Shown here: positions 1 to 64,000 of the stretch, piece by piece
Layout of the letters: every line of letters starts with the position of its first letter
Position numbering within the stretch: the first letter of the stretch is position 1
Assembly (NCBI RefSeq): GCF_001578105.1
Contig: NZ_CP014275.1
Location: 2,976,001 to 3,040,000 of the forward strand
Reading direction: 5' to 3'
From: Martelella sp. AD-3
GTDB lineage: Bacteria > Pseudomonadota > Alphaproteobacteria > Rhizobiales > Rhizobiaceae
Length of the DNA stretch: 64,000 bases
Program-made: the position numbers and the translations under genes
Notes under the pieces: model-generated
What the model was told of the DNA's origin: nothing
The model's database searches: none
The model's input: the letters and a program-made list of their open reading frames with translations, nothing else

Positions 1-666
1 CAAATCAACAGCCAGCAGGAAGAGCGGTGCTGCGGCAGCCCAAGCCTGCGGGATGCACGAGACGGGGTAGAACGTAGGCCCCTTCCCGCGCTGGCGAACG
101 AAGCCGCAGTAGAGCTCGGGCAGTCGCCTGAGATCGATGTAGGTCGATGCGGCAAACAGTGCTTCGAAGATGCGTGCTGCCTCGGCCCGGTAGCCGTACC
201 GCACGAAACCGGCAGCGATCAGCGCATTATCATGCGGCCAGACCGATCCGTTGTGATAGCTCATCGGATTGTAGCGTGCCTCGGAGGCGGCAATAGTGCG
301 TACACCCCAGCCACAGAAAGATGACTGCGCCATCAGGGTCCGGACGACCTTCTCGGCGCGTTCCGGAAAAGCAATCCCCGTGAACAGCGCATGACCGGCA
401 TTCGACGAGCGGACGCGGCAAGGTTTCTTTTCGCCGTCGAGCGTCAGGATATAGGTTTGCAGCTCTTCGTCAAAGAACGCTTTGTCGAAGTTGATGCGCA
501 ATGTCTCGGCCATTCGGTCGAAACTCAAGGCGTCATCGTCCTTACCCAGCTGGCGGGCAATGATCGCGGCCGCCCGCCAGGCGCCATAGACATAGGCCTG
601 CACCTCCACCAGGGCGATCGGCCCTGTCGCAAGCCTGCCGTCCTCGTGGTGTCCGTCGTCGAATGA
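1..666 (-). pseudogene. Glycogen-debranching-type (amylo-alpha-1,6-glucosidase) gene, 5' part lost at IS boundary; runs off window
   Basis: Reading the minus strand from 666 down to 1 gives one open frame of about 222 codons with no stop. It contains GPIALVEVQAYVYGAW, SSNAGHALFTGIA, NPMSYHNGSVWPHDNA and a final CIPQAWAAAAPLFLL stretch, which are hallmarks of the (alpha/alpha)6 barrel of bacterial amylo-alpha-1,6-glucosidase/glycogen debranching proteins. These proteins usually exceed 600 residues, so this is the C-terminal third. Just upstream of Ser-Phe-Asp-Asp the frame meets TAA, exactly where the IS3-type element begins, and no start codon is available. The 3' end lies outside the window. 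It is almost certainly non-functional. Family assignment is confident; the substrate is not known. Confidence 0.8.
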
Positions 667-723
667 TTATGGACAGAATGGGGTCTGGCTATCAGGAGAG
701 ATTGGCTCGTCTGATGTGTTGAT

Positions 724-1704
724 TTAAGCCGCGTTTGCGTGGTGTTGCAAGCGTCGGTTTTGAATGGTCTGTTGCTTGATCCTCTTTCGCTGTTTCAGGA
801 TTTCGTCTCCTCTGCCGAAGTAGACATCCGCCGGTGTGAGGTTGCCGAGGCTCTCGTGGTATCGGCGATTGTTGTAATGGTCGATGAATGCGCCGATCTG
901 CGCTTCAAGGTCTTCGGGGAAGAAGTAATTCTCGAGCAGGATCCGGTTTTTCAGCGTCTGGTGCCAGCGCTCGATCTTGCCTTGGGTCTGCGGATGACCG
1001 GGCGCGCCGTGAAGCTGCTCCATCTTCCTGTCCTTCAGCCAGTCCGCCAGGTCTTCGGCGATGTAGCATCCGCCATTATCCGACAGAAGCCGCGGTTTGT
1101 GCTCCACCTTGACGCTGTCGCAGCCGGATGCAGAAAGCGCAATGTTCAGCGTGTCGGTTACATCACCCACCTTCATGTTCGTGCACAGTTTCCATCCCAC
1201 GATATATCGGGAAAAGTCATCGAGGATGGTGGACAGATACAACCAGCCCCAGCCGATCACCTTCAGATAGGTGAAATCGGTTTGCCACATCTCATTGGGG
1301 CGAACGGTCTTGTCCCTGAATTCATTGTCCGCCTTGACGACAATGAAGGCTGGCGAGGTGATCAGATCGTGCGCCTTGAGCAGGCGATAGACGGACGCCT
1401 CTGATACGAAATAGCTTTTTGTGTCGGTGAAGGTCACCGCCAGTTCGCGCGGGGAGAGCTCCGGCTCTTCAAGCGCCAGCTCTATCACCTCGTCCCTGAT
1501 AGTATCGGGAATGCGGTTCCATACCCGTGACGGGGCGGATGAGCGGTCCTCCAGCCCCTCAACGCCAAAGCGCTGGAAACGGTCATACCAGCGGTAAAAG
1601 GTCTGGCGGGGAATGGCGAGCTGCTCCAGTGTCTTCTTCACCGGCAGGTGCGATTGCTCGACCAGCCGGATGATTTCCAACTTCTCGGATGCGGGGTATC
1701 TCAT
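724..1704 (-). CDS. IS3-family transposase OrfB (DDE integrase core)
   Basis: 326-residue catalytic subunit of the IS3-type transposase. Residues 1-60 form a helix-turn-helix (KLEIIRLVEQ, IPRQTFYRWYDRF). The rve/RNase-H-like core follows, with the DDE motif visible as WQTDFTYL (first Asp), LLSDNGGCY (second Asp) and GKIERWHQTLKNR (Glu). The C-terminal HYNNRRYHESLGNLTPADVYFG block is typical of the family. Its ATG overlaps the orfA stop as ATGA, so it is translated by coupling here rather than by an obvious frameshift window. It is full length and probably active. Confidence 0.93.
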   Translation of the reverse strand: MRYPASEKLEIIRLVEQSHLPVKKTLEQLAIPRQTFYRWYDRFQRFGVEGLEDRSSAPSRVWNRIPDTIRDEVIELALEEPELSPRELAVTFTDTKSYFVSEASVYRLLKAHDLITSPAFIVVKADNEFRDKTVRPNEMWQTDFTYLKVIGWGWLYLSTILDDFSRYIVGWKLCTNMKVGDVTDTLNIALSASGCDSVKVEHKPRLLSDNGGCYIAEDLADWLKDRKMEQLHGAPGHPQTQGKIERWHQTLKNRILLENYFFPEDLEAQIGAFIDHYNNRRYHESLGNLTPADVYFGRGDEILKQRKRIKQQTIQNRRLQHHANAA

Positions 1705-2075
1705 TCTTCTGCGTCCCCATCCCCGATCATGCTTTTTTTGAGCAGGCGCAGCTCCAGCGTCTGCTCGGCCACGACCTCTTTCAGATCGCGTGTTTCCCGA
1801 CGTAATGCCTTCACCTCATCCGTCGTTGCGGCCCGAGCCGTATCGCCGGCCAGGCGCCGCTTGCCGGCCTCGAGAAATTCCTTCGACCAAGTGTAATACA
1901 TGCTTTCGGCGATACCCTCGCGGCGGCAGAGCGCGGCGATACTGTCTTCGCCGCGCAGGCCTTCCAGCACAATGCGGATCTTTTCCTCGGCCGAATAGGA
2001 TTTGCGTGTGGCCCGGCGGATATCCTTGATCGCCTTGTCTGCCGTCGGCTTCTGCTGCCCGGATTTCTGTCTCAT
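1701..2075 (-). CDS. IS3-family transposase OrfA (HTH_21/transposase_8)
   Basis: 124-residue DNA-binding partner of OrfB. RKSYSAEEKIRIVLEGLRGEDSIAALCRREGI followed by YYTWSKEFLEAGKRRLAGD is the standard transposase_8 helix-turn-helix. It is followed by a leucine-rich coiled coil (residues about 85-115, VKALRRETRDLKEVVAEQ) that normally mediates OrfA-OrfB contacts. It precedes OrfB with a 4-nt stop/start overlap. Intact. Confidence 0.92.
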   Translation of the reverse strand: MRQKSGQQKPTADKAIKDIRRATRKSYSAEEKIRIVLEGLRGEDSIAALCRREGIAESMYYTWSKEFLEAGKRRLAGDTARAATTDEVKALRRETRDLKEVVAEQTLELRLLKKSMIGDGDAEE

Positions 2076-2141
2076 CTTCGCTTCCTTTGCGTGCGCTATG
2101 ATGAGCCAAAACCCTCCCTTATCCGTTAAGCCAGATCTGTC

Positions 2142-3332
2142 TCAAAGGCGTTGAGACGGAACAGTATCCGCCCACTGCTGCATCATATGCCGGCGCTGCA
2201 CTTCATACTCGGCCTTGTTATAAACGCCGCGCGATGAGCGCCCGTCCTCGTGCGCCAAGCACTTTTCGATCCAATCGCTGTTAAAGCCCAATTCGTTTAG
2301 CAGCGTCGACCCGGTGCGCCGCAGATCGTGCACGGTGAACGGCTCCAGCGGCAATCCCTCCTTCTTGGCCTGTGCGACGACAGCGTAGGTGATACGGTTA
2401 AAGGTCGCGCGGGACATTGGAGCATCAGCGTCGTACCGGGACGGCAGAAGATATCGGGAGTTGCCGGAGCAGGTTTTGAGCGCGATCATGATGTCCAATG
2501 TCTGTCGGCACAGGTAGACGTTGTGCGGCTTCGACCGCTTCATGCGTTCCTTTGGTATCGTCCAGACAGCGTTGTCGAAATCGATCTCGTCCCACACCGC
2601 GTCCTGCAGCTCGCTCTTTCGGACCATGGTCAGGAGGAAGAGCTTCATACCGAGGCGGATCGTTGGCAGCGTCGCGACATGCTCGAGTTGCTTGAACATG
2701 ATGCGGATCTCGGCGGGCGACAATGCGCGGTCTTTCGGCGTAAAGGTGGCGATTGAAGCCGGACCGACGTCATCGGCCGGATTGACGACCTTCTCGCCGT
2801 GCAGAATGGCATAGCTGTAGATCTGCTTCAGGATATCCCGCACATGGATAGCCGTTGCAGGCGCACCTCGTTCGACGATCTTGCCGCAGTGGGCACGCAG
2901 GTCATCAGGCGTGATCTCCGTCAGAAGACGATTGCGCCAGACGGGCATCAGTTCGCGCTCGAAGATGGAGCGACGCATCGCGCGCGTACTGTCGGCCATG
3001 GTTGCGTTCGTCAGCCACTTCTCTCCGAACTGACCGAAACTCTTCGCTTCCTTGATCCGGCGCTTCTCCCGCTGCTTCTCAATGGCAGGTGACCGCCCCT
3101 CGGCAATTGCGCGCCGTGCGTCGATGCATAGCTCCCGAGCCCTGGCGAGCGATATTCCGTCACGGGCATACCTACCGAGATAGATGGTCTCTCGCCTGCC
3201 GTTCAGCCGATAGTCGAGCCTGAACGAGATGGCACCCGACGGCGCGACGCGCACATACATGCCGTCACGATCGGAGACCTTGTACATTTTGGCTTTTGGC
3301 TTCAAACACTTAAGTGCTGCATCGGTCAACAT
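2142..3332 (-). CDS. P4-type tyrosine recombinase/integrase (DUF4102 arm domain), C-terminus probably clipped by the IS
   Basis: 396-residue site-specific integrase. Residues 1-90 match the DUF4102 arm-DNA-binding domain (LNGRRETIYLGRYARDGISLARARE). The central SAM-like core-binding domain follows, then the catalytic domain with R in MVRKSEL, HxxR in VHDLRRTG, the second His in LAHED and Tyr in GVYNKAEY. The ATG has a strong AGGAGG site. Such integrases usually extend somewhat past QQWAD; here the reading ends after PSQRL with a TGA formed by the first bases of the IS end. The catalytic Tyr is retained, so activity may survive. The gene lies just beyond the 3' end of guaA, consistent with a guaA-integrated island. 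Confidence 0.9.
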   Translation of the reverse strand: MLTDAALKCLKPKAKMYKVSDRDGMYVRVAPSGAISFRLDYRLNGRRETIYLGRYARDGISLARARELCIDARRAIAEGRSPAIEKQREKRRIKEAKSFGQFGEKWLTNATMADSTRAMRRSIFERELMPVWRNRLLTEITPDDLRAHCGKIVERGAPATAIHVRDILKQIYSYAILHGEKVVNPADDVGPASIATFTPKDRALSPAEIRIMFKQLEHVATLPTIRLGMKLFLLTMVRKSELQDAVWDEIDFDNAVWTIPKERMKRSKPHNVYLCRQTLDIMIALKTCSGNSRYLLPSRYDADAPMSRATFNRITYAVVAQAKKEGLPLEPFTVHDLRRTGSTLLNELGFNSDWIEKCLAHEDGRSSRGVYNKAEYEVQRRHMMQQWADTVPSQRL

Positions 3333-3350
3333 TTCGGGCCTCCTTGCGGA

Positions 3351-3462
3351 AAAGTACCGTCACGCGGTTTTTGGAGGCTGGCGGCGTCGAAAACACTTTT
3401 AAATCAGCGTCTTAGATCAAAAAAAGTACCGTCATGAGCCTCATTACTCCTGACGGTACTTT
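3351..3462. repeat. Three copies of AAAGTACCGTCA beside the integrase (candidate arm-type or operator sites)
   Basis: AAAGTACCGTCA occurs at 3351-3362 and 3423-3434 in direct orientation and as its complement TGACGGTACTTT at 3451-3462. The last two form a 12-bp inverted repeat with a 16-nt spacer. All lie between the integrase start and guaA. Integrase arm-binding sites, or an operator for the integrase or an excisionase, would look like this. The same structure could act as a hairpin in RNA. The binding protein is inferred only. Confidence 0.6.
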
Positions 3463-3626
3463 CGTTTTTCCGTTTGATCAATGGGGGCGAGGCCCGTCAG
3501 CGAGGCTGCCAAACGCGATCTATGCCCACCGATAGATATCGATAGGAATAGAATGAATTTATTTTTATTTTCAGTTGGTTAGATCGTGTTTCGGCGCAAA
3601 ATCGGCGATGTTCGGATGGGTCTGAA
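3463..3626. other. AT-rich gap between integrase and guaA; probable island attachment side
   Basis: This stretch has no gene. It is AT-rich near 3541-3580 (long runs of A/T around ATTTATTTTTATTTTC) against a high-GC background. It ends at the guaA stop. Many P4-type integrases recombine at the last tens of bases of guaA, so the att core is expected in roughly 3620-3660. The partner att copy would lie left of position 1 and cannot be seen. Confidence 0.4.
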
Positions 3627-5192
3627 TCATTCCCACTCGATGGTCCCCGGCGGCTTCGAGGTCACGTCGTAGACGACGCGGTTGATGCCGCGGACTTCGT
3701 TGATGATGCGGGTCGCGGCCTTGCCGAGGAAGTTCATGTCATAATGATAGAAATCCGCCGTCATGCCATCGACCGAGGTGACCGCGCGCAGCGCGCAGAC
3801 ATATTCATAGGTGCGGCCATCGCCCATCACGCCGACGGTCTGCACCGGCAACAGCACGGCAAAGGCCTGCCAGATGACGTCGTAGAGGCCGTTTTTCCGG
3901 ATCTCGTCGAGATAGATCGCATCGGCCTCGCGCAGGATGTCGAGCTTTTCCTTCGTCACGCCGCCGGGGCAGCGGATGGCAAGGCCCGGCCCCGGAAAAG
4001 GGTGACGGCCGATGAAGCTGTCGGGCAGGCCGAGCTCCTTGCCGAGCACGCGGACCTCGTCCTTGAAGAGCTCGCGCAGCGGTTCGACCAGCTGCATGTT
4101 CATGCGCTCGGGCAGACCGCCGACATTGTGGTGCGACTTGATGGTGACCGAAGGGCCGCCGGAGAAGGAGACGCTTTCGATCACATCCGGATAGAGCGTG
4201 CCCTGGCCGAGGAAATCGGCGCCTCCGAGCTTCTTCGCCTCGTCCTCGAAGGTTTCGATGAACAGGCGGCCGATGATCTTGCGCTTTGTTTCCGGATCGG
4301 CAACGCCTTCGAGCTCGCCGACGAATTTGTCGACCGCATCGACGTGGATGAGGTGGAGATTGTAGTGCTCGCGGAACATGGCGACCACTTCGGCCGCCTC
4401 GTTCTTGCGCATCAGCCCATGGTCGACGAGGATGCAGGTGAGCTGGTCGCCCACCGCCTCGTGGATCAGCAGCGCGGCAACGGATGAATCGACGCCGCCG
4501 GAGAGCGCGCAGATCACGCGTTTGTCGCCGACCTGATCGCGGATCTTCTGCACCATTTCGGCGCGGTAGGCCGCCATCGACCAGTCGGATTTCAGCCCGA
4601 CAATCTTGTGCACGAAATTGGAAAGCAGCCGGCCGCCGTCGGGCGTGTGCACCACTTCCGGGTGGAACATGGTGGTGTAGTAGCGCTTTTCCTCGTTGAC
4701 GCAGATGGCAAAGGGCGCGTGAGGCGAGACGCCGATCACCTCGAACCCTTCCGGCGCGCGGGTGACGCGGTCGCCGTGGCTCATCCACACCGGATATTTC
4801 TTGCCGACCTCCCAGATGCCCTCGAACAGCGGCGAGGCCTTCAGGATCTCGACATCGGCGCGGCCGAATTCAGCGGCGTGGCCGCCTTCCACGGTTCCGC
4901 CAAGCTGCACGCACATGGTCTGCTGGCCGTAGCAGATGGCGAGGATCGGCACGCCGCTGTCGAACACCGCCTGCGGCGCGCGCGGCGAGCCGTCCCGCGT
5001 GACGGAATCCGGCCCGCCGGAGAAGATCACCCCCTTCGGCTTCAGCCGCTCGAACCCCTCCTCCGCCTTCTGGAACGGCACGATCTCGCAGAATACGCCG
5101 GTCTCGCGCACGCGACGCGCGATCAGCTGCGTAACCTGGCTGCCGAAATCGATGATCAGGACGGAATCGGGATGGGTGATGTCTGCGGTCAT
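3627..5192 (-). CDS. guaA: GMP synthase (glutamine-hydrolysing)
   Basis: 521 residues, the usual length. It converts XMP to GMP in purine synthesis using glutamine and ATP. The N-terminal class I glutamine amidotransferase domain has the nucleophile Cys87 in ILAICYGQQ and the His/Glu pair in MFHPEVVHT. The ATP-pyrophosphatase domain has the P-loop ALSGGVDSS. The C-terminal dimerisation domain ends [10 protein letters not shown]. The gene is intact right to its 3' end, which borders the integrase region; guaA-targeting islands restore this end on insertion. The next gene upstream (a nucleosidase) is 37 bp away on the same strand. Confidence 0.98.
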
Positions 5193-5229
5193 GGGAGGCC
5201 TTCCGCTCGATGAAAGCTAAAAGCTGCGT

Positions 5230-5859
5230 TTAGAGGGGAATCGCGCCCGTTTCAATGGCGCTTTCCAGCCGATCGACGGCATGGCTGAGTTTTTCATCGA
5301 TGATATGGAGATATTGGGTCCAGTCGGTGACGTGCTTGAGCTCCTCCCTGCCATCGGAAATGCCTCTGAGGCCGACCAGCGGCACGCCAAAGACCTGACA
5401 GGCCCGCAGGAGGGCGAAGGTCTCCATGTCCACCATTTCGGCGTCTATTAGATCATAGGCCGCGCCCGAGACGATATTGGCGCCCGTCGAAAGGCGGGCT
5501 GAAGGCAGGCCGGGAATCGAGAACGGCAGCGGAACTTCGGCCGGGATATCCAGAAACGGCGTCCGGCCTTTCTCGAAGCCGAGCGGCGAGGCATCCATGT
5601 CGCGAAAGGAGACCGAGGCGGCCTGATAGACTTCCGTCTGCTCCAGCGTGGCCGAACCGGCCGAACCGAGCGAGACAACGAGCGCCGGCAGCCTGCCGGC
5701 CGCGGCAGAGACGGTGAGCGCCTTGGTCAGGGAGATCGCGGCCTCGACCGGGCCAACGCCCGCCATCAGCGGTGAAATCCGCGCCTTCAGCCTTTCGCCA
5801 TATTCGGCCTCGGCCGCCATCACGAAGAGAACGTCCTTTCCGGCAACCCGATCGAGCAT
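5230..5859 (-). CDS. 5'-methylthioadenosine/S-adenosylhomocysteine nucleosidase
   Basis: 209-residue member of the phosphorylase/nucleosidase superfamily. It starts LFVMAAEAEYGERL (compare MTA/SAH nucleosidase IxAMxxE), has the GVGPVEAA glycine motif, LVVSLGSAGS, and the ribose-binding VDMETFALLRAC (Met-Glu) followed by the active-site Asp in LRGISDGREE. It would cleave MTA or SAH to adenine and a thioribosyl product for methionine and SAM recycling. Its ATG follows directly on the TAG of the upstream thioesterase (no gap), so the two are co-transcribed. The symbol mtnN is likely but substrate choice is not proven. Confidence 0.88.
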   Translation of the reverse strand: MLDRVAGKDVLFVMAAEAEYGERLKARISPLMAGVGPVEAAISLTKALTVSAAAGRLPALVVSLGSAGSATLEQTEVYQAASVSFRDMDASPLGFEKGRTPFLDIPAEVPLPFSIPGLPSARLSTGANIVSGAAYDLIDAEMVDMETFALLRACQVFGVPLVGLRGISDGREELKHVTDWTQYLHIIDEKLSHAVDRLESAIETGAIPL

Positions 5860-6312
5860 CTACCCCTGGAACCCTTCCCGGTCGCGCACGACCATGCATG
5901 TGCCGGACATGGAGGCGATCAGCTTTGCCGGACCGTCCTCGCCGATCGCATAGCCGCGCCCGTCGGTGACGATGATGTTTGTGCCGGGCTTCGTCACCTC
6001 GCCGCGAAACAGGAACCGCCCGGCGCGCCCCGGCGACAGGAGGTTGACCTTGAACTCGATGGTGAGCAGCGAGGCGTCGGTATCGATCATCGTATAGGCG
6101 GCATAGGTGCAGGCGGTCTCGAGCCCCGTCGCGATCACGCCCGCATGGAGAATTCCGTGCTGCTGGGTCAGTTTCGGATCGAACGGCAGCTCGATTTCCA
6201 CCACGCCGTGGCTGATGCGGGTCAGCTCCGCCCCGAGCATCTCCATCGCGCCCTGGCTTGCAAAACTGTTCATGATCCGGGCGTGAAAATCGCCGTGCTC
6301 GAAATTCGCCAT
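5860..6312 (-). CDS. PaaI-family hotdog thioesterase
   Basis: 150 residues with the single-hotdog PaaI/thioesterase pattern: QHGILHAGVIATGLETACTYAA (the HxGxxxxxxE-type helix) and a final strand LIASMSGTCMVV. Members hydrolyse acyl- or aryl-CoA thioesters in the cytosol. It is immediately upstream of the nucleosidase with zero spacing. There is no signal peptide. The substrate cannot be inferred from this context. Confidence 0.85.
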   Translation of the reverse strand: MANFEHGDFHARIMNSFASQGAMEMLGAELTRISHGVVEIELPFDPKLTQQHGILHAGVIATGLETACTYAAYTMIDTDASLLTIEFKVNLLSPGRAGRFLFRGEVTKPGTNIIVTDGRGYAIGEDGPAKLIASMSGTCMVVRDREGFQG

Positions 6313-6373
6313 GCCTCACCTCGTCTTGAGCCGGAGATTGGCACGGTCGCCTATTCCCAACAAGCGGGAAAGA

Positions 6374-6829
6374 TCAATTGAGGTAAACGATCGAGGCGTT
6401 GAGCAGCGTCGCGAAGGCGACCCAGGCCGCGTAGGGCGCGAACAGCAGGGCCGCAGGCCGGTCCTTGCCCCAGGTGCGGGCGATGAACAGAAGGATGCCG
6501 GCAAGGAGCGCGACCACGACCACGAGCGCCGCCGCCGGCATTTCCATGCCGAAGAAGAGCGGCGACCAGGCAAGGTTCAACACCAGAAGCGCCGACCAGA
6601 GCGTCAGCGCCCCGGAGGTTTGCGGCCGGGCGATGAAAAGCCGCGCGCCGGCCCAGCCGATCAGCACATAAAGCAGGCTCCAGGCGGGGGCGAAGACCCA
6701 GTTCGGCGGGTTGAAGGGCGGCTTGGCGAGCGACTGGTACCATTCGCCCGGCACGTTGACGATACCGACGATGAAACCCGCGATGACGACGCCGACGATG
6801 AAGACGGCATGGATAAGGATGTTTTTCAT
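6374..6829 (-). CDS. tspO: TspO/MBR-family tryptophan-rich membrane protein
   Basis: 151 residues, five hydrophobic helices. Family motifs include WYQSLAKPPFNPPNWVFAPAW and LYVLIGWAGARLF, then LNLAWSPLFFG and APYAAWVAFATLLN. TspO binds porphyrins in the membrane and modulates photosynthesis, stress or haem metabolism in alphaproteobacteria. It is separated by 61 bp from the thioesterase downstream and 43 bp from the iron-cluster gene upstream, all on the minus strand. Intact. Confidence 0.95.
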   Translation of the reverse strand: MKNILIHAVFIVGVVIAGFIVGIVNVPGEWYQSLAKPPFNPPNWVFAPAWSLLYVLIGWAGARLFIARPQTSGALTLWSALLVLNLAWSPLFFGMEMPAAALVVVVALLAGILLFIARTWGKDRPAALLFAPYAAWVAFATLLNASIVYLN

Positions 6830-6872
6830 GGCGAGACCGATCTAGCGCGCAAAACCCTGTTGTCCAGTCAGT

Positions 6873-7961
6873 CTAGTGTTCGGTCAGCCGCTGGATATGC
6901 TGATCGAAAGCGACATCATGATGGCGCCCGTTGAACGAACCGCCATAGGTGCCGACAGCAAAGCCATGGTCTGCCGCAGCAATGCCCGCCGCATCGGCGA
7001 GCGCGCGCGAAGACCGCAACGCGCCGGTGGCCTCGTCAAGCGTCACCACCATCCCCGCGCCCTTCGGAGAGGAAAGGCCGATCAGCCCGTCGCGCGGGTT
7101 ATAGGCGATGGCGCCGACATAATTGCCAAGCCCGATGGTGATATCCTCCGGCAGTTCGGCAAAGGCGAGCGCCTCGCCGGGGGCGAACCGGCCGACGAGC
7201 GGCGGCAGCGCGTTACGCGGGCCTTCATACTGGCAGGCGAACCAGACGCATCCCTTTTCGCCGATTGCCAGATGCCGTGTCGAAAGCTGGCGAAGATCGG
7301 CCGGCAGCGCATGTTTTTCGACAAGCGCGCCGGACGCCGCATCGATCAGGGCCAAGGACGGCTCCATATGGTCGAGATTGAGCTTGGTGCGGCCGAAATC
7401 CGGATGGGTTTCGATGCCGCCATTGGCCGCCACCAGAAAGCGCCCGTCCGGCGAGACCGCCAGATCATGGGGACCGATGCCGTAGGTCGGATATTCGCCG
7501 ACCCTGAGATAGCCATCGCGCCGATCATAGATGCCGATCACGCCGCGCCGGTTTTCGAAATCATTCTCGCTGGCATAGAGAAACCGTCCATCCGGAGAAA
7601 ACGCCCCATGGCCATAGAAATGCCGGTCGGCAACGGAATTGATGATGAACCGGCCGCTGCCGCCATCGGGCGAGAACACCAGAATGAAGGTGCCGGGCCG
7701 GCGGGCAAAGGCAGCCACCTCTCCCGTTGCGGGCGAAGCGGCAAGTCCGTGGATACGGTCGGGCAGCTCGATCTCGGCGATGAAATCGCCCGCCTCGCTC
7801 ATCAGCGCCAGCGCAAAGCTGCGGTCCGGCTTGCGGATGCCGGTGGCATAGACCGCGTCGGCCCGCGACAGCGCAAAGGCCGCCCGCGGCGCAAGGCCTG
7901 CGAGAAAGGCGGCGCCTGCGGCCTTCATGAAATGGCGACGGTCGACAAGCGGCGAGCGCAT
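6873..7961 (-). CDS. DUF1513 protein with Tat-type signal (imelysin cluster)
   Basis: 362 residues. The N-terminus DRRHFMKAAGAAFLAGLAPRAAFA is a twin-arginine-like signal. The remainder is a beta-propeller-like repeat series (FSPDGRFLYASEND, VSPDGRFLVAANGG), as in DUF1513 proteins. DUF1513 is regularly the last gene of clusters with two imelysins and a di-haem oxidoreductase in Rhizobiales, so a role in periplasmic iron handling is inferred. It begins 5 bp after the stop of the second imelysin. No catalytic motif was identified. Confidence 0.85.
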   Translation of the reverse strand: MRSPLVDRRHFMKAAGAAFLAGLAPRAAFALSRADAVYATGIRKPDRSFALALMSEAGDFIAEIELPDRIHGLAASPATGEVAAFARRPGTFILVFSPDGGSGRFIINSVADRHFYGHGAFSPDGRFLYASENDFENRRGVIGIYDRRDGYLRVGEYPTYGIGPHDLAVSPDGRFLVAANGGIETHPDFGRTKLNLDHMEPSLALIDAASGALVEKHALPADLRQLSTRHLAIGEKGCVWFACQYEGPRNALPPLVGRFAPGEALAFAELPEDITIGLGNYVGAIAYNPRDGLIGLSSPKGAGMVVTLDEATGALRSSRALADAAGIAAADHGFAVGTYGGSFNGRHHDVAFDQHIQRLTEH

Positions 7962-7966
7962 GCGCG

Positions 7967-9055
7967 TCAGTCCCCGTCGGAGAAGGAAAAGCCCGCGCCA
8001 AGGCCGATCGCGCCGCCATAGCGGTCGTTGAGCCTCAGGATCAGGTCCCTGGTGTTGATCAGCAGGTAATCGAGCTTTGCAAGCTGGTCCGGATCGGAGA
8101 GCACGACCTCGATATCCGGGTTCATGCCGCCGACCACGCCCTCGACGGAGGAGAACAGGAAGTTGATGGAGGAGACGATGGAGCGCACATCCTCGTCGAG
8201 CAGATCGACCATATCCGAATTGTTCAACAGTGCCTGCAGGCCCGCGAGATTGTCGCGGATCGAAGGCCAGGTATTTTCCGAACGCCAGTAGATCGCGCGG
8301 GTGGGAATATTCGGGCCTTCCTCGCCGCGGTAGAAATATTCGAGACGCTGGTCGCGCACGGTCTCCATGCCGTGCACCAGAACGCCGAGCAGCGCCGTGA
8401 GCGCCTCGTCATTCGTGCGGAACAGCGGATTGTCGGGGCCGGGATTTTTCCAGTGGGCGGCAACGCCGTCCTTTGCATCCCACTCCTCCGACAACTCGCC
8501 GGCGATAGTGTCGATATTCTCGGCAATCGCCGCGCCGTAACGGCAGCGATAGGTCTCCGGCGCCTCGAACATCGTCTCGTATTGCGTGCCGAAGAGAACG
8601 AATTCCAGCGCCAGCAGGCCCTGCATGGCGACGCTCTTTTCCGGCAGGTAGTCGGGATCGGCCGCGCTTTCATCCTCCTCGATGATCGCAGCCTGCACCT
8701 GTTTCAGGCCGATGCTCTTGCGATCGGGATAGAAGAGAATGCGCTCGAAACGGTGGTCATCGATGACCGGGCCGGTGCGCACGATCTCGATATGCGACCA
8801 TGCGCCGACCAGTTCGTCAAAGGCTGCCGTCGCCTCCCCATAGGTCGCCTCGTCAGGCGTGGCGCAGAAGGCGCCCATTGCCGAGGCCATGACGCCGGAG
8901 GCCTCTTCAAAGGCGTGATAGCCGGGGCGGATGAAACCGTCGACGGCCTTTTCCAGCACCATCGGCACGTTATCCTCGTTCATGGCCCGGGCACTGCCTG
9001 CGCCAAGCGGCAGAGCGAGAAGGATGGCGAAGGCGGTTCCGGCAAGATGTCTCAC
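7967..9055 (-). CDS. Imelysin-family (peptidase M75-like) periplasmic protein, second copy
   Basis: About 362 residues from a GTG at 9055, chosen because it gives a clean signal peptide (AFAILLALPLGAGSARA) and has GAGG five bases upstream; an in-frame GTG lies at 9073. The mature part has the imelysin helical-bundle features EEDESAADPDYLPEKSVAMQG and LLALEFVLFG, in the position of the GxHxxE motif. The canonical GYHAIEF is not kept, unlike in the first copy. It overlaps or abuts the di-haem oxidoreductase stop, so it is translationally coupled. Confidence 0.85.
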   Translation of the reverse strand: MRHLAGTAFAILLALPLGAGSARAMNEDNVPMVLEKAVDGFIRPGYHAFEEASGVMASAMGAFCATPDEATYGEATAAFDELVGAWSHIEIVRTGPVIDDHRFERILFYPDRKSIGLKQVQAAIIEEDESAADPDYLPEKSVAMQGLLALEFVLFGTQYETMFEAPETYRCRYGAAIAENIDTIAGELSEEWDAKDGVAAHWKNPGPDNPLFRTNDEALTALLGVLVHGMETVRDQRLEYFYRGEEGPNIPTRAIYWRSENTWPSIRDNLAGLQALLNNSDMVDLLDEDVRSIVSSINFLFSSVEGVVGGMNPDIEVVLSDPDQLAKLDYLLINTRDLILRLNDRYGGAIGLGAGFSFSDGD

Positions 9056-9078
9056 AGCGACCTCATGTCTCACAGCGA
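9047..9078. repeat. 14-bp tandem repeat at a gene junction
   Basis: ATGTCTCACAGCGA occurs at 9047-9060 and 9065-9078, an 18-nt period. It spans the stop codon of the di-haem oxidoreductase and the start of the downstream imelysin. A short duplication here creates two alternative GTG starts in frame (9073 and 9055). Confidence 0.8.
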
Positions 9079-10602
9079 TTCCAGGAATGTGATCAGCGCG
9101 TCTCGGTCCTCTTTCGAGGCATTGGCGAAATTGTCCCGCGCATCCTCAGCCTCGCCGCCATGCCACAGGATCGCCTCGGTGCGGTTGCGCGCCCTTCCGT
9201 CATGCAGGAAGAAGGAATGGCCGCTGACAACCTCGGTCAGCCCCGTGCCCCAGAGCGGCGCGGTGCGCCATTCATAGCCATCGGCAACGCCGACCTGCTG
9301 ATGGTCGGCAAGTCCCTCGCCCATGTCATGCAGCAGGAAATCGGAATAGGGCCAGATCAGCTGGAAACGATGGGCGGGGTTTTCCGCATCGCGGCTGGTG
9401 ACATATTTCGGCGTGTGACAGGCGGTGCAGCCGGCCTCGTAGAACACCTGCTTGCCGCGCAGCACCTCAGGGTCATCGACATCGCGGCGGGCGGGCACGG
9501 CGAGGTTTTCGGAATAGAAGGTGACAAGCTCCATCACCGGATCGGGCGCCTCGGTCTCGCCGAGCCGCGCCTGGGCGCCGTGGGGCATGTCGAGGCAGGC
9601 GCTCTCCGTCTCAGAGCAATCGCCCCAATGGTTCGGCGCGTCCGGCGAGGAAATGCCGATATCGCCGGAAAAGGCGCCGGAGGACTGGTCGCGCACGCTG
9701 GCATTCTGCGCCTTCCAGCCGAAACGGCCAAGCTTGACTTCGCCGGTCCTGTGATCGCTGACGATGGCCGGACGACCGGAAATGCCGTCGTGGTCCGCGT
9801 CATCGGGATCGGCCCGGGACAGGATATCGGCCGGGTGGATCGCCTGGATCAGCCCCATGCCGATCATCTGGTTGGCGATGCGCGGCGAAAGCGTCGTGTC
9901 CGCGCCCATCGGGCCATAGGCCAGATCCGTCACGCTATAGGTCGGCTCGCGGAGCGACACGACCGTGCCATCGCCGAGCACGAACGGCTTTTCCGTATAG
10001 TCGATCTTCATGTGGCCTTCGGCCTCAAGGCCCGGCACGGCGAAATCCTGGAACTGGCCGCCATAGACCTCGTCCGGGAAATTGATCGTCTCGTAGCTGT
10101 CGATGCGCGCCTGCTCCTCCGGCGTGCGGGCGGGCCGCGCCAGACGCAGGAACATCGAGGTGGCATCGCTGTCGCCTTCCGGCGGATGGCCGCGCCCGTC
10201 CTTCAAATGGCAGCTCTGGCAGGAGCGCGCGTTAAAGAGCGGACCGAGCCCGTCGGAGGCCTGCGTCGAAGACGGCGAGGAGACCCAGAACTTGCGGAAC
10301 AACGCATTGCCGAGCTTGAAAGTCTCTTCCTCGGCGAAGGTGATATTGGCCGAGGATTTGGAAAAAACATCGCGGTTGACGGTGGCCTTTGTGGTCGCCG
10401 CCCCGCCCTGCATGGTCTCGAACCGTTCGGCCTTGGAAAAATCGTCGGTCGGCTCGGTGACCTTTTCCACGCGGGCCTTGTCCCCGGCATCGAGATCATC
10501 GCGCGTATCAGGCAGCGGCCAGTCGGCGGCAAGGGCTGCCGAAAAACACAATGAAGCGGCCAGAGCCGCCGTCGTCATTGCAGTAATATGCCGTTTCATC
10601 AT
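9070..10602 (-). CDS. Di-haem oxidoreductase (thiol oxidoreductase/DUF1111 family), exported
   Basis: About 510 residues from ATG 10602 (MMKRHITAMTTAALAASL signal peptide); a longer frame from 10650 adds 16 residues that do not look like a leader. Two c-type haem sites are visible: CQSCHLKDGRG near residue 125 and CTACHTPKY near residue 400. It also has FFLHDGRARNRTEAILWHGGEA, typical of MauG-like/DUF1111 di-haem proteins. It lies between two imelysin genes. Its periplasmic redox role in iron uptake is inferred from this conserved association. Confidence 0.9.
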   Translation of the reverse strand: MMKRHITAMTTAALAASLCFSAALAADWPLPDTRDDLDAGDKARVEKVTEPTDDFSKAERFETMQGGAATTKATVNRDVFSKSSANITFAEEETFKLGNALFRKFWVSSPSSTQASDGLGPLFNARSCQSCHLKDGRGHPPEGDSDATSMFLRLARPARTPEEQARIDSYETINFPDEVYGGQFQDFAVPGLEAEGHMKIDYTEKPFVLGDGTVVSLREPTYSVTDLAYGPMGADTTLSPRIANQMIGMGLIQAIHPADILSRADPDDADHDGISGRPAIVSDHRTGEVKLGRFGWKAQNASVRDQSSGAFSGDIGISSPDAPNHWGDCSETESACLDMPHGAQARLGETEAPDPVMELVTFYSENLAVPARRDVDDPEVLRGKQVFYEAGCTACHTPKYVTSRDAENPAHRFQLIWPYSDFLLHDMGEGLADHQQVGVADGYEWRTAPLWGTGLTEVVSGHSFFLHDGRARNRTEAILWHGGEAEDARDNFANASKEDRDALITFLESL

Positions 10603-10708
10603 GCTATCACGGTCGTTCCGGCCGTCCTTTATGTGTTGCGAGGCGCACATTTTCGCCGTCTTCTGACAGACGCTCTCGCTCTATGGACCTGTCTCGCCTT
10701 TTCTCTCA

Positions 10709-10741
10709 GCGTCATCCTCGGGCCTGACCCGAGGATGACGC
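10709..10741. repeat. Perfect 14-bp palindrome (REP-like GCGTCATCCTCGGG)
   Basis: GCGTCATCCTCGGG (10709-10722) pairs with CCCGAGGATGACGC (10728-10741) around the loop CCTGA. It is intergenic, between imelysin 1 and the di-haem oxidoreductase on the same strand. Similar CATCCTCGGG...CCCGAGGATG palindromes are abundant between genes in alphaproteobacteria. It could attenuate or protect the upstream transcript; there is no T-tract. Confidence 0.85.
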
Positions 10742-10805
10742 AGAATGCGGGGCGGGTGCGGCGTTAACCGCCAAGCAGCATGAAGCCGCGCCCCAAAACC
10801 AGTTC

Positions 10806-12092
10806 CTACTGGAACACCGCCTCAGGCGCGTCAAGGCTGTCGGAGCCTTCCAGTTCGATCTGGCCGAGATCCAGAGCCGCGATCGCACGCTCGATCGAAG
10901 GCGTCTGGTCGATCAGTCCGTCGATGGCGGCCTGAACGGTGGCATTGCCCTCGTCATTGCCTTCGCCGATCATCTGGTCATAGGCCTCGACGGTTTCCGC
11001 GCGGGTCGCCATCGCCTCCATCGCTTCGACGGTCGCAAGCAGCTTCGTCTTCAGTTCCTCATCCAGCGCTGCGTCCTTGGCAGCAACGAGATCGGAAACC
11101 GAAGCGCCGGACATTTCCGTGCCGTCAACGCGGACGTAATCGCCGGTATAGGCCTGCAGGATGCCGATGACATCGTTCAGGTGCGAGGCATGGGTGTTGT
11201 CGGAGAAGCAATCATGCTCCTCTTCCGGATCGTGCAGCAGAAGGCCGAGCTTCATGCGCTCGCCGGCAAGCTCGCCATAGGAGAGCGAGCCCATGCCGGT
11301 GAGGATGGCGGCGACGCCGCGTGTCGGTTCCTCGGTCACATAAGCGTAGGCCTCGCCGCCTTCTTCCCAGGCCGCGACGATGTCCTCGAGGTCGGAGATC
11401 AGCAGTTCGGAGGCCGCCGAGAGATAGGCGGCGCGACGGTCGCAATTGCCGTTGGTGCAATCCTCGCCCGAAAGATAGTCCGTGTAGGAGCGTTCGCCCG
11501 CGCCGGCATCCGTGCCGTTGAGGTCCTGGCCCCAGAGCAGGAATTCGATGGCGTGATAGCCGGTCGCGACATTGGCTTCGATACCGCCGGCCTCATGCAG
11601 CGTATTGGCCAGAAGATCCGGCGTGATCTCGGCCGCATCGACGGCCTCGCCGTTGATCTCGATTTCCGGATTGGCGATCACATTGGCGGTGTAGAGCGTG
11701 TTCTCGTCGCTTTCCATGCCGTAGGAGGCGTCGACATAGTCGATCAGGCCTTCGTCCAGCGGCCAGGCATTGACCTTGCCTTCCCAGTCATCCACGGCCG
11801 GGTTGCCGAAGCGATAGACCTCGGTCTGCTGGTAGGGAACGCGGGCGGCGATCCATGCTTGCTTGGCGGCGGCCTGCGTCTCTTCGCTCGGGGCCTCGAT
11901 GAAGGCCTGGATTGCCGCGTCGAGTTCCTGCGCCGTGGTCAGGCTGTCCTGATACTTGGCATGGGCGACGTCGGCGTAATGCTTGACGACCTCTTCCGGC
12001 GTCACGTCCGCCGCAAAGGCCGGCATGGCCGCAAGAACAGTCGAGGCCGCGAAAGCCGAAAGCGCAACGCGCATGGTTGTCGTGCGTTTCAT
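10806..12092 (-). CDS. Imelysin-family iron-regulated protein, first copy
   Basis: 428 residues from ATG 12092, which follows a strong GGAGAGGG site. An upstream in-frame start at 12122 lacks one. A signal peptide (RVALSAFAASTVLAAMPAFAA) is followed by two imelysin halves. The diagnostic GYHAIEFLLWGQDLNGTDAG holds the GxHxxE metal-type motif. WIAARVPYQQTEVYRFG and EEEHDCFSDNTHASHLND are also conserved in IrpA/ICMP-type proteins. It leads the four-gene cluster imelysin - di-haem oxidoreductase - imelysin - DUF1513. Periplasmic iron binding or uptake is the likely role. Confidence 0.92.
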   Translation of the reverse strand: MKRTTTMRVALSAFAASTVLAAMPAFAADVTPEEVVKHYADVAHAKYQDSLTTAQELDAAIQAFIEAPSEETQAAAKQAWIAARVPYQQTEVYRFGNPAVDDWEGKVNAWPLDEGLIDYVDASYGMESDENTLYTANVIANPEIEINGEAVDAAEITPDLLANTLHEAGGIEANVATGYHAIEFLLWGQDLNGTDAGAGERSYTDYLSGEDCTNGNCDRRAAYLSAASELLISDLEDIVAAWEEGGEAYAYVTEEPTRGVAAILTGMGSLSYGELAGERMKLGLLLHDPEEEHDCFSDNTHASHLNDVIGILQAYTGDYVRVDGTEMSGASVSDLVAAKDAALDEELKTKLLATVEAMEAMATRAETVEAYDQMIGEGNDEGNATVQAAIDGLIDQTPSIERAIAALDLGQIELEGSDSLDAPEAVFQ

Positions 12093-12243
12093 GAATCCCT
12101 CTCCTTCAATGAGTTCACGCATGATTGATCGCGGTCTACATGAAGGAAAAACAAACTTGTGTCAAATAATCCAGTTATTGGACAGACAATAGGCAGACCG
12201 GGTGAATTTACGCCTTGATGATCGTCAATTCCGCTCGCTGAAT
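12093..12243 (-). promoter_or_regulatory. Upstream region of the imelysin cluster with TTGACA hexamer
   Basis: The minus strand has a perfect TTGACA at 12165-12160, but the -10 region 17 nt on (CATGTA) is weak. An imperfect dyad TCCAATAACTGGA lies just upstream. I do not see a convincing Irr or RirA iron box, so iron control is expected from the gene content rather than shown by the sequence. Confidence 0.3.
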
Positions 12244-13539
12244 TCAGAATTTTCGGACCAGAACCGCGCAGAAGAAACCATCCGTTCCCGTGGCCGCCGG
12301 CGTCAGCGTGGCAAAGCCTGCGCCGGAGACATGAGGCCGCGCCCCGACGCCGGGAAACACGGCGGACCAGACGGTTTCCATATCGACGGCCGCAAAGCCG
12401 CTGCCGGCCTCGCCTTGCAGAAACCGCGCGATCTGATCCTGATTTTCCGCCGGCAGAAGCGAACAGGTGACATAGACCAGATGTCCGCCCGGCTTGACGA
12501 AGCGTGCGGCATCGGCAAGCACCTCGGCCTGCTGGGCCGTGCGCTCCTCGAGGTTCTTTTCCGAAAGCCGCCATTTGATGTCCGGCCGGCGACGCCAGGT
12601 GCCGGTGCCCGTGCAGGGCGCATCCACCAGAACATGGTCGAAGCGCGCCTCAAGGTCCGAGAGCCCTTCCAGCGAATCGTGAACCTGTACATTGCGCGTG
12701 CCCGCCCGCTTCAGCCGCTCGATGATCGGCGCAAGCCGCGTGCGGTCGGCGTCATAGGCATGGACCTGTCCGGCGTTCTCCATCGCCGCGGCCAGCGCCA
12801 GCGTCTTGCCGCCGCCTCCGGCGCAGAAGTCGAGCACCTGATCGCCGGCCTTCGCACCGACCAGTTTGGCGACGATCTGCGAGCCCTGATCCTGCACCTC
12901 GAACCAGCCCTTCTGGAAGGAAAGCTCGGCGGTGACATTGGGCAGCCGGTCCGGTCCGCTTCCGGGCGGAATGCGGATCGCCTCCGGTGCGATCCCGCCC
13001 TCGCCGGCGCCGCTGCGGGCAAGGGCCTTCAGCACCTTCTCGCGCGTTGCCTTCAGCGTGTTGACGCGCAAATCCAGCGGCGGGCGCAGGTTCAACGCCT
13101 CGGCTTCAGCCAGCCAGTTGTCGCCGAAATTCTGCTTGAAAGCCGGCAATATCCATTCGGGAAGGTCACCGCGCACATCGTCGGGCGCATCGGCAAGGTT
13201 GCGGCTGACGAAAGCCTTGAGCGCGGCATCGGAGAGCGGTTCGGGCGCGAACTTGTCGCCGTCCAGCCGTTCGGCAAGCGCTTGCGGCGCAATGCCCCAC
13301 TGGCGGAAGAGGACGGCATGGGCAAGCGCCGCCGGGCTGTCGTCCTCCATGAGCCAGGCGTGGGACAGTTTCAGCCGCAGCGCGTCATAGACGATATTGC
13401 CGATCGCCGCACGATCGCCGGAACCGGCAAACCGATGCGCCGTGCCCCAGTCCTTCAGCGCATTGGCAATCGGCCGCCGCCGCTCTTCAACGTCAGAAAG
13501 GACTTCAATCGCGCCTTGAAGACGTCCGCCGATGCGCAT
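12244..13539 (-). CDS. RsmB-type 16S rRNA (cytosine-C5)-methyltransferase
   Basis: 431 residues from ATG 13539 (MRIGGRLQGAIEVL); a longer frame from 13587 adds 16 non-conserved residues. The N-terminal NusB-like RNA-binding part (ALKDWGTAHRFAGSG) precedes the SAM-dependent core: FCAGGGGKTLALAAAM (motif I), DAPCTGTGTWRRRPD (catalytic motif IV, Cys in PC) and VTCSLLPAENQDQI (motif VI, second Cys). It methylates rRNA cytosine during 30S assembly. The tail ATGTDGFFCAVLVRKF is typical of RsmB/Sun proteins. Confidence 0.92.
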   Translation of the reverse strand: MRIGGRLQGAIEVLSDVEERRRPIANALKDWGTAHRFAGSGDRAAIGNIVYDALRLKLSHAWLMEDDSPAALAHAVLFRQWGIAPQALAERLDGDKFAPEPLSDAALKAFVSRNLADAPDDVRGDLPEWILPAFKQNFGDNWLAEAEALNLRPPLDLRVNTLKATREKVLKALARSGAGEGGIAPEAIRIPPGSGPDRLPNVTAELSFQKGWFEVQDQGSQIVAKLVGAKAGDQVLDFCAGGGGKTLALAAAMENAGQVHAYDADRTRLAPIIERLKRAGTRNVQVHDSLEGLSDLEARFDHVLVDAPCTGTGTWRRRPDIKWRLSEKNLEERTAQQAEVLADAARFVKPGGHLVYVTCSLLPAENQDQIARFLQGEAGSGFAAVDMETVWSAVFPGVGARPHVSGAGFATLTPAATGTDGFFCAVLVRKF

Positions 13540-13585
13540 GGTTATGCTCCGTTGATTGGAGGGAGACGCGGAAAAGGTTTCCATC

Positions 13586-13722
13586 AATCTCCCCCCTTGA
13601 GGGGAAGATGCCCCGAAAGGGGCAGAGGGGGGTGAACCCTCCCGCCGATTTCGGAGCCTGATGCTTATGCCTATACCCCCCTTTGTCGCTATTGCGACAT
13701 CTCCTCCTCAAGGGAGGAGATC
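13586..13722. repeat. CTCCCC palindromic mosaic repeat, copy A
   Basis: It begins AATCTCCCCCCTTGAGGGG, contains GCCCCGAAAGGGGC and then TTGTCGCTATTGCGACA, and ends CTCCTCCTCAAGGGAGGAGAT. Two outer palindromes flank a variable spacer. The same architecture recurs at 49533, 60207 and 63501, with a half copy at 37728. It resembles the rhizobial intergenic mosaic elements (RIMEs). It lies upstream of rsmB and downstream of ubiB, where there is no gene. Confidence 0.85.
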
Positions 13723-13759
13723 GGCGGGCGCTATGCGGCGAGCTTACTGGCACCAAGCC

Positions 13760-15352
13760 CTACCCCAGCCACATGAACGACGCCACGACAGCAAGGTAAC
13801 CGAGCACGATTGCTATCAGCCACAGCGCCACCCGGCCCGAACGCGTATGCCGCGCTTCGGCGCGGCCGATCGCTTCGGCCGTGTTCTCGTCAAAGCGCAG
13901 GCCCTTCTCGCTCATGGCAATGATCTCGTTGTGGAATTTCTCGGTCTTGTCGGCGATTTCCGGCACCGCCTCGGCGAGCTTCAGCGCCGCGCGCATGCCC
14001 TCGCGCATATCGGCGAGCACGCGTTTCGGGCCGAGATTCTCCTCGATCCACTTGCCGACCACGGGCTCGGAGGCCTTCCACATGTTGAAATGCGGGTCGA
14101 GCATGCGCGACACGCCCTCCACCACCACCATGGTCTTCTGCAAGTTGATCAACTGCGTCTGCGTCGACATCTCGAAAATTTCGGTGATCTCGAATAAGAG
14201 CGTAAGCAGCTTGCCCATCGAGATCGTCTCGGCCGACTGGCCGTGGATTGGCTCGCCGATGGCCCGGATCGCCTGGGCGAACGAGGCCTTGTTGTGGTGC
14301 GCCGGCACGTAGCCCGCCTCGAAATGCGCCTCCGCCACGCGCATGTAATCGCGGGTGATGAAGCCGTAGAGGATTTCGGCCAGAACCCGCCGTTCCTTCT
14401 TGCCGAGCCTGCCGACAATGCCCATGTCGACGGCGACGATCATGCCGTCATTGTCGACGAAGAGATTGCCGGGATGCATGTCGGCGTGGAAGAAGCCGTC
14501 GCGCAGCGTGTGGCGCAGGAAGGACTGGATCAGCGTGACCGCCAGCTCTTCCAGATTGTGCCCGGCCTTCTTCAGCCCCTCGAGGTCCGACATCTTGACG
14601 CCGTCGATCCATTCCATGGTGACGACATCGCGGCCGGTGCGCTCCCAGTCCACCTTCGGCAGGCGGAAACCGGGGTCCTCGGCCGTGTTCTCCGTCATCT
14701 CGGAGATGGCCGCCGCCTCGAGCCGCAAGTCCATCTCGATCTTGGTGGTCTGCTCCAGCGTGCGGGTGATGTCGACCGGGCGCAGCCTGCGGCTGGAGCG
14801 GATGAACCGCTCCTGCATGCGCGAGACCAGATACATCGCCCCGAGGTCTTCCTGGAAGCGCTGGCGAATGCCGGGACGGATCACCTTGACCGCGACCTTC
14901 TGCCGGCGGCCGTCGCCATCGATCACTTCCGCCGGATGCACCTGCGCGATCGAGGCGGCGGCAATCGGATCGCCGAAGGACGTATAGAGCTCGTCCACCG
15001 GGCGGCCGAGCGAATAGCGGATGGTGGCTTTCGATGCCTCCACCGAGAAGAACGGCATGCGGTCCTGCAGCTGCGCCAGATCGTTGGCAAAGCCGTCGCC
15101 GACCACATCAGGCCGGGTCGCTAGAAACTGGCCCATCTTCACATAGGAGGGGCCGAGCCGCGAGATCGCCTTGCCCAGCCGGTCGGAACGGTCCTTCTTG
15201 CGCGCGCTCGGCCGGGCAAACGGCACGAGCAGCGCCTTCACCAGCCGCGCATAGGCCGGCAGGCCTTCCGACGGCAGCGCGTTGATCACGCCTTCGCGGG
15301 CCAGCACCCAGCCAACGCCGAGCAGATTGAAATAGGATCGTAACGCGCCCAT
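13760..15352 (-). CDS. ubiB: UbiB family atypical kinase (ubiquinone biosynthesis)
   Basis: 530 residues. The ADCK/UbiB signature KxGQ is visible as LGPSYVKMGQFLATRPDVVG. The A-rich loop follows (PIAAASIAQVHPAEV), then the catalytic-type GFFHADMHPGNLFVDNDGMIVAVDMGIVG. Two C-terminal helices (VALWLIAIVLGYLAVVASFMW) anchor it in the inner membrane. It supports ubiquinone synthesis with UbiE, whose stop is 9 bp upstream; the pair forms an operon divergent from mutM. Confidence 0.96.
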   Translation of the reverse strand: MGALRSYFNLLGVGWVLAREGVINALPSEGLPAYARLVKALLVPFARPSARKKDRSDRLGKAISRLGPSYVKMGQFLATRPDVVGDGFANDLAQLQDRMPFFSVEASKATIRYSLGRPVDELYTSFGDPIAAASIAQVHPAEVIDGDGRRQKVAVKVIRPGIRQRFQEDLGAMYLVSRMQERFIRSSRRLRPVDITRTLEQTTKIEMDLRLEAAAISEMTENTAEDPGFRLPKVDWERTGRDVVTMEWIDGVKMSDLEGLKKAGHNLEELAVTLIQSFLRHTLRDGFFHADMHPGNLFVDNDGMIVAVDMGIVGRLGKKERRVLAEILYGFITRDYMRVAEAHFEAGYVPAHHNKASFAQAIRAIGEPIHGQSAETISMGKLLTLLFEITEIFEMSTQTQLINLQKTMVVVEGVSRMLDPHFNMWKASEPVVGKWIEENLGPKRVLADMREGMRAALKLAEAVPEIADKTEKFHNEIIAMSEKGLRFDENTAEAIGRAEARHTRSGRVALWLIAIVLGYLAVVASFMWLG

Positions 15353-15361
15353 GAGCCGTGC

Positions 15362-16138
15362 CTAAAGCTTCCAGCCTGAGTGAAGGGCGGCGATGCCGCC
15401 CGAATAATTGGTGAATTTGACGCGCGAAAAACCGGCGCGTTCGATCATCGCGGCAAAGTCCGCCTGGCTCGGGAACTTGCGGATCGATTCGACCAGGTAC
15501 CGGTAAGGCTCGCCGTCGCCGGCGACCGCCTTTCCGACCAGCGGAATGGCATGAAAGGACCAGGCCTCGTAGACCTTGTCGAGGATCGGCGCCTCGACCT
15601 CGGAAAATTCCAGCACGAGAAGACGCCCGCCCCGCTTCAAGACGCGGTAGGCTTCAGACAGCGCCTTGTCGATATGCGGCACGTTGCGGATGCCGAAGGC
15701 GATCGTATAGGCATCGAAGCTCTTGTCATCGAACGGCAGGTCCTCCGCATTGGCCTCGACGAAGGTGAGGTTGCCGGAAAGCCCCTTCTTCGCCGCCCGC
15801 TCCTCGCCGACGGCAAGCATCGAGCCGTTGATGTCAAGCACCGTGGCCTGCGCTAGCCCGCGCGAGGCCTTGACGATGCGAAAGGCGATATCGCCCGTGC
15901 CGCCGGCAACGTCGAGCACCCGGTAATCCGGGTTCGGCGGCGGATTGAGCGCGCTCACCATGCCGTCCTTCCAGGCGCGGTGCAGGCCCGCCGACATCAG
16001 GTCGTTCATCATGTCGTAGCGTTTGGCGACCTTGTGAAACACGTCGTTGACGAGCGGCTGCTTTTCGCCATCAGCGACGTCCTTGAAGCCGAAAGAGGTT
16101 TCCATGCCGCCCTGCGCACCGGTCCGGCTTTCAGCCAT
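15362..16138 (-). CDS. ubiE: UbiE: demethylmenaquinone/2-methoxy-6-polyprenyl-1,4-benzoquinol methyltransferase
   Basis: 258 residues, class I SAM methyltransferase. UbiE signatures are [18 protein letters not shown] (motif 1), [15 protein letters not shown] (SAM loop), [13 protein letters not shown] and [18 protein letters not shown]. It carries out the C-methylation of the quinone ring. It is the first gene of the ubiE-ubiB operon, and the 140-bp gap to mutM should hold both divergent promoters. Confidence 0.97.
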
Positions 16139-16278
16139 ATTCGCACCTATCTGTTACCCGATTGAAATTTCAGGCGAGCATAGCGAAAGCCGAAACCTTG
16201 CGCTATTGCTGTCGCCCGCCGACAGTGCGGCTATAAACCGAAACGGAATAAAGCGAAACGCCAAAGGCTTAAATTAAG

Positions 16279-17169
16279 ATGCCGGAACTGCCCGAAGTCG
16301 AAACCGTCCGCCGCGGACTGGCGCCCGCCATGGAGGGTCGCCGGATCGAGAAGCTCGTTCTCAACCGCGCCGACCTTCGCTTTCCCTTTCCCGAAAACCT
16401 TGTCGAGACTGCGGCGAACAGGACCATTGTCGCCCTGGGGCGACGGGCGAAATACCTGCTGATCGACCTCGATGACGGCACCACAATCATCGCCCATCTC
16501 GGCATGTCGGGTTCCTGGCGCGTCGAGGAGGAGGACGATGCCCACCTGCCGGGCCGGTTTCATGCGCCGCGCAGCGTCAATGCGCTGCATGACCACGTGA
16601 TCATCGAACTGAGCGGCGCGCCGGCACGGCGCATTGTCTACAACGATCCGCGCCGCTTCGGCTTCATCAAGCTTGCGCGGAAGGCAATGCTGGAAGCTGA
16701 TCCGACCTTTGCCGGCCTCGGGCCGGAGCCGACCGGCAACAGTCTCGATGCCGATTTCCTGGCCGCGCGCTTTGCCGGCAAGACGCAAGCCGTCAAATCC
16801 GCCCTCCTTGACCAGCGCAATATCGCCGGCCTCGGCAATATCTATGTCTGCGAGGCGCTCTGGCGCGCCCGGCTTTCGCCCTTTCGCGCCGCGGGCCGCC
16901 TCGTCACGCCGAGGGGAAGGCCGAAGGAAGGACTGAAGAGGCTTGTTCCGGCAATCCGCGCCGTCATTGCCGAGGCGATCGAGGCCGGGGGCTCGACGCT
17001 GCGCGACCACCGCAGGACGGACGGCACGCTCGGCTATTTCCAGCACTCCTTTTCCGTCTACGACCGCACCGGCGCACCCTGCCCGCATGAAGACTGCGGC
17101 GGCACGGTGGCCCGCGCCGTGCAGGCCGGCCGCTCGACCTTCTATTGTCCGGCCTGCCAGAAGGGATAA
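16279..17169 (+). CDS. mutM: Formamidopyrimidine-DNA glycosylase (Fpg/MutM)
   Basis: 296 residues. The invariant N-terminus [14 protein letters not shown] gives the catalytic Pro2/Glu3 (after Met removal) and fixes the start. Lys58-type [21 protein letters not shown], and [10 protein letters not shown] are all present. The C-terminal zinc finger [20 protein letters not shown]...CPAC is complete. It excises 8-oxoguanine and FapyG in base-excision repair. It is divergent from ubiE and converges with the dehydrogenase 14 bp downstream. Confidence 0.98.
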
Positions 17170-17183
17170 TGGGATAGAACGCT

Positions 17184-18176
17184 CTATCGCCGGTCGATCG
17201 GATGGAGCGCCGCGCCCTTTTCCTCGAAGGCGGTGATGTTGCCGATCGTGGTATGGGCAATGTTATAGAGCGCCTCCTCGGTGAAGAAGCCCTGATGACC
17301 GGTGATCAGCACATTGGGAAAGGTCAGAAGCCGGGCAAAGATATCGTCGCGGATGACGGTGGAGGAGAGGTCGCGGAAGAACAGGTCCTCCTCTTCCTCA
17401 TAGACATCGAGCGCCAGAGCGCCGATTCGTCCCGACTTCAGCCCCTCGATGACGGCGAGCGTATCAATGACGCCGCCGCGGCTGGTGTTGACCAGCATCC
17501 TGCAGCGCTGCATGGCGGCGATCGCATCCTCGTCGATGAAATGCCGCGTCTCCGGCGTCAGCGGGCAGTGCAGCGTGATGATCTCCGAACGCTCGAGCAA
17601 TTCGCCCTTGTCGACATAGCGCGCGCCGAGCGCGATGGCCTCGTCGCTCGGATAGGGGTCGAAGGCGAGGATCTTGCAGCCGAAACCGGAAAAGGCCCGC
17701 ATCACGTTGCGGCCGATCCCGCCGGTTCCGACCACGCCCACCGTCTTGCCGTGCAGGTCGAAGCCCAGAAGCCCGTTGAGCGCGAAATTGCCCTCCCGCA
17801 CCCGGTTATAGGCGCGGTGGATCTTGCGGTTCAGCGTCATCACCAGCGCCAGCGTGTGTTCGGCAATGGCATAGGGCGAATAGGAGGGCACCCGGGCGGT
17901 CGCCATCTGCAGATGATCGGCGGTCGTCAGATCGAGCCGGTTGAAGCCCGCGCATCTGAGCGCAACGAGCTTGACCCCGGCCTCCTTCAGTTCCGTGAGC
18001 GTCGAGGCCCCGAGATCGTCATTGACGAAGGCGCAGACGGCCTTGGAGCCTGCGGCGAGCTTGGCCGTCGGCGCATGCAGCGGCGCCTCCGTGAACACCA
18101 GGTCATGACGCCCCTCATTGGCGGCTTTGAGGAATTCCTCGTCATAGGGCTTGGCCGAAAAGACTGTGACGCGCAT
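17184..18176 (-). CDS. D-2-hydroxyacid dehydrogenase (D-lactate dehydrogenase-like)
   Basis: 330 residues. The NAD-binding Rossmann motif GVVGTGGIGRNVMRAFSGFG, the catalytic Arg in LVNTSRGGVIDT, the Glu in VYEEEED and the His in ITGHQGFFTEEAL all match LdhA-type D-lactate dehydrogenases. SPYAIAEHTLALVMTLNRK is also conserved. It probably reduces pyruvate or a related 2-ketoacid with NADH in the cytosol. It sits between mutM and rpsT, a place where many Rhizobiaceae have an enoyl-CoA hydratase; this contrast is from memory of the family neighbourhood. Confidence 0.9.
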   Translation of the reverse strand: MRVTVFSAKPYDEEFLKAANEGRHDLVFTEAPLHAPTAKLAAGSKAVCAFVNDDLGASTLTELKEAGVKLVALRCAGFNRLDLTTADHLQMATARVPSYSPYAIAEHTLALVMTLNRKIHRAYNRVREGNFALNGLLGFDLHGKTVGVVGTGGIGRNVMRAFSGFGCKILAFDPYPSDEAIALGARYVDKGELLERSEIITLHCPLTPETRHFIDEDAIAAMQRCRMLVNTSRGGVIDTLAVIEGLKSGRIGALALDVYEEEEDLFFRDLSSTVIRDDIFARLLTFPNVLITGHQGFFTEEALYNIAHTTIGNITAFEEKGAALHPIDRR

Positions 18177-18350
18177 GTTGCTGTACCCTTTGCCTTCTGT
18201 CTTGTGCCGTGGCCGAAGGGGCCTCCGCGGCTCTTAATCCTTCATGAAGTTTAGAACGCACCGGCGCAATGGCAATGGCGCGACACGCCGCAGCAGGAGC
18301 ATTGCGGCGAGAGGCCAGCGGCGGCGGCGGGTCTTTTCTTCAATTGTTCA

Positions 18351-18379
18351 TTGACGGACCGTCCGTTTGCCTTTATATG
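18351..18379 (+). promoter_or_regulatory. Candidate sigma-70 promoter for rpsT
   Basis: TTGACG (18351-18356), a 17-nt spacer and TATATG (18374-18379) make a good housekeeping promoter. The spacer opens with a near-palindrome CGGACCGTCCG. The resulting leader to the rpsT ATG at 18503 would be about 117 nt. The rest of the 18177-18502 gap shows no gene. Confidence 0.6.
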
Positions 18380-18502
18380 CCCGCACCACAGTGTTGAAAG
18401 CTGCAAAGCTTCATCGATTGCTCCCGGCAGAAAAGCGACCCTGGCCTTTGACGGCGTGCCGCCGATGCCGGAGCTTGCGACCACATTCGAAGAGAGACTT
18501 AT

Positions 18503-18769
18503 ATGGCCAATACAACTTCGGCGAAAAAGGCGACGCGCAAAATGGCCCGCCGTACCGCCATCAACAAGTCCCGCCGCTCGCGTGTTCGCGGCTTCGTCCG
18601 CAAGGTCGAGGAGGCGCTCGCAGCCGGCAATCTCGATCAGGCGAAGGAAGCGCTGAAGGCCGCCGAGCCGGAAATCGCCCGCGCCGCCAGCAAGGGCGTC
18701 CTGCATCGCAATACGGCCTCGCGCAAGGTTTCGCGTCTCGCTCAGCGGGTCAAGACGCTGAGCGCCTGA
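18503..18769 (+). CDS. rpsT: 30S ribosomal protein S20
   Basis: 88 residues, lysine/arginine-rich. It begins [19 protein letters not shown], followed by the S20 block [20 protein letters not shown] and the ending [20 protein letters not shown]. It binds 16S rRNA early in 30S assembly. It is monocistronic, with its own promoter-like sequence upstream and a strong terminator 28 bp downstream, and lies ahead of dnaA as in many Rhizobiales. Confidence 0.98.
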
Positions 18770-18796
18770 GAGCGAACAAGTACCAGCTTTTCGAAG

Positions 18797-18828
18797 AACC
18801 CGGCCTTTGGCCGGGTTTTTTGTTTTTC
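18797..18828 (+). terminator. rpsT: Rho-independent terminator of rpsT
   Basis: AACCCGGCC (18797-18805), loop TTT, then GGCCGGGTT (18809-18817), followed by a run of T interrupted by one G. It is a textbook intrinsic terminator directly after rpsT and separates it from dnaA. Confidence 0.95.
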
Positions 18829-18996
18829 TTCATAGGCTTGCCCTTCATGACAATCGCGTTTCAACCACATGTCACAAAAATGACGATTTTTTTAACGTGA
18901 TTTCAATAGGTTGCGGGAGGAAGGCCACATTTCAACCAAATTTGGCCCGAATTCGCGCCCCCGAAACGCGTCAAGAGATTTTATTTTTTCGACCCC

Positions 18997-19114
18997 GAAT
19001 CGGCGCCGAAAAATGAGCGCCTTCCGAATCTAATTGATTCAAAAGCGATTCTTTTGAGAGCCCGGCAAGCGAGTCAAAATCGACCCCTTGAGTCAATGCG
19101 AGCAGCGGCGATTC
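18997..19114. promoter_or_regulatory. Cluster of seven GANTC (CcrM) sites upstream of dnaA
   Basis: GANTC occurs at 18997 (GAATC), 19026 (GAATC), 19036 (GATTC), 19047 (GATTC), 19071 (GAGTC), 19090 (GAGTC) and 19110 (GATTC): seven in 118 bp, against about one per 256 bp by chance. An eighth is at 19250. The inverted repeat CAAAAG-CGATT-CTTTTG (19040-19056) sits within the cluster. In Caulobacter, CcrM methylation of the dnaA promoter influences its expression; a similar role is inferred here. Confidence 0.7.
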
Positions 19115-19561
19115 GCGCAAAATTCCTTGTTGAAATTGACGGCCGTTCTTGCCTAAATGCTTCCCACATCAGCGGACGGATTGAGCTCCCGACCTTGTCG
19201 GGAGGGGCGCGTTCTCCAGGGACGCGTTGTCTTCCCGAAGCTGGAAGCGGAGTCGTTTTGGCTTCGTCCTTCCGACAATCATAGGTTGCGCACCGGTTTT
19301 CTTCGAGAAATCCGGTTCGGTCATTGTGTGCCTTTTTCAGGCCGGAAAACAAGCGGGGACCCAAAACGACTGACCGGACATTTTGCGGCCAGCATCACCC
19401 TTTACGAGGAAGGGCGCCGGCATGTGCAAGGAATGTCCCAAGCCCGGCTTCGACCCGGGCGATTTCAACAAACGACCCTTTGAACGGGGTCAAAGGGAAA
19501 ACGGGCCGCGGGCGCACAGGGCGCTCGCGCCCGGGTGATGACTTTTGAAAGGCGGCAAGGA
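19115..19561. other. Long dnaA leader region; hairpin CCCTTTGA...TCAAAGGG
   Basis: No credible gene is seen in this 447-bp stretch. A perfect 8-bp stem, CCCTTTGA (19476-19483) with TCAAAGGG (19490-19497), lies about 65 bases before the dnaA start and could be a leader hairpin. I find no cluster of DnaA boxes (TTATCCACA-like), so there is no evidence for oriC here. No clear -35/-10 pair was found for dnaA. Confidence 0.45.
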
Positions 19562-21109
19562 ATGAGAACGAGGACAGTGACTTCGCGCACTGAGCAGGGT
19601 GCAGGCGCTTCAGAGGTCTTGAAAGGGGAACACAGTGAAGCACCGGACGCTGCCTTGAGTACCGACAGCCAGTTTTTCGAGCGTTTCTGCACGGCGCTCA
19701 AGGCCCATGTGGGCGCCGATGTCTATGCCAGCTGGTTCGGGCGGCTGAAGCTGCAGTCCTCTTCCAAGAGCGTTATCCGCTTCTCTGTGCCGACGGCATT
19801 CCTCAAGTCGTGGATCAACAACCACTATCTCGACCTGTTGTGCGAACTGGCACGCTCCGAGCGTCCGCAGGTGCTCAAGGTCGAGGTGCTCGTGCGTTCG
19901 GCAACGCGCGCCCAGCGTCCGCAGGTTCCCGAGGAAAAGCCGAAGCCGGTGCTGCCCCAGCAGACGGCCGCCGTGCGCCCGATTCCCCGCGCCGTCAACG
20001 ACCAGCCGCTGATGCCCGAGCCCGAGGGCGGGTCTGCGCGCGGCGCGGCGCAGGGCCCGAGAACCGTTTTCGGTTCGCCGCTCGATCCCTTCTTCACCTT
20101 CGACAGCTTCGTCGAGGGTTCGTCGAACCGGGTGGCCTTCGCCGCGGCCAAGACCATTGCCGAATCCGGCATGGCGGCAGTCCGGTTCAATCCGCTTTTC
20201 ATCCACTCCTCCGTGGGCCTCGGCAAGACGCATCTCCTGCAGGCCATCGCCAACGCCGCTCTCGCCTCCCCCGACAAGCAGCGCGTGGTCTATCTGACGG
20301 CCGAATACTTCATGTGGAAGTTCGCCACCGCGATCCGCGACAATGACGCGCTGACGCTGAAGGATTCGCTGCGCAATATCGATCTTCTGGTCATCGACGA
20401 CATGCAGTTCCTGCAGGGCAAGATGATCCAGCACGAGTTCTGCCATCTGCTGAACACGCTGCTCGACAGCGCAAAACAGGTCGTCGTCGCCGCCGACCGC
20501 GCGCCCTGGGAACTCGAATCGCTCGATCCGCGCGTGCGTTCGCGGCTCACCGGCGGCGTCTCGCTCGAGATCGAGGCCCCGGATTATGCCATGCGGTTTG
20601 AAATGCTGAAGCGCAGGCTCGCCCTCGCCCGCCAGGAAGACCCGTCGATCGATATCGCCGCAGACGTCCTGGACCATGTCGCCCGCAAGGTGACGGCGAG
20701 CGGCCGCGAACTGGAAGGCGCGTTCAACCAGCTCCTGTTCCGCCGCTCCTTCGAGCCGGACCTTTCGATCGAACGGGTCGACGAGCTGCTGGTACATCTT
20801 GTCGGCACGGGCGAACCGAAGCGCGTGCGGATCGAGGACATCCAGCGCGTGGTCGCGCGTCATTACTGCGTGACGCGCCAGGAACTCGTTTCCAACCGCC
20901 GCACGCGGGTGATCGTCAAGCCGCGGCAGATTGCCATGTTCCTGGCGAAAACCATGACGCCGCGCTCCTTCCCCGAAATCGGTCGCCGCTTCGGCGGACG
21001 CGATCATACGACGGTTCTGCATGCCGTGCGCAAGATCGAGGATCTTCTGGAAAAGGACCAGAAACTCTCGCAGGAAGTCGAGTTGCTGAAGCGGCTGATC
21101 AACGAATAG
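19562..21109 (+). CDS. dnaA: Chromosomal replication initiator DnaA
   Basis: 515 residues from ATG 19562, preceded by GAAAGG at good spacing; two upstream in-frame starts (19535, 19538) lack a ribosome site. Domain I carries [23 protein letters not shown] proline-rich linker follows, then AAA+ domain III with Walker [16 protein letters not shown] and Walker [14 protein letters not shown]. Domain IV has the DnaA-box-binding [19 protein letters not shown]. It opens the origin for replication. The initiator-specific and sensor 2 regions look complete. Confidence 0.98.
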
Positions 21110-21174
21110 CCCCGCTGCTGCCTGCGGCAGTCATCAGGGAGCGTTCCAGCTGATGCGCGGATAGGATGATCGGA

Positions 21175-21199
21175 AATGGCGGCCCGGCGGGTCGCCATT
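21175..21199 (+). terminator. Possible terminator after dnaA
   Basis: AATGGCG (21175-21181) pairs with CGCCATT (21193-21199), followed by CTTCATTTTC. The T-rich tail is broken, so this is a moderate candidate. It also marks the convergent boundary with the phage-like module on the other strand. Confidence 0.45.
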
Positions 21200-21210
21200 C
21201 TTCATTTTCA

Positions 21211-21567
21211 TCAGGCGAAGCGTTCGGCCGGCGTTGCCGGTTCGGGCGCGACCACATGGGCCTCCAGTTCCGCCGGCAGAACCGTGCCGTCGGCCAGACG
21301 GAGATTGAAGTGGTAGCCGGCGACGGCCGTCATCTCCGCATGCTCATTGCCATCGCCGTCCATCCGCGTCTCGCCGGTCGGGGCGTAGACGAGACCGTCG
21401 CAGGCCGCGCCCACGGGCTTGAGCGCCAGCATGCCCGCCGGCAGGCCGGTATCGCGGTAGCCAAGGCGGACATCCGCTCCCTCCTCGGCCGGGGCCGTCA
21501 CGCCCACGCTGGCAAGCGTCGCCAGCGCCTCGGCATGGTCTTCGAACTTCAGAAACACATCACGCAT
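21211..21567 (-). CDS. Small phage-type protein, third gene of the head-spike module
   Basis: 118 residues from ATG 21567, which overlaps the end of the spike-fibre gene by 8 nt. I do not recognise a named family with certainty. The closing pattern GYHFNLRLADG...LPAELEAHVVAPEPATPAERFA resembles the short proteins that follow tail or spike genes in many phages, which end with a Y/WHxNxR then P-rich stretch. There is no signal peptide. The role is probably in virion or spike assembly, by position only. Confidence 0.5.
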   Translation of the reverse strand: MRDVFLKFEDHAEALATLASVGVTAPAEEGADVRLGYRDTGLPAGMLALKPVGAACDGLVYAPTGETRMDGDGNEHAEMTAVAGYHFNLRLADGTVLPAELEAHVVAPEPATPAERFA

Positions 21568-22852
21568 AGGGCGCCGCCTTTGCTTGCAGGTCCGCATCGG
21601 CCATCCGGAACGGCCAGATCACCAGTTGATCGTACCAGCCGGCGGCAAAGCGATCGGTTGTCGATGCGTTCTCGTCGCGGCCGAGATAGATCTTGGCCGT
21701 GTCGCACAGAAGCTCCCGGCTGGCCGTCACCACGGCGTTGCCATTGTAGGAGCCGCCGATGACGTCCTCGGCCCTGTCGAAACAGAAGGCAACGCCGGCG
21801 CGCGGCAACGGCTTGGCGAGCCCGGTGGCAAGTGCCGCCGTCTGGTCGACCAGAAGATCGGTTCCGGAAAAGCCGAGCAAGGGATAGTAGCTTGCCCCGC
21901 CCATGATCCTGCCGACAGATCCGACAAGGCCTTCACATTGAACCAGCAAGGAGGCCTTGTCGCGCTGAAGAAGCGTGGCAACGGCATCACTCAGCCGCGC
22001 CTTGTCGGCAGGCCGGGTGACGGCGCTGCCGCCGCTCGTGACGATGGGAGAGCTGGTCACCGCAGACTGCTCGAACTGGGGCAGGATGAAGTACACCACC
22101 GCGCCGGGTCGCGCCCGGACGCTGAAGGTCGCGCCGGTCGTTGTCGCGTGTCCGTCGAGCGTCACGCGCTGATAGGCGGCATTCGCAAAACTGGGGCTGT
22201 TGACCACACCGCTGATACGCAGATAGCCCTCGCCCGCCGCAACGCGCACATAGGCCGAGATCGAGTGAAGTGCCGAGTTGCCCGCGTCCCCCGCCGCAAC
22301 GGCAAAGGCGTCCGCCGTCCCGGCCGTGTTGTCCAGCCTGTAGACCTTTCCGGACGAGCAGACCTCGGAAAGCCCTGCGGCGGAAAGGGCAGCGGTATCG
22401 TCAACGACCGAAAGCACAGCCGGCGCGCCGGAGCCGCCCATCCCGGTCAGATCGGTCGGATTGGCGTTGTTGCACAGCACCTTGTTGGTCGCAGGGCCTT
22501 CGAGCAGCAATTGTCGCCGCCCGTTGGCGTGGTCGAAGCGCGGCACGTTCGCCGCCGCCATCCTGATCATGCCTGCTTCGTCGATATAGGTCGCGAAGCC
22601 CGGCCGGGCGAACGAAACCAGACGGTCAAAGGAGACTGCCGAGAGGATTGCCAGTTCGGACACAGACGCCAGCCCGATGGCGGGGGCGCCGATACGGGTC
22701 AGGGCATAGCGGCTGCCGGCAAAATCCAGAACCGCCGCCGGTCCGAAACGCCCCGTCCCGCTGTCCGGGAAGGCATAAAAGGCCGGCGACACCGCAAATC
22801 CGCCGGAACGCTGGTCGTTGCCGGGCAGCGCTATTCCGCTCGCGATCCTCAT
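21560..22852 (-). CDS. Phage/GTA head-spike fibre protein (GhsB-like)
   Basis: 430 residues. The central PRFDHANGRRQLLLEGPATNKVL block is the signature that opens phage head-spike-fibre and other phage adhesin domains (usually RFDxxxGxxxGLLIExxRTN). It is followed by a carbohydrate-binding-like beta region (SAYVRVAAGEGYLRI) and a LamG-like C-terminus (AKIYLGRDENASTTDRFAAGWYDQLVIWP). In Rhodobacter capsulatus the spike fibre binds the capsule of recipient cells. It starts within the stop of the spike base gene (ATGA). GTA assignment rests mainly on its partner. Confidence 0.7.
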   Translation of the reverse strand: MRIASGIALPGNDQRSGGFAVSPAFYAFPDSGTGRFGPAAVLDFAGSRYALTRIGAPAIGLASVSELAILSAVSFDRLVSFARPGFATYIDEAGMIRMAAANVPRFDHANGRRQLLLEGPATNKVLCNNANPTDLTGMGGSGAPAVLSVVDDTAALSAAGLSEVCSSGKVYRLDNTAGTADAFAVAAGDAGNSALHSISAYVRVAAGEGYLRISGVVNSPSFANAAYQRVTLDGHATTTGATFSVRARPGAVVYFILPQFEQSAVTSSPIVTSGGSAVTRPADKARLSDAVATLLQRDKASLLVQCEGLVGSVGRIMGGASYYPLLGFSGTDLLVDQTAALATGLAKPLPRAGVAFCFDRAEDVIGGSYNGNAVVTASRELLCDTAKIYLGRDENASTTDRFAAGWYDQLVIWPFRMADADLQAKAAPYA

Positions 22853-23112
22853 ACGAGCCCCACCAGAGCGGCTGCAGTGGTGCCGGTGACAAGCACGCGG
22901 CTGATGCGAACCGGCAGAACGAAGCCGGAGGGCAGGTTCTCGAATGTCACCGTTTCCCCGGAGATCAGGGTTGCGGTCATGCTGCCGCCGATGCCGACAT
23001 AAATGGCCCGCGTCACCTCTTCCAGCGGAACGGCGTCGTCGGGGACAATTTCGAAACCGTCATAGGCCGGGCTCGTCGGCGTGGCGTTGCGTGAGGAAAA
23101 ACGATCTGTCAT
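22849..23112 (-). CDS. Spike base protein (Rcc01079/GhsA-like)
   Basis: 87 residues from ATG 23112, preceded by AGGAG; a longer frame starts at 23160. The run SPAYDGFEIVPDDAVPLEEV then RAIYVGIGGSMTA and SGFVLPVRISRVLVTGTTAA matches the small head-spike base family named after Rhodobacter capsulatus Rcc01079 (gene transfer agent). It would attach the spike fibre to the capsid. It is the first gene of a three-gene overlapping cassette. No other capsid or tail genes are nearby, as is also the case for the GTA spike genes in Rhodobacter. Confidence 0.75.
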   Translation of the reverse strand: MTDRFSSRNATPTSPAYDGFEIVPDDAVPLEEVTRAIYVGIGGSMTATLISGETVTFENLPSGFVLPVRISRVLVTGTTAAALVGLV

Positions 23113-23223
23113 GGCAGTTCTCCTGTTGGACGTTGATTTCGGAGAGTCTGCCAGAGCCACAGCGGGCGGGGATTTCAGGGGAACAACGGTGAAAGACGGG
23201 GATCAATCGGCTAGACTGAGGCC

Positions 23224-24708
23224 ATGAGCAATCTGTTTGACGCCGAATCAGCCTCCAACCTGACCGAGTTCACCGTTTCGGAGCTCTCCGGCTCGATCAA
23301 GCGCACGGTGGAGGATCGGTTCGATCGCATCCGTCTGCGCGGCGAAATCTCCGGCTTTCGCGGCCGGCACTCCTCGGGACATGCCTATTTTTCGCTGAAG
23401 GACGAGCGCGCGCGCATCGACGCCGTCATCTGGCGCGGCGTATTCTCGGGCCTGACGATCAAGCCGGAGGAAGGCATGGAGGTGATTGCGACCGGCAAGG
23501 TCACCACCTTCCCCGGCGCCTCGAAATACCAGATCGTCATCGAATCGCTGGAGCCCGCCGGCGCCGGCGCGCTGATGGCGCTCCTGGAGGAGCGGCGCAA
23601 GAAGCTCGCCGCCGAAGGGCTTTTCGACGAAAGCGCCAAGAAGCCGATCCCCTTCATGCCGCGCGTCGTCGGCGTCGTCACCTCGCCCACCGGCGCGGTC
23701 ATCCGCGACATTCTCCACCGCATCACCGATCGCTTTCCCGTTCATGTCGTCGTCTGGCCGGTCAAGGTCCAGGGCGAGGGTTCGGGCGATGCCGTGGCTG
23801 CTGCCATTCGCGGCTTCAATGCCTGCGCGCCAGGCGGTCCGGTCAGGCGGCCGGACGTCCTGATCGTCGCGCGCGGCGGCGGCTCGCTGGAAGACCTCTG
23901 GGGCTTCAACGACGAGGCCGTGGTGCGCGCCGCCTATGAAAGTGACATTCCGCTGATTTCCGCCGTCGGCCATGAAACGGACTGGACGCTGATCGACCAT
24001 GCCGCCGATTACCGCGCGCCAACGCCGACGGGCGCTGCCGAACGCGCGGTTCCGGTGAAGGCCGATCTTGCCGCCGATCAGGCGCGCCAGGCCGCGCGGC
24101 TCTCCTCCGCCATGACGCGGCTGATGGACTTCCGTCGCCAGACACTGACCGGTCTTGCCCGCGGTCTGCCCTCGCTCGACCAGTTGCTGGCGCTTCCGCG
24201 ACGCCGTTTTGATGAGGCCGCGCTGCGGCTCACGCGGGCGCTGGAACTCAACACAATCAACAAGCGCCGGACATTCGAGCGCAGCGCCTCCGGCCTTTCC
24301 GGCATGCCGCAGCGGCTTTCGATGATGGTGGCGCGCGACCGCGAACAGGTTTCGGTCCTGACGGCGCGCGCCGACACCGCGATCGCGGCCAATTTGAAGA
24401 CCCACCGCGCCGCCCTTGCGAGCCAGCACCGCGTGCTGAACTCCCTATCCTACAGGAACGTGCTTGCGCGCGGCTTTGCCGTGATCCGCGACGATGCGAA
24501 CAGACCGATTTCACGCGCCGAAGGTCTCGATCAGGGCAAGGCGGTCGAAATCGAATTCGCCGATGGCCGCGTCAGTGCGGTAACGGGCGAAAGTGCTGCT
24601 GTAACCGCAGAGCCGGCAAAGGAAATGGCGGCGTCTGAAAAGCCGAAGCAGCCGCGGAAGAAGCCAGCCGCCAAAACAAGGCCGCCCGAACAGGGCAGCC
24701 TGTTCTGA
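23224..24708 (+). CDS. xseA: Exodeoxyribonuclease VII large subunit
   Basis: 494 residues. The N-terminal OB-fold ([32 protein letters not shown]) precedes the catalytic domain with [41 protein letters not shown] and [29 protein letters not shown] long coiled-coil region and a basic tail ([22 protein letters not shown]) follow; the final QGSLF is common in rhizobial XseA. With XseB it degrades single-stranded DNA in repair. Divergent from the spike module, 111 bp apart. Confidence 0.97.
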
Positions 24709-24776
24709 GCGGCACTTTTCCCCAATCAGCCCCGGGTCGAAGCCGTGGCTGCGTCAACAGCAAACCTGTTGCGCCC

Positions 24777-26033
24777 TCAGTCGGCCCATTCGCCGCCGCG
24801 CATCACCGGCGTGGCGTTGCCGTCGGCATCGAGCCCGTCAATGTCGATCTTGTCCGAGCCGATCATCCAGTCGATATGGATCAGGGAGGAATTGCCGCCC
24901 CTGGCCGCAATCTCGTCGGCGGAAAGCTTGTCGCCGTCGATGAAGCATTTCGAATAGCACTGGCCGAGCGCGATATGGCAGGAGGCGTTCTCGTCGAACA
25001 GCGTGTTGTAGAACAGGATGCCGCTTGCCGAGATCGGCGAGGAATGCGGCACCAGCGCCACTTCGCCGAGACGGCGCGCGCCTTCATCCGTGTCGAGCAC
25101 CTTGTTCAGGACGTCGCCGCCCTTGGCCGCCGCCGCATGCACGATCCGCCCGCCCTCAAACTGAACGCGGATATCGTCGATCAGCGTGCCCTGATGCGAC
25201 AGAGGCTTGGTGGAGGAGACGTGACCTTCGACCCTGAGCCGGTGCGGCGTGGTGAACACTTCCTCGGTCGGGATGTTCGGATTGCAGATGATGCCGTTCT
25301 TGGCCATCGAAGCGCCGCCGCTCCATTCATGTTCGTCGGCAAGGCCGATGGTGAGATCGGTTCCCGGCCCCTGGTAGCGCAGCGCCGAAAAGCGCTTGCC
25401 GTTGAGCCAGGCCGAACGGGCATGGAGATTGTCGTTATGCTCTTTCCACGCGGCGATCGGATCCGGCCGGTCGACACGCGAGGCCGCGAAGATCGCCTTC
25501 GCCAGTTTCGCCACCGCCATGGCATCCGGATCATCGGGAAATACCGTCTTGGCCCAGGCAAGCGAGGGATAGGAGACGATGTTCCAGTTGATGTCGAAGC
25601 CGGCGATCTTTTCCAGCGCCGGCTTGTAGGCGGTCGAATTCGCCCGGTTGGCGCGCGAGACCTTTTCCGGGTCCTGGGCGGCAAGCAGCATCGGGTCGTC
25701 GCCCGCGATCGCCAGCCGCGCGGCGCCGCGCGCGTAGGCCATGCCCATGCCCTCGTAGAGCCAGTTGGCGGCCTTGTCGAAACTGGCGTCGTGGGCGTTT
25801 TCGAAACGCTCGAGCGTTGCCTGCGGATCGGCGAAGATCGTCGTCACCACGCCAGCGCCGGCCCTGTAGGCATGGCGCGTGATCAGCCGCGTCAGCGGCT
25901 GCGCCTCGATCGGCGCGGTCATCACCAGATCCTGGCCTTCCGCCAGATTGAGGCCGACATGCACCGCCACTTCCGCCAGCTTTTCCAGCGCTTTGAGATC
26001 GATGGGATGGGGAAGTCTGGTCTCGACGGTCAT
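24777..26033 (-). CDS. M29-family (thermophilic-type) aminopeptidase
   Basis: 418 residues from ATG 26033 (MTVETRLPHPIDLKALEKLA); an in-frame start 15 bases earlier is possible. It contains the M29 metal ligands and motifs: FTTPHRLRVEGHVSSTKPL (Glu region), DEGARRLGEVALVPHSSPI, NASCHIALGQCY and SLIHIDWMIGS (His/Asp). It is a cytosolic Co/Zn/Mn exopeptidase that removes N-terminal residues. It stands alone, converging with xseA. Confidence 0.93.
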   Translation of the reverse strand: MTVETRLPHPIDLKALEKLAEVAVHVGLNLAEGQDLVMTAPIEAQPLTRLITRHAYRAGAGVVTTIFADPQATLERFENAHDASFDKAANWLYEGMGMAYARGAARLAIAGDDPMLLAAQDPEKVSRANRANSTAYKPALEKIAGFDINWNIVSYPSLAWAKTVFPDDPDAMAVAKLAKAIFAASRVDRPDPIAAWKEHNDNLHARSAWLNGKRFSALRYQGPGTDLTIGLADEHEWSGGASMAKNGIICNPNIPTEEVFTTPHRLRVEGHVSSTKPLSHQGTLIDDIRVQFEGGRIVHAAAAKGGDVLNKVLDTDEGARRLGEVALVPHSSPISASGILFYNTLFDENASCHIALGQCYSKCFIDGDKLSADEIAARGGNSSLIHIDWMIGSDKIDIDGLDADGNATPVMRGGEWAD

Positions 26034-26215
26034 GAGGGCCTCACGCAATTGGTTTGTCTTGAGACCTATCTAGTGTGGTTTGAACGAGAATTGAAGCGCT
26101 GTCGCGATACAAACGGGGCCCCTTTCGCCCACCGTTCATCGCTTGACATGTGATTGAAAATCGCCTCAACTCAACCCTGGGTAACATTTCCACCAGCGAG
26201 GGGAGACGGCGAGGA

Positions 26216-27004
26216 ATGTCCTTACGATCAGAAGCTCTGGCTCTCAGTCTTTTCGCGGCCCTTTTCTCGGCAGCCGGCCCGTTGGCCGCCAATGAACCTT
26301 CCTGGTCCTTCGATGAACACCCACAACCCTATGGCGACCAGCTTGCCCCTTCCGAAAGGGATCGTCTCCGCCAGGCGGACGATCTTGACTGGCCGCGGCG
26401 CTGCGCCGCCCGGCTTCAGACGGCATTCGCCGTCTACAAGGCGCACTATCCGGATTACGCCGCCGGCGCTCCAACCGATGTCGCCCTTAAACAGTGGATG
26501 GATTACATGGTTCGCCTTGGCAGCAATGAAGCGAGCGGCTGCGTGGTCAGCCTGCTGGAAGTCGCCATTGATGACATTCTTTTCGATGAGGGGCCTTTTC
26601 CCGACCTCTTTTGCGGGAAGCTCGCGCGGGAACCGGCATCCGAGGCCGAACAGCATCTGTCAGCGCTGCTGGCAAAGATGACGGAATATGCCGAAACGCT
26701 GAACAGGGACGCCGTCGAGGCCTTCCTCCGGCTGGGGGAGGACACGATGACGACGCGGTTCAATCCCGATATCCGTTATTTCCTCGAACGCACGCTCGCC
26801 TGGCAGACCGGCAAGCCCCTTTCGCCGGAATTCAGGGAGATCGTGATCGCTCAGATGGGGCAGGAAAGGCTCGATGACGTCGAAAAGGCCTATGGGCGGA
26901 ACGATCTTCGCGGGGTGATCGAAACCTCGCCGGAATGCACATCGTGGTCGGACGAGATCGTGCCGAAAGAGGCGCTGAATGTTGAGACAATTTGGCGGCG
27001 TTGA
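26216..27004 (+). CDS. Secreted protein of unknown function, tandem paralogue 1
   Basis: 262 residues from ATG 26216 (GAGGGAGACGGCGAGGA upstream). A signal peptide (LALSLFAALFSAAGPLAA) gives a mature protein of about 235 residues. I do not recognise the family. The mature part starts WSFDEHPQP and holds four cysteines (RRCAARL, ASGCVVSL, LFCGKL, SPECTSW) that align with those of the downstream gene. RFNPDIRYFLER and QERLDDVEKAYGRNDLRGVIETSP are shared with it. It is probably periplasmic with two disulfides. A start at 26150 is possible but would bury the signal. Confidence 0.7.
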   Translation: MSLRSEALALSLFAALFSAAGPLAANEPSWSFDEHPQPYGDQLAPSERDRLRQADDLDWPRRCAARLQTAFAVYKAHYPDYAAGAPTDVALKQWMDYMVRLGSNEASGCVVSLLEVAIDDILFDEGPFPDLFCGKLAREPASEAEQHLSALLAKMTEYAETLNRDAVEAFLRLGEDTMTTRFNPDIRYFLERTLAWQTGKPLSPEFREIVIAQMGQERLDDVEKAYGRNDLRGVIETSPECTSWSDEIVPKEALNVETIWRR

Positions 27005-27056
27005 CCTGACTGGCCTTGCTGACCGAGCATCACAGGGGTTTACGGGGAGAATACCG

Positions 27057-27827
27057 ATGCGCCTATTATCTGCTTCCTGCCTGTTTCTGTTTTCGGCGGC
27101 TTTGCCGGCACAGGCAAATTGGTCTTTCACAGACCACCCTCATCCGGATTTTATGGACGAGTACAGCGCAGAAGAGGACGCCATGATTGCCGATCTGGAA
27201 GCGATGGGGGCGGGAATTAATAATTGCTCTGCCGAAATCGTGTTCGAGTATCTGATCTACAACCGACGCTATCCCGAATTCGCTTTCACGCATGAGTTCA
27301 ACGAAGGACTGGAAATCTGGAAGCATCATGTGCTTGAGACCAACCGCGCAGCCTCTTCGTTCTGCATCGTCATCGAGGTGACCGAGGAACTGCGCGAACT
27401 TTATTCCTACGATTTTGCAACACCGACCGAAGGTCTGTTCTGCGGCAAACCTGGTCGTCCGTACACCAACGCGGAAGAAAGCCGCATCATGGGGCTTCTC
27501 GACAGGCTCGTCAGCTATGCCGCGACCGGTAACTCCTTCGCGCTTCCGGCACTTGCGGAGGTCGAGGGCTGGTCCGACATCCGGCTCAATCCGGATATCC
27601 GCTATTATGTCGAAGCCCGGCAGGCACGCCGCTACGGCAACGAGCCGGCGCCGATCCTGCGCGACACCGTAATCGCGCTTCAGGGCAAGGACCGGCTTGC
27701 CTTTGTCGAGGACGCCATCGCGCGCAATGATCTCTACGCCGTGATCGAGACCAGCCCGCCCTGCTCGGCCTTCACGCCCGAAGCGCTGGCAAAGGCGCAA
27801 GAGGCAGCCAGGGGCGATCCGATCTGA
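27057..27827 (+). CDS. Secreted protein of unknown function, tandem paralogue 2
   Basis: 256 residues from ATG 27057 with GGGGAG upstream. Signal peptide LLSASCLFLFSAALPAQA. The mature protein begins NWSFTDHPHP, then has four cysteines (NNCSAEI, SSFCIVI, LFCGKPG, SPPCSAF) in the same order as the gene 52 bp upstream, and shares RLNPDIRYYVE and GKDRLAFVEDAIARNDLYAVIETSP. The two are diverged tandem duplicates of one exported family. No enzymatic motif is apparent and the neighbours do not suggest a role. Confidence 0.7.
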   Translation: MRLLSASCLFLFSAALPAQANWSFTDHPHPDFMDEYSAEEDAMIADLEAMGAGINNCSAEIVFEYLIYNRRYPEFAFTHEFNEGLEIWKHHVLETNRAASSFCIVIEVTEELRELYSYDFATPTEGLFCGKPGRPYTNAEESRIMGLLDRLVSYAATGNSFALPALAEVEGWSDIRLNPDIRYYVEARQARRYGNEPAPILRDTVIALQGKDRLAFVEDAIARNDLYAVIETSPPCSAFTPEALAKAQEAARGDPI

Positions 27828-27830
27828 GGC

Positions 27831-28304
27831 TTATGCGATAATGCCGGCCGTTTCCGCGCCGAGCGCTTTCACCGCATCTGCCGGCGCGAGCTTCACCTGA
27901 AGGCCGCGCTGGCCGCCATTCATGATCACGTAGGGGTGGCCAAGGGCGGCAGCTTCAAAGACCACCGGCACGCGCTTTCTCTGGCCGAAGGGCGAGATGC
28001 CGCCGACGTGATAGCCGGAAAGCCGCTCCGCCGCCGGCACATCCAGCATATGCGCATGCTTGCCCTTGAAGACGGCGGCAAGCTTCTTCATCGAGACTTC
28101 GGCATTGGACGGCAGAACGGCGCAGACCGGCTTGCCGTCGACCTCGGCCATCAGCGTTTTCAAAACGCGTTCCGCCGGCTCGCCAATGGCCTCTGCCGCC
28201 TGCAGCCCCACCTTGAAGGCGTTCGGGTCATAGTCATATTGCTGGATCGTGTAGGTTACACCGGCCTTGTCGAGAAACCGGGTCGCCTGCGTGGTTTTCG
28301 CCAT
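27831..28304 (-). CDS. ybaK: Cys-tRNA(Pro)/Cys-tRNA deacylase YbaK/EbsC
   Basis: 157 residues. YbaK-type editing domain: VGLQAAEAIGEPAERVLKTLMAEVDGKPVCAVLPSNAEVSMKKLA with the catalytic Lys in RVLKTL, and GYHVGGISPFGQRKRVPVVFEAAAL. It hydrolyses mischarged Cys-tRNA(Pro) in trans. It converges with the secreted paralogues 3 bp away and follows the ArsC-like gene by 4 bp, so the two are probably co-transcribed. Confidence 0.95.
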   Translation of the reverse strand: MAKTTQATRFLDKAGVTYTIQQYDYDPNAFKVGLQAAEAIGEPAERVLKTLMAEVDGKPVCAVLPSNAEVSMKKLAAVFKGKHAHMLDVPAAERLSGYHVGGISPFGQRKRVPVVFEAAALGHPYVIMNGGQRGLQVKLAPADAVKALGAETAGIIA

Positions 28305-28308
28305 CGGC

Positions 28309-28662
28309 TCAGTCCTTGCCGAAAAACGCCGCGTAATCGTCAGGCTTGAAACCGACGATCAGCCGGTCGTCATCCTCCAGCACCGGGCGCTTTATCATCG
28401 ATGGGTTTGCGAGCATCAGCGCGATCGCCTTGTCCCGGTCGAGACCCTGCTTTTCGGCGTCGTCCAGCTTGCGGAAGGTCATGCCGGCGCGGTTCAGCAC
28501 CTTTTCCCAGCCCGCCGCATCGCACCAGCGTTCCAGATGCGCGCGATCGATGCCGGCCTTCTTGTAGTCGTGGAACGCATAGGCGACGTCGTGCGCGTCA
28601 AGCCAGGTCCAGGCCTTCTTCATCGTGTCGCAGTTTTTAATGCCGTAAAGCGTCGTCGCCAT
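28309..28662 (-). CDS. ArsC/Spx-family reductase-like protein (YffB type)
   Basis: 117 residues with the thioredoxin-like ArsC fold: TTLYGIKNCDTMKKAWTWLDAH (a single Cys as in YffB) and MIKRPVLEDDDRLIVGFKPDDY (RP motif). YffB proteins bind glutathione and lack proven arsenate reductase activity. It is directly upstream of ybaK, a pairing often seen in alphaproteobacteria. Confidence 0.88.
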   Translation of the reverse strand: MATTLYGIKNCDTMKKAWTWLDAHDVAYAFHDYKKAGIDRAHLERWCDAAGWEKVLNRAGMTFRKLDDAEKQGLDRDKAIALMLANPSMIKRPVLEDDDRLIVGFKPDDYAAFFGKD

Positions 28663-28676
28663 GGCCTCGATCTTTC

Positions 28677-28708
28677 AAAAAAGGCAGGCGGTCTTTGAGG
28701 CCGCCTGC
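28677..28708 (-). terminator. Rho-independent terminator of the Gfo/Idh/MocA gene
   Basis: On the minus strand GCAGGCGG pairs with CCGCCTGC (arms 28701-28708 and 28684-28691) and is followed by TTTTTT (28682-28677). It is about 30 bp after the oxidoreductase stop and just before the ArsC-like gene. Confidence 0.9.
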
Positions 28709-28736
28709 GATCCAGTAATAATCCGCCCGTCAGCGA

Positions 28737-29726
28737 TCAGACCGTTTCCCAGCCGCCGTCCAGCTTGCCGGCGCGGTAGATCGCGTCGATCACCCGCTGG
28801 TTCTTCACCGAATCCTCCAGCGTGAACACCTCGACATCACCGCCGGCGGCAGCCTTCGAAAAGGCCTCGACCTCGCGGACATATTGCCGGCTGTCCTGAA
28901 AACGGAACGCCTGGGTCTCGGAGTGGCTCTGGTTGGAGAGCAGCACCGTTTCCTCGCCCCAGCGGTTGGCGTTGAAGGGGGAGACCACCTCGATCAGACC
29001 CTTGGTGCCGTGGAAGGCCATGGTCTGGCGGTTGGCGAGCTGGGTGGAGACGTAGAAGCTCATCTCGAAGCCCGGGAACTCCGCCTTGACGGAGGCATAG
29101 ATATCCGTGCCGAATTCGCTGTCATAGCGCACCGTCGCCTGCAGCCGTTCGGGTTCCGCGCCGGTGACAAAACGGGCCGTCACCGTCGGATAGACGCCGA
29201 TATCCGGCAGGCCGCCGCCCCCGAGTTCCGGGATATTGCGCATATTGGTCGCATCGCGCAGGAAATAGGAAAACGCCCCCTGCACATGCTGCAGCTCGCC
29301 GATCGCGCCGTCGGCCAGAAGCGCGCGGACCTTGGTCCAGACCGGCGCATAGGTGACCATGAAGGCCTCGCTGATCAGCACCTTGTTGCGGTCGCGCGCG
29401 GCGATCACCGGTTCGATGTCCCCGGCCTTCAGCGCCAGCGGCTTTTCCACCAGGACATGTTTTCCGGCGTCCGCCGCCTTGATCGCCCATTCCACATGCT
29501 GGGAGGTCGGCAGCGGGATATAGACCGCGTCGATCGTATCGCTCGCCAGCATCTCCTCGTAGGAGGCGAAGGCATGCGGCGCGCCGAAACGGGTCGCCAT
29601 CGCCTGCGCCCGCTCCAGATCGCGGCTGGCAACGGCCGCAAGCACCGCATTTTCCGCGTCGACGATTGCCGGCACCACGAGTTCGCGACCGATCTTGGCG
29701 GTCGAGACTATACCAAAACGCAACAT
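28737..29726 (-). CDS. Gfo/Idh/MocA-family NAD(P)-dependent oxidoreductase
   Basis: 329 residues. N-terminal Rossmann domain: [48 protein letters not shown] and [33 protein letters not shown], which includes the catalytic EKPxA lysine motif. The C-terminal GFO_IDH_MocA_C domain has [21 protein letters not shown]. It probably oxidises or reduces a sugar or inositol-like polyol. It is monocistronic with a terminator behind it. The substrate is unknown. Confidence 0.92.
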
Positions 29727-29895
29727 GGGGAATCCTCACCTGTTATTTCGGCGGCCAGCATAGGAACCGGCAGGCGGGTGTGCAAGCGGCTCGATAGCCA
29801 GTTCACGGCCTCGCCCGCCCGTGGGCTCCATTGCCATGCGGGGACGGGCAACCTACGTTAGGAACAGCGACGTCACCAGCACCCGGGAGAAGAAC

Positions 29896-30846
29896 ATGCA
29901 CATGCGAAGACTTGGCAGAACGGATATCGACATCGCACCTGTCGTCTTCGGCGGCAATGTGTTCGGCTGGACGGCGGATGAACAGACCTCCTTCGCGCTG
30001 CTGGACCGTTTCGTCGGCGCGGGCTTCAATGCCATCGACACGGCGGACGTCTATTCCGCATGGGCCGAGGGCAACAAGGGCGGCGAGTCGGAGACAATCA
30101 TCGGCAACTGGCTGAAGCGCGGCGGCGTGAAGCGCGAAGACGTCGTCATCATTACCAAGGTGGGCTCGGAAATGGGACCCGGCATGAAGGGCCTGAAGGA
30201 AGGCTGGATCATGCAGGCCGTCGAAGATTCGCTGCAACGACTGCGGACCGACTATCTCGACGTCTATCTCGCGCACTGGCCGGATCCCGAGACCGAGTAT
30301 GAGGAGACGATCGCTGCCTTTACCAAATTGCGCGAGCAGGGCAAGGTCCGCGCCATCGGCGCGTCGAACCTTGACGCGGCGCAGCTTGAGGAGGCGCTCA
30401 GGGTCGCCGAACATACCGGCAGGGCGCGCTATGACGTGCTGCAGCCGGAATACAATCTCTACGCCCGCTCCGGCTTCGAGGGCGCGCTGGCGGAACTCTG
30501 CGTCGAGCACGATATCGGCGTGATCACCTATTTCAGCCTCGCGGCGGGCTTCCTCACCGGCAAATACAAATCCGTCGATGATGCGGAGGGCCAGGCGCGC
30601 GGCGCAAGCGTGGCGAAATATTTCGAGGATCGCGGCAGGCGTATCCTTCGGGCGCTGGAGACGGTTTCCGCCGATACCGGCGAGCATCCGGCGGCGATCG
30701 CGCTGGCCTGGCTGATGACCCGGCGCGGCGTCACCGCGCCAATCGCCAGCGCCTCGCGGCTCGATCAGATGGACACGCTCCTGCGCGCGCCGGAGATCGC
30801 GCTTTCACAGGAAGCCCTGCAACTGCTGCAGGAAGCCGGCGAATGA
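29896..30846 (+). CDS. Aldo/keto reductase
   Basis: 316 residues from ATG 29896 (GGGAGAAGAAC upstream). MRRLGRTDIDIAPVVFGGNVFGW begins the AKR barrel. The tetrad is Asp in NAIDTADVYS, Tyr in the same DVYS, Lys in VVIITKVGSEMG and His in DVYLAHWPDP. The NADP-binding end TAPIASASRLDQMD is present. It probably reduces an aldehyde or ketose. It overlaps the following acetyltransferase by ATGA and is divergent from the Gfo/Idh gene. Confidence 0.93.
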   Translation: MHMRRLGRTDIDIAPVVFGGNVFGWTADEQTSFALLDRFVGAGFNAIDTADVYSAWAEGNKGGESETIIGNWLKRGGVKREDVVIITKVGSEMGPGMKGLKEGWIMQAVEDSLQRLRTDYLDVYLAHWPDPETEYEETIAAFTKLREQGKVRAIGASNLDAAQLEEALRVAEHTGRARYDVLQPEYNLYARSGFEGALAELCVEHDIGVITYFSLAAGFLTGKYKSVDDAEGQARGASVAKYFEDRGRRILRALETVSADTGEHPAAIALAWLMTRRGVTAPIASASRLDQMDTLLRAPEIALSQEALQLLQEAGE

Positions 30847-31295
30847 GCGAGATCGTCATTCGCCGGGCGGAGGCCGGGGACAAGCAAGCCTGGCTTGGAC
30901 TGTGGCGGGGCTACCTGACCTTTTATGGCGCCGGTATCAGCGCCGAAGTGACCGAAACGACATGGTCCCGGATCATCGATCCGATCGTGCCCGTCTTTAC
31001 CCTGCTGGCAACCGCTGATGACCGGCCGGCGGGCTTTGCCACCTGCATTCTCCATCCGCGCACATGGGCAATCGAGCCCGCCTGCTATCTGGAGGACCTG
31101 TTCGTGGAGGAAAGCCAGCGCGGGCGCGGCATCGGCAGACGGCTGATCGATGACCTGATCGCGATGGGCAAGCGCGATGGCTGGACCAATCTCTACTGGC
31201 ACACCAATTCCGGCAACGAGACCGCGCGCAGGCTTTATGACCGCTATGACAGGGCCGACGATTTTGTGCGCTACCGCCTGCCACTGAAGGGTTAA
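30843..31295 (+). CDS. GNAT-family N-acetyltransferase
   Basis: 150 residues. The acetyl-CoA-binding motif A reads CYLEDLFVEESQRGRGIGRRLIDDLI (R/QxxGxG/A), followed by the WHTNSGNETARRLYDRY motif B region. Start codon overlaps the aldo/keto reductase stop (ATGA), indicating co-translation. The acceptor substrate is unknown. Confidence 0.92.
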   Translation: MSEIVIRRAEAGDKQAWLGLWRGYLTFYGAGISAEVTETTWSRIIDPIVPVFTLLATADDRPAGFATCILHPRTWAIEPACYLEDLFVEESQRGRGIGRRLIDDLIAMGKRDGWTNLYWHTNSGNETARRLYDRYDRADDFVRYRLPLKG

Positions 31296-31301
31296 GGCAG
31301 C

Positions 31302-31931
31302 TTACTTGGTGCCGTACATCCGGTCACCGGCATCGCCCAGCCCAGGAACGATATAGCCCTTCTCGTTCAGATGGCTGTCAATGGCGGCGGTGTAGACCGG
31401 CACGTCCGGATGGCTGTTGCGGAAATGCTCGATCCCCTCGGGCGCGGCCAGGAGGCAGAGGAAGCGGATATTGGAAACGCCGCGTTCCTTCAGCCGGTCG
31501 ATGGCGGCGATCGACGAATTGCCGGTCGCCAGCATCGGGTCAACGACGATCACCAGCCGCTCGCCGATATCCTCCGGCGCCTTGAAGAAATATTCGATCG
31601 CCTCCAGCGTTTCATGGTCGCGGTAGACGCCGATATGGGAAACGCGCGCAGAGGGAACGAGGTCGAGCATGCCTTCCAGCAGACCGTTGCCGGCGCGCAG
31701 GATGGAGGCGAAGACCAGCTTCTTGCCTTCCAGAACCGGCGCTTCCATCGTCGTCAGCGGCGTCTCGATCGTTTCCATGGTGAGTTCGAGATCGCGCGTC
31801 ACCTCATAGCAGAGCAGCGTCGAAATCTCGCGGAGCAGCCTGCGGAAGCCCGCCGTGGACGTGTCCTTCTGACGCATCTTCGTCAGCTTGTGTTGAACCA
31901 GGGGGTGGTCGATGACCGTTACGCCGTCCAT
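31302..31931 (-). CDS. upp: Uracil phosphoribosyltransferase
   Basis: 209 residues from ATG 31931 ([20 protein letters not shown]), the standard UPRTase start; an upstream in-frame start at 32000 is non-conserved. Diagnostic stretches are [33 protein letters not shown] and the PRPP loop [16 protein letters not shown], with the terminal [13 protein letters not shown]. It converts uracil and PRPP to UMP. It lies 114 bp downstream of add in the same direction, in a nucleoside-salvage group. Confidence 0.97.
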
Positions 31932-32045
31932 GAGCTTCAATCCCGCTTTGATCGTGTCGTGCTGAAACCTTCTATGGCGCAAAAGCGACCGGCGCGGCAA
32001 GCACGGCGCCCGCCTGCAGGCAGAAACGCCGTTTTTTCCACTGTT

Positions 32046-33010
32046 TCAGCGTTGGAGCAGGGCAAAAAGCCGTGCGCGGGTTGCCTCATCGACAAAGGCG
32101 GCGGCAATCGCCGTTTCCGTCATGCGGCCGGTCTCGGCGGAAGAGAAGCCCATCTCGTCCTCCGCGATCGCGTATTCGCGCGCGAGCGAGGTGTCGAAGA
32201 AGGGCGGATCGTCGGAATTGAGCGTCACCCGGACGCCGGCATCAACGAGTTGACGCAAGGGATGCGAGCGAAAATCCGGATAGACCGAAAGGGCGATATT
32301 GGACCCCGGGCAGACTTCGAGCACCACACCCTCATCGGCAAGCCGCCTCACCAGTTCGGGATCTTCCACGGCCCGGACGCCGTGACCGATCCGGTCGGGC
32401 CGCACAAGATCCAGCGCGTCGCGCACGGAGTCCGGTCCGCAGACCTCGCCCGCATGGATCGTCAGCTTCAGTCCGCCGTCACGGGCGATGTCGAAGGCGC
32501 GCGCGTAATCGGCGACGCGGCCCATGCGCTCGTCGCCCGCCATGTTGAAACCGGTGAGCAGCGGAAAGCCGCAGGAAACGGCGTAGCGCGCCGCCCCCTC
32601 CACCTGTTCCGGCCCCATATGGCGTTCGCCGATCATCACCATGCGGCACTCGATCCCGGTCTTCGCCTTCGCCGCCGCAATGCCCGCCGTGATCGCCCGC
32701 ATATAGGCATCGCGGGAAAGACCTGCGGCAAGTCCCTGTTCGGGCGAGACGAAAAGCTCGGAATAGATCGCGCCATCGGCGGCAAGCGCGCCGAGATATG
32801 TCTCCGCGAGATCCGCGAAATCCTCCTCCGCCCGAAAGACATTGGCTATTGCGGCATAGCAGGCGATGAAGCTCGAAAAATCATGCCAGACATAGCGACC
32901 GTCCTTGAGCCAGGCGGAGAGATCGACGCCGTATTTTGCCGCAAGGCGCGCGGCAAGCGCCGGCGGCGTCGCGCCTTCGATATGGCAGTGGAGTTCGGCC
33001 TTTGGCGTTT

Positions 33011-33014
<4 letters not shown>
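32046..33014 (-). CDS. add: Adenosine deaminase
   Basis: 322 residues. Metal and catalytic residues: [14 protein letters not shown] (HxH), [12 protein letters not shown] (His, Glu region), [11 protein letters not shown] (His) and [11 protein letters not shown] (Asp pair). It deaminates adenosine or deoxyadenosine to inosine. Its ATG overlaps the deoB stop (ATGA), so deoB-add are translationally coupled. Confidence 0.95.
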
Positions 33015-34231
<1,217 letters not shown>

Positions 34232-34382
34232 CGGACGCTCAATCCTGCACTGACAAATCGTCTTTTCCTTCTATCGCCTGCCCTCTCGCATGGCAAACGC
34301 CCCGGCACAACGGGGAACCGGTGCGTAAATCCATGCGTTTAGAAGGTGATAACCATGTTTCTTAACGCCGAAGGAAGGCAGG

Positions 34383-34562
34383 ATGATCATGCTGACAGCC
34401 ATCGACACGATCAAGGCGAGCACTGTCATGCCCGAAAGAAGCAGCAGCAGAAAAGGCGAGACCGGAGGCCAGGCCGGCGAACTGGCGCTGATCGCCGGCG
34501 TTCTTCTGGCCGCAACCGCCCTGGTGATCTTCGCCGCTCTCCGGCTTTACCTGGTCAACTGA
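34383..34562 (+). CDS. Small single-helix membrane protein (59 aa)
   Basis: The frame from ATG 34383 has AAGGAAGG a few bases upstream. It reads MIMLTAIDTIKASTVMPERS then a Gly/Gln-rich hinge (GETGGQAG) and a 24-residue hydrophobic helix (ELALIAGVLLAATALVIFAA), ending LRLYLVN. A second ATG is at 34389. The length and the GExALIAG-like helix start recall Flp/type IVb pilins or TadE-like small proteins, but the prepilin cleavage motif is not convincing. Divergent from deoB and convergent with the hydrolase. Function unknown. Confidence 0.5.
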   Translation: MIMLTAIDTIKASTVMPERSSSRKGETGGQAGELALIAGVLLAATALVIFAALRLYLVN

Positions 34563-34568
34563 TACCCC

Positions 34569-35807
34569 TCAGACTGCAAGCCGCATCAACGCCGCCAGCA
34601 TCAGCTCCGCGCCCTTTTCGATATCCGCCCATTCGGAATATTCCTCCGGGGCATGCGAAATGCCGCTGCGGCTCGGCACGAAGATCATCGCCGAGGGGCA
34701 GAGCGCCATCATCGTCTGCGCGTCGTGGCCGGCGCCCGAAATCATCCGCCTGGCCGGAAGGCCGAGCGCCTCCGCCTCTTCTGACAAGAGATCGACCAGT
34801 CCGGCATCGAAGGCCACCGGCGCAATGACGCTCTTCTCCTCGATCGCGTGGGCAAGGCCATGCTTTCCGGCGACCGCCGCCGTCGTGCGGTAGAACAGAC
34901 GCTGCAAACCACGCATGACAGCTTCCGAGGCGTCCCGGATGATCACGGAGAAGATGGCCTCGCCCGGCACCGTATGCGGATGGTTCGGCACAAGCTCGAC
35001 CTTGCCGATCGTGATCCGGGCGATCTCCGACGGCGACTGCGCGATCATGTCCGGGATCTGCACGGCGATCTCGGCAAGGCCGGCAAAGGCATCGGCGCGC
35101 ATGTCCATGGGCGTCGTGCCGGAATGGTTGGCCGTGCCCTTCAGCGTCACCTGCAGATTGACGATCCCGGTCGCGCCTTCCGGCAGGCCGATCGCGATCC
35201 CCTCGCGCTCCAGCACCGGCCCCTGCTCGATATGAAGTTCGAGAAAGGCTTTGACGGAGCCCTTCGGCCGGGCAGCGCCGAGCACGGACATCGGATCCAG
35301 GCCTTGCGCGCGCATCGCCTCTGCCAGCAGCACGCCATCGGCATCGGCCGCACTCTCCAGCCATTCAGCCGTCACCAGTCCGGCGATTGCCTGCGAGCCC
35401 AGCATGCCGCCGAAACGACCTTCCTCCTCCGAGGTCGCCACAACCTCGATCGGGATGGCGGGCTGAACGCCGGCCTCCTTCATCGCCCGCACGCATTCCA
35501 GCGCGACGGCAACGCCCAGCGCCCCGTCGAAGGCGCCGCCGTCAACGACGGTATCAAGATGCGAGCCGACCATGATCGAAGGGCCGTCCGCCCCCCCGAA
35601 ACGCCCGAAAACCGAGTTCGCGCCGTCGCGCGTCACCGCCAGCCCATCGGCCTCCATTTCCTTCGCGAACCAGTCGCGCACCGCCATGTCGGCATCGGAG
35701 AAACCCGGCCGATTGTAGCCGGCACCGGGCTTTCCGGCGCCGAAACGGTTGATGCCGTCGAGAAGGGCCCTGAGCCGCCCGGGATTGATCTTCGGTTTGC
35801 TGTTCAT
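34569..35807 (-). CDS. M20-type Zn-dependent amidase (hydantoinase/carbamoylase family)
   Basis: 412 residues. Bimetal ligands: GSHLDTVVDGGAFDGALGV (His, Asp), SEEEGRFGG (Glu-Glu) and HIEQGPVLE; the substrate-binding NHSGTTPMDMRADA and the C-terminal ISGAGHDAQTMMALCP (His ligand) are all present. The family hydrolyses allantoate, ureidoglycine, beta-ureidopropionate or N-carbamoyl-L-amino acids, releasing ammonia and CO2. It is divergent from an ABC-transporter operon that ends in an acetamidase-like gene, so a link to amide or ureide nitrogen is inferred. The exact substrate is open. Confidence 0.9.
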   Translation of the reverse strand: MNSKPKINPGRLRALLDGINRFGAGKPGAGYNRPGFSDADMAVRDWFAKEMEADGLAVTRDGANSVFGRFGGADGPSIMVGSHLDTVVDGGAFDGALGVAVALECVRAMKEAGVQPAIPIEVVATSEEEGRFGGMLGSQAIAGLVTAEWLESAADADGVLLAEAMRAQGLDPMSVLGAARPKGSVKAFLELHIEQGPVLEREGIAIGLPEGATGIVNLQVTLKGTANHSGTTPMDMRADAFAGLAEIAVQIPDMIAQSPSEIARITIGKVELVPNHPHTVPGEAIFSVIIRDASEAVMRGLQRLFYRTTAAVAGKHGLAHAIEEKSVIAPVAFDAGLVDLLSEEAEALGLPARRMISGAGHDAQTMMALCPSAMIFVPSRSGISHAPEEYSEWADIEKGAELMLAALMRLAV

Positions 35808-35857
35808 CGCTGCCGGCCTCCCCTTGTTATCTGCCGCAAGGCGGCTTTCCCATCGGA

Positions 35858-36097
35858 TAATTTATTATGATAATTTCCGACAACCCGCAAATCGCGGCGG
35901 CGCCTCCGCTCTGCCCGAAAGAACGACGGAGCCGCAGGCGCGCGACTTTCACAGGGCGCACTGACAGCGCCGGCAAGCGGCGTGACGTCATTTTCGCCTA
36001 GACTGAAATCACGACTAAGTTTTTGATTTTTCTTTATCATTTTCCGCGGAGAATGGACAGGGTTGTAATTTATTATGATCAATCCTTGTAAATTACA
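35858..36097. promoter_or_regulatory. Divergent regulatory region with duplicated TAATTTATTATGAT and TGTAAATTACA palindrome
   Basis: TAATTTATTATGAT occurs at 35858-35871, 51 bp before the hydrolase start on one side, and at 36066-36079, 67 bp before the transporter gene on the other. A perfect dyad TGTAA-A-TTACA is at 36087-36097. These AT-rich elements stand out in GC-rich DNA. They are candidate operators for the GntR/FCD regulator encoded in the operon (41670), whose family binds GT...AC dyads. The rest of the 335-bp gap shows no gene. Confidence 0.5.
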
Positions 36098-36145
36098 GAA
36101 TTTTCATAATTAATTAACGAAATACCAACAGAGGAGAACCGATTG

Positions 36146-37705
36146 ATGAAACGCCTTCTCGCAGCCGCGCTGGCTGCCGCGTCGCTGGCTTTCGGGGCGC
36201 CTGCCATCGCGCAGACTCCGCCCAATGTTCTGGTGGTCGGCCAGATTGCCGAGCCGAAATCGCTCGACCCCGCGGTCGACACGGCCGTCAATGACTTCCG
36301 CATTCTGGTGAACATGTATGACGGTCTTGTGCGCTACAAGGACGGAACGCTCGAGGTCGAGCCGGCTCTTGCGAAGAGCTGGGACATCTCAGAAGACGGA
36401 AAGACCTACACCTTCAAGCTGCGCGAAGGCGTGGCCTTCCATGACGGTTCGCCCTTCAATGCCGAGGCCGTGAAGTTCAATTTCGACCGCATGCTCGACG
36501 AGAACCATCCCTATTACGACACCGGGCCGTTCCCGCTGTCCTTCTTCTTTTCATCCGTCGACACGGTCGATGTGGTCGACGACCTGACGGTAAGGTTCAC
36601 GCTCACCGAGCCCTACGCCCCCTTCCTGTCGAACCTCGCCTATCCGACAGGCCTGATCGTATCGCCGGCGGCGGTTGAGGAATATGGCGCCGATTTCGGC
36701 CGCCACCCCTCCGGCACGGGCGCCTTCAAGTTCGAGGAATGGAACCCCAATTCCAGCGTTGTCGTCTCCAGAAACGCCGATTACTGGGACGGCGCGCCGC
36801 CGCTTGAGGCGGTGGTCTTCCGCCCCGTCACGGACGCTAATACCCGCGTTGCCGAAATGATGTCGGGCGGGCTCGACGTGATGGTCGAGGTGCCGCCGGA
36901 TGCCCTGTCGCAGTTCTCCGACAGCGACCGCTACAAGGTCTATGAGCAGGCCGGGCCGCATGTCTGGTTCCTGATCCTGAACCTCAAGGACGGTGTCTTC
37001 GCCGACAAGAAGATCCGCCAGGCCGTCAACTACGCCATCAACAAGGAAGCAATCGTCAACGACATCCTGCAGGGCACCGCCGACGTGGCTGCCGGCCCGA
37101 CGCCGCCGGCCTTCGCCTGGGCCTATGACGACAGCCTGTCGCCCTATCCTTACGATCCGGAGAAGGCCAAATCGCTGCTCGAAGAGGCCGGTTATGACGG
37201 CTCGGAGCTGACCTTCTACGTCACCGAGGGCGGTTCGGGCATGCTGGAACCGCAGGCCATGGCCACCCAGATCCAGGCCGATCTCGAAGCCGTCGGGATG
37301 CCGGTCAAGATCGAGACCTATGAGTGGAACACCTTCCTCGGCAAGGTGAACCCCGGCCTCGAAGGCAAGGCCGACATGGCGGAAATGGCATGGATGACCA
37401 ACGACCCGGACACCCTGCCCTTCCTGGCGCTCAGGACCGATGCCTTCCCCGACAAGGGCGGCTTTAACTCGGGCTACTACTCCAATCCGGAGGTCGACAA
37501 ACTGCTCGAGGAAGCCCGCACGGCCACTGATCAGGCCAGACGCGCCGAGCTCTACAAAGAGATGCAGGCGATCGTGCAGGACGACGCGCCCTGGGCCTTC
37601 ATCGCCAACTGGAAACAGAACGCCGTGACCAAGGCGAGCGTGGAAAACTTCAAGCTCCAGCCGTCGTTCTTCCTGCTGTTGCAGAAGGTGGCAAAGCCGA
37701 ACTGA
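36146..37705 (+). CDS. ABC transporter substrate-binding protein, family 5 (peptide/opine type)
   Basis: 519 residues from ATG 36146, with GAGGAG upstream; an in-frame TTG precedes it. A signal peptide (KRLLAAALAAASLAFGAPAIA) leads the SBP_bac_5 fold: EPKSLDPAVDTAVNDF, LAKSWDISEDGKTYTFKLREGVAFHDGSPFNAEAVKF and the C-terminal ELYKEMQAIVQDDAPWAFIANW. It captures a peptide-like or amide solute in the periplasm for the permeases downstream. The ligand is unknown. Confidence 0.94.
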   Translation: MKRLLAAALAAASLAFGAPAIAQTPPNVLVVGQIAEPKSLDPAVDTAVNDFRILVNMYDGLVRYKDGTLEVEPALAKSWDISEDGKTYTFKLREGVAFHDGSPFNAEAVKFNFDRMLDENHPYYDTGPFPLSFFFSSVDTVDVVDDLTVRFTLTEPYAPFLSNLAYPTGLIVSPAAVEEYGADFGRHPSGTGAFKFEEWNPNSSVVVSRNADYWDGAPPLEAVVFRPVTDANTRVAEMMSGGLDVMVEVPPDALSQFSDSDRYKVYEQAGPHVWFLILNLKDGVFADKKIRQAVNYAINKEAIVNDILQGTADVAAGPTPPAFAWAYDDSLSPYPYDPEKAKSLLEEAGYDGSELTFYVTEGGSGMLEPQAMATQIQADLEAVGMPVKIETYEWNTFLGKVNPGLEGKADMAEMAWMTNDPDTLPFLALRTDAFPDKGGFNSGYYSNPEVDKLLEEARTATDQARRAELYKEMQAIVQDDAPWAFIANWKQNAVTKASVENFKLQPSFFLLLQKVAKPN

Positions 37706-37727
37706 GCGGGGCCGCATAGCCTCCACC

Positions 37728-37752
37728 AATCTCCCCCCTTGAGGGGGAGATT
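37728..37752. repeat. CTCCCC palindromic mosaic repeat, half copy
   Basis: A single palindrome AATCTCCCCCC-TTGAGGGGGAGATT lies between the binding-protein gene and its permease gene. It matches the outer arm of the longer mosaic repeats elsewhere in the window. In this position it may form an mRNA hairpin that keeps the binding-protein message more abundant than the permease message. Confidence 0.8.
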
Positions 37753-37806
37753 GACAAGAAGACGGCAGGCGCTTTGCACGGCTTCCCACCCAACGGAGAA
37801 CACGCC

Positions 37807-38751
37807 ATGGCCCATTATATCCTCAGGCGGCTGCTGACCGTCATTCCGGTGCTTCTGGGACTGACCGTGATCGTGTTCGCGATCATGGCGATGATCCCCG
37901 GCGATCCGGCCACGGCAATCCTCGGCTCCTACGCCACGCCGGAAAATGTCGACCGCATCAACCGCGCGCTCGGCCTCGACAAGCCGCTGGTGCAGCAATA
38001 TTTCATCTGGCTCGGCAATATTCTCCAGGGCGATTTCGGCCGTTCCTACACGCAGAACCGGCCGGTGATCGATATCATCACCGAGCGTTTCGGCAATACG
38101 CTGATCCTCGCCGGCACCTCGCTGGTGCTCTGTTCCATCCTCGGCCTTCTGGCCGGCATCGTTTCGGCGGTGCGACAGTATGGCCTCACCGACAAGCTGG
38201 TCACCTTCTTCGTGTTGATCGGCATTTCGGTCCCCTCCTTCTGGCTTGGCCTGCTCCTGATCCTGCTTTTCGCCGTCAAACTGCAATGGCTGCCGGCAAG
38301 CGGCATGTATGCGATCTATGGCGGCGGCGGCCCGATCGATCTGCTGAAACATCTCATCCTCCCGGCCTTCACCCTGTCCGTGGTGGCAACCGGCGTCGTC
38401 GCCCGGCTGACGCGCACATCGATGCTGGAAGTGCTCCGGCAGGACTATATCCGCACCGCCCGCGCCAAGGGGCTGAAGGAACGCCGGGTGATCATGCGCC
38501 ACGCCTTCAAGGCGGCGCTCGTCTCCGTCATTCCAGTCCTCGGCATCCAGGCCGGCTTCGTGCTCGGCGGCGCGGTCTATATCGAGACCGTGTTCCAGTG
38601 GCCCGGCATCGGTTCCATGCTGGTGACCGCGATATCCACCCGCGACCTGCTGACGGTCCAGGGGGGCGTCCTGATCGTCGCAGCCGCCTATGTGCTGTTC
38701 AATCTGGCCGCCGATGTCGTCCAGACCATGCTTGACCCGAGGTTGCGCTGA
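37807..38751 (+). CDS. ABC transporter permease (DppB/OppB type)
   Basis: 314 residues from ATG 37807 (GGAGAACACGCC upstream). MAHYILRRLLTVIPVLLGLTVIVF is the usual first helix, followed by MIPGDPATAILG and the BPD_transp_1 EAA loop (RTARAKGLKERRVIMRHAFKAAL). Six transmembrane helices. Its stop overlaps the next gene by one base of ATGA-type coupling. Confidence 0.95.
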   Translation: MAHYILRRLLTVIPVLLGLTVIVFAIMAMIPGDPATAILGSYATPENVDRINRALGLDKPLVQQYFIWLGNILQGDFGRSYTQNRPVIDIITERFGNTLILAGTSLVLCSILGLLAGIVSAVRQYGLTDKLVTFFVLIGISVPSFWLGLLLILLFAVKLQWLPASGMYAIYGGGGPIDLLKHLILPAFTLSVVATGVVARLTRTSMLEVLRQDYIRTARAKGLKERRVIMRHAFKAALVSVIPVLGIQAGFVLGGAVYIETVFQWPGIGSMLVTAISTRDLLTVQGGVLIVAAAYVLFNLAADVVQTMLDPRLR

Positions 38752-40691
38752 TGACCGATACCGCCGCAGACAGCGCGCCGCGCCACAAGACGAAAAAAAG
38801 CGACCGCCCGAGCGCCCTCAAGCTCCTGTTCAACAACTCGCTGGCGACCGCCGGCCTGATTGTCTTCGCCGTCATCGTCCTCATCGCACTGGCAGCGCCT
38901 ATCCTGCCGCTGCAGCCGCCGAATGTGACGGACCCGTCGGTACGCCTTTCTCCGCCCCTTACCGAGGGCCATCTTCTCGGCACCGATGCGCTCGGCCGCG
39001 ATCTGCTCTCGCGTCTCATCTGGGGCACGCGCGTAAGCCTCGCCGTCGGCGTTTCCGCCACGCTGATCGCCGCGTTCTTCGGGTCCCTGATCGGGCTTGT
39101 CGCGGGCTATGCGGGCGGACGCACCGACAATATCCTGATGCGCGGCATCGATATGGTCATGGCGTTTCCCTACATCCTTTTGGCGCTCGCCATCGTCGCC
39201 GTTCTCGGCCCAGGCCTCTTGAACGCGCTCTATGCCATCGCCGTCGTCAACATCCCGTTCTTCGCGCGCAACATTCGCGGCATGACGCTCGGTCTGTCGC
39301 GGCGTGAATTCGTCGATGCGGCGCGGCTTTCGGGCAAGTCGCATGTCTCCATTCTCTTCGGCGAGGTTCTGCCCAACGTGCTGCCGGTGATCATCATCAC
39401 CATGTCGACCACGATCGGCTGGATGATTCTCGAAACGGCAGGCCTTTCCTTCCTCGGTCTCGGCGCCCAGCCGCCGCAGGCCGATCTCGGCTCCATGCTC
39501 GGCGACGGCCGCAAGGTGCTGTTTACCGATGCCTATGTCTCCATGGTGCCGGGCCTGATGATCTTCGCCCTCGTCATGAGCATCAACCTGCTCGGCGACG
39601 GCATTCGCGACGTGCTCGATCCAAGGCTGAAGTCCGGCGCGCTGGCGCGTCCCGGCGCCCGCACGGCGGTGAAGCGCGAGAGCGTCCCTGATCGCGGGCA
39701 GAGGTCCGGAACGGTGCTCGACGTCCAGGAGATGCGCACCGAGTTCCATATCGGCGGCAGCATCTACAAGGCCGTCGGCGGGGTCGACCTCTACATGCGC
39801 CAGGGCGAGTGCGTCGGCCTTGTCGGTGAATCCGGCTCCGGTAAATCGGTCACCGCCATGTCGCTGATGGGTCTGGTGCCGACGCCGCCTGGACGCATCG
39901 CCGGCGGCGCGGCCTGGCTTGAGAACGAGGATCTGTTTGCCGCAAGCGACGAGCGCATTCGCCAGCTGCGGGGCGGCGACGTCTCCCACGTCTTCCAGGA
40001 CCCGCTGTCCACGCTGCATCCGCTGTTCACCGTCGGCGACCAGCTGATCGAGGCCATCCAGGCGCATCAGCCAGTGTCGAAAAAGGAGGCGCGCGGCAAG
40101 GCGGCGGCGCTTCTGGAATCGGTCCGCATCCCAAATGCGGGCGAACGACTGAAGGCCTTTCCGCATGAGCTTTCGGGCGGCATGCGCCAGCGCATCTCCA
40201 TTGCCATGGCGCTGGCCAATGACGCCAAGGTGATCATCGCCGACGAGCCGACGACCGCCCTAGACGTGACCGTGCAGGCGCAGATCCTCGAACTGATGAA
40301 CGGGCTGCGCAAGGAGCGCGATACGGCGATCCTGTTCATCACCCATGATTTCGGCGTGGTCTCCGCCATCTGCGATCGGGTGGCGGTGATGTATGCCGGG
40401 CGCATCGTCGAGACCGGCACGACAGAGGAAATTCTCGAGCGACCGGCCCATCCCTACACGGCGAAGCTGATCGAATGCGTGCCGGTGCTGGGGGAGCCGA
40501 ACCGGCGCCTTGACGCGATCGAGGGCCGTCCGCCGGTGGTCAACAACCTGCCGGACGGCTGCGCCTTCGCGGACCGCTGTCCCTTTGTACAGGACGACTG
40601 CCGCAAGGGCGATATCGCCATGACCGCGCTTGGCGAGGAACGCGGCGTGCGCTGCCTCCACCCGCTCAACAGGGAGACCGCCGATGGCTGA
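38751..40691 (+). CDS. Fused ABC permease-ATPase (DppC-DppD type)
   Basis: 646 residues. Residues 1-290 are a DppC-type permease (LGTDALGRDLLSRLIWGTRVSLAVG; EAA loop around VDAARLSGKSHVSILFGEVLPNV; LGDGIRDVLDPRLK). After a short linker, residues about 325-646 are a complete ATPase: Walker A GESGSGKSVTA, signature LSGGMRQRISIA, Walker B VIIADEPTTALD and the oligopeptide C-terminal CAFADRCPFVQDDC cluster. The frame is continuous across the junction, so it is a genuine fusion. It is seen in other peptide-type transporters but is less common than separate genes. Confidence 0.92.
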   Translation: MTDTAADSAPRHKTKKSDRPSALKLLFNNSLATAGLIVFAVIVLIALAAPILPLQPPNVTDPSVRLSPPLTEGHLLGTDALGRDLLSRLIWGTRVSLAVGVSATLIAAFFGSLIGLVAGYAGGRTDNILMRGIDMVMAFPYILLALAIVAVLGPGLLNALYAIAVVNIPFFARNIRGMTLGLSRREFVDAARLSGKSHVSILFGEVLPNVLPVIIITMSTTIGWMILETAGLSFLGLGAQPPQADLGSMLGDGRKVLFTDAYVSMVPGLMIFALVMSINLLGDGIRDVLDPRLKSGALARPGARTAVKRESVPDRGQRSGTVLDVQEMRTEFHIGGSIYKAVGGVDLYMRQGECVGLVGESGSGKSVTAMSLMGLVPTPPGRIAGGAAWLENEDLFAASDERIRQLRGGDVSHVFQDPLSTLHPLFTVGDQLIEAIQAHQPVSKKEARGKAAALLESVRIPNAGERLKAFPHELSGGMRQRISIAMALANDAKVIIADEPTTALDVTVQAQILELMNGLRKERDTAILFITHDFGVVSAICDRVAVMYAGRIVETGTTEEILERPAHPYTAKLIECVPVLGEPNRRLDAIEGRPPVVNNLPDGCAFADRCPFVQDDCRKGDIAMTALGEERGVRCLHPLNRETADG

Positions 40692-41673
40692 GGATGTGTT
40701 GATCGCAATCGATCGGGCGGAACGCACCTTCGGCGGCGGCAAGACGCTGTTCGGCAGGAAGCTGCCGGCCGTCCACGCCGTTCAGGACGTCACCATCGAC
40801 GTGCGGAAGGGCGAGACGCTCGGCATTGTCGGCGAATCGGGTTGCGGCAAGTCCACGCTCGCTCGCCTGCTTTCCGGCCTCGACGTGCCGACGGGCGGCA
40901 AGATCACCTTCGAGGGCAGAGACCTTGCCGAGGAGGCGCGCAAAAACCCGCGCGCCCTCGCCCGGCAGGTGCAATATGTGTTTCAGGATCCGGTCTCCTC
41001 GCTCAACCCGCGCAAAAAGGTCCGCACCATCCTGGAAGCCCCGCTCATCCACCTGTTGAAACTTGACAAGGCCGAGCGGCAGAAGCGGCTCGAAGAGCTG
41101 ATGAACGCGGTCAACCTGGCGCCGGAATTCCTTGACCGCTACCCGCATGAGTTCTCCGGCGGGCAGGCCCAGCGGATCGGCATCGCCCGGGCGCTTGCAG
41201 CCAATCCGGAGGTGATCGTGCTCGATGAGCCGGTCTCCGCGCTCGACGTCTCGGTGCAGGCGCAGGTGCTCAACATTCTGGACGACCTGAAGGCGCGGTT
41301 CGGGCTGACCTACCTGTTCATCAGCCATGACCTGTCCGTGGTCGAGTCGATCTCCGACCGGGTGGCGGTGATGTATTTCGGCCGGATCGTCGAGCTCGGC
41401 ACGCGCGATCAGGTCTTTTCCGACGCGCTCCACCCCTACACGCATTTGTTGTTGAATTCCGCCCCGGCGCCCGGCCGAAAGGCCGTTTCCGGCGGAGACC
41501 GGGAGGCCGAGCTGCCCGACCCCTATAATCCGCCGCCGGGCTGCGCCTTCTTCGCCCGCTGTCAGAGCGGAACGGATGCGTGCCGGCGCGCTGTTCCGCC
41601 GATCGACGAGGCGATGGGAGAAGCAGGACACAAGGCCGCCTGTTTCCACCCGATGACGAAAAGGACGGCATGA
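40684..41673 (+). CDS. ABC transporter ATP-binding protein (DppF/OppF type)
   Basis: 329 residues from ATG 40684, which overlaps the upstream fusion gene by 8 nt. Walker A GESGCGKSTLARLL, Q-loop QYVFQDPVSSLNPRK, signature FSGGQAQRIGIARAL, Walker B VIVLDEPVSALD and the C-terminal CAFFARCQSGTDAC iron-sulfur-like Cys motif of oligopeptide ATPases. It pairs with the ATPase half of the fusion protein to energise transport. Confidence 0.95.
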   Translation: MAEDVLIAIDRAERTFGGGKTLFGRKLPAVHAVQDVTIDVRKGETLGIVGESGCGKSTLARLLSGLDVPTGGKITFEGRDLAEEARKNPRALARQVQYVFQDPVSSLNPRKKVRTILEAPLIHLLKLDKAERQKRLEELMNAVNLAPEFLDRYPHEFSGGQAQRIGIARALAANPEVIVLDEPVSALDVSVQAQVLNILDDLKARFGLTYLFISHDLSVVESISDRVAVMYFGRIVELGTRDQVFSDALHPYTHLLLNSAPAPGRKAVSGGDREAELPDPYNPPPGCAFFARCQSGTDACRRAVPPIDEAMGEAGHKAACFHPMTKRTA

Positions 41674-42470
41674 GCAACCCCAGTCTTGAAAGACGCCAGG
41701 CCTTTGGCCCTCCCTTTGCGGAGAAGAAGCGCAAGCGCCCGGATGTGATCGCCGACATGCTGCGCGACCGGATGATCGACGCGGAGCTGAGGCCCGGCGA
41801 CCGCATGCCGCCTGAATGGCTCGAAGAAGATGCCCTGCGGGCCTCGCGCGGAACCGTGCGCGAGGCGCTGAAAATCCTCGAATTCCAGGGCCTGATTGCC
41901 TCGAAGACGGGGCCGGGCGGCGGCATCTTCGTCCGCGCCGTCCAGCCGGCCGAGGCGATCCAGACGGTGACAAGCCTGTTCCTCCAGGCCCCGCCCTCGA
42001 TTTCCGATATCTACGCGCTGCGCAAGACGCTGGAACCCGCGCTTGCCGCCGATGCCGCGCTGCACCTGCCGGCCTCCGCCATCCAGTCGCTGCAGGACAA
42101 GATCCGGCTTTACGAGGGCGAGGCGGAAACGGCGGAAGAGGAGTATATCCAGCGTCTTGCCGAGCTCGATTTTCATGCCGAACTTGCCCGCCACGCGCAA
42201 AACCCGGTCCTGGGCTTTGCCTGCGGGCTGCTGCTGAACCTGCTGCGCGACCTTCCGGTCTGCCGGGCCATCTATGAGGAGCGCAATCCGGGCCTGCGCG
42301 AGACAGGCATTTTCTACCAGATCGAGCTGATCAAGGCGATCCGCGCCAGGGACGCGGCGAAAGCGCGCGCCATCATGGCGGAACATATGGTCGAGGCCGA
42401 GGCTTACATGCTTGAGCGCGAACGCCTGAACGCCGCGCGCAAGCCGGGTCGCGACAGCGACCACGCGTGA
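41670..42470 (+). CDS. GntR/FadR-family regulator with FCD domain
   Basis: 266 residues from ATG 41670 (ATGA overlap with the ATPase). N-terminal winged helix: DVIADMLRDRMIDAELRPGDRMPPEWLEEDALRASRGTVREALKILEFQGLIASKTGPGGG. The C-terminal FCD domain (metal-binding helices, LAELDFHAELARHAQNPVL and RARDAAKARAIMAEHMVEAEAYM) binds a small acid ligand. Its place in the operon suggests it regulates the transporter and the divergent hydrolase. Confidence 0.93.
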   Translation: MSNPSLERRQAFGPPFAEKKRKRPDVIADMLRDRMIDAELRPGDRMPPEWLEEDALRASRGTVREALKILEFQGLIASKTGPGGGIFVRAVQPAEAIQTVTSLFLQAPPSISDIYALRKTLEPALAADAALHLPASAIQSLQDKIRLYEGEAETAEEEYIQRLAELDFHAELARHAQNPVLGFACGLLLNLLRDLPVCRAIYEERNPGLRETGIFYQIELIKAIRARDAAKARAIMAEHMVEAEAYMLERERLNAARKPGRDSDHA

Positions 42471-42488
42471 CGAGCCGGGAGAATGCCG

Positions 42489-43427
42489 ATGAAATGCGCA
42501 CACACGATCCACGACCATCAGGGCCATCTCGGCTGGGACCGGTCGATCGATCCGGTTCTTGTCGCCCGTTCCGGCGAGACGGTCGCGTTTTCCTGCCGCG
42601 ATGCCGGCAACGGGCACTATGGCCCGGAGAGCACGGCAGCGGATATCCTGACGGCGGAGCCTGGCCAGGCCAACCCGCTGACGGGCCCGCTCTATGTCGA
42701 AGGGGCAAGGCCCGGCGATGCGCTGAAGGTCACCGTCAACGAATTCGCGCCGTCAGGCTTCGGCTGGACGGCGATCATTCCCGGATTCGGCCTTCTGGCG
42801 GATCAGTTCTCCGGACCGCGGCTCAAGCTCTGGAACTATGAGACCGATATCTCGCAACCGGCCGTTTTCAATGCGCTGGCGCGCATTCCGCTGCGCCCCT
42901 TCATCGGCACGATCGGGGTCGCCATGGCCGAACCCGGCAATCACGCGGTGATCCCGCCGCGCCATGTGGGCGGCAATATGGACATTCGCGACATCGCGGC
43001 CGGCACCACGCTCTATCTGCCCGTGGAAGTCGAGGGCGCTTTGCTCTCCATCGGCGACACCCACGCTGCCCAGGGAGACGGCGAGGTCTGCGGCACGGCG
43101 ATCGAGAGCGCCATGGATGTTTCCGTCACCGTCGACGTGATTGAAGGCGCCGCGCCGAAGACGCCGCATTTTTCGACGCCCGGTCCGATTGCGCGCCATC
43201 TTGACGCGGCAGGCTACGAGGTCACCACCGGCATTGGACCCGATCTGATGGACGCGGCACGCACGGCCGTCTCCAACATGATCGAACACCTGGCAAAGAC
43301 CCGCAATCTCGATCCGGCCGACGCCTATATGCTGTGTTCGGTCGCCGGCGACCTGAAGATCAGCGAAATCGTCGACGCCCCCAACTGGGTGGTGTCGTTC
43401 TATTTTCCACGGATCGTGTTCGAATAG
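42489..43427 (+). CDS. Acetamidase/formamidase family protein
   Basis: 312 residues from ATG 42489 (GGGAG seven bases upstream; 42483 is also possible). FmdA/AmdA family features: HYGPESTAADILTAEPGQANPLTGPLYVEGARPGDALKV, then GGNMDIRDIAAGTTLYLPVEVEGALLSIGDTHAAQGDGEVCGTAIE, the most conserved block, and the C-terminal DAYMLCSVAGDLKISEIVD. It hydrolyses short-chain amides to acid plus ammonia. As the last gene of the transporter operon it probably acts on the imported compound or a product of it. Confidence 0.92.
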   Translation: MKCAHTIHDHQGHLGWDRSIDPVLVARSGETVAFSCRDAGNGHYGPESTAADILTAEPGQANPLTGPLYVEGARPGDALKVTVNEFAPSGFGWTAIIPGFGLLADQFSGPRLKLWNYETDISQPAVFNALARIPLRPFIGTIGVAMAEPGNHAVIPPRHVGGNMDIRDIAAGTTLYLPVEVEGALLSIGDTHAAQGDGEVCGTAIESAMDVSVTVDVIEGAAPKTPHFSTPGPIARHLDAAGYEVTTGIGPDLMDAARTAVSNMIEHLAKTRNLDPADAYMLCSVAGDLKISEIVDAPNWVVSFYFPRIVFE

Positions 43428-43431
43428 GGCC

Positions 43432-43462
43432 AAACGAAAAGGCGACCGGAAAACCGGTCGCC
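43432..43462 (-). terminator. Intrinsic terminator between amidase and peroxiredoxin genes
   Basis: GGCGACCGG (43441-43449), loop AAAA, CCGGTCGCC (43454-43462). On the minus strand the stem is followed by TTTTCGTTT, so it terminates the peroxiredoxin transcript. It may also stop amidase transcription, since the stem is symmetrical, but the plus side has no T-tract. Confidence 0.85.
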
Positions 43463-43496
43463 CTGCAATCGCTTCACGGGAAAAGAGGCCAGGGCC

Positions 43497-44036
43497 TCAG
43501 GCGGCCTTGGATTCGCCCTTGAGGCTTTCCAGAATGTTCTGCGGCGCGGAGACGCCGTAGGGGTCGGTCTCGCACAGGTCGGAGAAGCCTTCTTCCTCGA
43601 ACCATTTCTCGACGACGCCGTCATTGATCACGGCAGCGTAGCGCCAGGAGCGCATGCCGAAGCCGAGATTGTCCTTGTTGACCAGCATGCCCATCTTGCG
43701 GGTGAATTCGCCGGAGCCGTCCGGGATGACCTTGACGTGCTCGAGATTCTGGCCCTTTGCCCAGGCGTTCATCACAAATGCATCGTTGACCGACATGCAG
43801 TAGATGTCGTCAATACCCTGGGCCTGGAATTCGGGGAAAAGCTTCTCGAAGTCGGGCAACTGGTAGGTCGAGCAGGTCGGCGTGAAGGCGCCCGGCAGCG
43901 AAAACAGAATGACCCGCTTGCCCTTGAAGTAGTCGTCCGAGGACATGTCCTGCCAGCGGAACGGGTTCGGTCCTTCGATGCTTTCATCGCGAACACGCGT
44001 GCGGAAGGTTACGTTCGGAACTCTGCGACCGATCAT
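43497..44036 (-). CDS. Peroxiredoxin (Prx5-type)
   Basis: 179 residues of the Prx5/AhpE-like class. The peroxidatic Cys lies in FSLPGAFTPTCSTYQLPDFEKL (PxxxTxxC), and MNAWAKGQ, KVIPDGSGEFTRKMGM, GMRSWRYAAVINDGVVEKWFEE follow. It reduces hydroperoxides in the cytosol with thiol reductants. It lies alone between a terminator and a 244-bp gap with an Irr-box-like dyad. Confidence 0.95.
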   Translation of the reverse strand: MIGRRVPNVTFRTRVRDESIEGPNPFRWQDMSSDDYFKGKRVILFSLPGAFTPTCSTYQLPDFEKLFPEFQAQGIDDIYCMSVNDAFVMNAWAKGQNLEHVKVIPDGSGEFTRKMGMLVNKDNLGFGMRSWRYAAVINDGVVEKWFEEEGFSDLCETDPYGVSAPQNILESLKGESKAA

Positions 44037-44132
44037 CTCAATCTCCTGTTGTCTTCAGCCCTTGAGAAGGAATTCTGTTTTGGAAAGGTTGAGGGATTTT
44101 ATCAATTTTCAAATCGGAATAAAGGTAAAACC

Positions 44133-44147
44133 TTAGAATTATTCCAA
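44133..44147. promoter_or_regulatory. TTAGAATTATTCCAA dyad upstream of peroxiredoxin
   Basis: The 15-bp near-palindrome TTAGAAT-T-ATTCCAA lies 97 bp upstream of the peroxiredoxin start. It resembles the Irr-type iron box TTTAGAA-N3-TTCTAAA of Rhizobiales (11 of 14 defined positions). Regulation by Irr or another stress regulator is only suggested. Confidence 0.35.
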
Positions 44148-44156
44148 TCTGATGGC

Positions 44157-44179
44157 TGCCATGCGCGCAACGCATGGCA
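44157..44179. repeat. Perfect 9-bp inverted repeat TGCCATGCG-CGCAA-CGCATGGCA
   Basis: A stem-loop about 100 bp beyond the lysE stop on the minus strand. It has no T-tract on either side. It might end the lysE transcript by a factor-dependent route, or be a protein-binding dyad. Confidence 0.5.
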
Positions 44180-44280
44180 ATTCCCTCATCTCAGCCAAGC
44201 AGTTTCAATGTGATAGCGGCCAGGCGCCATTCAACCCGATGGCACTGCGTCATTCCGACGCACCCCGACAGCGCCCGCGC

Positions 44281-44886
44281 TCAGTGACGCGCGAGCGCCA
44301 TGGAACCGCCGGCGAAGATCAGCGCAGCGCCGACGGCGCGGTTCAGCTGCACGAACACCCGGCTGGATGCGATGAAACGCCCGAGCAGCGCGCCGCCGGC
44401 GACATAAAGGCAGACGGCAACGACCTCCATGACCAGAAAGGCAAGCCCCATGGCCGTCAGTTGCGGCCAGATCGGCCCGCCCTCGACGATGAACTGCGGA
44501 AAGAAGGCGGTGAAGATGGCGATCGCCTTCGGATTGGTGATCGCGATCGAGAAATCGCGCCGCATCAGCGCGGCGATGCTCGCGTCAAGCGCCTGCATCT
44601 CGGCAAGCGCCCTCGCCTTGATGAGGATCTGGATGCCGACATAGACGAGATAGACCGCGCCGACGAGCTTGATGACCAGAAACGCGGTGGCGGACGCGGC
44701 AAGAACAGCGCCGAGCCCGGCGACCGTGATCGCGATCAGAAAGGCAAAGGCCGGCATCCGCCCCATGCCGCCGAGCAGGCCACGCACCGCGCCGAGCCGC
44801 GCGCCGTTGGAAAAGGCCAGCATATTGTTCGGTCCCGGCGCGCAGTTGAGCGCGAAACAGGCCGGTATGAATACTTCCCATGCAGT
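44281..44886 (-). CDS. LysE/RhtB-family amino-acid exporter
   Basis: 201 residues from ATG 44886. LysE signature: FALNCAPGPNNMLAFSNGARLG near the N-terminus, FLVIKLVGAVYLVYVGIQIL and GFxxAITNPKAIAIFTAFFPQFI in the middle. About six membrane helices. It exports an amino acid or similar small metabolite. It follows ureC on the same strand, in the place where ureE would be expected. Confidence 0.92.
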   Translation of the reverse strand, partial: TAWEVFIPACFALNCAPGPNNMLAFSNGARLGAVRGLLGGMGRMPAFAFLIAITVAGLGAVLAASATAFLVIKLVGAVYLVYVGIQILIKARALAEMQALDASIAALMRRDFSIAITNPKAIAIFTAFFPQFIVEGGPIWPQLTAMGLAFLVMEVVAVCLYVAGGALLGRFIASSRVFVQLNRAVGAALIFAGGSMALARH

Positions 44887-44949
44887 CATGCGGCCCATCC
44901 TACGGGTTTGGCGACGCCCCCGAAACAGGCTTCGCGCCGTTTGCCAAAA

Positions 44950-46662
<1,713 letters not shown>

Positions 46663-46687
46663 GGAATTCCTCCTGGGGCGGAAAGCG

Positions 46688-47044
46688 TTATACGGCGGCG
46701 CCGTCGTAATGCTGCGAGCTGAGGCTGCGGGGATCGACGCCGTCGAGGCAATTGGCGTTGACCGCGACCATGTCGGCCCCGTCAGGGGCCGTGACATAAG
46801 CAAAGCTCTCGATACCGCAAGTCTTGCAGAACAGGTGATGGATCTGGCGCTTGTTGAACAGGTATTCGGTCAGGTTGTCCTCGCCGCTGTTCAGCGTGAA
46901 GTCTTCGCGCGGCGCAAACGCCAGCACCGAACCGAGACGCCTGCAGCGCGAGCAATTGCAGGTGACGGTGTGGCCGAGTTCGATATCAACATCGAAGTCG
47001 ACCGCTCCGCACTGACAGCTTCCGTGGTAATGCTGAACAGCCAT
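46688..47044 (-). CDS. GFA-family (CENP-V/GFA) zinc-binding protein inside the urease operon
   Basis: 118 residues. The GFA fold has its zinc cysteines in [20 protein letters not shown] and [14 protein letters not shown]. Founding members relate to glutathione-dependent formaldehyde activation, but most have no known activity. It starts around the ureB stop and ends 25 bp before ureC, so it must be co-transcribed with urease. A role in urease function is possible but unproved; extra genes between urease subunits are known in rhizobia. Confidence 0.9.
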
Positions 47045-47046
47045 GA

Positions 47047-47352
47047 TCAAAGCTTTCCCATGATTTCCTGTCGGAACCCGTAGACCGTGCGGTTGCCGGC
47101 GAAGGGCACCAGCGTCACGTCACGGGTCTGGCCCGGCTCGAAGCGAACGGCCGTTCCGGCTGCGATATCGAGCCGCATGCCGCGCGCCTTGTCGCGCTCG
47201 AAGGCAAGCGCCGGATTGGCCTCGAAAAAGTGGTAATGGCTGCCCACCTGAACCGGCCGGTCGCCGGTATTGGAGACAGTGATGGTGACGGTCGGCAGAC
47301 CGGCATTGATCTCGATTTCGCCCTCTGCGGCGATCAGTTCACCGGGGATCAT
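47047..47352 (-). CDS. ureB: Urease beta subunit
   Basis: 101 residues, normal size. [67 protein letters not shown] and [11 protein letters not shown] are diagnostic. It forms the urease heterotrimer with UreA and UreC. 11 bp after ureA. Confidence 0.98.
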
Positions 47353-47363
47353 GTCTTACCTCC

Positions 47364-47666
47364 TCACCTGATCGGCTCATGCACGGTCACCAGCTTGGTG
47401 CCGTCGGGGAAGGTCGCTTCCACCTGCACGTCGTGGATCATTTCCGGCACGCCGTCCATCACCTGGTCGCGGGTCAGCACATGGGCGCCCGCCTCCATCA
47501 GCTCGGCCACGGGGCGGCCGTCGCGCGCACCCTCGACCACATAGTCGGTGATCAGCGCGATGGCTTCCGGCCAGTTGAGCTTGACGCCCCGTTCCAGCCT
47601 GCGGCGCGCCACCATGGCGGCCATGGAAACCATAAGTTTGTCCTTCTCACGCGGCGTCAGGTTCAT
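47364..47666 (-). CDS. ureA: Urease gamma subunit
   Basis: 100 residues. [50 protein letters not shown] and [20 protein letters not shown] are standard for UreA. 33 bp after ureD and 11 bp before ureB. Confidence 0.98.
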
Positions 47667-47699
47667 GCGTCACTCTCTCGCTGTCACGGCTTGCGGATT

Positions 47700-48575
47700 T
47701 CATAGATGCCAGACTTTCGGCAGATTTTCATTCTCCCGCAAGACCCTTAAGGCGGGAATCAGGCTTTTTCTCAACTGGTAGCCGTCGGGGGCGACGACAC
47801 GGGCGACGAGCTTGCCGTTCCACTCGCTGGCGCCGCCGGCAGACGTCCCGAGGGCCTCGCGCACCCTGGGCATCAGCGCTTCGGCGCGGGCCCCGCAATA
47901 GAGCAGCGTCGCAAAGGCGACATCGCCGCCGAGCACGGCGGCCTGCGATACGAGATTCTCGATATCGCCGGTCATGCGCACATCCTCGGCATGGATCAGC
48001 GTGCCTTTCCGGCGCACCCGCCAGCGATCCCGGAACTGGCCGCGCCGCACCGCCTCGCCCATGGCCTTGCGGCCGAGGAGCACCGCCTCGATCGCCAGAA
48101 ACTCGGCCGTTTCGGCAAGGTCGACGTCCAGCCGGCGATGCAGAGCGGCTTCATCGAAAAGAATGGTTTCCTGTGGCAGCCAGTCGAGCCTTGCGCCCTC
48201 GCCGACGCGCAACTCGCTGTCGATCGTCGCCGGGCCGCCATCGGACCTGTAGATCTTCTCGCAGGCCTGCGTGGTGACCGTCAGCGTCGTGCCCGGATCG
48301 GCCGTCATCACCCATTGCAGCCGGTCGCCGCCGGTCAGCCCGCCGGAGGTGTTGATCAGCACGGCCTCCATGGACCCGTCGAAGCTCTCGGGGATGCGGA
48401 TCTTGGCAGCCCCCTCCTGATAGAACTCATCAAGCCGCGTCCTGCCCGCGGAAAGCTTGGCCCTGACCTCGCCCCTGCCGAAGGTGCGCTGCGCCCGTCC
48501 CGGCATGTCCCGGATCAAGACGTCCACTCCGTCCCGGGGGACGCTTCCTCCAAGCCGCATTTTCTCTGACCGCAC
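47700..48575 (-). CDS. ureD: Urease accessory protein UreD
   Basis: 291 residues from a GTG at 48575 with GAGG upstream; ATG 48560 is an alternative five codons later. UreD/UreH features are PESFDGSMEAVLINTSGGLTGGDRL, TTQACEKIYRS and LPQETILFDEAALHRRLDVDL. With UreF and UreG it forms the scaffold that loads nickel into apo-urease. First gene of the ureDAB-GFA-ureC operon. Confidence 0.96.
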   Translation of the reverse strand: MRSEKMRLGGSVPRDGVDVLIRDMPGRAQRTFGRGEVRAKLSAGRTRLDEFYQEGAAKIRIPESFDGSMEAVLINTSGGLTGGDRLQWVMTADPGTTLTVTTQACEKIYRSDGGPATIDSELRVGEGARLDWLPQETILFDEAALHRRLDVDLAETAEFLAIEAVLLGRKAMGEAVRRGQFRDRWRVRRKGTLIHAEDVRMTGDIENLVSQAAVLGGDVAFATLLYCGARAEALMPRVREALGTSAGGASEWNGKLVARVVAPDGYQLRKSLIPALRVLRENENLPKVWHL

Positions 48576-48612
48576 ATTGATTGACCTCGTATTTTCTTCT
48601 CACACAAGGAAA

Positions 48613-48628
48613 AGCAAGTTTCGTGCCG
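48613..48628 (-). promoter_or_regulatory. Sigma-54-like promoter upstream of ureD
   Basis: The minus strand reads CGGCACGAAACTTGCT, which fits the -24/-12 pattern TGGCACG-N4-TTGCW except for the first T. GG and GC are correctly spaced. The -12 element is about 40 bp before the ureD start, giving a short leader of roughly 28 nt. This would put urease under RpoN and nitrogen control. Confidence 0.6.
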
Positions 48629-48760
48629 CCAGCGAAATGAATTTCGTTTTTCGCTGAAAACCGAGGCATCCGCGGCTCACGCATCCCGGTTTTGTGGACA
48701 CAATAGCAGCACATGCCCGCCTGACGCGCACATTTTCTCCGCAGGCTGCGCGCGGAAGCA

Positions 48761-49456
48761 TCAGACGGTCAGGTGGCGGCGCGCCTCCGGCGTATCGAGC
48801 GTGTCGGCGGGTCCGTGATGGACGATCTCGCCGCGATCCATGATATAGACCTGGTCGGCGAGTTCGCGGCAGAAATCGAGATATTGCTCGACCAGAAGAA
48901 TGGCCATGCCGGTTGAATCGCGCAGATAGCGGATCGCCCGGCCGATATCCTTGATGATCGAGGGCTGGATGCCTTCCGTCGGTTCGTCCAGCACCAGAAT
49001 TTTGGGTCGCGTGACCATGGCGCGGCCGATGGCGAGCTGCTGCTGCTGGCCGCCCGAAAGATCGCCGCCGCGACGCGACAGCATTGATTGCAGCACGGGA
49101 AACAGGCTGAAAATATCGTCCGGGATCGTGCGGTCGCGCGCGGCAAGCGGGGCAAAGCCGGTCTCCAGGTTTTCCCGGACCGTCAGCAGCGGAAAGATCT
49201 CGCGCCCCTGCGGCACGTAGCCGACGCCGCGCTTGGCCCGGTGGTAGGGCGCCAGCCCGTCGAGCTTTTCGCCCTGAAAGCTGATGGCGCCGCCCGATGT
49301 CGGATGCTGGCCGGTGACGGCGCGCAGCAACGAGGACTTGCCGACGCCGTTTCGACCCAGCACGCAGGTGATCTTTCCCATCTCGGCGGAAAGCGAAACA
49401 TTCCGCAGCGCCTGCGCCGCGCCGTAATGGAGGTTGACGTTTTCAATGGTCAGCAT
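48761..49456 (-). CDS. urtE: Urea ABC transporter ATP-binding protein UrtE
   Basis: 231 residues, LivF class. Walker A LGRNGVGKSSLLRAV, signature LSGGQQQQLAIGRAM, Walker B ILVLDEPTEGIQPSIIKDIGRAI; the EGIQPSI form is typical of UrtE. The gene closes the urtABCDE operon; a mosaic repeat lies between it and urtD. ureD starts 185 bp downstream on the same strand. Confidence 0.96.
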   Translation of the reverse strand: MLTIENVNLHYGAAQALRNVSLSAEMGKITCVLGRNGVGKSSLLRAVTGQHPTSGGAISFQGEKLDGLAPYHRAKRGVGYVPQGREIFPLLTVRENLETGFAPLAARDRTIPDDIFSLFPVLQSMLSRRGGDLSGGQQQQLAIGRAMVTRPKILVLDEPTEGIQPSIIKDIGRAIRYLRDSTGMAILLVEQYLDFCRELADQVYIMDRGEIVHHGPADTLDTPEARRHLTV

Positions 49457-49532
49457 CGGTAGAGCCCTTTCGACGGACGTCAGGGCGAACAGCCCTTTCT
49501 TGAGCGCGCGGAAAAGCGAGGCCTTTCAGCCT

Positions 49533-49672
49533 CAATCTCCCCCCCTGAGGGGGAGATGTCGCGAACGCGACAGAGGGGGGTAAAGGGCAGAAACCGCAGT
49601 CTCCGAATTCGCAGATAGGGTTCCCCCCCCTCTGCCCCTGTCGGGGCATCTCCCCCTCAAGGGGGGAGATTG
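49533..49672. repeat. CTCCCC palindromic mosaic repeat, copy C (between urtD and urtE)
   Basis: CAATCTCCCCCCCTGAGGGG...GTCGCGAACGCGACAGAGGGGGG, a spacer, then CCCCCCCCTCTGCCCCTGTCGGGGCATCTCCCCCTCAAGGGG. Two nested palindromes with a third inside. It fills the 257-bp urtD-urtE gap, where no gene is found, and would form strong secondary structure in the operon mRNA. Confidence 0.85.
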
Positions 49673-49713
49673 ATGGGGGCTGGCGCTCCTTCAACACGAA
49701 TTCCATCATCCCC

Positions 49714-50472
49714 TCACCGCCCCAGATAATTCTCGATGACCTTCGGGTCGTTCGAGACGTAGTCGATCGAGCCCTCGGCGAGCACCGAGCCTTCTGCAAG
49801 GCAGGTGACCTTGACGCCGAGATCGCGGACGAAGCCCATGTCGTGTTCGACGACGACGACGGCGCGGGTCTTCGCGATCTCGCGCAACAGGCGGGCGGTC
49901 TCCACGGTTTCGGCATCGGTCATGCCGGCAACGGGCTCGTCGACAAGGAGAAGCTTCGGCTCCTGCGCCAGAAGCATGCCGATCTCCAGCCACTGCTTCT
50001 GACCGTGGGAGAGATTGGCCGCAAGCTCGTCGCGACGCGGCGTCAGGCGGATCGTCTCGAGGATTTCCTCAATGCGGGTCCGGTCCTCGCTGGTCAGGCG
50101 ATAGAACAGCGTGGAAAACACGCCGCGCCTGCGGTTGAGCGCCAGTTCCAGATTGTCCCACACCGTATGGCTTTCGAATACGGTCGGCTTCTGGAACTTG
50201 CGACCGATGCCGAGCTGGGCGATATCGGCCTCATCCTTGCGGGTCAGGTCGATCGTGTCGGCGAAGAACACCTCACCCGTATCCGGCCGGGTCTTGCCGG
50301 TGATGATGTCCATCATCGTCGTCTTGCCCGCGCCGTTCGGGCCGATGACAGCCCGCAACTCGCCGGGTTCGATGAAGAAGGAAAGGCTGTTCAGCGCCTT
50401 GAAGCCGTCGAAGGACACCGAGACATTGTCGAGATAGAGCAGGCTTTTCGCGCGTTTTTCACTCGGGCTCAT
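49714..50472 (-). CDS. urtD: Urea ABC transporter ATP-binding protein UrtD
   Basis: 252 residues, LivG class. LDNVSVSFDGFKALNSLSFFIEPGELRAVIGPNGAGKTTMMDIITGKTRPD (Walker A), LSHGQKQWLEIGMLLAQEPKLLLVDEPVAGMTD (signature, Walker B) and VVVEHDMGFVRDLG. The SHGQKQWLEIGM form is characteristic of UrtD. Its ATG overlaps the urtC stop. Confidence 0.97.
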   Translation of the reverse strand: MSPSEKRAKSLLYLDNVSVSFDGFKALNSLSFFIEPGELRAVIGPNGAGKTTMMDIITGKTRPDTGEVFFADTIDLTRKDEADIAQLGIGRKFQKPTVFESHTVWDNLELALNRRRGVFSTLFYRLTSEDRTRIEEILETIRLTPRRDELAANLSHGQKQWLEIGMLLAQEPKLLLVDEPVAGMTDAETVETARLLREIAKTRAVVVVEHDMGFVRDLGVKVTCLAEGSVLAEGSIDYVSNDPKVIENYLGR

Positions 50473-51635
50473 CGTGCGCCCTCCTCGCTCGGGGTTACGT
50501 CCATGCCGGCCTCGGCCTGTTCCGAGCGCGCGTTGGCATCATTGCCCTTCTTCGAGAAGCGGTCGGAAATCGTGCCGACAATTCCCTTGGGCAGGAACAG
50601 GGTGACGGCAACAAAGAGACCGCCGAGCGCGAACAGCCAGAAGGCGGGGAACAGCCCGGTGAAGATGGTCTTGCCGCCGTTGACGAGGATCGCGCCGATG
50701 ATCGGCCCGATCAGCGTTGCCCGGCCGCCGACGGCGGTCCAGATGACGACCTCGATGGAATTGGCCGGCGCGAATTCGCCCGGATTGATGATGCCGACCT
50801 GCGGCACGTAGAGCGCGCCGGCAACGCCCGCCATCATGGCCGAGACAACGAAGGTGAAGAGCTTGTAGTTTTCCACGCGGTAGCCCAGAAACCGCACCCG
50901 GCTTTCGGCATCGCGCACGCCGACCAGAACCTTGCCGGACTTCGAACGGACGATTGCCGAGGTAATGAAGAGCCCGATGGCGAGGAAGATGGCGGAGGCT
51001 GCGAACAATGCCGCGCGCGTGCCGTCGGCCTGCACGGAGAAGCCGAGAATATCCTTGAAGTCCGTCAGGCCGTTATTGCCGCCGAAGCCCATGTCGTTGC
51101 GGAAGAAGGCAAGCAGCAGGGCATAGGTCATCGCCTGGGTGATGATCGACAGGTAGACGCCGTTGACGCGCGAGCGGAAGGCGAACCAGCCGAAGGCGAA
51201 GGCCAGCGCGCCGGGCACGAGCAGCACCATCAGCATGGCGAACCAGAACATGTCGAAGCCGTGCCAGAACCAGGGTAGCTCCTGATAGTTCAGGAAGACC
51301 ATGAAGTCCGGCAGGGTCGGATCGCCATAAACGCCGCGCGGGCCGATCTGACGCATCAAATACATGCCCATGGCATAGCCGCCAAGCGCGAAGAAGGCGC
51401 CGTGGCCGAGCGAAAGAATGCCGCAAAAGCCCCAGACGAGATCGAGCGACAGCGCCAGCAGCGCGTAGCAGAGATATTTGCCGAAGAGCGACACGATATA
51501 GGTCGGCAGGTGAAACGGGCTTCCCGCCGGGATGAGAAGATTGAGGACCGGCACCAGCAGGGCGATGCCGAGCAGGATGGCGATCGCGATCGAGATCCTG
51601 CGGTCGAGCGAGCGGAGAACATAGGCCGTAATCAT
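50469..51635 (-). CDS. urtC: Urea ABC transporter permease UrtC
   Basis: 388 residues, LivM class, with 9-10 hydrophobic helices. LWGFCGILSLGHGAFFALGGYAMGMYLM and GVRDAESRVRFLGYRVENYKLFTFVVSAMMAGVAGALYVPQVG are family signatures. The start overlaps the urtB stop by ATGA and the end overlaps urtD by ATGA. Confidence 0.97.
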   Translation of the reverse strand: MITAYVLRSLDRRISIAIAILLGIALLVPVLNLLIPAGSPFHLPTYIVSLFGKYLCYALLALSLDLVWGFCGILSLGHGAFFALGGYAMGMYLMRQIGPRGVYGDPTLPDFMVFLNYQELPWFWHGFDMFWFAMLMVLLVPGALAFAFGWFAFRSRVNGVYLSIITQAMTYALLLAFFRNDMGFGGNNGLTDFKDILGFSVQADGTRAALFAASAIFLAIGLFITSAIVRSKSGKVLVGVRDAESRVRFLGYRVENYKLFTFVVSAMMAGVAGALYVPQVGIINPGEFAPANSIEVVIWTAVGGRATLIGPIIGAILVNGGKTIFTGLFPAFWLFALGGLFVAVTLFLPKGIVGTISDRFSKKGNDANARSEQAEAGMDVTPSEEGAR

Positions 51636-53272
51636 GATTCAACCGCCCTTCCCTTGAGTGCGAACAGACCGCGCGGCCGTTTCTGGATGAACAGGATGAT
51701 GAAGACGAGCACCAGGATTTTGCCGAGAACGGCGCCGGCATAGGGCTCGAGGAACTTGTTCAGGATGCCGAGCGAGAAGGCGCCGACGAAGGTGCCCCAG
51801 AGATTGCCGACGCCGCCGAAGACCACGACCATAAAACTATCGATGATGTAGGACTGGCCGAGATTGGGCGAGACATTGTCGATCTGCGACAGCGCGACCC
51901 CGGCAAGCCCCGCAACGCCAGATCCCAGGGCAAATGTGAAGGCATCGACCCAGGGCGTGCGGATGCCCATGGAGGCGGCCATGCGCCGGTTCTGCGTCAC
52001 CGCCCGCATCTGCAGGCCGAAGGCGGAGCGCTTCATCAGCATCAGAAGGCCGAGAAACACGGCCAGCGAAAAGACAACGATCCAGAGCCTGGACCAGGTG
52101 ATGACCAGCCCGCCGAGATCGAAGGCGCCGGACATCCAGGACGGATTGCCGACCTCGCGGTTTGTCGGGCCGAAAATGCTGCGCACCGCCTGCTGCAGGA
52201 TCAGCGAAACGCCCCAGGTGGCCAGCAGGGTTTCCAGAGGACGGCCATAAAGGAAGCGGATGACGCCGCGCTCAATCACGAGGCCGACGGCAGCGGTGAT
52301 GAGGAAGGCAACCGGAAGGGCAATCGCCAGCGACCAGTCGAAAAGGCCGGGATAGGAGGTGCGGATCACCTGCTGCACCATAAAGGTGGAGTAGGCGCCA
52401 ATCATCACCATTTCGCCATGGGCCATGTTGATGACGCCCATGACGCCGAAGGTGATGGCAAGGCCGATCGCCGCCAGAAGCAGAACGGAACCAAGGGAGA
52501 GGCCATACCAGACGTTCTGCGCCGCGTCCCAGAAGGCAAGGCGCTTTTCGATCTTCGCCTGGGCGGCATCGACCTCGTCCTGCAGTTCCGGATCGAGCGA
52601 ACCGCGCGCCGAGAGAAGGATGGAGATCGCATCGCGCCCGCCGATCGCGGCGATGTCGTTGATCGCCTCGGCCTTGGCCTCGATCGGACGGGAGGAATTC
52701 AGGATGGAGATGGCGCGGGCCTGGCCGAGGGCTGCGGCAATCTCGCCGTCCTCTTCTGCCGCAAGCGCCTCTTCGATCAGCGCCAGATTGTCCTCGCTCG
52801 GCGCGTTCATCATGGCGCGGGCGGCTGAAAGCCGGATAGTACGATCAGGGCTCATCAGCGTCAGCCCGGCGATCGCGGCATCGATGGAGCGCCGAAGATT
52901 GTTGTTGACCTTGACCTTCTCGAGGTCGCGCTTGGAGCGTTCCCCGGCTTCCGCGCCGGTCAGCGGGTCGATCAGCACAAGATTGCGGCTCGATGACCCC
53001 TTCCTGGTGATGAAGACCGCGCCGTCATCCTCGCGGTAATAGAGATCGCCGTTGGAAAGAGCTCTCAGCGCGGGCAAAACGGCGATATCGCCCGTCGCCG
53101 CAAGCGCTTCGACCAGTTTCTCGGTCTGACCGAAATTCCGGGCTTCGGAGAACTGATCAATCAGCGACCCGGCGTCGTCGGCCGCCCGGGAGAGAGAGGG
53201 CGCACATGCCAGTACCAGTATTGCAAATAAGATAAAGGTTCTGAAATAGCGCGGTAGTAGAGAAATGGACAT
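51632..53272 (-). CDS. urtB: Urea ABC transporter permease UrtB
   Basis: 546 residues from ATG 53272. A signal-like helix (YFRTFILFAILVLACAPSLSRAA) leads an extracytoplasmic extension of about 260 residues with HEAT-like repeats (LRALSNGDLYYREDDGAV), usual for UrtB. The LivH-type permease follows (GVINMAHGEMVMIGAYSTFMVQ; GTFVGAFSLGILNKFLEPYAGAV). It starts 92 bp after urtA, separated by two stem-loops. Confidence 0.96.
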   Translation of the reverse strand: MSISLLPRYFRTFILFAILVLACAPSLSRAADDAGSLIDQFSEARNFGQTEKLVEALAATGDIAVLPALRALSNGDLYYREDDGAVFITRKGSSSRNLVLIDPLTGAEAGERSKRDLEKVKVNNNLRRSIDAAIAGLTLMSPDRTIRLSAARAMMNAPSEDNLALIEEALAAEEDGEIAAALGQARAISILNSSRPIEAKAEAINDIAAIGGRDAISILLSARGSLDPELQDEVDAAQAKIEKRLAFWDAAQNVWYGLSLGSVLLLAAIGLAITFGVMGVINMAHGEMVMIGAYSTFMVQQVIRTSYPGLFDWSLAIALPVAFLITAAVGLVIERGVIRFLYGRPLETLLATWGVSLILQQAVRSIFGPTNREVGNPSWMSGAFDLGGLVITWSRLWIVVFSLAVFLGLLMLMKRSAFGLQMRAVTQNRRMAASMGIRTPWVDAFTFALGSGVAGLAGVALSQIDNVSPNLGQSYIIDSFMVVVFGGVGNLWGTFVGAFSLGILNKFLEPYAGAVLGKILVLVFIILFIQKRPRGLFALKGRAVES

Positions 53273-53288
53273 GTGCGCCCCCAACGTT

Positions 53289-53347
53289 GACAGTCCGCCT
53301 CGCAAAGGACTGTCCCCCTGTTCACCCGGCGCGAAACACGCGCCGGG
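53289..53347 (-). promoter_or_regulatory. Two stem-loops in the urtA-urtB intergenic mRNA
   Basis: First, CCCGGCGCG with CGCGCCGGG (53325-53333 / 53339-53347), a 9-bp GC stem with a 5-nt loop, 17 nt after the urtA stop. Second, GACAGTCC with GGACTGTC (53289-53296 / 53307-53314), close to the urtB start. Neither is followed by a T-run. They are suited to protecting or partly terminating the urtA message so that binding protein exceeds permease. Confidence 0.7.
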
Positions 53348-53363
53348 AGCCGAGTTGCCGTTC

Positions 53364-54659
53364 TTATTCGGCAGCCATGCCGCCACACTGGCCGGTTTCG
53401 ACGTTGAAGTTGCCGCACGACATCGGCGCGCGCCAGTCGGCGATCAGGTTCTTCGAATCCGGCAGGTAATCGGACCATGCGTCGCCGGCGACGAGACCGG
53501 GCGTTTCGTAAACGATGTCGAACTGGCCATCATCCTGGATCTCGCCGATCAGCACCGGCTTGGTGATGTGGTGGTTCGGCATCATCGCCGAATAGCCGCC
53601 CGAAAGATTCGGCACGGAAACGCCGATGAGCGCATCGATGACGGCATCCGGATCGGTGGTGCCCGCCTTCTCGACCGCCTCGACCCACATGTTGAAGCCG
53701 ATATAGTGGGCTTCCATCGGGTCGTTGGTCACGCGGGAATCGTCGCCGGTGTAAGCGTGCCAGGCATCGATGAAGTCGTAATTCGCATCGGTGTCGACGG
53801 ACTGGAAGTAGTTCCATGCGGCCAGATGACCGACAAGCGGAGCGGTATCGAGACCGGCGAGTTCTTCCTCACCCACGGAAAATGCCACAACCGGGATATC
53901 GGACGCGGAAATACCCTGGTTGGCGAGCTCCTTGTAGAAGGGCACATTGGCGTCGCCGTTGATGGTGGAGACCACGGCCGTCTTCTTGCCCTCCGAGCCG
54001 AAATTCTTGATGTCGGAGACGATCGTCTGCCAGTCGGAAAAGCCGAACGGCGTGTAGTTGATCATGATGTCTTCTTCGGCAACGCCATGATCCTTGAGAT
54101 AGGCTTCGAGGATCTTGTTGGTCGTGCGCGGATAGACATAGTCGGTACCGGCTAGAACCCAGCGCTCGACGCCTTCATTCTCCATCAGGTAATCGACGGC
54201 GGGAATGGCCTGCTGGTTCGGCGCAGCACCGGTGTAGAACACGTTGCGCTGGCTTTCCTCGCCCTCATACTGGACGGGATAGAAGAGGATGCTGTTCAGT
54301 TCCTCGAAGACCGGCAGAACCGATTTGCGCGACACCGACGTCCAGCAGCCGAAGACCGCCGAAACGCCATCGCCTTCGATCAGTTCGCGCGCCTTTTCGG
54401 CAAAGAGCGGCCAGTCGGAGGCCGGGTCGACGACAACCGCCTCAAGCTGCTTTCCCAGAAGGCCGCCCTTTTCGTTCTGCTCTTCGATGAGCATCAGCAT
54501 GGCGTCCTTCAGCGTCGTCTCCGAAATCGCCATCGTGCCGGAGAGCGAGTGCAGGATACCGACCTTGATCGTGTCTTCCTGCGCCAGCGCGCCGGTTGCG
54601 GTCGAAGCGGCGAGCGCCGCCAGAAGAGCCGCGCCGGTCATTGCCTTTTTGAAATTCAT
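53364..54659 (-). CDS. urtA: Urea ABC transporter substrate-binding protein UrtA
   Basis: 431 residues. A signal peptide (KAMTGAALLAALAASTATGALA) precedes the UrtA/AmiC-type fold: VGILHSLSGTMAISETTLKDAMLMLIEEQNEKGG, FGCWTSVSRKSVLPVFEELNSILFYPVQYEGEE, and GAAPNQQAIPAVDYLMENEGVERWVLAGTDYVYPRTTN. These are the signatures of urea binding proteins. It heads the urtABCDE operon. Confidence 0.97.
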   Translation of the reverse strand: MNFKKAMTGAALLAALAASTATGALAQEDTIKVGILHSLSGTMAISETTLKDAMLMLIEEQNEKGGLLGKQLEAVVVDPASDWPLFAEKARELIEGDGVSAVFGCWTSVSRKSVLPVFEELNSILFYPVQYEGEESQRNVFYTGAAPNQQAIPAVDYLMENEGVERWVLAGTDYVYPRTTNKILEAYLKDHGVAEEDIMINYTPFGFSDWQTIVSDIKNFGSEGKKTAVVSTINGDANVPFYKELANQGISASDIPVVAFSVGEEELAGLDTAPLVGHLAAWNYFQSVDTDANYDFIDAWHAYTGDDSRVTNDPMEAHYIGFNMWVEAVEKAGTTDPDAVIDALIGVSVPNLSGGYSAMMPNHHITKPVLIGEIQDDGQFDIVYETPGLVAGDAWSDYLPDSKNLIADWRAPMSCGNFNVETGQCGGMAAE

Positions 54660-54757
54660 GTTTTTCCCCTCAACGGATTGTCGCCTTCAAAGGCGCTTGG
54701 AAATCGCGGCGTTCGTGAAAAACAACGCCTGCGCCAACTATCGTCGAGGGAGAGAGA

Positions 54758-54789
54758 ACCCCACATACGTCATTTGACGTAGGCGGGGT
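54758..54789. promoter_or_regulatory. 32-bp extended palindrome upstream of urtA (candidate operator)
   Basis: ACCCC-N3-TACGTCA-TT-TGACGTA-N3-GGGGT: the inner 16 bp (54766-54781) are a perfect dyad and the outer ACCCC/GGGGT arms are symmetric as well. It is 100-130 bp upstream of urtA and 24-55 bp after the hydroxylase stop. TACGT half-sites suit NarL/FixJ/LuxR-type regulators, and such a regulator is encoded at 59210. A hairpin terminator role for the hydroxylase gene cannot be excluded. Closer to urtA, TGGCGCAGGCGTTGTT is a weak sigma-54-like match. Confidence 0.55.
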
Positions 54790-54812
54790 GGAAGACTGCC
54801 CGCAAGGCTGCC

Positions 54813-55628
54813 TTATGGCCTGTTCCGAAGCGCCTCGGCCTCGGCATAGAACTTCTTTTCCCAGTCCTTGTGGTTGTCGAGACCTTCGCGGATGAAGGGC
54901 GTGAAGATCGCCATGTTCATCAAGAGCCAGTTGATGAAGCGGGCGGGAAAACGCGTGGGCTTGACGAAATCGACGAACAGGACGACGCGGGTCTTGTCCG
55001 TGTGGTTCCAGGCCTCGTGCTCATAGGCATCGTCGAAGATCAGCACCTTGCCCTCTTCCCAGTGGCAGATCTGGTCCTTGACCCGGATCGCGAGCTGATC
55101 GGGCTCGGCCTCCGGCACGATCATGCCCAGATGAAGACGCAGCACGCCGTTATAGGGGCCGCGATGGGCCGGCAGGTGCTTTCCCGGCTCGAAGATCGAG
55201 AACATCACCGTCGTCAGTCCGGGGATCTTCTGCATCGCCTCCCAGGTCTTCGGGCAGGCCTTGATGTTCTGTTCCGATTTCAGCCCGTAGCCGAGCAGGA
55301 AGAAGGTCTTCCAGTGATTGTCATCGGAAATCGTCTTCACGTCCGTGGAGATATCCTGAAAGCTCGGCAGTTCGCTCTGGCGCTCCAGCACCTTGTCGAG
55401 TTCGGCGCGGATGGCGGGGGCCGCCGCCTCGATCTCCTTCGACCAGGGAAAGGTGGCATTGTCGTAGACGGGCGGATTGCCGTAGATCGCATGTTTGAAA
55501 TTGAGCTTTTCCGCCCAGTTGACGACGCCCATGAAAAACCGCGTCACAGCGCTCGGGCGCTCCATCGGCGCGATGCCGTCGGTTCCGAAGCTCTGGCCGT
55601 CCTTGCCTTTCGTTTCGGTATGCGTCAT
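54813..55628 (-). CDS. Aspartyl/asparaginyl beta-hydroxylase-domain protein (LpxO/OlsC-like)
   Basis: 271 residues from ATG 55628. The Fe(II)/2-oxoglutarate dioxygenase core is visible as MFSIFEPGKHLPAHRGPYNGVLRLHLGMIVP (first His of HRG and LRLHLG) and WEEGKVLIFDDAYEHEAWNHTDKTRVVLFVDF (second His and Arg). The C-terminal FINWLLMNMAIF is hydrophobic. Relatives include LpxO (lipid A) and OlsC (ornithine lipid) hydroxylases, so a membrane-lipid substrate is plausible. Its position between urtA and the sensor kinase has no obvious functional reason. Confidence 0.85.
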   Translation of the reverse strand: MTHTETKGKDGQSFGTDGIAPMERPSAVTRFFMGVVNWAEKLNFKHAIYGNPPVYDNATFPWSKEIEAAAPAIRAELDKVLERQSELPSFQDISTDVKTISDDNHWKTFFLLGYGLKSEQNIKACPKTWEAMQKIPGLTTVMFSIFEPGKHLPAHRGPYNGVLRLHLGMIVPEAEPDQLAIRVKDQICHWEEGKVLIFDDAYEHEAWNHTDKTRVVLFVDFVKPTRFPARFINWLLMNMAIFTPFIREGLDNHKDWEKKFYAEAEALRNRP

Positions 55629-55815
55629 GAACCTCTCCTTTATGCGGCTCTGCAGCTTCAACTGACCGCGATCATCCTAACATTCCCCGAAAAAAGGAAA
55701 AAGTGCGGCGGATGACGCGAATCGGGCCGCGTTTTCGCTTGCCATCGTCAGCCATTGCCTGAACATTCGAAAAAGCCAAGTTTCTTTTCACCTGCAGGCG
55801 CCGCACACACGATCG

Positions 55816-58800
55816 ATGACACCACGCCAACGCATCATTCCCGTCCGGCGCGAGTATAACCGCTGGGTCGCCAACCAGACGCTTGAGGACTATGCGTTGC
55901 GCTTCACCGCCAAGAGCGCGCGCCGGTTTTCCTCAAGCCGCATCTCGCAGACGGCGATCGGCGCGATCTCCTTTCTGGCGCTGGAAGCGATCGGCGGCAC
56001 GATCACGCTGTCCTACGGCACGACCAACGCCTTCTTCGCGGCCATCGTCGCCTCCGCGGTCATGCTGCTTGCCGGCCTTCCGATCGCCAAATACGCGATC
56101 CGCCACGGCGTCGACATCGATCTTCTGACGCGCGGCGCCTCCTTCGGCTATATCGGCTCGACGGTGACCTCGCTGATCTATGCGAGCTTCACCTTCATCC
56201 TGTTTGCCATCGAAGCATCGATCATGTCGGGCGCGCTGGAGCTCGCCTTCGGCATTCCACTGTGGATCAGCTACATCATCTCGGCCGTGCTGGTGATCCC
56301 GCTCGTGACCTACGGCGTGCAGATGATCTCGCGCTTCCAGCTGATCACGCAGCCCTTCTGGATCATCCTCAACATCCTGCCCTTCATCTTCATCGCCTTC
56401 ATGGACTTCGAAAAGTTCGAGCTGTGGCGGGCCTTTGGCGGCATACGGGCGGAAAGTGCCGCCCCCGGTTCGGCTGCCCCGTTCACGCTGGCCGGCTTTG
56501 CGGCGGCGGCCGGCGTCATCTTCGCGCTGATGCCGCAGATCGGCGAGCAGGTCGATTTCCTGCGCTTTCTGCCGGCGACGGGAAAACGCAAGTTCCGTCA
56601 TCGCCTGGCAATCTTTCTCGCCGGTCCCGGCTGGGTGGTGGTGGGCGTGCCGAAACTGATGGCCGGCTCGTTTCTTGCCGTGCTCGTGCTTTCCACCGGC
56701 ATGCCGGCAACGGCGGCGGCCGACCCGGCGCACATGTATCTGACCGCCTTCGGCTACATGATCCCGAACGAAACGGCGGCGCTGTTGCTGATGGCCGCCT
56801 TCGTCGTCGTCTCGCAACTGAAGATCAATGTCATGAACGCCTATGCGGGCTCGCTCGCCTGGTCGAACTTCTTCTCCCGCCTCACCCACAGCCATCCCGG
56901 CCGCGTCGTCTGGCTGGTGTTCAACGTGGCGATCGCGCTGCTTCTGATGCAGCTCGGCATCTACCGGCTTCTGGAAGCCTCGCTCAGCGTGTTCTCGATC
57001 GTCGCCATGGCCTGGCTGTCGACCATCTCCGCCGACCTCTTCATCAACAAGCCGCTCGGCCTCTCCCCGCCCGGGATCGAATTCAAGCGCGCGCATCTCT
57101 ACGACATCAACCCCGTCGGCCTCGGCGCCATGGCGCTTTCCTGCCTCGTCGCACTGGTGGCCCATTTCGGGCTGTTCGGCGCGCTCGCCGTTTCCTTCGC
57201 CCCCTTCATCGCGCTCGTCGTCGCCCTCATCGCCTCGCCGCTGATCGCCTGGGGCACGGGCGGGCGCTATTACCTGGCGCGCAGGCAACGCCGGGGCTGG
57301 CGGACGAAGACGGCGATCACCTGCTCGATCTGCGAACATCCCTTCGAGCCGGAGGACATGGCCTGGTGTCCGGCCTATGCAGGACCGATCTGCTCGCTCT
57401 GCTGCTCGCTCGACAGCCGCTGCCATGACCTGTGCAAACCCAAGGCGCGGCTCAACACCCAGATCGCGACCGTCGCCGGCGCGCTGCTGCCCGCCCGGCT
57501 GGTCGAGCAGCTTTCCTCCCGGCTTGGCCGCTACGGCATCACGGCGGCGCTCTCGGTCACCTTCATCGGCGCGATCCTTTCGATGATCGCCTACCAGATG
57601 GCCCGCGCAGCGCCTGAGACGGCCTCTGTGGTCTATGACACGGCGCTGATCGTGTTCTTCGTCTTCGCCATGCTCGCCTGCATCATCGCCTGGTTTTACG
57701 TGCTCGCCCATGACAGCCGCATGGTGGCGGAGGAGGAATCCTCGCGCCAGACGACCCTGCTCTTGAAGGAAATCGCCGCCCACGAGAAAACCGATGCCGC
57801 GCTCCAGGCCGCGAAGGAGAGCGCCGAAGCCGCCAACCGCGCCAAGAGCCGCTATGTCGTCGGCCTCTCGCATGAATTGAGAACGCCGCTCAACGCCGTC
57901 TCCGGCTATGCACAGCTGCTGGAGCGCGACCCGACCATACCCGATGCGCGACAGCCCGCGATCAAGTCGATCCGCCGCTCGGCCGACTATCTCTCGGGCC
58001 TGATCGACGGGCTGCTGGATATCTCACGGATCGAATCCGGACGGCTTCAGGTGTTCTCCAACGAGATCAACCTCGCCGAATTTCTCGACCAGATCATCGA
58101 CATGTTCGAGACCCAGGCCCGGGCCAAGGGGCTGATATTCGAGCACACACTCGACCGCCACCTGCCGGCCTATGTGCGCACCGACGAAAAGCGCCTGCGC
58201 CAGATCCTCGTCAACCTGCTCTCCAACGCGGTGAAGTTCACCGATGCCGGCAGCGTATCGCTTGTGGCGCGCTATCGCAGCCAGGTGGCGACCTTTATCG
58301 TCACCGACACGGGCAGCGGCATCGCCGCTAAGGACCTTTCGCGCATCTATGAGCCGTTCGAGCGCGGCGGCGGCAGGGAAAAGCCGGGGCTCGGCCTCGG
58401 CCTCACCATCACGCGGCTTCTGGTCAACACGCTCGGCGGCGAAATCGAGGTGGAAAGCCGGGAGGGCTCGGGCACACGCTTTACCGTACGCCTCATGCTC
58501 GCCTCCATCGACCGGCCGCAGCCGCCGCGCGTGGCCGGCGACACCGCCGTCGCCGCGGGCTATGACGGGCCGCGCCGCACAATCATGGTCGTTGACGACA
58601 ATGCCGATCATCGTGCGATGATGCGCGACATCCTCCTGCCGCTAGGCTTCGACGTCATGCTCGCCGAAGACGGAGAGACGGTATTCGGCCTGCTCGAAGA
58701 CACGACGCCGGATATCTTCCTGCTCGACATCCGAATGCCGGGGATGAATGGCTGGCAGCTTGCCACCCGGCTGCGCGATGCCGGTATGACGAAACCCATC

Positions 58801-59217
58801 GTGATGCTCTCGGCCAATATCGGCGACGACGCCATCATCGGCCATGGGGATGACAGCCATAACGACACGCTGTCGAAACCCCTCAATCTCAAGCGCCTGC
58901 GCGACGTTCTGGCGCTGCATCTCGGCCTCATCTGGCGGGAAACGCCGGACGAAAGCACGCGCGCCGCGCCCGAGATGCCTGAAGTCTTGCAAACGCCGCC
59001 GGATTCGCAGCTTGATGAATTGATCCGGCTCGCCGAGATCGGCTATCACCGTGGCGTCCGGGAAAAGCTGGCATCGCTTTCGGCGGAAGACGCATACCGA
59101 TCTTTCGCGACCGAGGCCTCCGCCTTTGTCGCCCGTTTCGACCTGGACGGCCTCGTCGCCTATCTGAACAGGCTCAAGTCCGGCGTCGCCGGGAAGGATA
59201 CCGCGCAAGATGGCTGA
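55816..59217 (+). CDS. NCS1-permease-like hybrid sensor histidine kinase
   Basis: 1133 residues, one continuous frame. Residues 14-490 form a 12-helix nucleobase-cation-symport (NCS1)-like permease (YNRWVANQTLEDYALRFT, SRFQLITQPFWIILNILPF, NAYAGSLAWSNFFSRLTHSHPG). Residues 503-540 carry eight cysteines (503, 506, 518, 526, 529, 530, 536, 540), a zinc-ribbon-like segment. Two more helices and a coiled coil lead to HisKA with His686 (SHELRTPLNAVSGYAQLLER), the N-box NLLSNAVKF, G-boxes DTGSGIA and GLGLGLTI, then a receiver with Asp971 (LLDIRMPG). The tail has no HPt motif. It overlaps the response regulator by 8 nt. By analogy with CbrA, it probably senses a solute; urea or a ureide is inferred from the urt neighbours. 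Confidence 0.88.
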   Translation: MTPRQRIIPVRREYNRWVANQTLEDYALRFTAKSARRFSSSRISQTAIGAISFLALEAIGGTITLSYGTTNAFFAAIVASAVMLLAGLPIAKYAIRHGVDIDLLTRGASFGYIGSTVTSLIYASFTFILFAIEASIMSGALELAFGIPLWISYIISAVLVIPLVTYGVQMISRFQLITQPFWIILNILPFIFIAFMDFEKFELWRAFGGIRAESAAPGSAAPFTLAGFAAAAGVIFALMPQIGEQVDFLRFLPATGKRKFRHRLAIFLAGPGWVVVGVPKLMAGSFLAVLVLSTGMPATAAADPAHMYLTAFGYMIPNETAALLLMAAFVVVSQLKINVMNAYAGSLAWSNFFSRLTHSHPGRVVWLVFNVAIALLLMQLGIYRLLEASLSVFSIVAMAWLSTISADLFINKPLGLSPPGIEFKRAHLYDINPVGLGAMALSCLVALVAHFGLFGALAVSFAPFIALVVALIASPLIAWGTGGRYYLARRQRRGWRTKTAITCSICEHPFEPEDMAWCPAYAGPICSLCCSLDSRCHDLCKPKARLNTQIATVAGALLPARLVEQLSSRLGRYGITAALSVTFIGAILSMIAYQMARAAPETASVVYDTALIVFFVFAMLACIIAWFYVLAHDSRMVAEEESSRQTTLLLKEIAAHEKTDAALQAAKESAEAANRAKSRYVVGLSHELRTPLNAVSGYAQLLERDPTIPDARQPAIKSIRRSADYLSGLIDGLLDISRIESGRLQVFSNEINLAEFLDQIIDMFETQARAKGLIFEHTLDRHLPAYVRTDEKRLRQILVNLLSNAVKFTDAGSVSLVARYRSQVATFIVTDTGSGIAAKDLSRIYEPFERGGGREKPGLGLGLTITRLLVNTLGGEIEVESREGSGTRFTVRLMLASIDRPQPPRVAGDTAVAAGYDGPRRTIMVVDDNADHRAMMRDILLPLGFDVMLAEDGETVFGLLEDTTPDIFLLDIRMPGMNGWQLATRLRDAGMTKPIVMLSANIGDDAIIGHGDDSHNDTLSKPLNLKRLRDVLALHLGLIWRETPDESTRAAPEMPEVLQTPPDSQLDELIRLAEIGYHRGVREKLASLSAEDAYRSFATEASAFVARFDLDGLVAYLNRLKSGVAGKDTAQDG

Positions 59218-60130
59218 GAACGCCGCACAGGAAATCGTACTTCTGGTGGACGACAGTCCGGAGGCGCTGAGCTTCCTGACCGAGGCGCTGGAAGACAGCG
59301 GCTATTCCGTTCTGATCGCAACCTCAGGCGAAAGCGCGGTCAGCATCGTCGCGCGCATCACGCCCGATATCGTGCTGATGGACGCGGTGATGCCGAAGAT
59401 GGATGGGTTCGAGGCCTGCCGGCGGCTGAAGTCCGGACCGGCAGCGCAAAGCCCCGTGATCTTTATGACCGGGCTTTCGGAAACCGAACACATCGTCCAC
59501 GCGCTGGAATCCGGCGGCGTCGACTATCTGACCAAGCCAATCAATATCGATGAACTGAGGGCGCGCATCCGCGTGCATCTTGCCAATGCCCGCTCGGCCC
59601 AGAGCGCGCGGGTGGCGCTGGACGCGACCGGCCGGCACCTTCTGGCCGCCGGGCCCGACGGCGCGCCGCGCTGGATGACGCCGCAGGCCGGCAGGCTGAT
59701 CGGCGAGGCGGCGGGCGGCGCGCCGGACATGAGCCTCATCGGGGACCGGATCTCTGCCTGGCTTGGCGAGGCCAATATCGGCGAAACGCCCGGCGGCCAG
59801 ACGACGCTGCCGGTCACGCGAAACGGCGAGACGCTGTTCCAGCTTGTCTTTCTGGAGAAGACAGGCGCGGACGAATTCCTGTTCCGCGTTACCGCCGCCA
59901 ATCCCGTGAGCGACGACGAAACGCTCAGGAAACATTTTCCCCTGACCGTGCGCGAATCCGAAGTGCTGCTGTGGATCGCCAAGGGCAAGACCAACCGCGA
60001 CATCGCCGATATTCTCGGCCTTTCAACGCGAACGGTGAACAAGCACCTTGAAACCATCTATGTGAAACTCGGCGTCGAAAACCGCGCCTCCGCCGCGGTG
60101 AAGGCGGCCTATGTGCTGCATGATATGTGA
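59210..60130 (+). CDS. LuxR-type response regulator partner of the permease-kinase
   Basis: 306 residues. Receiver domain: IVLLVDDSPEALSFLTEAL with acidic pair, phospho-acceptor Asp58 in IVLMDAVMPKMDG, Thr in FMTGLSE, Lys in YLTKPIN. A linker of about 100 residues precedes the GerE/LuxR helix-turn-helix LTVRESEVLLWIAKGKTNRDIADILGLSTRTVNKHLETIYVKLGVENRASA. It starts within the kinase gene, so the pair is stoichiometrically coupled. The TACGTCA dyad before urtA is a candidate target (inferred). Confidence 0.93.
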   Translation: MAENAAQEIVLLVDDSPEALSFLTEALEDSGYSVLIATSGESAVSIVARITPDIVLMDAVMPKMDGFEACRRLKSGPAAQSPVIFMTGLSETEHIVHALESGGVDYLTKPINIDELRARIRVHLANARSAQSARVALDATGRHLLAAGPDGAPRWMTPQAGRLIGEAAGGAPDMSLIGDRISAWLGEANIGETPGGQTTLPVTRNGETLFQLVFLEKTGADEFLFRVTAANPVSDDETLRKHFPLTVRESEVLLWIAKGKTNRDIADILGLSTRTVNKHLETIYVKLGVENRASAAVKAAYVLHDM

Positions 60131-60206
60131 GCGGGCCCTCTCGCTTGAGGGATCGGCGCTATTCTGTCTTTGCTTGGGGAGCGTGAACTGCATCCGCGCC
60201 AACTAA

Positions 60207-60346
60207 TCTTCTCGCCCCGGAGGGGAGAGATGTCGCGAAAGCGACAGTGAGGGGGGAGCCTATCCCCGCGAAAGCCCTCACATTTGGAAATGCAGCGCCA
60301 CCCTCACTGCCCCTTTCGGGGCATCTCTCCCGCCAGCGGGAGAGAG
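60207..60346. repeat. CTCCCC palindromic mosaic repeat, copy D
   Basis: CTTCTCGCCCCGGAGGGGAGAGATGTCGC...GCGACAGTGAGGGGGGAG, a spacer, then CCACCCTCACTGCCCCTTTCGGGGCATCTCTCCCGCCAGCGGGAGAGA. This is a diverged copy with the same layout as copies A, C and E. It occupies most of the 352-bp gap after the response regulator; no gene is seen there. Confidence 0.8.
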
Positions 60347-60430
60347 TATTGGGAGCAAGACCAACCTCCATCGACCTTTACTCAGGCGGGGGAAACGGGC
60401 GAACAGCGAGCAATACACTCACTCTGCATA

Positions 60431-60462
60431 GAAAAAGGCGCGCAGTTCCCACCGCGCGCCTT
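60431..60462 (-). terminator. Intrinsic terminator of cysK
   Basis: On the minus strand AAGGCGCGC (60462-60454) pairs with GCGCGCCTT (60443-60435) and is followed by a T-run (60436-60432). It lies about 21 bp after the cysK stop. Confidence 0.88.
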
Positions 60463-60482
60463 CCATGCAAATCGAAGCGTCG

Positions 60483-61451
60483 TTACTGCCCAAGTCCTTC
60501 AAACAGCGCCGTCGAGAGGTAGCGCTCGGCAAAGGACGGGATGATGATGACGATGGTCTTGCCTTCGTTTTCCGGACGCGAACCGACCTCGATTGCGGCC
60601 TTCAGCGCGGCGCCGGAAGAGATGCCGACCGGAAGGCCCTCGACGCGGGCGACTTCGCGGGCAAGCGCGAAGGCATCGTCGTTTTCGACCTTGACGATCT
60701 CGTCATAGACTGCGGTATCGAGCACGCCCGGCACGAAACCGGCGCCGATGCCCTGGATCTTGTGCGGGGCGGGCGATCCGCCGGAGAGCACCGGAGAGGC
60801 GGCCGGCTCGACGGCCACGACCTTCACCTCCGGCTTCTTCTGCTTCAGCACCTGGCCGACGCCGGTGATCGTGCCGCCCGTGCCGATGCCGGAGACGAAG
60901 ATATCGACAGCGCCGTCGGTGTCGTTCCAGATTTCCTCCGCCGTCGTCTTGCGGTGAATGTCCGGATTGGCCGGGTTTTCGAACTGCTGCGGAATGACCG
61001 CGTTCTCGATCTCGGCGGCGAGTTCCTCAGCCTTGGCGACGGCGCCCTTCATGCCCTTCGGCGGCTCGGTCAGAACCAGTTCGGCGCCGAGCAGCGCCAC
61101 CATCTTGCGGCGCTCGATCGACATCGATTCCGGCATGGTCAGGATCAGGCGGTAGCCCTTGGCGGCGGCCGCGAAGGCGAGCGCGATGCCGGTATTGCCC
61201 GAGGTCGGCTCGATCAGCACGGATTTGCCGGGCGTGATCTTGCCGGCCTTTTCCAGCGCGTCGATCATGGCAAAGCCAATACGATCCTTCACCGACGAAA
61301 TGGGATTGAAGAATTCGAGCTTGGCCAGGAGATTGGCCTTCACGCCCTTTTCCTTCGCCAGCTTGTCGAGACGGACGATCGGCGTGTCACCGATCGTGTC
61401 GAGAATAGAGGAATAGACCTTCCCGCGTCCGGGTTTGCCGTTCTGTTCCAT
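60483..61451 (-). CDS. cysK: Cysteine synthase A (O-acetylserine sulfhydrylase)
   Basis: 322 residues. The PLP lysine is in [17 protein letters not shown], the substrate loop is [18 protein letters not shown], and the phosphate loop [30 protein letters not shown] is also conserved. It forms cysteine from O-acetylserine and sulfide. It is monocistronic with its own terminator. Confidence 0.95.
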
Positions 61452-61608
61452 GGTGATTGCTCCCTGAATGAGTTACTCTCTAGGTAGGGTCCGGCCGGGG
61501 AAAATTCGAGGCACGAAACAGCGAACGGAACAGCTTTGGCGGAATGACATTCCAATCACCGGCAAGTTCGCGAAAACGCATTTCCCCTGCCGGCTCCGTG
61601 GCGCGAGC

Positions 61609-62877
61609 TCACCCGGCAAAGGCGACAAACAGCCAGAAACCGGCCCCGCCGACGGCCATCACTGCAAGCGTGACCAGCCCCAGAATCCGGCCATAGGCGC
61701 GCGTGCCGCTGCCAAGGGCAAGCACCACTTTGGTGACGAGATTGGCGGCGGCCGCGATCAGCACGGCAAAGGCGGCCGTTTCAACAGGCAGGGCGTTGCC
61801 GGCCATGTGTGCGGTGGAAAGCGTGATCGCATCGAGATCGGGAATGCCGGAGACGAGCGCGATGACGGTTATGCTTCCCGGTCCGAGGAAGCGCACCAGC
61901 ACCCTGGCGATGAAACCGACAGCCCCCAGCAGCGCGCCGAAGCGCAGCACCGCGCCGAGCTCGAACGGATTGGAAAGCTCGATCCCGGCCTTGGCGTCAA
62001 CCGCGCGGTTGCGCCCGATCAGGATCAGGCTCGCCGCGACAAAGACCAGAAGGCCCGGCGCGAGCGCCGCAGCGAGCGGCACGATCAGCGCCGGGGCAAC
62101 GGCCGAGCCGATGATGAAACAGCGCACCAGCGACAGCCCGCCGGCAATCGAGGCAGCGCCCGCCAATTGCCGAGAAAGCGCGGGCTCGGCGGTGGAGATA
62201 TGGGCAAAGGAGAGCGTCGTCGCCGTCGACGAGACGATCCCGCCGGTGGCGCCCGCAAACAGGATGCCGCGCTCGGGCCCAGCGACCCGCATCGCCACAT
62301 AGCCGGCATAGGAAAGCGCGGCGATCATGATCGTCATCAGCCAGACGGTGAAGGGATTGAAGCCGCCCCAGGGATCGATCGCCCGGTTTGGCAGGAGCGG
62401 CAGGGCAACGAAGCTCATGGTGAGAAGCACCAGCGCCGATCGCAGTTCCACCCAGGTCATGGTTTTGAGGAAACCGTGGAGGCTGTGGCGCGCGGCCAGA
62501 AGAACGGTCGTGACCACGCCGCCAGCGGCGGCCAGGCGCATATCGCCCGTCGCCGAGACGACGCCGAGCGCGAACACCACAAGCGCCGCGATCACGCCGG
62601 TGACGGAAAAGTCATTGCGCGGCGTGGCGGCGCGATAGGAGAAAACGATAAAGGCCGCCATCAGACCGATGCCGAGCGCTGCCGGCACGACCGGACCGGA
62701 AACCGCGCCGAGATAGCCGGCAAGCCCGCCGAGCAGGCCAACCAGCGCAAAGGTGCGGATGCCGGCGGCGCGTTCGCCATCGGCCATCTCGCGCTCCTGC
62801 CAGCCGCGCTCGATCCCCACCAGAAGCCCGATCGCGAGCGACAGACCGACACGCTGAAACGCTTCCATCATATCCAT
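61609..62877 (-). CDS. MgtC/SapB and DUF4010 membrane protein
   Basis: 422 residues, nearly all hydrophobic (about 12-13 helices). The N-terminus has the MgtC pattern FQRVGLSLAIGLLVGIERGWQERE and GIRTFALVGLLGGLAGYLG. The C-terminal half is DUF4010 (GILFAGATGGIVSSTATTLSFA; GIPDLDAITLSTAHMAG). Function unknown; MgtC domains are linked with Mg2+ limitation and membrane potential. Monocistronic. Confidence 0.9.
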   Translation of the reverse strand: MDMMEAFQRVGLSLAIGLLVGIERGWQEREMADGERAAGIRTFALVGLLGGLAGYLGAVSGPVVPAALGIGLMAAFIVFSYRAATPRNDFSVTGVIAALVVFALGVVSATGDMRLAAAGGVVTTVLLAARHSLHGFLKTMTWVELRSALVLLTMSFVALPLLPNRAIDPWGGFNPFTVWLMTIMIAALSYAGYVAMRVAGPERGILFAGATGGIVSSTATTLSFAHISTAEPALSRQLAGAASIAGGLSLVRCFIIGSAVAPALIVPLAAALAPGLLVFVAASLILIGRNRAVDAKAGIELSNPFELGAVLRFGALLGAVGFIARVLVRFLGPGSITVIALVSGIPDLDAITLSTAHMAGNALPVETAAFAVLIAAAANLVTKVVLALGSGTRAYGRILGLVTLAVMAVGGAGFWLFVAFAG

Positions 62878-62986
62878 GCGCGAGCCTCCTTCGGTTCCGG
62901 CAAACCCAGCCGCCGAAGGCAGACCTTAGCGCTCACGGATAAAACCTGAAATAGCAATTATCGGGACAGACACCGCCAGGCCGGGA

Positions 62987-63451
62987 TCACACGCCGGTCG
63001 AGCCGAACCCGCCGGCCCCGCGCACGGTCTCGGTCAGGTCGTCCACCACCGTCACCGGCATCTGCGTCACCGGCGCGATGATGACCTGGGCGATGCGCAT
63101 GCCGCGCTCGATGGCGAAATCCTCGGTTCCGAGATTGACGAGCAGCACCTTCACCTCGCCGCGATAGTCGCTGTCGATCGTGCCGGGCGTATTGAGGCAG
63201 GTGATGCCGTGCTTGAAGGCAAGGCCGGAACGCGGGCGGACCTGCGCCTCGTGACCGTCCGGGATCTCGAAGATGAAGCCCGTCGGCACCAGCGCGCGGG
63301 CGCCCGGCCGCAGCACCAGCGGCTCGGCCTCGGGCACGGCGGCGCGGATATCCATGCCGGCGGAACCGGTCGTCTCGTAGGCCGGCGGCGCGATGCCGTC
63401 CGCGTGTTCCAGGCGTTTGAGTTTCAGCGTCATTTTCGTTTCCATGTTCAT
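62987..63451 (-). CDS. dut: dUTP diphosphatase
   Basis: About 154 residues from ATG 63451; ATG 63433 is a shorter alternative and a longer frame runs into the repeat. All five dUTPase motifs are visible: [49 protein letters not shown] and [10 protein letters not shown]. It hydrolyses dUTP to dUMP and keeps uracil out of DNA. Confidence 0.96.
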
Positions 63452-63500
63452 TGCGGCTTCACGGGGCCTGAAAGGTTGGACGACTGCCTCACTTCTGACC

Positions 63501-63634
63501 GATCTCCCCCCTTGAGGGGGAGATGCCCGGCAGGGCAGAGAGGGGTGCAGCGGAAGTCCCATATTCCGTGCTTGTTGAAAGGGCTCACCCCTCTCTGTCG
63601 CTTTCGCGACATCTCTCCCTCAAGGGGAGAGATT
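63501..63634. repeat. CTCCCC palindromic mosaic repeat, copy E
   Basis: GATCTCCCCCCTTGAGGGGGAGATGCCCGGCAGGGCAGAGAGGGGTG, spacer, then CACCCCTCTCTGTCGCTTTCGCGACATCTCTCCCTCAAGGGGAGAGAT. It sits in the divergent dut-prfC gap; the remaining bases before prfC show no other feature. Confidence 0.85.
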
Positions 63635-63752
63635 GGCGGCGGCAGGGTCCTCTTCAATCTCGCCAGCATCCTTGCCATGGCTCACAAACAGGTCAATTGC
63701 ATCTTGGCCCTCAAATCGCTAGATAGGCCCCCATCAACAGGATATTGCATCG

Positions 63753-64000
63753 ATGCCCGAAACGCTTGCCGAGGCGGTTGCCCGCCGCCGAACCTTCGCG
63801 ATCATCTCGCACCCGGACGCCGGTAAAACCACGCTCACCGAAAAGCTGCTGCTGTTCGGCGGCGCGATCCAGCTTGCCGGCGAGGTGAAGGCCAAGAAGG
63901 ACCGCATCCAGACGCGTTCCGACTGGATGAAGATCGAGCGCGAACGCGGCATTTCGGTGGTCACCTCGGTGATGACCTTCGAATATGAGGACACGGTCTT
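63753..64000 (+). CDS. prfC: Peptide chain release factor 3, N-terminal part (runs off window)
   Basis: From ATG 63753 the frame reads [36 protein letters not shown], holding the G1 P-loop HPDAGKTT, then [24 protein letters not shown], the RF3-type G2 region ([10 protein letters not shown]). About 82 codons are in the window. RF3 is a GTPase that recycles RF1/RF2 from ribosomes. Confidence 0.95.

Follow-up and report, generated by a model that had tools for sequence, protein, structure and literature searches.

Within the window analysed here, a stretch of 64,000 nucleotides from Martelella sp. AD-3 (contig NZ_CP014275.1, positions 2,976,001 to 3,040,000), a gene at 55816..59217 on the plus strand encodes a hybrid sensor kinase of 1133 residues. 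Its product comprises an N-terminal NCS1-fold permease domain (residues ~22-483), a segment with eight cysteines (residues 503-540, encoded at 57322..57435 on the plus strand; C-x2-C ... C-x7-C-x2-CC-x5-C-x3-C), two long helices (residues 569-598 and 600-656), HisKA (677-742), HATPase_c (789-895) and receiver (923-1032) domains, and a tail extending to residue 1133. The combination of an NCS1-like permease domain, a Cys-rich segment, HisKA/HATPase and a receiver in one gene, claimed in an earlier note on this DNA, was thus confirmed by domain scan and fold comparison. HisKA, HATPase_c and the receiver were found with their motifs, and together with a partner response regulator they identify the protein as a hybrid histidine kinase. 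A Pfam scan of the kinase listed no Hpt domain. Nor did it list a STAC domain, a result that covers the Pfam listing and 25 of the 153 NCBIfam matches rather than a STAC profile. The closest named match to the N-terminal 660 residues was from Martelella endophytica (92%). The partner gene, at 59210..60130 on the same strand, encodes a receiver joined to a LuxR-type DNA-binding domain, and the 8-nt overlap with the kinase gene described in the earlier note was found at 59210-59217.

In a fold comparison, residues ~22-483 were by a clear margin most similar to the NCS1 transporters (TC 2.A.39) CodB (cytosine permease) and Mhp1 (hydantoin permease), with 14–16% identity in the structural alignment. 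No match to PF02133, the NCS1 family model, was obtained at E ≤ 1, neither for the kinase of the window nor for three stand-alone relatives and two other sensors. A PDB sequence search with the permease part likewise found no permease, which was detected by fold comparison alone, and in one PDB sequence search only kinase and receiver chains were present among the best 60 matches. The proposed NCS1 assignment of the domain therefore stands at the level of the fold, but not at that of the Pfam cytosine/purine permease family. CodB and Mhp1 furthermore differ from the sensor in their substrates and carry no kinase.

Upstream of the kinase gene, the opposite strand encodes olsC (54813-55661), followed by the urea ABC transporter genes urtABCDE and by urease genes. 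The binding protein gene urtA (53364..54659) matched TIGR03407 with 571.1 bits (cut-off 492.75), and urtB (51632..53386), urtC (50469..51635), urtD (49714..50472) and urtE (48761..49456) scored above the cut-offs of TIGR03409, TIGR03408, TIGR03411 and TIGR03410, respectively. A ureD-like accessory gene (47700..48575) gave no NCBIfam match at 1e-10, and its product shares 40% identity over 90% with the annotated ureD of one plasmid locus (L030). The genes ureA (urease gamma, 47364..47666) and ureB (urease beta, 47047..47352) were recognized by eye from their translations, and ureC (urease alpha, 44950..46665, start estimated) matched TIGR01792 with 985.7 bits (cut-off 680). A small Cys-containing ORF on the same strand, GFA-like by eye, lies between ureB and ureC (46688-47050). 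Elsewhere in the window (42483-43427), an acetamidase/formamidase-like protein scored 122 bits against the FmdA model, whose cut-off is 500; it follows genes that by eye resemble an oligopeptide-type ABC transporter cluster and include a regulator of the GntR type.

In a sample of 397 Pseudomonadota genomes, the sensor domain was detected in 78 at E ≤ 1e-3; by hand count, 65 of these were strong matches (E ≤ 1e-150) and the other 13 weak. It was also found in 23 of 289 genomes in a sample of the class (one weak and one partial) and in 26 of 81 in a sample of the family Rhizobiaceae (two weak and one fragment). Among plasmid records, 528 matched, and in 506 the match spanned 80% or more of the query; 342 of the 528 came from Klebsiella, and the one Klebsiella plasmid examined encodes urtABCDE and a formamidase gene divergent to the sensor. 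Regions of up to 20 kb were fetched around 100 matches, and 91 contained a full-length sensor, including the locus of the window itself; nine were left out as weak, partial or lacking a match (L131-L135 and L155-L158). Together with six plasmid loci (L025-L030) and eight Acinetobacter loci, these 91 form a set of 105 loci, in which several genera recur.

Genes for urtA-like proteins, urease, FmdA or AmiS were found up to ~9 kb from the sensor in 83 of the 91 regions, compared with none of 20 control regions taken from these genomes and searched with the same thresholds, where no urtA-like match was obtained either; thresholds were set by the analyst, gene starts are estimates based on alignments, and neither these counts nor those of the palindrome below are corrected for phylogeny. 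The regions encoded urtA-like proteins together with FmdA (39), urtA-like proteins only (20), urtA-like proteins with urease (13), urease only (8), FmdA with AmiS (3) or none of these (8). Named examples include urtABCDE with a formamidase in Klebsiella, fmdA-urtABCDE in Chelatococcus and Paraburkholderia, urt-ure in Methylosinus, and fmdA with an AmiS/UreI-type transporter in Paracoccus. FmdDEF-type transporters have a role in the uptake of urea and amides. In three of the eight exceptions (L140, L145, L148) an urtA lies on the same contig ~11–26 kb away, and the remaining five (L065, L069, L076, L077, L121) held none of the surveyed urea or amide genes within the fetched region. Three of these five, all from one genus (L065, L076, L077), keep the palindrome described below 82–102 bp before the sensor. 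The difference between 83 of 91 and 0 of 20 rules out a chance neighbourhood, and the association of the gene pair with nitrogen genes, previously suggested from the window, thus extends to other genomes.

By a strict rule, the regulator was adjacent to the sensor and on the same strand in 76 of the 91 loci. Seven further loci had a matching regulator ORF overlapping the kinase ORF by more than 300 nt in stop-to-stop coordinates, and eight had no regulator matching 80% of that in the window. Short kinases without a receiver were found at L028, L125, L126 and L154, adjoining fmdA and an AmiS/UreI-type gene; these four loci had neither the exact palindrome nor a regulator matching that of the window, and they probably represent a distinct branch that uses a regulator of its own.

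A palindrome recurs before the sensors, with the pattern TACGY-N6-RCGTA and typically as TACGTCA-NN-TGACGTA. Its sole exact match in the window, TACGTCATTTGACGTA (54766..54781), is located between olsC and urtA, 107 bp upstream of the urtA start codon; this candidate operator, absent from the earlier note, would connect the regulator with the urea genes. The palindrome occurred in the 900 bp preceding the sensor at 56 of the 105 loci, where a Markov model predicted 0.06 and no run out of 50 gave more than 1; the 20 control regions lacked it. When the search covered the 500 bp upstream of the sensor, urtA, fmdA, ureD, ureE or amiS, 72 of 105 loci held an exact copy and five shuffles held none; 9 of the 33 loci lacking an exact copy had one with a single mismatch, against a shuffled mean of 4.8. 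Of 26 exact copies located away from the sensor, 13 lie 95–156 bp before urtA and 6 lie 81–122 bp before fmdA, while 7 are not close to any of the genes considered. On pSymB of the laboratory rhizobium Sinorhizobium meliloti 2011 (L026), the gene pair is encoded near urtABCDE and the palindrome precedes urtA. Autoregulation of the sensor as the only role of the palindrome was ruled out, given that 19 of these 26 copies precede urtA or fmdA. In 22 loci the urtA start is more than 900 bp from the sensor; an exact copy precedes urtA in 13 of these and the sensor instead in 4 (L030, L070, L073 and L078), and the other 5 have it at neither site. Mirror positions of the palindrome showed no co-variation beyond column composition, except for the pair 5/12.

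The co-occurrence of palindrome and sensor was examined in the 81 Rhizobiaceae genomes, using the stricter pattern TACGYNRNNYNRCGTA located 0–400 bp before an urtA. Only full-length matches were counted as sensors, which excluded one fragment (G691) and two weak matches (G660, G668), and one genome had a sensor but no UrtA (G684). In the 53 genomes with UrtA, the palindrome preceded urtA in 19 of 22 with a sensor and in 0 of 31 without one (Fisher 1.3e-11, a test that assumes independent genera, whereas sensor and palindrome may be co-inherited). Seventeen of the 19 positives concerned a proper urtA and two an fmd-type relative, and two of the three misses (G515 and G697) had a copy with one mismatch. 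A palindrome tied to urtA regardless of the sensor was ruled out in Rhizobiaceae by the 0 of 31. Five of 72 stand-alone permease loci without a sensor had an exact palindrome somewhere, none of these copies being within 500 bp before the permease among the positions listed.

Relatives of the sensor domain without a kinase provide the best clue to urea as the ligand, since they often lie near urease or urea carboxylase genes. Plasmid matches in Acinetobacter lwoffii and Arthrobacter (L031) were such stand-alone permeases, ~40% identical; the former is encoded directly before ureEFG and ureDABC, and the latter had no urea gene within 21.5 kb. A scan of named genomes gave at least 80 further stand-alone permease loci (L179-L258), with hosts including Acinetobacter, Klebsiella, Streptomyces and Mycobacterium. 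Among the 80 listed, 25 were accompanied by urease genes, 5 by urea carboxylase (called by eye) with allophanate hydrolase and 1 by allophanate hydrolase alone, 8 adjoin a sensor-regulator pair, and 41 had none of the tested urea genes within 9 kb, some of them being on short contigs. The proteins of this set are candidate urea permeases. In a phylogenetic tree, 27 stand-alone permeases formed one group with L209 and L228, whose sensor label had come from long stop-to-stop frames; these two are stand-alone permeases and were grouped accordingly in the alignment.

For a comparison of the two groups, the 105 sensors were aligned with 29 permeases, made up of every third one of 81 together with L209 and L228. 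Residues E133, Q241, E244, Q245, D247, N338 and N341 were invariant in both, and conservation between the two groups was highest in TM6b, TM8 and TM3 and poor in TM6a and TM1a. Position 57 was Glu in all 105 sensors and Phe in all 29 permeases, position 56 was Asp in all 29 permeases whereas 87 sensors had Leu, 11 Met and 7 Cys, and position 344 was Ala in every sensor and Ser in every permease. Judged from the alignment, residues 56/57 in the first core helix and 344 in helix 8 appear to mark the step from permease to sensor, and they may be located at the ion or substrate site. The eight cysteines of segment 503-540 were invariant in all 105 sensors. Of these, Cys503 was conserved in 29 of 29 stand-alone permeases, Cys506, Cys526 and Cys529 in 24 each and Cys518 in 13, while Cys530, Cys536 and Cys540 occurred in none. 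The segment, which may hold a metal, was not found in any other kinase architecture at the sensitivity of a search of 249 genomes: all 44 of its matches, spread over 40 genomes, coincided with places also found with the sensor query.

Few transporter-shaped sensor kinases have a known function, and their mode of signalling is debated. Urea-responsive control of urease genes, as proposed here, is exerted in enterobacteria by UreR, but this is a soluble AraC-type protein. The nearest precedent for the logic is CrbS/CrbR (MxtR/ErdR), a transporter-domain hybrid kinase with a receiver and a LuxR-type regulator acting via an imperfect inverted repeat before its target genes (PMC5715377). That system has an SLC5 domain, a STAC linker, acetate genes as targets and an ACTU repeat of another sequence. 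CbrA and RpuS/RpuR also join a transporter-like domain to a histidine kinase, with a LuxR-type regulator as the partner of RpuS (PMC9100948, PMC13022988, PMC7918813), but differ in having an SLC5 domain, histidine or pyruvate as signal, and STAC and PAS linkers where the window has its 8-Cys segment. In the ammonium sensor kinase Ks-Amt5, a transporter fold likewise serves as nitrogen receptor on a kinase, although the fold is that of Amt, the ligand is ammonium and a loss of transport is reported (PMC5764959).

Taken together, we consider it likely that the pair is a two-component system sensing urea, alone or along with short amides such as formamide, via a domain derived from an NCS1-fold urea permease and acting through the palindrome. 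The proposal builds on the domains, the fold, the conserved neighbourhood, the conserved palindrome before target genes and its co-occurrence with the sensor in Rhizobiaceae, all computed here. The urea-sensing interpretation of the earlier note is thereby supported and sharpened by the 83 of 91 neighbourhoods, the stand-alone permease loci and the candidate operator. As the urea ABC transporter, urease and formamidase genes recur as neighbours and the stand-alone permeases share this context, the list of ligands suggested there can be narrowed: urea is retained, and allantoin, hydantoin and a purine are disfavoured by this survey of urea and amide genes.

An NCS1-type ligand larger than urea (a purine, cytosine, hydantoin or allantoin), with the urea genes controlled because urea is a catabolic end product, would agree with cytosine and hydantoin permeases being the nearest solved folds. 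We regard this as very unlikely, as urea or formamide genes neighbour the sensor in 83 of 91 regions (in a survey of urtA-like, urease, fmdA and amiS genes), the nearest stand-alone permeases are often encoded by urease or urea carboxylase genes, and Pfam gives no match to the cytosine/purine permease family. Alternatively, the signal could be cytoplasmic: the Cys segment would detect redox state or a metal, either zinc or, for urease, nickel, while the permease-like domain would serve just as an anchor. The eight cysteines present in every sensor, three of them in no permease and Cys518 in under half, would fit such a role, as would the statement, in the introduction of a paper on SLC5-type kinases, that the SLC5 domain of CbrA is non-essential for signal perception (PMC9100948). 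However, Cys503 in all 29 and Cys506, Cys526 and Cys529 in 24 of the 29 aligned permeases occur without a kinase, the 42 of 91 regions with a formamidase and no urease gene argue against nickel, and the strong conservation of TM6b, TM8 and TM3 argues against an anchor, although TM6a and TM1a are poorly conserved; a cytoplasmic signal is thus unlikely. Finally, the pair might sense the general nitrogen state, the urea locus being one target among many, in keeping with the five of 91 regions that lack a urea gene near the pair. We regard this too as very unlikely, considering that the loose pattern has three exact copies in the genome of the window, of which only the urtA copy is intergenic and the other two lie inside ORFs (exact copies counted).

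According to the preferred urea-sensing model, urea or a short amide would bind the permease-like domain of the kinase, which may or may not have retained transport, and the Cys segment and the two long helices would relay the resulting change to the HisKA/HATPase core. The signal would then reach the REC-LuxR partner, predicted to bind TACGTCA-NN-TGACGTA. At the palindrome ~100 bp before urtA it would most likely activate the urt/ure operon of the window, and elsewhere its targets would be urt/fmd, urease or permease genes. More tentatively, and with somewhat less than even confidence, we suggest that a dedicated urea receptor evolved from an NCS1-fold urea permease, with the changes at 56-57 and 344 marking the step, the three to four added cysteines forming a second metal site that couples the domain to the kinase, and a regulon signature common to alpha-, beta- and gammaproteobacteria.

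We know of no earlier family of membrane urea receptors in bacteria, and among the papers listed in searches of a largely open-access literature, none was seen to describe an NCS1-type kinase or a TACGTCA-NN-TGACGTA operator. None of the queried terms occurred in PMC11109136, and the available portion of a report on Ectopseudomonas places a urtABCDE operon beside LuxR-type two-component genes and does not describe the sensor domain (PMC13296017). For studying how a permease fold becomes a receptor, the system offers a small and cheap candidate ligand, a stand-alone relative, a predicted operator and a wide range of hosts, which together make a direct test of this change feasible. The pair furthermore bears on how bacteria switch on the use of urea.
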